From positions 4,611 to 25,127 of IMG/VR virus record IMGVR_UViG_3300000117_004791: a stretch of 20,517 nucleotides of DNA. The stretch is one strand, 5' to 3'. Below the pieces are notes generated by a model. The model was given only the letters and a program-made list of their open reading frames with translations. It was not told where the DNA came from and did not search any database. This stretch comes from a virus. Positions 1 to 20,517 of this stretch are shown here, piece by piece. The first letter of the stretch is position 1. Each line of letters begins with the position of its first letter. Position numbers and translations under genes: made by a program.

Positions 1-42
1 GTTGCTGCCATAAGCGGCATATAGTGTTGGTAAATATTTCAT
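1..42 (-). CDS. Gamma-glutamylcyclotransferase-like protein (AIG2/GGCT fold), N-terminal fragment
   Basis: Only the first 14 codons lie in the window; the gene continues past base 1. They read MKYLPTLYAAYGSN. A hydrophobic strand followed by YGSN is the signature opening of the gamma-glutamylcyclotransferase / AIG2-like family, where this loop forms part of the substrate pocket that recognises gamma-glutamyl or similar amide-linked groups. A strong ribosome site, AAGGAG, lies 6 nt upstream of the ATG and overlaps the stop codon of the amidoligase gene, so the two genes form one operon and are probably translationally coupled. Amidoligases and cyclotransferase-like enzymes are known genomic partners: one makes an amide bond, the other may remove or cyclise it. 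The call rests on 14 residues plus this context and is therefore moderate; the catalytic glutamate cannot be seen. Confidence 0.6.
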   Translation of the reverse strand, partial: MKYLPTLYAAYGSN

Positions 43-48
43 ATCGTT

Positions 49-55
49 CTCCTTA
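49..55 (-). promoter_or_regulatory. Ribosome binding site of the cyclotransferase-like gene, overlapping the amidoligase stop
   Basis: On the minus strand the sequence TAAGGAG carries both the amidoligase TAA stop (53-55) and an AAGGAG Shine-Dalgarno core (49-54), 6 nt from the ATG at 42-40. It fixes the start of the edge-truncated gene. Confidence 0.75.
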
Positions 56-1039
56 GTTAAGTTCGTCGTATCGCGCATCTAGGTAGTTGGATACCTCGGT
101 GCTGACACCGTTGTAGAAAGTAGCGTCTTCAACAGAGCGCGGGGCATCTTGGCTCACGCCGATAAAGACGAGGAAAGCCTCATAATCAAAATCCTGAACA
201 TCTTCTGGATTGTAGAAAGTCTCCAGAGCTTCAGGAGACACGCTTGTTTCATAGCCGCGACCCATGTTGAGGACGTAGCGGTTGCCTCTCCAGTTGAGAG
301 CGCCACCGTTGGCCGCTACAACCTTGCGGGCGATATCAAAAGGTACTGTTCGGCGACCTCTGAACGAGTAGCTGGCAGGCTGACGAGCATCTGCGATCTC
401 GCAAGACTTAGTGACAAAATCCATCAGGAATTTAACCCACATTGAGATTTTGGTGTAGCAGGTAGTCCCTGAGTGCTGGCGGAACTCAATCGCGCCGCGT
501 CTCGCTACGTTGGTGAGGTTGACCTTGTAGTAGCGGCCCATCGCGCACTCTTGGCTGTCCTTGCTGGTGCAAGCGCTTACAGAGTCAACGCGGTTCTTGA
601 TTGAGCGCGCCCAGCGAGACTCACCACGGCGGCTGCGCGGCATTATGTTATCAATATCGTCCTCAAACCGCGCATATCGTTCAAAGACCTTAGCAACCTG
701 AGACACAGTCATTGACTGAGCATCTAGGTGAACGTGAAGGCCACAGCTACGATTTACCGTAACGCCCTCAATGCTGTTGATTGCGTCACAAACCTTTTTA
801 AGCTGCGCGAACCCGTCTTCACCCTGAAGAATCGGGCTGACAATCTCGCCAGTAAGACCTGAGCGATCATGAAGTGAAGCGTCAGTGACGATTTTCCAGT
901 AGCTGCGGGTAGTGTGGTTGTAACCCTCAACGTGGCAAGCGATACCAGCGTCTGACATTGCGCGAGCAACCTCTGAACGAGTGGCTCCAACGTACTCAAT
1001 TTCAATGCCAAATTTGCGGTTGCGGTCTTGAGAAATCAT
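53..1039 (-). CDS. Amidoligase (glutamine-synthetase-like COOH-NH2 ligase family)
   Basis: A 328-residue protein of the phage/bacterial amidoligase family (Amidoligase_2 type), thought to form an amide bond between a carboxyl and an amine using ATP. The family's conserved blocks appear in order: FGIEIEY at residues 10-16, GEIVSPIL in the first third (metal/ATP-site acidic residue), CGLHVHLD (histidine-rich block) and EFRQHSGT near the middle (Arg/His block). The length suits a complete single-domain enzyme. The start is the ATG at 1039-1037, preceded by AGAGGT at a suitable distance. The next minus-strand gene begins 10 nt after its stop and looks like a cyclotransferase, the usual partner. 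The in vivo substrate is unknown; peptide, cell-wall or small-molecule modification has been suggested for relatives. It is transcribed away from the packaging operon under its own promoter, so it behaves like an accessory gene. Confidence 0.85.
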   Translation of the reverse strand: MISQDRNRKFGIEIEYVGATRSEVARAMSDAGIACHVEGYNHTTRSYWKIVTDASLHDRSGLTGEIVSPILQGEDGFAQLKKVCDAINSIEGVTVNRSCGLHVHLDAQSMTVSQVAKVFERYARFEDDIDNIMPRSRRGESRWARSIKNRVDSVSACTSKDSQECAMGRYYKVNLTNVARRGAIEFRQHSGTTCYTKISMWVKFLMDFVTKSCEIADARQPASYSFRGRRTVPFDIARKVVAANGGALNWRGNRYVLNMGRGYETSVSPEALETFYNPEDVQDFDYEAFLVFIGVSQDAPRSVEDATFYNGVSTEVSNYLDARYDELN

Positions 1040-1081
1040 AATTTTACCTCTTTTTTAAGTGAACGGTTTGTCTCTCAATGT

Positions 1082-1144
1082 TTGTAATTATATACACCCC
1101 ATTGACCATTGCAAGCGATTTTTTACCCAAAACGTGAAAAAAAT
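1082..1144 (-). promoter_or_regulatory. Sigma70-like promoter for the amidoligase operon, copy A of a duplicated promoter region
   Basis: Read on the minus strand: -35 TTGCAA (1114-1109), a 16-nt spacer, and a perfect -10 TATAAT (1092-1087), about 50 nt upstream of the amidoligase ATG. A T-rich block ATTTTTTTCAC (1144-1134) lies upstream, where an UP element would sit. Two 11-nt blocks (1082-1092 and 1134-1144) recur identically at 9251-9261 and 9302-9312, with 52 nt here and 51 nt there between block starts. The leaders also match in part (GTTCACTT here, GTTTACTT there). Confidence 0.7.
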
Positions 1145-1174
1145 AGCTTTTTTGCAAAAAAAATGGGTTTTGTA

Positions 1175-1183
1175 TGCTAAAAT
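1175..1183 (+). promoter_or_regulatory. Possible extended -10 promoter for the 1215-8842 operon
   Basis: TGCTAAAAT fits the extended -10 form TGnTATAAT with one mismatch and lies 31 nt before the ATG at 1215. The only -35-like hexamer, TTGCAA at 1152-1157, is 20 nt upstream of the -10, which is too far for a standard promoter, so this would rely on the extended -10. No other + strand promoter was seen before the operon. Confidence 0.4.
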
Positions 1184-1214
1184 GGAAAAAAATCACTTCG
1201 GCTAGAGGGAAAAA

Positions 1215-1781
1215 ATGAAAATTGAGAAGCGTGATGTGCAAATGCTGCCAATCTCAGAAATCCTCCCATATGAACGAAATCCAAGAGATCACTCCCAAAA
1301 TCAAATAGAAGAACTCAAAAACAGCATCAGACAGTGGGGCTGGACGATGCCTGTTCTGGTTGATGAAGAAAAGATGGTGATTGCGGGACACGGAAGACTG
1401 TATGCCGCCCAAGAGCTAGGGATTGATGAAGTTCCTTGCTTGATGACCACTGGATGGAGCGATGAACAGAAACAGGCATATGTGATTGCCGACAACAAGA
1501 TTGCGGAGAACAGCACATGGAACCAAGAGCTTTACATAAGCGAGTTGCGGAAGCTGGATGATGTTGGTTTTGACCTGACTCTGGCAGGACTTGATCCCGA
1601 CTTTGTGGACAACTTCAGCTTCAGCCCAAATCTAGCTCCGATGACAAATTTTGCGGATGTGACCAGCGATCAGATTCAAAAGACATCAGAAAGCCTTGGA
1701 GAATATGAGAACAAACAAAACTCAACTGTAATGGCAATATGCCCTCATTGCGGTGAAGAGTTTGAGTTTTCAGGTTCTTAA
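1215..1781 (+). CDS. ParB-like domain protein with a C-terminal CxxC motif
   Basis: 188 residues. Residues about 7-100 form a ParB/sulfiredoxin-like domain: LPISEILPYERNPRDHS, then a helix, then the AGHGR box at about residues 58-62 (position of the nucleotide-binding GERR-like box in ParB), then IADNK. This sub-type, including the following segment that reads ISELRKLDDVGFDLTLAGLD, is the one usually fused to the N-terminus of phage adenine-type DNA methyltransferases. Here the methyltransferase domain is absent and the protein ends in CPHCGEEFEF, a single zinc-knuckle-like Cys pair. It may therefore be a stand-alone DNA-recognition or nuclease-like subunit. A weak ribosome site (GAGGG) precedes the ATG. 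It is the first gene of a coupled operon whose next gene starts 1 nt after its stop and encodes a methyltransferase of a different type. Exact role unknown. Confidence 0.75.
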   Translation: MKIEKRDVQMLPISEILPYERNPRDHSQNQIEELKNSIRQWGWTMPVLVDEEKMVIAGHGRLYAAQELGIDEVPCLMTTGWSDEQKQAYVIADNKIAENSTWNQELYISELRKLDDVGFDLTLAGLDPDFVDNFSFSPNLAPMTNFADVTSDQIQKTSESLGEYENKQNSTVMAICPHCGEEFEFSGS

Positions 1782-1782
1782 T

Positions 1783-2568
1783 ATGAGTTTTGACCTTTAC
1801 GAAATAGATGGCCTGCTGAACTCCAAAAGATGGGACTTTGCCAAAACAATGGCGGGCATCCCTCATTACTACACGCTCAAGGAAAAATGGGGTGATGACA
1901 ACGAATTTGATGAAATAGTAAGCCTGATTAAAAAGCATGGAGTGGTAGAGAAGTGGAGATCATACACCCACAGCTACCTGTATTTGTCTGGCTATAAATA
2001 CTGGGGCTTGCCCGTGGGCAATGAATTTCTCATAAATCGGGCGAGGTATCAGGAGAAAACCCCATACAACCAAATCAGCAAAAACTATGATGATCTTTTC
2101 TACAAGAAAAAATATATGGAAGAAAATCGGGCGCTTTTTCGTCGTCTGAAGGTGTCCGGCAAGGTTCTTGATATTGGGTGTGGCACGGGATTGGCTACAG
2201 AGTGGGCAAACATCCAGCCGGAGAACTACGTTGGAATTGACCCGTCTTACGGGATGCTTCAGAAGTTTATCTGGAAACATCCAGAGTTTGCGGTCAGTTT
2301 GCGGTGCTGCCGTTTTGAAAATTTCTATATGCGTGGGTTTGATACCATCATTGCGCTTTATGGCTCTGCGTCATATATCCTAGAAGCCAGCAGGGTTCAC
2401 AAGCTGCTAAATAAGGGCGGAACTGCTTATCTGATGTATTACGCGCCACACTACAAGCCAGTTACAAGCAGGATCAGCGGGGTAGAAGACTGCGAGGTTG
2501 TTTCATATCCGGCGCTTCCAGATCAGATTAAATTTTCAAATTATGTGATTGATGTATGGCGGAAGTGA
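1783..2568 (+). CDS. Class I SAM-dependent methyltransferase
   Basis: 261 residues from the ATG at 1783. An upstream in-frame ATG at 1753 lies inside the preceding gene and is less likely. Motif I of Rossmann methyltransferases is clear: VLDIGCGTG at about residues 128-136, followed by the acidic end of strand 2 in YVGIDPS (about 150-155). The roughly 120 residues before it are not recognised, and no DPPY/NPPY motif of base amino-methyltransferases was seen, so the target is not necessarily DNA; small-molecule or sugar methylation is equally possible. A 13-nt overlap with the downstream glycosyltransferase implies translational coupling and perhaps consecutive steps on one substrate. Confident for the fold, low for the substrate. 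Confidence 0.75.
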   Translation: MSFDLYEIDGLLNSKRWDFAKTMAGIPHYYTLKEKWGDDNEFDEIVSLIKKHGVVEKWRSYTHSYLYLSGYKYWGLPVGNEFLINRARYQEKTPYNQISKNYDDLFYKKKYMEENRALFRRLKVSGKVLDIGCGTGLATEWANIQPENYVGIDPSYGMLQKFIWKHPEFAVSLRCCRFENFYMRGFDTIIALYGSASYILEASRVHKLLNKGGTAYLMYYAPHYKPVTSRISGVEDCEVVSYPALPDQIKFSNYVIDVWRK

Positions 2569-3257
2569 TCACCATCTCTTGTACGGTCATGCATGCCTCT
2601 TTTGACCGGAAGCGCAGATATGCCGTGAGTTCTTTGATATCCGCTCTGGGAGAGGAGGAAATCCGGCAAAATTGGCTAGACTTTCAGGTGATGGGGGACA
2701 TGTATGGGAGAGGCCCGTGGTGGAACGCCAAAAGATGCTGGACTCACGCGCTTACAACTGACTCTACTCATCATCTTCTTTTGCAGGATGACGTAGAGGT
2801 TTGTGATGGTTTTGTGGAGGGGCTTCCTCAAATTGTGGCGGGATTCCCCGATGACGTGATCAGCCTGTTTGCCATGCCGAGAAAAGGGTTCTCAGGTATG
2901 GATTGTCGGTGGGGAGAGGCTGAGGGTACTTGGGGGTGCGCTGTTGTCATGCCAAAGGCACTAATTTGGGAGTTTTTGCAGTGGGAGCAAGAAAACATCA
3001 AGCCTGAATTTAAGCACGATGACTCTCGTGTTTCGCTGTGGTGCTGCAACACCAAGAGAACTGTAAAGGTTCCTTTCCCAAACCCCGTGAATCATCTGGA
3101 TATGAAAAGTACGATGGGCAACCGCTGGTCAAAGCCCAGAGTCAGCGATAACTTTCTGAGCGAGCCAATATCAAGCATCAACTGGCTTGAGACATCCCCC
3201 ATGATGAGGTCGGTCAACTCATATACCGCTTACAACGGGTTTTTGATAAAAAAATGA
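2556..3257 (+). CDS. Putative glycosyltransferase (GT-A-like)
   Basis: 233 residues. The order of elements suits a GT-A-fold transferase: an N-terminal strand (ITISCTVMHAS), a basic segment, WWNAKRCWTHAL, then LLLQDDVEV with Asp78-Asp79 in the place of the DxD metal/sugar-nucleotide motif. A central WGCAVVMPKA strand and a later acidic HDDSR follow, in the position of a catalytic-base region. No signal peptide or membrane segment is visible, so it should act in the cytoplasm. Its start overlaps the methyltransferase end by 13 nt and its end overlaps the IbrA-like gene by 4 nt (ATGA). Given the neighbours, glycosylation of a modified base is possible, but a protein or surface-sugar target is not excluded. 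Confidence 0.65.
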   Translation: MAEVITISCTVMHASFDRKRRYAVSSLISALGEEEIRQNWLDFQVMGDMYGRGPWWNAKRCWTHALTTDSTHHLLLQDDVEVCDGFVEGLPQIVAGFPDDVISLFAMPRKGFSGMDCRWGEAEGTWGCAVVMPKALIWEFLQWEQENIKPEFKHDDSRVSLWCCNTKRTVKVPFPNPVNHLDMKSTMGNRWSKPRVSDNFLSEPISSINWLETSPMMRSVNSYTAYNGFLIKK

Positions 3258-4420
3258 GAGTTTACTTAAAAAACAACGTGTATGAGGAGGCACTGGAAAG
3301 AATACGCTACGTTGTGCGTGAATTTGAAAATTTTGGGGTGTGGTTCAGCGGAGGCAAGGACTCAACAGTCATCTTGAACCTTGTTCTGAAGGTAGCAGAA
3401 GAGGAGGGGCGGCTACCTGTTCCGGTCTGTTTTGTTGACCAAGAGGCCGAATGGGGCGCGGTGGTAGAGTACACAAGGAGCGTTATGAGCGACCCCAGAG
3501 TGAAACCATTCTGGCTTCAGGTTCCAATTCGTCTTTTCAACTCCACATCAGCAGAGAACAGTTGGCTCAATTGTTGGGCAGAAGGCGAAAGCTGGATGCG
3601 GGACAAAGAAGATATATCCATCAAGGACAATAAATACGACACAGATCGTTTCGGAAAAATGTTTGATCGGTTTCTTGCCGTTGAGTACCCAGATCAGAAG
3701 GTTGCATTCTTTGGAGGCGTTCGGGCAGAAGAGAGTCCCAGCCGAAATGTCACCCTGACCTACCATGCGACCTACAAGCACATCACATGGGGGAAAATTA
3801 TAGACAAAGAAGTAGGGCAGTTTTCCTTCTATCCCATCTACGATTGGGGTTGGCGCGACATCTGGAAGGCGATTCACCAGAACGGATGGCCGTACTGCAC
3901 CATATATGACCAGTTCTATCGGTATGGAATATCACCCATCAAGATGCGCGTTTCCAACCTGCATCATGAAACGGCTTACGATCAGCTTTTTTATCTGCAA
4001 GAAATGGAGCCTGAGACTTGGAGCAAGCTAACGCAGAGACTTCAAGGGATAGGGCAAGCGAGGCATATCACCAAAGAGGATATGTTCACGGTGACCGAGT
4101 TGCCATATATGTTCTCTAGCTGGCCGGAGTACAGGGATTATTTGGTTGATAAGCTCATTCCAGAAGAAAGGCAGGAGTTGTTCCGCAAACGGTTTGCTTG
4201 GGATGACGAGAAATACGAGGATATGGCGTTACCAGAGGAGCGATATCGGGTTGAGATTCAGACCGTGCTGTCCAATGACTATTACTTCACAAAGCTGCAT
4301 AACTTCAACAACAGACCCCAAGGGGCGAATTTCTTGAAGTTTAAGCGAGGGCTGTCTATTAATTGGTCGCTCCCAGAGAATCATTTGAAATATATCAAGA
4401 AAGAGCAGCGAGGGGCTTGA
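3254..4420 (+). CDS. ibrA: IbrA-like PP-loop ATPase (PAPS reductase family, DUF3440-type)
   Basis: 388 residues. FSGGKDS at residues 31-37 is the PP-loop of the ATP pyrophosphatase / PAPS reductase superfamily, which adenylates a substrate, often for sulfur transfer. GVRAEESPSR (about 154-163) is the second conserved block, and YPIYDWGWRDIW plus RYGISPIKMRVSNL follow as in PAPS-reductase-like proteins. The long C-terminal helical part (LHHETAYDQLFYLQEMEPETW onward, read in pieces) matches the IbrA sub-type rather than true PAPS reductase, which is shorter. The next gene is an IbrB-like ParB protein, the known partner of IbrA. DndC of DNA phosphorothioation is a related PP-loop enzyme, so nucleic-acid sulfur chemistry is a reasonable but unproven idea. 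Four-nt ATGA overlap upstream, 1-nt overlap downstream. Confidence 0.8.
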   Translation: MRVYLKNNVYEEALERIRYVVREFENFGVWFSGGKDSTVILNLVLKVAEEEGRLPVPVCFVDQEAEWGAVVEYTRSVMSDPRVKPFWLQVPIRLFNSTSAENSWLNCWAEGESWMRDKEDISIKDNKYDTDRFGKMFDRFLAVEYPDQKVAFFGGVRAEESPSRNVTLTYHATYKHITWGKIIDKEVGQFSFYPIYDWGWRDIWKAIHQNGWPYCTIYDQFYRYGISPIKMRVSNLHHETAYDQLFYLQEMEPETWSKLTQRLQGIGQARHITKEDMFTVTELPYMFSSWPEYRDYLVDKLIPEERQELFRKRFAWDDEKYEDMALPEERYRVEIQTVLSNDYYFTKLHNFNNRPQGANFLKFKRGLSINWSLPENHLKYIKKEQRGA

Positions 4421-4992
4421 TGGCACAAGAAGATCATCCAATAAGCGCGGTCAGATGGATTCCTGTTGAAGACATAGAGCCAAATGACTACAACCCAAAC
4501 TCCGTAGCTACACAAGAGATGCGGTTGTTATATACATCAATCAAGCATGATGGCTATACCCAGCCTATTGTGACGATATGGGACGAGGAGCGAGGGAAAT
4601 ACGTTATTGTTGACGGTTTCCATAGATATTTTACCTGTAAGAACAATCAGGACATTCAGGACTCAACAGGGGGATGCTTGCCTGTCGTTGTCATAGAGAA
4701 AGGCATTAATGAACGCATGGCTGCAACTGTGCGACATAACAGAGCAAGAGGGAGCCACAGCATATCCGGCATGAGCAGCATGGTATTCTCGTTACTTGAA
4801 AACGGATGGAAAGATCACGAAATATGCAATCACTTGGGTATGGAGCCAGAGGAATTGCTCAGGTTAAAGCACATTACGGGCTTTTCTAAACTGTTTGAAA
4901 ATGTAGAATACGCAAAAGCATGGGAAAGCAAGCAGCAGATTCGCTTGCGAAAGCAGCACAAAACGGCGGAAAACGGTAACGGTAATGGCTAA
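4420..4992 (+). CDS. ibrB: IbrB-like ParB-domain protein
   Basis: 190 residues from the ATG at 4420, which overlaps the previous stop (TGATG) and has GAGGGG just upstream; an in-frame ATG at 4363 lies inside the previous gene and is not needed. The ParB-like fold shows as WIPVEDIEPNDYNPN (about 13-27), a helix, QPIVTIWDEE, VDGFHRYFTCK at about 66-76 (the box equivalent to GERR in ParB), and then RHNRARGSH, typical of IbrB. A helical C-terminus (LLENGWKDHEICNHLGM) could be a helix-turn-helix. IbrA and IbrB were first described as regulators of immunoglobulin-binding genes in E. coli, and the pair recurs in phages and genomic islands. It probably works with the preceding PP-loop ATPase. The last 8 nt overlap the TerS start. 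Confidence 0.8.
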   Translation: MAQEDHPISAVRWIPVEDIEPNDYNPNSVATQEMRLLYTSIKHDGYTQPIVTIWDEERGKYVIVDGFHRYFTCKNNQDIQDSTGGCLPVVVIEKGINERMAATVRHNRARGSHSISGMSSMVFSLLENGWKDHEICNHLGMEPEELLRLKHITGFSKLFENVEYAKAWESKQQIRLRKQHKTAENGNGNG

Positions 4993-5545
4993 AAAAATCA
5001 CTGATGAAGTAGAAATACAGATCAGGGACGAGTACATACATGGGTTTCTGGATTCGGAGGGGGTCAGGAAATACCCCACGATTGAGGCGCTGGCAAAACG
5101 CCACGATGTCGCCTACAGAACTCTGTCAACCAAGGCCAAGGCTTCCGATTGGCAAGGCCAGAAAAATCGCTATCAGACAGAGCTAAAGCAAAAGCTGGAT
5201 GATGAGCGTATGCAGAGGATTGTGGACGAGTCTAAGCGGCTAGATGACACCTGCATCCAGTTGGCAATGGGTATGTTGAACGTGGTTGGCCGCAAGATAC
5301 AAAAGCACATGGAGGAAGAAAGGTCAGACCCTGAATATGAGGGTATTCCCGCTCATGTAATGAGTCATTTATCAGCAACAACCGCCAATGCCCAGAAAAT
5401 AGGTAAGCTGGCTCTTGGCGAAGCACAGGAAATATCTAAGGTAGCAGCAGATGTCAGCAACCCCGATGCCTTCAGAGCAGTTATGGAACAACTTGACGAG
5501 CTTGCGGCAGCAAGGTCACAAGGCGACAGCGAATCTTTACACTGA
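4985..5545 (+). CDS. Putative terminase small subunit (TerS-like)
   Basis: 186 residues. It lies immediately before the large terminase. Its N-terminus has a helix-turn-helix-like region (residues about 30-60: TIEALAKRHDVAYRTLSTKA), as expected for a small terminase that binds the packaging start site. A charged helical middle (QTELKQKLDDERMQRIVDESK, in pieces) could form the oligomerisation coiled coil. There is no strong Shine-Dalgarno; the ATG sits 8 nt inside the end of the IbrB-like gene, so translation is probably coupled. Its 3' end overlaps the TerL start by 95 nt. The assignment is mostly by position plus HTH and helical character; direct family recognition is weak. Confidence 0.65.
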   Translation: MAKKITDEVEIQIRDEYIHGFLDSEGVRKYPTIEALAKRHDVAYRTLSTKAKASDWQGQKNRYQTELKQKLDDERMQRIVDESKRLDDTCIQLAMGMLNVVGRKIQKHMEEERSDPEYEGIPAHVMSHLSATTANAQKIGKLALGEAQEISKVAADVSNPDAFRAVMEQLDELAAARSQGDSESLH

Positions 5546-6755
5546 ATGGCTAACTAAAGCTCGGCCCAAGCAACTAACCCCACAGGGTGATTGGCACATC
5601 TGGCTCATATTGGCTGGACGGGGATGGGGAAAGACCTTCACAGGGGCTAGTGACGCGCTACTGTACGCGCTCAGGAACCCCGAATCCCAAGTTGCTATCG
5701 TAACCCCCACATTCGGCGATCTGCGGCGAGTGGCCTTTGACGGCCCATCTGGGATGCTTCGCATGATACCTAAAGGCGCATTACTCAGCGGCAGGGGTCA
5801 AGGATACAACGCCTCTGCATCAGAGGTTCGTTTATACAACGGATCAAAGATAATGGGGTTCAGCGCAACAGAGCCAGACAGATTGCGAGGCCCGCAATTC
5901 CATAGAGCTTGGTGTGACGAGCTTGCAGCGTGGAGATACCCAGAGACATTTGATCAGCTAATGTTTGGCTTACGCTTGGGCGAAAAACCTCAGTGCATAA
6001 TAACAACCACCCCAAAGCCCACCCCGATTATTAGAACTTTGATGCAACGGGATGATTGTCACATAACTACAGGCACCACCTTTGAGAACAAAGAAAATCT
6101 AGCTGAGTCTACGCTTCAAATGCTTAAAGAAAAGTATGAAGGTACAACCCTTGGCAGACAGGAGCTATATGCCGAGGTTATTGATGCAATGGAGGGAGCG
6201 CTATGGACTCCATCATTGATAGACGCGAAACGTGAAAAGGTAACAAATGTTACGGAAAAAATAACAAATGTCATTGTTGCGGTTGATCCCGCTGTCACCT
6301 CGGGAGACTCATCTGATGAAACAGGGGTTGTCGTGGTGGGAAAGGACTCTAATAACGAGTATTATGTGCTGGATGACAAGTCGGGCAAATATAAGCCGGA
6401 TCAATGGGGCCAGTTAGCTATTGACCTCTTCTATCAGTGGGATGCTGACAGAATCGTTGCTGAAGTTAATAACGGCGGCGATCTAGTAGAGAAGCTGATT
6501 CGCACCCTTGATTCAGGGGTAAGGTACAAGTCAGTACACGCCACAAGAGGAAAAATGGTTAGGGCAGAGCCTGTAGCCGCCCTCTATGAACAAGGCAGAG
6601 TCCATCACTGCGGCGTGTTTTCAGAGCTTGAAACGCAAATGTGTACATACACAGGCGAAAGGCCAAAACCTTCTCCAGACAGACTAGACGCACTTGTGTG
6701 GGGTTTATCAGAATTGAATAAATCTCGCGGTGATGTTTCTTGGAGAATTAGCTGA
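5451..6755 (+). CDS. Terminase large subunit (GTA-like / Terminase_6 type)
   Basis: 434 residues, the packaging ATPase-nuclease that drives DNA into the prohead. The stretch ARPKQLTPQGDW (37-48) followed by Walker A AGRGWGKT (55-62) is characteristic of the TerL group that includes the gene transfer agent packaging protein. Walker B is HRAWCDE with Asp156-Glu157. The C-terminal nuclease shows three acidic sites: VAVDPA (Asp279), AEVNNGG (Glu338) and PDRLDALVW (Asp413). All key residues are present, so the enzyme should be active. The ATG at 5451 has AAGG about 9 nt upstream and gives an N-terminus of normal length, but it places 95 nt of coding sequence inside TerS; a start at TTG codons near 5493 or 5502 is the alternative. 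The stop overlaps the portal start (TGATG). Confidence 0.92.
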   Translation: MSATPMPSEQLWNNLTSLRQQGHKATANLYTEWLTKARPKQLTPQGDWHIWLILAGRGWGKTFTGASDALLYALRNPESQVAIVTPTFGDLRRVAFDGPSGMLRMIPKGALLSGRGQGYNASASEVRLYNGSKIMGFSATEPDRLRGPQFHRAWCDELAAWRYPETFDQLMFGLRLGEKPQCIITTTPKPTPIIRTLMQRDDCHITTGTTFENKENLAESTLQMLKEKYEGTTLGRQELYAEVIDAMEGALWTPSLIDAKREKVTNVTEKITNVIVAVDPAVTSGDSSDETGVVVVGKDSNNEYYVLDDKSGKYKPDQWGQLAIDLFYQWDADRIVAEVNNGGDLVEKLIRTLDSGVRYKSVHATRGKMVRAEPVAALYEQGRVHHCGVFSELETQMCTYTGERPKPSPDRLDALVWGLSELNKSRGDVSWRIS

Positions 6756-8842
6756 TGGCTTTATTGGATAATATTAAAAATTTGTTTGTATCGCAGGTTC
6801 CCGCTCTAACTAAAGAGGCGGGGCCGATGGTGGGTTATTTCGGCGTTAATAGCACTCAAGTGCGAATGTATAACTACGCTGACCTAGCTCAAGAGGGTTA
6901 TCTAAAGAACGCAATCGTTTATCGGTGCGTAAATGAGATAGCCAAAGGCGCGTCTTCCGTGCCTTATATGGTTAAGCGCGGTGATGAGGTTATGGAATCT
7001 CATCCAGTAATCTCTTTGCTTGATAGACCCAATCCCCTACAAAGTTATTCAGAGTTTTTTAACAGCTTATACGGCTATCTTTTACTCAGCGGGAACTCTT
7101 ACATCCTTGGCATATCTGGAACTGGTGGGCCGCGAGAGCTTCACCTGCTTAGGCCGGATCGCATAGAGATTAAAGGTGGTGCGGCTGGCGTATTCCCTGA
7201 CAGATACCAATACTCAGTGAACGGGACTGTAAAAGCGACTTATGACGTAGACCAAGAAAATGGTTTCTCAGAGTTAAAGCAGGTCAAGCTATGGCATCCA
7301 ATGGATGATTATTATGGCTGCTCACCTTTGACGGCTGCGGCTATGGAGGTAGATCAGCATAACTCGGCCACTAGGCATAACATTAACTTGCTAGAAAACG
7401 GGGCAAGACCCAGCGGGGCTGTAGTATTTAAGCCACAGGATGACCAAGGCTACCGGATGCAGCTATCTGAGTCTCAGCGTCAGCAGTTGCTAACTGACCT
7501 TAACGGCAGGTTCAGCGGGAGTAAAAACGCTGGTAGACCTATGTTACTGGAGGGCGACTTTGAGTGGAAAGAGATGGGCTTGTCGCCCAAGGATATGGAT
7601 TTCCTGAACCTCAAGCATATGTCAGCCACTGATATTGCTCTGTGCTTTGGTGTGCCTAGTCAGCTAGTAGGTGTGCCTGATAGCCAGACGTACAGCAATG
7701 TGGCAGAGGCTAGGCTTGCGCTTTATGAAGAAACTATTATTCCTTATCTGCGAAAAGTGGAGTCAGACATCAATGAATGGCTGATACCTCAGTACGATGA
7801 AGATGTTAATTTTCAATATGACATTGACCGAATCCCCGCCCTATCAGAGCGCCGCAGGATCATATATACAAACGTAATAGCAGCGGTTGATAAAGGCATC
7901 ATGACCCGCAATGAGGCTAGGGAGATGGTTGGCCTAAGCCCCATTGATGGCGCGGATGATTTGCTGGTTCCCGCTAACCTGTTTGCATTAAATGACGGAA
8001 AGGTTCCAGAGGCTGAAGAGCCAGAGCCAGAAGAAGAGGTGGACTTATATGATGACAGGGAAGTGGACGCAAAGGCCGTCACAAACTTCCCAGAGAAGGG
8101 TGACAACAAAAAGATAAGTCTTAGAAACAGCAACTATCCTCAATTTAGCTTCGCATTCGCCAAGGCGCTTTATGACGATAAATCCACGGTAGGCCGCAAG
8201 GTGTGGGGTGCTGGTGGGAATATCAGGGGCAACGGTGCCTTTCAAAACTGGATGAAGGCTAGAGATGGGTCAGAAACCCCAGCGATACTGGACTGGATCA
8301 AGGAGCGCGAGGCTTGGTGCGCTAGGCATACCGTAGTTGATGGGAACCAGTTTGTAGGTGGCAAAACAGAGCCTAATTCTTCTAACATTGCTGGCGTGGT
8401 AGCCCTTATTAAGTGGGGCGCGATTAATCCTAAGCTGGGACAGCAAGGGATGAAAGACGTCATACTGGAAGTGGTCAAAAAGCTGGAAGACAAGAAATCA
8501 GACGAATACACCAGCATGGAATTTGGCGATGTTGACGAAAAAGCTGTCAGCGCTAAAGTTAAGAAAGGACTTCAAGAAAAGGTCAAAAAGCACAATGAGA
8601 AGTACGGGGATAAGCCAACCAAGAGAGCTACTCTAAGGATGCTCACGGCTGTTTTTGAGCGAGGGGTAGGCGCGTACCGGACTAACCCGCAAAGTGTCAG
8701 ACCAAGCGTTACAGGGCCAGATCAGTGGGCATATGCAAGGGTCAATTCATTCCTGTTTGCTCTACGCACGGGTCGCTTTCAGGGTGGAGCATTTGACACA
8801 GACTTGTTTCCGAAGGGTCACCCTCTGAGTTCTAAGAAGTAA
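6755..8842 (+). CDS. HK97-family portal protein with a long C-terminal extension
   Basis: 695 residues, against about 400-430 for ordinary HK97-type portals. Residues about 1-410 are the portal: AIVYRCVNEIAKGASSVP, HPVISLLDRPNP, YLLLSGNSYI, LRPDRIEI, HNINLLENGARPSG, and FGVPSQLVGVPDSQTYSN are all family blocks. It forms the dodecameric DNA gate at the capsid vertex. An acidic linker (about 415-440, EEPEPEEE and similar) leads to a 250-residue module. That module has WIKEREAWCARH and GVVALIKWGAI (about 515-560) and then GVGAYRTNP and WAYARVNSFL near the end, with a basic Lys-rich helix between. These blocks recur in tailed-phage structural proteins (possibly DUF5824-related) but have no known function. 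The gene is followed directly by a hairpin at 8847-8866. Confidence 0.9.
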   Translation: MALLDNIKNLFVSQVPALTKEAGPMVGYFGVNSTQVRMYNYADLAQEGYLKNAIVYRCVNEIAKGASSVPYMVKRGDEVMESHPVISLLDRPNPLQSYSEFFNSLYGYLLLSGNSYILGISGTGGPRELHLLRPDRIEIKGGAAGVFPDRYQYSVNGTVKATYDVDQENGFSELKQVKLWHPMDDYYGCSPLTAAAMEVDQHNSATRHNINLLENGARPSGAVVFKPQDDQGYRMQLSESQRQQLLTDLNGRFSGSKNAGRPMLLEGDFEWKEMGLSPKDMDFLNLKHMSATDIALCFGVPSQLVGVPDSQTYSNVAEARLALYEETIIPYLRKVESDINEWLIPQYDEDVNFQYDIDRIPALSERRRIIYTNVIAAVDKGIMTRNEAREMVGLSPIDGADDLLVPANLFALNDGKVPEAEEPEPEEEVDLYDDREVDAKAVTNFPEKGDNKKISLRNSNYPQFSFAFAKALYDDKSTVGRKVWGAGGNIRGNGAFQNWMKARDGSETPAILDWIKEREAWCARHTVVDGNQFVGGKTEPNSSNIAGVVALIKWGAINPKLGQQGMKDVILEVVKKLEDKKSDEYTSMEFGDVDEKAVSAKVKKGLQEKVKKHNEKYGDKPTKRATLRMLTAVFERGVGAYRTNPQSVRPSVTGPDQWAYARVNSFLFALRTGRFQGGAFDTDLFPKGHPLSSKK

Positions 8843-8866
8843 AGAAAACCCGCCATGCGGCGGGTT
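8840..8866 (-). terminator. Intrinsic terminator of the 8885-9208 minus-strand gene
   Basis: A perfect 8-bp stem (8847-8854 AACCCGCC with 8859-8866 GGCGGGTT) encloses a 4-nt loop. On the minus strand it is followed by TTCTTTACTT, a T-rich tract, giving a standard Rho-independent terminator 18 nt past the stop of the minus-strand gene. On the plus strand there is no T tract after the stem, so termination of the portal message would be weak. Confidence 0.75.
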
Positions 8867-8884
8867 GACTTGAATGCGCTGCCC

Positions 8885-9208
8885 TTAGAAGTTTACGGGC
8901 TTGTATGATTTCCAATAGAGGGCGATTTCAAGGGCGCGTACTACCAAGGGGTGAGGCTCATACTGGCTAGTAAGCGGAGAGTTGCAAGTGGAGCCGCCTT
9001 TGATAATTGGCGCGATGTGTTGGTTTACGACTGTGTTTGCCTTTTGGATATCAACAACCGTATTTGCCAAGATGTCAAAAAGCTGGTTATCAATGTTGCC
9101 GTGATCAAAGTGGACATCAGATTCAATGTAATCCCAACATATTTGACCATTTACCCAGTTTTCAGCCCGCATGACGGCAACGGCGAAAGTTTTAATAATG
9201 TTTTGCAT
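8885..9208 (-). CDS. Unknown 107-residue protein on the opposite strand (moron-like)
   Basis: Not recognised. The ATG at 9208-9206 is chosen because GGGGG (9218-9214) lies 5 nt upstream. An earlier in-frame start at 9247 would lie at the predicted transcription start and lack a ribosome site. The protein begins MQNIIKTFAVAVMRAENW and is otherwise soluble-looking, with an aspartate-rich middle (DYIESDVHFDHGNIDN) and two cysteines. A clear promoter lies upstream (-10 at 9261-9256) and an intrinsic terminator follows the stop. A single gene with its own promoter and terminator, set against the direction of the head operon between portal and minor head genes, is the classic layout of a moron (accessory gene expressed independently of the lytic operon). 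Function cannot be inferred from sequence. Confidence 0.7.
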   Translation of the reverse strand: MQNIIKTFAVAVMRAENWVNGQICWDYIESDVHFDHGNIDNQLFDILANTVVDIQKANTVVNQHIAPIIKGGSTCNSPLTSQYEPHPLVVRALEIALYWKSYKPVNF

Positions 9209-9250
9209 AACAACCCCCAAGTAAAATAAAAGTAAACTGCGTTTCAACAG

Positions 9251-9312
9251 TTGTAATTATACACGTTTGTTATATATGCACAACCTTTTTAACAAAAAAA
9301 AGTGAAAAAAAT
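9251..9312 (-). promoter_or_regulatory. Sigma70-like promoter for the minus-strand unknown gene, copy B of a duplicated promoter region
   Basis: On the minus strand: -35 TTGTGC (9283-9278), a 16-nt spacer, and a perfect -10 TATAAT (9261-9256), about 48 nt before the ATG. The blocks at 9251-9261 and 9302-9312 are identical to those at 1082-1092 and 1134-1144 in front of the amidoligase operon, at nearly the same spacing. The block at 9302-9312 contains an in-frame GTG that could be mistaken for the nuclease start. Confidence 0.7.
9268..9276 (+). promoter_or_regulatory. Possible extended -10 promoter for the nuclease-MuF genes
   Basis: TGTTATATA resembles the extended -10 TGnTATAAT and lies about 37 nt before the ATG at 9314. 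No good -35 was found at the right distance. It overlaps the minus-strand promoter region. It would supply transcription downstream of the inserted opposite-strand gene, but read-through from the portal is an alternative. Confidence 0.3.
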
Positions 9313-9313
9313 T

Positions 9314-9679
9314 ATGATTGATCCGTATTACTACAGATGTAACGTGGTTCGCGTGATAGATGGCGACACGATAGTGGTGGACATAGATCAGGGCTTTGAT
9401 GATTGGAAGCACGGGCAAAAACTGAGGTTGGCTGGTATAGACACGCCAGAGAGCCGGACGCGCAACCTCGCAGAAAAGGCTTTGGGACTTGCGGCCAAGG
9501 AAAGATTAAAAGCCCTTTGCGGGGATGAGGTATTCATTAAATCTTTGGGCAAAGGCAAGTATGGTCGCATATTAGCCGTGCTTCATACCCGCGAAGGCAC
9601 TAATATCTGTGATACCTTAATCAACGAGGGCCACGCAGTTGAATACTGGGGCGGTAAGAAAACAAAGGTCTGGGCTTAA
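9314..9679 (+). CDS. Staphylococcal-nuclease-like (thermonuclease, TNase fold) protein
   Basis: 121 residues from the ATG at 9314. A GTG at 9302 would add four residues but lies in a conserved promoter block. All catalytic residues of micrococcal nuclease have counterparts: Asp18 in IDGDT and Asp43 in GIDTPE for calcium, Arg38 and Glu46 in the R-LAGIDTPE stretch, and Arg85 in GKYGR. The protein is therefore expected to be an active phosphodiesterase on DNA or RNA. It has no signal peptide, so it would act inside the host or in the virion. No clear Shine-Dalgarno precedes either start. It overlaps the MuF-like gene by 41 nt. The position in the head cassette, where many phages carry an HNH nuclease, hints at a packaging or host-DNA-degradation role. 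Confidence 0.85.
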   Translation: MIDPYYYRCNVVRVIDGDTIVVDIDQGFDDWKHGQKLRLAGIDTPESRTRNLAEKALGLAAKERLKALCGDEVFIKSLGKGKYGRILAVLHTREGTNICDTLINEGHAVEYWGGKKTKVWA

Positions 9680-10493
9680 ACAGATACGGCGCTTCCGTCA
9701 GGGAAGGGTTGATTCTCGCAAATACCTAGCACAGCAAAAGCGAATGCAGTCCGTGCGCTCCCGCAGACTGCAAAAAAAGCTAGACACCGCATTCCGTAAA
9801 GACGTCCGCATAATTGCCAGCCAGATCAAGGCAGGTGTAACCCCAGACTTTGACCAATCTACTCGCCGCAAAGAGGTTGAAATATACGCAACTGTCAAGA
9901 CTGAGGTAAAAAAGCTATTCCAAACCATCATTGAGATAAATGATGAAAAGTATGAGCCTGTATTTTCCAAGGCTGCGGTTGATGTGGGATTTGGCTTTAA
10001 TAGGTCTGATGCGGTGGAGGATTGGATAACTCAGTATATGCAAGCCCGTGAAATCATATTTGCAGGCATATCCCAAAGAATGACTAGAAAAATTCTGGAC
10101 GATATAGAAATACTGCAATCAGAGGGGTTGGGTATTGATGCCATAGCTAGAACCATTACCAGAACCCATTTCTCAATAGGACGCAAAAGGGCGGCGCTCA
10201 TAGCTAGAACTGAAGTACACAGCGCGGCTGGATATGGGCAGCACAACTACCACAGGTCACTCAGCACTGACTTAGGCATAAACATGGTCAAGCAGTGGGT
10301 GGCAACCCTAGATGACCGAACCAGATCAGCCCATGCAGAAATGAACGGCACCCAAGTATCAATGGATGAGCCTTTCTATATGCCTAACGGTAGAGAGATG
10401 CAATACACCGGAGATTCTAACGGCGGGGCTGCAAACGTGATAAATTGTCGTTGTGCGATTATCTATGTAGATGCAGAGGATGATATAACTTAG
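9639..10493 (+). CDS. MuF-like minor head protein (SPP1 gp7 / Mu gpF family)
   Basis: 284 residues if the TTG at 9639 is used; GAGGG lies 9 nt upstream of it. The next in-frame ATG is at 9744 (residue 36) and has no ribosome site. The N-terminus is very basic (KQIRRFRQGRVDSRKY), followed by a helical region. The family C-terminal domain is clear: LIARTEVHSAAGYGQ, then QWVATLDDRTRSAHAEMNG, then FYMPNGREMQ, ending in INCRCAIIYVD. MuF proteins are minor head components near the portal that take part in head assembly or early DNA ejection. The gene lies between portal and protease as expected, although a nuclease and an opposite-strand gene have been inserted before it. Confidence 0.85.
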   Translation: MNTGAVRKQRSGLKQIRRFRQGRVDSRKYLAQQKRMQSVRSRRLQKKLDTAFRKDVRIIASQIKAGVTPDFDQSTRRKEVEIYATVKTEVKKLFQTIIEINDEKYEPVFSKAAVDVGFGFNRSDAVEDWITQYMQAREIIFAGISQRMTRKILDDIEILQSEGLGIDAIARTITRTHFSIGRKRAALIARTEVHSAAGYGQHNYHRSLSTDLGINMVKQWVATLDDRTRSAHAEMNGTQVSMDEPFYMPNGREMQYTGDSNGGAANVINCRCAIIYVDAEDDIT

Positions 10494-10555
10494 GGTTGTC
10501 ACGGCATAACCCTGAGTATAAACTTGTAAACCCATCAGCGTAGACAACGCGACCT

Positions 10556-10571
10556 GTGATTAGCCAATCAC
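10556..10571 (+). other. Small hairpin upstream of the prohead protease gene
   Basis: GTGATT and AATCAC form a perfect 6-bp stem with a 4-nt loop in the 107-nt gap between the MuF-like gene and the protease. It is followed by only three T residues, so it is at best a weak terminator or an mRNA-processing or stability element. A second inverted repeat (10492-10497 with 10508-10513) begins in the MuF stop codon. Confidence 0.3.
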
Positions 10572-10600
10572 TTTAACTAGCTGTTTTAGAGGAATCCATT

Positions 10601-11548
10601 ATGACTGATGGTTTAAACCCAGCAGATCGGATCAATCAAGCGTTACAGGCGCTAGATGACAGTCTTAACCAAGACGCTGAGTCTGAGGTTAAAAAAGACC
10701 AAATACGGCGGGATGTATTTACAACTGAAGAAGAAGCCCAAGAACGGGCAGAAGAGATAGGTTGTTCTGGCACTCACTCCCATGATGAGGATGGCAATGA
10801 AGTCTTTATGCCATGTGCTACCCACGATGAATACATTGAGCAAACTGGCAGAGATGTGGCTAGTAAGGAAGATGAAGAAGAGTTAGATAGCGAACACATT
10901 GATTTCCGGTCAAGCATTAAAGCCTACAGTGATGAGGATGATGAGGAAAAGGGTACATTTGAAGGTTATGGCTCAATCTTCAATAACAAAGACCTTGGCA
11001 ATGACGTAGTTGTAAATGGCGCGTTTCAAAAGTCCTTGCGTAGAACTGGCCCTAAAGGGGTAAAGCTCCTTTATCAGCATAAGTCAGATATGCCTATTGG
11101 CGTGTTTGAGAGCATAAAAGAAGATCAAGACGGCTTGAAAGTGAAGGGCCGACTAGCTTTAGGAACCCAAGCGGGTAGAGAAGCATACGAATTAATGAAG
11201 ATGGGCGCATTAGATGGCCTGTCTATTGGTTTTCGGGTAGCACCCAAAGGCCAAGAATATGATAGCCGCCGAAAGCGCAGGTATATCAAAGAAGTAGAAT
11301 TGATGGAGATTAGCCTAGTCACGTTCCCGATGAATCCCAAAGCTAGGGTTAGGTCGGTAAAAGGTGAAGAGCTATCTATCAGGGAATGGGAAGGCGGTTT
11401 GCGTGATGCTTTCAGTTTATCCCGTTCAGAGGCCAAGGTCGCGGCGAAAGCTGTACACAAGGCATTTAATCAGCGAGAGGCTGAAGAAGCAGACACTGGA
11501 GCGGTTGATGCGCTTCATTCTTTAACCAATACACTTAAACACCTATAA
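10601..11548 (+). CDS. Prohead (head maturation) protease, HK97 gp4 / U35 family, with N-terminal extension
   Basis: 315 residues. The protease domain runs from about residue 100 to 255: FEGYGSIFNN, then LLYQHKSDMPIG with the likely catalytic His160, then GLSIGF with the likely nucleophile Ser208, then ELMEISLVTFPMNP. It cleaves scaffold and capsid delta domains during head maturation. Typical U35 proteases are about 180-220 residues; the extra N-terminus (about 30-90) carries a Cys/His pattern, IGCSGTH at 53-59 and MPCATHDEY at 70-78, that could bind metal and recurs as a small add-on in other phage head proteins. A good ribosome site (TAGAGGA) precedes the ATG. The gene lies directly before the major capsid gene, its substrate. 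Confidence 0.9.
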   Translation: MTDGLNPADRINQALQALDDSLNQDAESEVKKDQIRRDVFTTEEEAQERAEEIGCSGTHSHDEDGNEVFMPCATHDEYIEQTGRDVASKEDEEELDSEHIDFRSSIKAYSDEDDEEKGTFEGYGSIFNNKDLGNDVVVNGAFQKSLRRTGPKGVKLLYQHKSDMPIGVFESIKEDQDGLKVKGRLALGTQAGREAYELMKMGALDGLSIGFRVAPKGQEYDSRRKRRYIKEVELMEISLVTFPMNPKARVRSVKGEELSIREWEGGLRDAFSLSRSEAKVAAKAVHKAFNQREAEEADTGAVDALHSLTNTLKHL

Positions 11549-11562
11549 AGAGGACTTGTACT

Positions 11563-12777
11563 ATGTCGGATGACATTAAAAACGCAGTCTCTGAGATGGG
11601 CGAGGCTTTTGAAGAGTTTAAAAAAGCCTATGACCAGAAATTAGAGAATGTATCTAAAGGTGTTGCTGATCCCCTTCTGGACGGAAAAATTGAAGCTATT
11701 GAAGCCAAGATGGATTCTCTGGAGACAGTAAATCAGCAACTTGTTCAGCAAAAAGCACATCAAGAAAAGATGACAGAGCAAATGGATCGCATGGAAACAG
11801 CGCTCCGCCGCCCTAATACTGGTTTTGATGCAAAGCAGATTGACGAAACCCACGCAGCTTGGGACAAGTATTGTCGCAAAGGCTTGGAAGGTCTTGATGC
11901 CGCTGAAAAGAAAGCCCTTACTGTCAGCAATGACAGCACTGGCGGTTATCTTGCCCCTCCCGAGTATGTTCGCGAGCTAATAAAGACGGTTACGGAGATT
12001 TCTCCAATCCGCTCTATTGCCCGTGTCCGCAGCACAGCGCAGCGATCTATCCAGATTCCTAAGCGTACTGGACAGTTTGCGGCTCAGTGGGTGGCTGAAA
12101 GCGCCACACGCTCAGAGACAACAGGGTACACCGTAGGGTTAGAAGAGATACCAGCGCACGAGCAATATGCTTTGGTTGATATTTCTGAGCAAGACCTTGA
12201 GGATTCAGTATTTGACCTAGAAGCAGAAATGCAGTCTGAGTTTTCCGAGCAGTTTGCTAAAGCTGAAGGCACAGCTTTCGTCTCTGGTGACTCTGTAGGC
12301 AAGCCAGAAGGTATTTTGACTAATTCTAGCGTTGCATCTGTTAACTCTGGAAACGCTAACCTTTTAACCGCTGACGGCTTAATTACTCTGGTGCATAGCA
12401 TTAAGAGCGATTACAGCAGAAACGGAACATTCGTATTTAATAGAACTACTTTGGCGGCTATTCGCAAGCTCAAGGACACTGCTGGTCAGTATGTCTTTCA
12501 AGCTGGCATGAGCCTTCAGGGTGGCGCTACAAATACGATTCTCGGTTATAGCTATGTAGAAGCAACTGATATGCCTGATGTGGCGGCTGGTGCAAAGGCC
12601 GTTGCGTTTGGTGATTTCCGAAGGGCTTACATGATCGTTGATCGCGTAGCCTTGGCTGTCTTGCGTGATCCTTTCACACAGGCAACCTCTGGAAATGTTC
12701 GCTATGTAGCTCGTCGCCGTGTGGGTGGTCAGGTAATTCTGGCTGAAGCAATCATCAAGCAGAATGTTGCTGCTTAA
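11563..12777 (+). CDS. Major capsid protein, HK97 fold
   Basis: 404 residues. Residues 1 to about 95 are charged and helical (AFEEFKKAYDQKLENV, then a coiled coil rich in Lys, Gln and Met), typical of the delta scaffold domain removed by the prohead protease. The mature part begins near residue 110-125: KKALTVSNDSTGGYLAPPEYV and then ISPIRSIARV, both strong family blocks. Further support comes from AAQWVAES, EISEQDLEDS-like text (VDISEQDLEDS), FVSGDSVGKPEGIL and the C-terminal VALAVLRDPFT and RRRVGGQVI. The protein forms the icosahedral shell. GAGG with a short spacer precedes the ATG. It follows the protease gene by 14 nt. Confidence 0.95.
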   Translation: MSDDIKNAVSEMGEAFEEFKKAYDQKLENVSKGVADPLLDGKIEAIEAKMDSLETVNQQLVQQKAHQEKMTEQMDRMETALRRPNTGFDAKQIDETHAAWDKYCRKGLEGLDAAEKKALTVSNDSTGGYLAPPEYVRELIKTVTEISPIRSIARVRSTAQRSIQIPKRTGQFAAQWVAESATRSETTGYTVGLEEIPAHEQYALVDISEQDLEDSVFDLEAEMQSEFSEQFAKAEGTAFVSGDSVGKPEGILTNSSVASVNSGNANLLTADGLITLVHSIKSDYSRNGTFVFNRTTLAAIRKLKDTAGQYVFQAGMSLQGGATNTILGYSYVEATDMPDVAAGAKAVAFGDFRRAYMIVDRVALAVLRDPFTQATSGNVRYVARRRVGGQVILAEAIIKQNVAA

Positions 12778-12789
12778 TAGGAGGCGATA

Positions 12790-13239
12790 ATGAAAGACTT
12801 AGCCAACAATATATCAGCCGTGCAATCATTGGCTCCGGCGGTTCGCACCGCTGACGCTAATGGTACTGGTGTTGATTTGCAGGGCTTTGAATCAGCCACG
12901 ATTGTGGTTGATACAGGCATTGAAGGAGATACTCTTAGCTCATCGGTTAAGATAGATTTCAAACTTGAGGATTCATCTGACAACAGCACTTTCGCGGCGG
13001 TTACATCCGCCACGGCGGTAACTGATGGTACGGTGGACTCAAGCGGAATATTCTTGACCCTTGACGCTAATGGCGAAACCCCTCAAATAACCACTATTGG
13101 TTATGTGGGTGGCGCTCGGTATGTGCGCGTTGTTGCAGACTTTACTGGCACTCACAGTAACGGAACTCCCGTTGCTGCCGCTGTCATTAAAGGCGCACCA
13201 CGACACAGCACTGATGCAGATACTCTTTCAACTGCGTAG
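12790..13239 (+). CDS. Small structural protein next to the capsid gene, possible head decoration protein
   Basis: 149 residues. It starts NISAVQSLAPAVRTADANG, with GFESATIVVDTG and GARYVRVVADFTGT later; this beta-rich pattern is common to a family of small proteins encoded just after major capsid genes in HK97-like phages. No helices or membrane segments stand out; Ala, Thr, Ser, Val and Asp dominate. A decoration or stabilising role on the capsid is inferred from position and composition only. A strong ribosome site (AGGAGG) precedes the ATG, suggesting high expression. The gene is followed by an intrinsic-terminator-like hairpin, so capsid and this protein may share a high-level transcript. 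Confidence 0.6.
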   Translation: MKDLANNISAVQSLAPAVRTADANGTGVDLQGFESATIVVDTGIEGDTLSSSVKIDFKLEDSSDNSTFAAVTSATAVTDGTVDSSGIFLTLDANGETPQITTIGYVGGARYVRVVADFTGTHSNGTPVAAAVIKGAPRHSTDADTLSTA

Positions 13240-13252
13240 TAAAATGGATGGC

Positions 13253-13280
13253 AGGGGGAGCCTAGCTCCCCTTGTTATTT
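13253..13280 (+). terminator. Intrinsic terminator after the capsid / decoration genes
   Basis: GGGGAGC (13255-13261) pairs with GCTCCCC (13265-13271) around a 3-nt loop; two more weak pairs extend the stem. TTGTTATTT follows. This is a good Rho-independent terminator shape on the plus strand, placed 15 nt after the stop at 13239 and before the AT-hook gene's ribosome site. Confidence 0.75.
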
Positions 13281-13292
13281 AGAGGATCAATT

Positions 13293-13586
13293 ATGACTTC
13301 ATATAAGATAGTAATACCCAAGCCAGCGGCATCAGATGAGTCAGGCACAGAAATTAAACTGTATGCTGCTGATGAAATCGTTAATCCAACTGGTGATTGG
13401 CAAAAGCAAATTATGGATGGCTTTGTGGAAAACGGGTGGGCTATGGAAATAAAAACCGTAGAGCCTACAGAAAAGTTAACCGTTGAGGCTGAAGTCACTG
13501 TGGTAGAGAATGCGGGTGATGAATCTGTAGAAGAAGCCCCTAAAAAGAAAAGAGGAAGGCCAAAGAAAGTTCAGCCTGAGGATTAA
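13293..13586 (+). CDS. Small acidic protein with a C-terminal AT-hook
   Basis: 97 residues from the ATG at 13293, preceded by AGAGG; an in-frame ATG at 13272 lies in the terminator and has no ribosome site. The protein is acidic through most of its length (many Glu), then ends in KKKRGRPKK at about 86-94, a classic AT-hook core (RGRP) that binds the minor groove of AT-rich DNA. Family not recognised beyond this. An acidic body with a DNA-binding tail beside the capsid genes suggests a head-associated or internal protein that contacts packaged DNA, but a regulatory role is equally possible. Confidence 0.6.
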   Translation: MTSYKIVIPKPAASDESGTEIKLYAADEIVNPTGDWQKQIMDGFVENGWAMEIKTVEPTEKLTVEAEVTVVENAGDESVEEAPKKKRGRPKKVQPED

Positions 13587-13589
13587 TGC

Positions 13590-13793
13590 GTGAAAGATAC
13601 TAGAGATTTTAGAATAGTAGATAGTGCGCTAAATACTCACGAAAAGGTCTGCGAACAGCGATACAAAAGAATTGAAGAAAGACTGAAAAGTGGCAGTGAG
13701 CGGTTTGATCGCTTAGAAAAAATGGTATGGGGTATATATGTCCTACTCATATCGTCGGCCCTTCTCCCTAATATTCTGGCTTCCATGCAATGA
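13590..13793 (+). CDS. Small membrane protein with an N-terminal coiled coil (XhlA/holin-like)
   Basis: 67 residues from a GTG start at 13590; GAGGA lies 7 nt upstream and no in-frame ATG is available nearby. Residues about 15-42 form a charged amphipathic helix with heptad character (HEKVCEQRYKRIEERLK, SERFDRLEKM). Residues about 46-65 form one transmembrane segment (WGIYVLLISSALLPNIL). This arrangement fits XhlA-like hemolysin/holin accessory proteins and many small phage membrane proteins. It could take part in lysis, although no endolysin was seen in the window to support that. Confidence 0.55.
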   Translation: MKDTRDFRIVDSALNTHEKVCEQRYKRIEERLKSGSERFDRLEKMVWGIYVLLISSALLPNILASMQ

Positions 13794-13805
13794 GGAAAGC
13801 ATACG

Positions 13806-14147
13806 ATGACAACCCTCTTATTAGTGCAGGGAGATACCAAGGCACAGATACAGGCCACTATTACTCGGTCTGACGATGGCTCAGTTGTAGATTTAAACAC
13901 TGCAAGCTCAATAGTAATGCGGTTCCGAAAGGAATTTACCACAACCGTATTAGCTACCCTCACAGGAACACAGGCCAGCTCTGGTCAATTTACAAACGGC
14001 ATAGTCACCTTTGACTTTGGTACATCAATAGAAACCATTGATGCTGGAGAGTATGAAGGAGAGATAGAGCTTACCTATTCCGCTGACTCAACCAAGGAAA
14101 CCGTCTTTGAGGTCATTAAGTTTATCATTCGTGAGGACTTTGCCTGA
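13806..14147 (+). CDS. BppU-like N-terminal domain protein (baseplate / fibre attachment type)
   Basis: 113 residues. The pattern VQGDTKAQIQATI, SDDGSVVDLNTAS, VMRFRK, then GIVTFDF and IDAGEYEGEIELTYS is the beta-sandwich found at the N-terminus of baseplate upper proteins and in many small phage proteins next to fibre genes. It probably links a fibre or spike to the tail or capsid. Its stop overlaps the next gene's start (TGATG), so the two are likely made together. No strong Shine-Dalgarno beyond GAGGAAAG was seen. Confidence 0.65.
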   Translation: MTTLLLVQGDTKAQIQATITRSDDGSVVDLNTASSIVMRFRKEFTTTVLATLTGTQASSGQFTNGIVTFDFGTSIETIDAGEYEGEIELTYSADSTKETVFEVIKFIIREDFA

Positions 14148-15280
14148 TGTCGGGCAACCTTAAAGCTGCGGCCCTAAGCAAGAGGCTACTTGCCAATCTT
14201 AAAAGCAAGAGATTGCTCGCCTCTGCGATTATTGGGCATTTCATTACCAATTTAACCAAGTCGCTAAGTGACAGCCTTACTGTTTCAGAGGCTATATCTA
14301 AGCTGCTGGGCAAAAACCCCTCAGATAGCGCATCAGTATCAGATAGTGAGGTGCGGGCCATTGGCAAGGGGTTATCTGAGTCACCAGCCGCAACAGATGA
14401 GCCAAGTTTAGAAGTAGGTAAGACCGTATCCGACTCTGCGGCGCTAACTGACAGCGAATCATTAGAGGTGGGTAAAAACCCCTCGGACACAGCAACGGCT
14501 ACAGATTCTGACCCCGTTTTTCAAATAGGGAAGAGCATTGCTGACACGGTATTGGCTACTGATGACGTAGATGGCAACCTAAGCACTAAAGATGACCAAA
14601 TCATCCAGTTTAATAAAAACACTGGAAACATTGTCGGGGCTACGGATTTATTTAGCAGGGTGGTGGCGTATGCAAGATCATTGCAGGAAGCGCCTACGGT
14701 ATCTGACTCGCCTAGCTTAGAGGTTGGAAAGCCTTTAGCTAATCAAGCCACTGTAACTGACGTATTTAGCTTTGTGATGTCTGTGGGGGTTAACCCTAGT
14801 GATGCGCTGGCTATAGCTGAAGCGGCAATACTTGAGATTGGGAAAAACCCTTCAGATTCAGTGAGTGTAGCAGAGTCTCATTCATATGCCTTAACAAGGT
14901 TAATATCTGATACAGTCTCGGTATCAGAGAGCTTGGATATTGAGCAGGGCCAGAATGAAGGTGACGGAGCTACCATATCAGATAGCCCGCAACTGGAGTT
15001 TGGAAAAAACCCCAGCGAAACACCAAGCGTTTCAGAATCTTTGGCCTACGGGCTTGGGAAAGCAGAATCAGAGTCAGTTTCAGCGGTTGATTCTCCGGCT
15101 ATTGCAACAGCAAAGCCGTTTAGTGATGGTTTATCAGCGTCAGATAGTCCTGTAAAATCATTGGGTAAGGTTTTAGCGGAAACACCCGCCATCACCGATA
15201 GTGGAAGTTTAAGATCACAGGGTTATTGTGATTTTACTTATTTTGCAGAAGATTATGTGGGTGAATCCCGTACTTTTTGA
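14147..15280 (+). CDS. Repeat-rich fibre-like structural protein
   Basis: 377 residues. A basic N-terminus (about 1-30, AAALSKRLLANLKSKRLL) is followed by about 16 imperfect repeats of roughly 18 residues, with consensus near GKNPSDSxSVSDSxSLEV. The repeats are rich in Ser, Asp, Thr and Ala, with Gly-Lys at each unit boundary. A short unrelated stretch interrupts them near residues 150-190. The C-terminus is CDFTYFAEDYVGESRTF; a YFAEDYVG tail recurs in phage structural proteins. Such a regular low-complexity array suits an elongated fibre or tether. It is coupled to the BppU-like gene by a 1-nt overlap and sits just before other fibre-type genes. Receptor binding or adhesion is a guess. Confidence 0.65.
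   Translation: MSGNLKAAALSKRLLANLKSKRLLASAIIGHFITNLTKSLSDSLTVSEAISKLLGKNPSDSASVSDSEVRAIGKGLSESPAATDEPSLEVGKTVSDSAALTDSESLEVGKNPSDTATATDSDPVFQIGKSIADTVLATDDVDGNLSTKDDQIIQFNKNTGNIVGATDLFSRVVAYARSLQEAPTVSDSPSLEVGKPLANQATVTDVFSFVMSVGVNPSDALAIAEAAILEIGKNPSDSVSVAESHSYALTRLISDTVSVSESLDIEQGQNEGDGATISDSPQLEFGKNPSETPSVSESLAYGLGKAESESVSAVDSPAIATAKPFSDGLSASDSPVKSLGKVLAETPAITDSGSLRSQGYCDFTYFAEDYVGESRTF
14270..15210 (+). repeat. Array of degenerate 18-codon (about 54-nt) repeats
   Basis: Within the 377-residue protein, units such as GKNPSDSASVSDSEVRAI, GKTVSDSAALTDSESLEV and GKNPSDSVSVAESHSYAL recur with a period of 18 residues (sometimes 17-19). The protein repeat is much better conserved than the DNA, which has drifted at third positions. 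Confidence 0.7.
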
Positions 15281-15291
15281 GGGCTAAACAA

Positions 15292-15741
15292 ATGATTAAT
15301 GATGAAATTAAATTAAGCGGTCAGCTTGATATTGTTGTCACTGGTAGTGATGGCAGTGTTAAAGAGACAAGATCAGAGAAAAACTTGGTGGTTACAGCGG
15401 GTCTTGGCTTTATCGCTAGTCGCATGAAAGATACTACTGACGGCGCTATGTCACACATGGCGGTTGGTAGTGGAACAACTGCCGCAGCAGCAGGGCAGAC
15501 TGATTTGGTTAGCATTCTAGGCTCACGAGAAGCACTGGATAGCACATCCGTGTCAGGCGCTGTTGTGACCTATGTGTGCGGGTTTGAGGCTGGTGATGGA
15601 ACTGGCGCAATCACAGAGGCTGGTATATTTAACGCCTCTAGCGGAGGCACAATGCTTTGTCGTACCGTTTTTTCCGCTGTCAATAAGGCTGCTGATGACA
15701 CCATGACTATTACATGGACTATTACATTAGCAGCATCTTAA
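15292..15741 (+). CDS. Phage fibre/baseplate-associated protein of unknown exact role
   Basis: 149 residues from the ATG at 15292, with GAGGG 9 nt upstream; an upstream TTG at 15277 is less likely. Features: a beta-rich start (KLSGQLDIVVTGSDGSV), NLVVTAGLGFIASRM, then HMAVGSGTTAAA, then ITEAGIFNASSGGTMLCRTVF and ITWTITL at the end. This series is common in small phage tail or fibre proteins (dG-NlVvt-Gl pattern, EAGIFNA, itWtit ending). Its place between a repeat fibre protein and the large fibre supports a fibre-base or baseplate role. No enzyme motif is present. Confidence 0.6.
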   Translation: MINDEIKLSGQLDIVVTGSDGSVKETRSEKNLVVTAGLGFIASRMKDTTDGAMSHMAVGSGTTAAAAGQTDLVSILGSREALDSTSVSGAVVTYVCGFEAGDGTGAITEAGIFNASSGGTMLCRTVFSAVNKAADDTMTITWTITLAAS

Positions 15742-15761
15742 TTGGGCAGTAGGGGAATGAA

Positions 15762-18700
15762 ATGGCTACGATCACAACAAGGTCGGGGAAGGGTAGTCCT
15801 CTAACAAACAGTGAGGTTGATGCTAACTTCACTAACCTCAACTCCGACAAAATTGAGCTAACTAATCTCTCCGTTACTACTGGCTCCGCCAGTGGTGGCG
15901 GTAGTTTGGCTTACGCAAATGGATCGGGCGTTTTCACGTTTGTTCCCCCAGACCTATCCAGTTACCTAACAAACCTGTCGGGCCAAGATACTGACGACCT
16001 AAGCGAAGGCTCTACTAACGTATATTTTACTAGCGCTAGAGCTAGGACATCTGTATCCGTTACAAGCGCCTCTGCAAGTGGCGGCGGTACGCTAACTTAT
16101 GCCAACGGATCAGGGGTGTTTACGTTTACGCCGCCTGATTTGTCTAGTTTTTTAACTAGTCTTAGCGGGCTGGACACTGACAACCTCACTGAAGGCAGCA
16201 GTAATTTATACTTTACTAATGCCAGAGCTAGAGGGGCTGTTTCCGTTACTGACAGCGGCGGGGATGGCTCTCTTGCTTATAACAGCTCTACGGGGGTTGT
16301 AACCTACACTGGGCCGTCAGCCTCTGAGGTCAGGGCGCACTTCAGTGCAGGAACTGGCGTAGCCATAGCTAGCGGTGAGGTGTCTATAGGTCAGGCCGTA
16401 GCGACTAACTCAAACGTCACTTTTAACAATGTTAATGTTGCGGGCGATCTAACGGTCAATGGCACAACGACCACCGTTCACAGCACGGTAGTTACCATTG
16501 ATGACCCTGTGTTTACTCTAGGCGGTGACACGGCTCCTTCCACGGATGACAACAAAGACAGGGGTATAGAGTTTCGCTGGCATAACGGCACATCTGCGAA
16601 GATTGGATTCTTTGGATTTGATGATTCTTCCGGAAAATTTACCTTTATACCTGATGCAACCAACAACTCTGAGGTGTTCTCAGGGACGGCTGGGGACGTT
16701 GTATTCGGGGCCGCTACCGTAACAGGTCTAACCATTGGAAGCACCGCAGTCACGGCGACAGCGGCTGAGATCAATATTTTAGACGGGGTTACCAGCACTG
16801 CCGCAGAGCTAAACCTAAATGATGGCTCAAGCGCCGGAACTATAGTCAATAGCAAGACCGTGGTGTACGGATCAAGTGGTGAGGTCAATGCCACTACTCT
16901 CCAGCTTTCAGGTACAGCAATAACCGCAACAGCAGCCGAATTAAATCTGCTGGATGGTGTGACGGCTACCACGGCAGAGCTTAATTATGTGGACGGGGTT
17001 ACGTCCAACATACAAACCCAGTTAAATGCTAAGCAAGCATCTGACCAGCAGCTAACAGATATTGCGGGACTAACGCCTACAGACAGCGGATTTATTGTCG
17101 GTGATGGTTCTAATTTCGTCTTAGAATCAGGCGCTACAGTGAGAACCAGCCTTGGGCTGGCAATAGGTACAAATGTACAAGCCTATGACGCTCAACTAGC
17201 GGACATTGCAGGGCTTACACCTTCGGACAGCGGGTTTATCGTTGGAGACGGCTCTAATTTCGTCTTGGAGTCAGGGGCAACGGTAAGGGCAAGCCTTGGA
17301 TTGGCTATAGGCACTAATGTTCTAGCTTATGATGCAAATCTACAAACATTTGTCGGTGCGTTTACCCTTCCAACCTCAGATGGCAGTAGCGGTCAGGCGC
17401 TAACCACTAACGGATCGGGAACCCTTGCGTTCTCTGACGTTGATGCCTTGCCCAGCCAATCTGGGAACACTGGTTACTACCTTAAAACAGACGGAACAAA
17501 TGCAAGCTGGGCTGCTGTAGAGGCTTTGCCAAGCCAATCGGGTAATAGTGGGTATTTCCTAACAACTAACGGTTCTGCTGCATCATGGACTAACTTACTG
17601 GCTGACCCAACCTTCACAGGAACGGTCACAATAAACTCAACCGAGGCGCTGACTCTCCCTGCCGGAACAACTGGGCAAAGACCAACAGCCGCCACGGGAA
17701 TGCTTAGATACAACAGCACCCTTGGAAAAGTAGAATTTTACAACGGATCAGCATGGTCAAACATAAATGTTGATAATGCCTATGTAAGAACAAACATCAC
17801 CGCAACATCCGGACAGACCTCATTCTCAGTGGCCTACACCGTGGGCTATGTAGATGTCTTTTTAAATGGCATCAAGCTCATCGCTGGCACAGACTTTACG
17901 GCGACCAATGGCACGGCGGTTGTACTGGCAGCGGGCGCAGCCACAGGTGACTTATTTGAGGCCGTGGCGTGGAACGCGGCGAATGTCGCTCAACAGGCAT
18001 ACACAAAAACCAGCTTCACCGCGACTGCCAGCCAGACCACGTTTACGGTTGATTACACTGTCGGGTTTGTAAATGTTTACCTGAACGGTGTTTTGCTGCT
18101 TGACGGCACGGAATACACGGCCACAAACGGCACATCTATCGTGCTTGCTGCTGGCGCGGCTGTGAATGACTCAGTGGTGGTGGAGGCGTTTACTACATTC
18201 AGCGCATCGTCGGCTCTTGCGATAGCGAATAATCTTTCTGACCTCAATAACGCTGCAACAGCCCTGACTAATCTGGGCCTCACCGCAACCGCAGCGGAAC
18301 TGAACATAATGGACGGTGTTACGTCCACAGCGGCAGAACTCAATATTCTTGATGGCGTGACCTCAACCGCAGCCGAACTGAATTTAGTGGATGGTTCCAG
18401 TGCGGGTACTATCGCTAACTCCAAGGCGGTTGTTTATGGCTCTTCTGGAGAGGTTAACGCCACGACCCTGCAAATTTCTGGCACGGCCATCACATCTACA
18501 GCGGCAGAATTAAATATTCTTGATGGTGTTACTGCTACAGCAGCGGAACTCAACATTCTTGATGGGGTGACGGCTACCGCAGCGGAGCTAAACATTCTGG
18601 ATGGAGTAACGGCCACAACCGCAGAATTGAATTATACCGATGGTGTTACTTCAAACATCCAAACACAACTAGATGCCAAACAAGCTCTTGATGCCAATCT

Positions 18701-19883
18701 TACGAGTTTTGTAAGCGCCTTCACCCTACCAACAAGTGACGGGTCAAATGGTCAAGTATTAACCACAAACGGTAGTGGAACTCTGTCGCTGGCGGATGCG
18801 GGCGGTGGAGTGATGGAGCTTGCTAACGGCAACACCACTCTAAAGCTCAGTGGAAGCTCAGTAGGCGCACAATCTATCGTCCTTGCTACTAACAACTCAG
18901 CCCTAGCAAGCACTAATGAGGGCGTTGTTGTTATTGGTTATGAGGCCGCAGCCGCGAGTGTGGGAACCAGCTTTGATGACTCCGTGGTTATTGGCGGTTT
19001 TGCGGCTAGAAATATACAGAGTACTCGCAATGTTGTTGTTGGGCACCATGCCGTTTCAAGCAACACTATGACGGGCCAAGAAAATACTGTATTGGGCTAT
19101 AAAGCTGGTCAATCAATAACAAGTGGTGAAATGAACATCCACATTGGGTCTGAAGCGGGCAATGATTCAACAGCGGGTACTCACAATCATTGCATTTTAA
19201 TTGGAAACGCAACGGATACCGGAGGGCATTATACCGTAGCGGTTGGACACCGATCCGGAGCACAGTCAAGCAGTAATTATTCAGGGGCGGGGAACACCTA
19301 TCTAGGATCGTTTGCTGGAGATCAGGGCAACGACTCAGGTGATTACAATATTGCGATTGGCTATCAGGCAAGGACAAGCACAGGCTCACAAAGCAACAAG
19401 TTTGTCATTGGTTACAATTTTGCAGGGCGGGACGAATCTGACACCATCAGCATTGGCAACAATAGCGCCTACATCTACAACCGTTTCGCTGATAATTCTT
19501 CTTGGAGCCGTCAGTCAGATGAAAGATTAAAGAAAGACTTTAACGTATGTGATTTGGGCTTAAATTTCATCAATGACTTAGAGCCTGTTACTTACCGATG
19601 GAAGCCTGTAGCAGAAGTTGATCCAAGTCTTTTGCAGGAAGATGCAAAGGATCGCCCAAGGTTAGAAAATTATTATGTTGGCCTGAAAGCGCAAAATGTC
19701 AAAGCTGCCCTTGATAAACACGCGGCCCATGATTACGGCATCGTTGATGTAATGGATGATACAAGCCGTATGGGGTTGGCTTATGAGGAGCTTATCACCC
19801 CACTCATTCAAGCGATAAAAGAGCTTTCTGCAAAAGTTGACAGTTTAGAGTCAGAAATAACAGAGTTGAAATCAAAGCAATGA
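15762..19883 (+). CDS. Large modular tail fibre with C-terminal S74 intramolecular chaperone
   Basis: 1373 residues, good ribosome site (AGGGGA). Order of modules: N-terminal ITTRSGKGSPLTNSEVDANF (virion attachment type); two copies of a GGG-LAYANGSGVFTF / LT-LSGLDTDNLTEGS segment; a VHSTVVTIDDPVFTLGG module; TAAELNxLDGVT repeats; two 48-residue units starting LTDIAGLTP; two beta-sandwich units (YVDVFLNGIKLIAGTDF and VNVYLNGVLLLDGTEY); a second TAAELN block; a YadA-head-like stretch of short GxxA/IG repeats (NTVLGYKAGQS, HIGSEAG); then the S74 domain. There Ser1252 in RQSDERLKKDF and Lys1257 match the Ser-Lys dyad that cleaves itself off after trimer folding. A coiled coil ends the protein (SAKVDSLESEITELK). 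The mature fibre is probably a trimer lacking the last ~120 residues. It is expected to bind the host surface. Confidence 0.88.
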   Translation: MATITTRSGKGSPLTNSEVDANFTNLNSDKIELTNLSVTTGSASGGGSLAYANGSGVFTFVPPDLSSYLTNLSGQDTDDLSEGSTNVYFTSARARTSVSVTSASASGGGTLTYANGSGVFTFTPPDLSSFLTSLSGLDTDNLTEGSSNLYFTNARARGAVSVTDSGGDGSLAYNSSTGVVTYTGPSASEVRAHFSAGTGVAIASGEVSIGQAVATNSNVTFNNVNVAGDLTVNGTTTTVHSTVVTIDDPVFTLGGDTAPSTDDNKDRGIEFRWHNGTSAKIGFFGFDDSSGKFTFIPDATNNSEVFSGTAGDVVFGAATVTGLTIGSTAVTATAAEINILDGVTSTAAELNLNDGSSAGTIVNSKTVVYGSSGEVNATTLQLSGTAITATAAELNLLDGVTATTAELNYVDGVTSNIQTQLNAKQASDQQLTDIAGLTPTDSGFIVGDGSNFVLESGATVRTSLGLAIGTNVQAYDAQLADIAGLTPSDSGFIVGDGSNFVLESGATVRASLGLAIGTNVLAYDANLQTFVGAFTLPTSDGSSGQALTTNGSGTLAFSDVDALPSQSGNTGYYLKTDGTNASWAAVEALPSQSGNSGYFLTTNGSAASWTNLLADPTFTGTVTINSTEALTLPAGTTGQRPTAATGMLRYNSTLGKVEFYNGSAWSNINVDNAYVRTNITATSGQTSFSVAYTVGYVDVFLNGIKLIAGTDFTATNGTAVVLAAGAATGDLFEAVAWNAANVAQQAYTKTSFTATASQTTFTVDYTVGFVNVYLNGVLLLDGTEYTATNGTSIVLAAGAAVNDSVVVEAFTTFSASSALAIANNLSDLNNAATALTNLGLTATAAELNIMDGVTSTAAELNILDGVTSTAAELNLVDGSSAGTIANSKAVVYGSSGEVNATTLQISGTAITSTAAELNILDGVTATAAELNILDGVTATAAELNILDGVTATTAELNYTDGVTSNIQTQLDAKQALDANLTSFVSAFTLPTSDGSNGQVLTTNGSGTLSLADAGGGVMELANGNTTLKLSGSSVGAQSIVLATNNSALASTNEGVVVIGYEAAAASVGTSFDDSVVIGGFAARNIQSTRNVVVGHHAVSSNTMTGQENTVLGYKAGQSITSGEMNIHIGSEAGNDSTAGTHNHCILIGNATDTGGHYTVAVGHRSGAQSSSNYSGAGNTYLGSFAGDQGNDSGDYNIAIGYQARTSTGSQSNKFVIGYNFAGRDESDTISIGNNSAYIYNRFADNSSWSRQSDERLKKDFNVCDLGLNFINDLEPVTYRWKPVAEVDPSLLQEDAKDRPRLENYYVGLKAQNVKAALDKHAAHDYGIVDVMDDTSRMGLAYEELITPLIQAIKELSAKVDSLESEITELKSKQ
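16833..17027 (+). repeat. Dispersed fibre module, copy 1 of 3
   Basis: Encodes a segment from AGTIVNSKTVVYGSSGEVN to SNIQTQLN. Copy 2 is at 18402-18674 (longer, with extra TAAELN units) and copy 3 at 20195-20389 in the next fibre gene. The protein is nearly identical across copies, while codons differ widely. Confidence 0.85.
17052..17339 (+). repeat. Two tandem 144-nt units in the large fibre gene
   Basis: Units 17052-17195 and 17196-17339 each encode 48 residues (LTDIAGLTPTDSGFIVGDGS and LADIAGLTPSDSGFIVGDGS at their starts). Protein identity is very high; the DNA differs mostly at third positions. Confidence 0.85.
18282..18647 (+). repeat. 39-nt (13-residue) TAAELN repeats in the large fibre gene
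   Basis: In-frame units of 13 residues, such as TATAAELNIMDGV and TSTAAELNILDGV. Three units start at 18282 and four more lie at 18492-18530, 18531-18569, 18570-18608 and 18609-18647. Related units occur around 16745-17000 in the same gene and around 20280-20370 in the next fibre gene. Confidence 0.85.
18402..18674 (+). repeat. Dispersed fibre module, copy 2 of 3
   Basis: Encodes AGTIANSKAVVYGSSGEVN through SNIQTQLD, expanded by two extra 13-residue TAAELN units relative to copies 1 and 3. Confidence 0.85.
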
Positions 19884-20119
19884 CAGACTACACGAAAGAG
19901 CAGATAGAATCGCAAGTTCAGGCAGTGATAGGCGAGATCACTAACGCGCTTGATACTGACTATTATGACACACTGCCATATGGTGCTGAGACGAAGATAA
20001 GAGTTCTACAAAACAATATTGCATTCGTTGATGCAGCAAAAAGAATATATGAAGATTTAGGCATTGATTGGGCTGCGGCTGATGCCGCAAAGCAGCGGGC
20101 TAGTGACGCTTTAGCGTAA
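19880..20119 (+). CDS. Small hypothetical protein between two fibre genes
   Basis: 79 residues. Its ATG overlaps the fibre stop by 4 nt (ATGA), so it is translationally coupled to the fibre. It is predicted to be helical and acidic at first (YTKEQIESQVQAVIGEITNA) and ends in an Ala-rich helix (WAAADAAKQRASDALA). No membrane segment or known motif was recognised. Its coupling to a trimeric fibre gene suggests a fibre-assembly helper or small fibre-associated protein, but this is inference from position. Confidence 0.6.
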   Translation: MTDYTKEQIESQVQAVIGEITNALDTDYYDTLPYGAETKIRVLQNNIAFVDAAKRIYEDLGIDWAAADAAKQRASDALA

Positions 20120-20131
20120 GGAATTATTTAG

Positions 20132-20517
20132 ATGGGCAGACCAAGAGACATAGGTGACAGCGCATCCGTCATAAACATACTTGACGGCGCTACGGCTGGG
20201 ACAATCGTAAACTCCAAAGCGGTGGCCTATGGATCATCCGGTGAGGTCAACGCTACTACCTTGCAGTTAAGCGGGACGGCCATATCTGCGACAGCGGCGG
20301 AGATTAACCTGTTAGATGGGGTCACTGCGACCACAGCCGAACTTAACTACGTTGATGGCGTTACCAGCAACATACAAACGCAGCTAAATAACATTTCTGT
20401 CACTGCCGGAACTCAAACCAAGACATACTCCGCAGGTGAAACATCTACGATTACCTTGTCGGGTAATGTGCTGTCTCCTGTCGTTGCTGTGACTAAAGAA
20501 GTTGCTCAGTCAGGTGT
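20132..20517 (+). CDS. Second tail fibre protein, N-terminal fragment (runs off the window)
   Basis: 128 codons are visible from the ATG at 20132, preceded by AAGGA at a good distance. It begins MGRPRDIGDSASVINILDG and quickly enters the same module as the large fibre (AGTIVNSKAVAYGSSGEVN, AEINLLDGVTATTAELNYVD, SNIQTQLN). It then changes to a new segment (TKTYSAGETSTITLSGNVLS). It lacks the attachment-type N-terminus of the first fibre, so it may join the virion through a different part or through the first fibre. The gene has no stop in the window. Confidence 0.85.
   Translation, partial: MGRPRDIGDSASVINILDGATAGTIVNSKAVAYGSSGEVNATTLQLSGTAISATAAEINLLDGVTATTAELNYVDGVTSNIQTQLNNISVTAGTQTKTYSAGETSTITLSGNVLSPVVAVTKEVAQSG
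20195..20389 (+). repeat. Dispersed fibre module, copy 3 of 3
   Basis: Same protein segment as copies at 16833-17027 and 18402-18674, here within 70 nt of the start of the second fibre gene. Copy 3 has the same length as copy 1 (195 nt). Confidence 0.85.

Follow-up and report, generated by a model that had tools for sequence, protein, structure and literature searches.

Glycosyltransferases take part in the decoration of phage DNA in T4-type phages and in phages with TET/JBP-associated glycosylated bases, and TilS, QueC, and GuaA are examples of PP-loop ATP-pyrophosphatases that carry out an AMP activation followed by the joining of an amine or similar group. IbrA and IbrB are annotated in hundreds of phages, and we know of no biochemical role for either protein. 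Both have been reported to co-activate the expression of prophage genes (PMC4490671). Dpd and Dnd, two DNA-modification systems, include proteins of the ParB family (PMC12839542). In the DNA-modifying operons of Dnd, Ssp, and type-4 BREX, a PP-loop enzyme of the PAPS-reductase family is accompanied by DndB, a member of the ParB superfamily, and the Dpd system for 7-deazaguanine modification pairs the ParB-like ATPase DpdB with a base-inserting enzyme (PMC12839542).

The window, meaning the whole stretch of 20,517 nucleotides that was analyzed, covers positions 4611-25127 of an incomplete virus record of 30,344 bases. Its positions 1215-4992 carry five genes whose junctions are one 1-nt gap or overlaps of 1-13 nt and which continue into TerS/TerL (Table 1), and ORF coordinates confirm this close-packed arrangement, reported earlier in a first-pass annotation. 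No plus-strand promoter for the block was found in a promoter scan. The block resembles Dpd in its ParB-type proteins, but the TGT enzyme (DpdA) is not seen here, and a PP-loop enzyme and tailoring modules stand in its place. As in T4-type and TET/JBP phages, a glycosyltransferase is encoded by the phage genome within a likely DNA-decorating pathway, whereas the enzyme of this cassette comes from another family (phrog_854).

Table 1. Features of the five-gene block and the adjoining packaging genes (window positions)
Feature	Position	Strand	Size or extent	Assignment and junction
ParB1	1215..1781	+	188 aa	ParB_N-type protein
Methyltransferase fusion gene	1783-2568	+		1-nt gap after ParB1
YWTM domain	1783..2058	+	residues 1-92 of second gene	
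Class I SAM methyltransferase domain	2065..2568	+	residues ~95-261 of second gene	small-molecule/aminosugar type
Small glycosyltransferase (GT)	2556..3257	+	233 aa	phrog_854 family; 13-nt overlap with methyltransferase fusion
IbrA	3254..4420	+	388 aa	PP-loop ATP-pyrophosphatase/PAPS-reductase superfamily + DUF3440; 4-nt overlap with GT
IbrA PP-loop SGGKDST	3347-3367	+		
IbrB	4420..4992	+	190 aa	ParB-fold; 1-nt overlap with IbrA
TerS-like small terminase subunit (context)	4985..5545	+		phrog_6299 7.4e-4; 8-nt overlap with IbrB
TerL large terminase subunit (context)	5451..6755	+		Terminase_6N 3.7e-22, Terminase_6C 7.2e-17
Portal	6755-8842			Phage_portal 8.3e-78

Pfam and PHROG matches uphold the identities given earlier to the ParB protein, the glycosyltransferase, IbrA, and IbrB, but the gene called a methyltransferase is a two-domain fusion of a YWTM domain and a methyltransferase rather than a plain methyltransferase. 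ParB1 matches Pfam ParB_N (1.9e-9) and phrog_620 (3.1e-51), and also the N-terminal part of the ParB-DNA-methyltransferase families phrog_498 (1.6e-43) and PADLOC MTase_II (1.6e-32). Among 114 relatives, its nucleotide-binding-type GxxR motif (G58..R61) is conserved at 100% (G58) and 98% (R61), and its C-terminal zinc-knuckle-type CPxC motif at 97% (C176) and 96% (C179). The glycosyltransferase matches phrog_854 "glucosyltransferase" (2.5e-12), with D79, D156, and H180 present in 100%, 93%, and 95% of 49 relatives, respectively; a significant profile match together with a conserved acidic residue places it in this family, and its activity is predicted accordingly. Profiles were required to find these relatives, as single-protein scans with the window enzyme returned none from viral contigs or isolate phages.

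IbrA matches PAPS_reduct (PF01507, 3.1e-16), DUF3440 (PF11922, 2e-7), and phrog_2302 (3.5e-75), and its nearest relatives in the PDB are the PAPS domain of FAD synthase, CysD, and PAPS reductase. Only three close relatives were returned by a single-protein scan of viral contigs. IbrB matches ParB_N (PF02195, 4.3e-6) and phrog_2159 (5.7e-72), and its DGFHR and NRARGxH motifs are 90-100% conserved (n = 134 relatives). A PAPS_reduct and DUF3440 protein with an intact PP-loop is therefore followed directly by a ParB_N protein, which is the arrangement (PF01507 plus DUF3440 and phrog_2302, then ParB_N) common to the E. coli ECOR-9 Ibr pair, Flavobacterium and Streptococcus phages, and Mycobacterium phage Phlyer. 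However, the examined IbrA-IbrB pairs of other phages and prophages lack both the YWTM domain and the glycosyltransferase, methyltransferase, and GNAT modules.

The YWTM domain, which is undescribed and was overlooked in the first-pass annotation, usually occurs in relatives as a stand-alone protein of ~90 aa in the same slot, and its conserved residues are A20, P27-H28, Y65, Y73-W74, and N85-R86. It has no sequence match in Pfam, PHROG, or the PDB. An AlphaFold model (pLDDT 86.3) predicts an alpha+beta structure with a good structural match to one viral model (A0A516LRX9, E 4.3e-7) and nothing clear among PDB folds (best Foldseek E 0.074; best VIA Z 5.1, for Ku, rmsd 3.1 over 74 residues). 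Ku and I-DmoI were rejected as the fold, given that VIA Z values of 5.1 and below fall in the range of common arrangements. In a single weak case, locus L183, the domain appears fused to an Endonuclease VII/HNH domain (Pfam Endonuclease_7, E 0.002-0.008, below cut-off), which hints that YWTM might read nucleic acids. The methyltransferase half of the window gene matches Pfam Methyltransf_23/25 (1.2e-8, 3.7e-8), and its best Foldseek matches are CgnL, TylM1, SeMT, and similar enzymes (E 3e-7 to 1e-5). This half is found as a stand-alone gene in loci L021, L023, L059, and L066, and tblastn with the window methyltransferase and with a stand-alone YWTM domain gave no match in isolate phages.

The block is not confined to the phage in the window, but represents one form of a cassette that is widespread. 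In total, ~90 distinct viral-contig loci share ParB1, the YWTM domain, interchangeable tailoring enzymes, IbrA, IbrB, and terminase, in a sample of contigs that were picked by sequence patterns and are partly redundant, with about a dozen contigs common to two scans. This recurrence is far beyond chance, and the condition that the first-pass annotation set for its refutation, scattered genes that never co-occur, is contradicted by an almost complete co-occurrence: when the search was seeded with YWTM and not with IbrA, 77 of 80 loci carried IbrA, 74 carried ParB1, and 71 carried IbrB. For the scan profile a closer sequence set was used, since 27 aligned YWTM domains were too divergent to serve. 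In 45 of the YWTM-seeded loci, 5 kb or more of downstream sequence was available; IbrB was present in all 45, IbrA in 43, and TerL in 34. The YWTM domain and IbrA lie on one strand in 91/91 distinct loci, with YWTM upstream in 90/91, and the claimed link to packaging genes holds as well: TerL is present in 69 of these loci and lies no more than 3 kb downstream in 65 of them. The position of the TerS-like gene is kept in L004 and other loci.

The YWTM domain is the most constant small component of the cassette. The middle slot is variable, with 37 gene combinations in 88 loci, and 94% of the intergenic gaps in these loci are 5 nt or less. Its modules include glycosyltransferases, GNATs, DNA N6/N4-methylases, small-molecule methyltransferases, AdoMet decarboxylases (AdoMet_dc, 3e-22), and a probable dioxygenase; TylF-type methyltransferases are also found among the tailoring enzymes of relatives. 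The window carries two of these exchangeable modules, the glycosyltransferase and the methyltransferase, out of a repertoire of seven or more, and this swappability had also gone unnoticed earlier. An N6_N4_Mtase-type DNA methylase, which is absent from the window itself, takes this place in 28 of the 88 loci and thereby brings DNA-directed enzymes into the same operon in relatives.

Close counterparts exist in culture. The Microbacterium phages Hendrix, Leaf, Dewdrop, and Rasputia belong to Rogerhendrixvirus, and Hendrix and Leaf carry a phrog_854-type glycosyltransferase, a YWTM and methyltransferase fusion, a GNAT, IbrA, IbrB, two copies of ParB1, a TerS-like gene, and TerL. The hosts of Hendrix and Leaf are M. 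foliorum NRRL B-24224 and M. paraoxydans NWU1. These phages differ from the window in having the GNAT and additional glycosyltransferases, and in placing IbrB ahead of the two ParB1 copies. The cassette parts form one run that spans the ends of the linearized map and adjoins terminase; Hendrix DNA is circularly permuted (PMC7302621), and therefore gene order across the map ends is continuous. In the literature found, the Rogerhendrixvirus genes are annotated one by one and are not named as one system, and an open-access literature search found no published description of the cassette.

On balance, the cassette appears to be a modular post-replicative DNA-modification system, and the earlier proposal of a modified nucleotide or DNA stays the leading explanation. 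We favor DNA as the substrate because an N6_N4_Mtase-type methylase can occupy the slot, because ParB1 matches ParB-DNA-methyltransferases, and because ParB proteins are found in Dpd and Dnd. Expression together with the packaging genes would allow phage DNA to be decorated just before it is packed. ParB1 and IbrB, as ParB-fold, nucleotide-binding, and DNA-associated proteins, might recruit the enzymes onto DNA, where IbrA would use ATP to activate with AMP either a group on DNA or the one that is to be added, which would allow an amine or the like to be coupled. The YWTM domain might bind the target or an intermediate and hand it over to the tailoring enzymes of each phage. For the phage in the window, the fused methyltransferase and the glycosyltransferase would yield a methylated, glycosylated adduct, and swapped enzymes (GNAT, DNA N6/N4-methylase, dioxygenase, AdoMet decarboxylase, or other glycosyltransferases) would give each phage its own final modification, which may serve to evade restriction or other host defenses.

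Several observations count against DNA as the substrate. The window methyltransferase and glycosyltransferase resemble small-molecule and sugar enzymes and not DNA enzymes. The YWTM domain also occurs in bacterial chromosomes, alone and without IbrA, and some phages retain only IbrA and IbrB, adjoining a helicase. Also, inspection of the 30-kb record showed no base-hydroxymethylating enzyme, no TET, and no gene for the synthesis of modified nucleotides.

A more specific form of the DNA-modification reading is tentative and rather improbable. It holds that the cassette performs an undescribed hypermodification in which a ParB-fold-guided IbrA without conserved cysteines, assisted by a base- or adduct-binding YWTM domain, attaches an amine, or a group that resembles an amino acid, to a base of replicated DNA in a TilS-like manner. 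Methyl-, glycosyl-, acyl-, hydroxyl-, and aminopropyl-type modules would then elaborate this group into dozens of decorations among related phages.

Some ParB/Srx-fold proteins are free-serine kinases, and weak NCBIfam matches of IbrB to SbnI and of ParB1 to SerK raise the prospect that the ParB-fold proteins here are small-molecule kinases or ATPases that do not bind DNA. The cassette would then modify a protein or glycan, such as a virion protein or the host surface or nucleotide-sugar pool, and its many sugar- and small-molecule-like enzymes (the TylM1-/CgnL-like methyltransferase fold, TylF-type methyltransferase, GNATs, AdoMet decarboxylase, and phrog_854 glycosyltransferase) are consistent with this role. 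We consider it unlikely, given that the cassette has two ParB proteins, that its middle slot can hold a methylase of a DNA N6/N4 family, and that its position goes with terminase rather than with genes for capsid, tail, or lysis.

That same constant position beside TerS/TerL would also suit a role in regulation or packaging that involves no covalent chemistry. In that case ParB1 and IbrB would be clamps with a CTP/ATP switch, which mark the pac region or, jointly with IbrA, control late genes, and the variable enzymes would be passengers. The description of IbrA/B as prophage gene co-activators (PMC4490671) points the same way, as does Phlyer, in which only two tiny genes interrupt a ParB-IbrA-IbrB-TerL order. 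However, passengers would not keep coming from one set of seven families, nearly all of them inside the ParB1-IbrA interval and with coupled starts, and this explanation seems more doubtful still.

The PP-loop SGGKDS of IbrA is invariant (94/94 sequences), yet no cysteine is conserved in these 94 sequences (the highest column reaches 74%, and three cysteines occur in the window protein), which sets IbrA apart from Dnd, Ssp, and type-4 BREX, systems with which the block shares a PP-loop enzyme of the PAPS-reductase family and a ParB-type protein. Its scores fall far under the cut-offs for DndC (TIGR03183, 21.4 bits versus 290.4) and for the assimilatory PAPS reductase CysH (TIGR00434, 25.8 versus 165.1; NF002537, 27.8 versus 154). 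DndC-type Fe-S/persulfide chemistry and classical PAPS reduction require conserved cysteines, so the sulfur-containing product suggested at first, a phosphorothioate or thio-base put into DNA by a DndC-like IbrA, is very improbable despite the PAPS-reductase superfamily membership and weak DndC matches of IbrA (TIGR03183, 9.8e-5; PADLOC DndC, 4e-7). A reading of the ORFs of the incomplete 30-kb record brought up no gene that resembles a cysteine desulfurase or DndD/E.

IbrA and IbrB can now be linked to YWTM as a conserved partner domain, to a ParB protein, to terminase, and to swappable enzymes, which turns their function into a directly testable question. Because the cultured phages Hendrix and Leaf hold all of the parts, the proposal can be tested, and the lytic lifestyle of these Microbacterium phages makes such a test practical. 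If DNA is the substrate, the cassette would generate new DNA modifications in a combinatorial way, through an enzyme for which no action on DNA is known, and would be relevant both to the evasion of restriction and CRISPR by phages and to DNA-modifying tools.

By its sequence, the gene block is one form of a widespread cassette. The first-pass annotation had described five genes fused to the packaging operon, and this description is correct, as the coordinates, junctions and family matches all agree. The genes are spaced by a 1-nt gap or by overlaps of 1-13 nt, and the run extends past the block into TerS, TerL and the portal gene. The parent virus record comprises 30,344 bases, from which the window takes positions 4611-25127. 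Family matches place a ParB-type protein at each end of the block (ParB1 and IbrB), together with a class I methyltransferase (MTase) domain, a phrog_854 glycosyltransferase (GT) and an IbrA-type PAPS-reductase/DUF3440 protein.

Features of the window and occurrence of middle-slot genes among distinct cassette loci
Feature	Position in window (strand)	Loci (of 88)	Remark
Amidoligase_2 and GGCT/AIG2-type genes	53-1039 (-)		side by side, adjoining cassette; together with L002 4206-4688 (-)
Five-gene block	1215-4992		middle slot: YWTM+MTase, then GT
TerS	4985-5545		
TerL	5451-6755		
Portal	6755-8842		C-terminal extension, weak DUF5824 match (2.3e-5)
Staphylococcal-nuclease-type gene	9302-9679		SNase 3.9e-13; between portal and Mu F-like head gene
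Long repetitive proteins	15762-19883, 20132-20517		repeated 'TATAAELNLLDGVT' units, presumed tail-fibre region; undetermined bases nearby in record
GNAT7		37	
phrog_854-type GT		35	
DPPW methylase		28	
Small-molecule MTase		13	
AdoMet decarboxylase		12	
Second GNAT		6	
Probable AspH-like 2OG dioxygenase		5	motifs read by eye
GT2-like gene		occasional	motifs read by eye
TylF-type gene		occasional	Pfam TylF

An IbrA profile scan gave at least 80 viral loci, and most of those listed show the gene order ParB1, middle genes, IbrA, IbrB, TerS, TerL. To avoid selection on IbrA, a second scan used the YWTM domain (residues 1-92 of the second gene) as query; among the 80 matches listed, IbrA was present in 77, ParB1 in 74 and IbrB in 71. 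Where at least 5 kb lay downstream (n = 45), IbrB was found in 45, IbrA in 43 and TerL in 34. About a dozen contigs are common to both scans. Contigs were sampled by sequence patterns, with the best 80 matches listed in each scan; ORF calling was mechanical, and the labelling HMMs were derived from the first set of loci. In the 91 loci with both YWTM and IbrA (identical IbrA proteins merged), the two always share a strand, with YWTM upstream in 90. Of the 69 loci carrying TerL, 65 have it no more than 3 kb downstream. Its sequences fall in two separate clusters, so the cassette-terminase link is not confined to one terminase lineage. No description of the cassette was found in the open-access literature, which is not proof of novelty.

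The middle slot is interchangeable, with 37 combinations in the 88 distinct loci, and 94% of the gaps measure at most 5 nt. Pfam matches include N6_N4_Mtase (3.4e-9), GNAT, AdoMet_dc (3e-22) and TylF. Two loci (L161, L162) carry an IbrB-phrog_854-type GT fusion and YWTM; IbrA was not found in them.

The second gene had been called a methyltransferase; the class I domain is present, but comparison with relatives reveals that residues 1-92 are a distinct domain (consensus FAKTMPxIPHxY...GYKYWTMGxP...IINRA), making the gene a fusion. Most relatives encode this domain as a stand-alone protein of about 90 aa, and the methyltransferase half also occurs by itself; this half is similar to methyltransferases of aminosugars and natural products (TylM1, CgnL) and unlike DNA methylases. 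The fusion is predicted with a mean pLDDT of 89.6, and the YWTM domain alone, predicted to be alpha+beta, with 86.3. It has no Pfam, PHROGs or PDB sequence match, and a PDB fold search gave no clear match (best Foldseek E 0.074, best VIA Z 5.1), though a new fold is not claimed; a single unnamed viral model matches its structure. The domain is not exclusive to this system, since bacterial chromosomes carry it too: mostly alone, in one case next to GNAT and IbrA, and in another within a complete ParB1-to-terminase cassette. In these chromosomes (L174-L190; Rhodospirillaceae, Clostridiaceae, Chloroflexi, Rhodothermales and others) the usual form is a lone gene of ~100 aa, and two Rhodothermales (L177, L178) have the YWTM+MTase fusion. 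In a Levybacteria genome, one gene (L183, 4843-5472) may join endonuclease VII/HNH to YWTM (Pfam Endonuclease_7 E 0.002-0.008, below cut-off), which hints that YWTM might be a nucleic-acid reader.

Among isolates, YWTM+MTase homologues occur in five records, which come exclusively from Microbacterium phages: two from Hendrix and one each from Leaf, Dewdrop and Rasputia. In Leaf and Hendrix the parts are divided between the two ends of the linear map: IbrB, two ParB1-type proteins, a TerS-like gene and TerL are on the left, whereas a phrog_854-type GT, YWTM+MTase, GNAT and IbrA are on the right. Because the DNA of Hendrix is circularly permuted (PMC7302621), the genes at both map ends form a single run. 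A reduced version occurs in Mycobacterium phage Phlyer, where two tiny genes lie between ParB and IbrA, and IbrB and TerL follow. Flavobacterium phages and relatives (L008, L009, L080-L082, L085) present a second, minimal Ibr context, helicase-IbrB-IbrA, with the pair reversed and without YWTM or tailoring genes.

The Amidoligase_2 and GGCT/AIG2-type pair (window 53-1039, -, and L002 4206-4688, -) also flanks the cassette, on either strand, in several relatives: L005, L010, L015, L019, L024, L115, L116, L124, L146, L147 and L159; the pair may have a linked peptide/amide-modifying function. Long repetitive proteins like those of the window also occur in L003.

The closest solved relatives of IbrA are the PAPS domain of FAD synthase, CysD and PAPS reductase, and adenylation is the activity of FAD synthase and CysD. 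Because two of these relatives adenylate, SGGKDS is kept in 100% of 94 IbrA sequences and no cysteine column exceeds 74%, AMP activation is favoured and sulfur transfer disfavoured, which tells against the sulfur-containing modification suggested earlier. As a member of the PP-loop family, IbrA might perform TilS-like amine conjugation. ParB1 and IbrB retain motifs of the nucleotide-binding type; a conserved CPxC stands at the end of ParB1.

ParB-DNA-methyltransferase families match ParB1 in their N-terminal part, and the Dnd and Dpd systems include ParB-family proteins (PMC12839542). These likenesses, the occurrence of a DNA methylase family among the middle-slot genes and the adjoining terminase make DNA the likeliest substrate. 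Neither a hydroxymethylase nor a gene for modified-nucleotide synthesis was seen in the 30-kb record. The modification would most likely be made on finished DNA, shortly before packaging.
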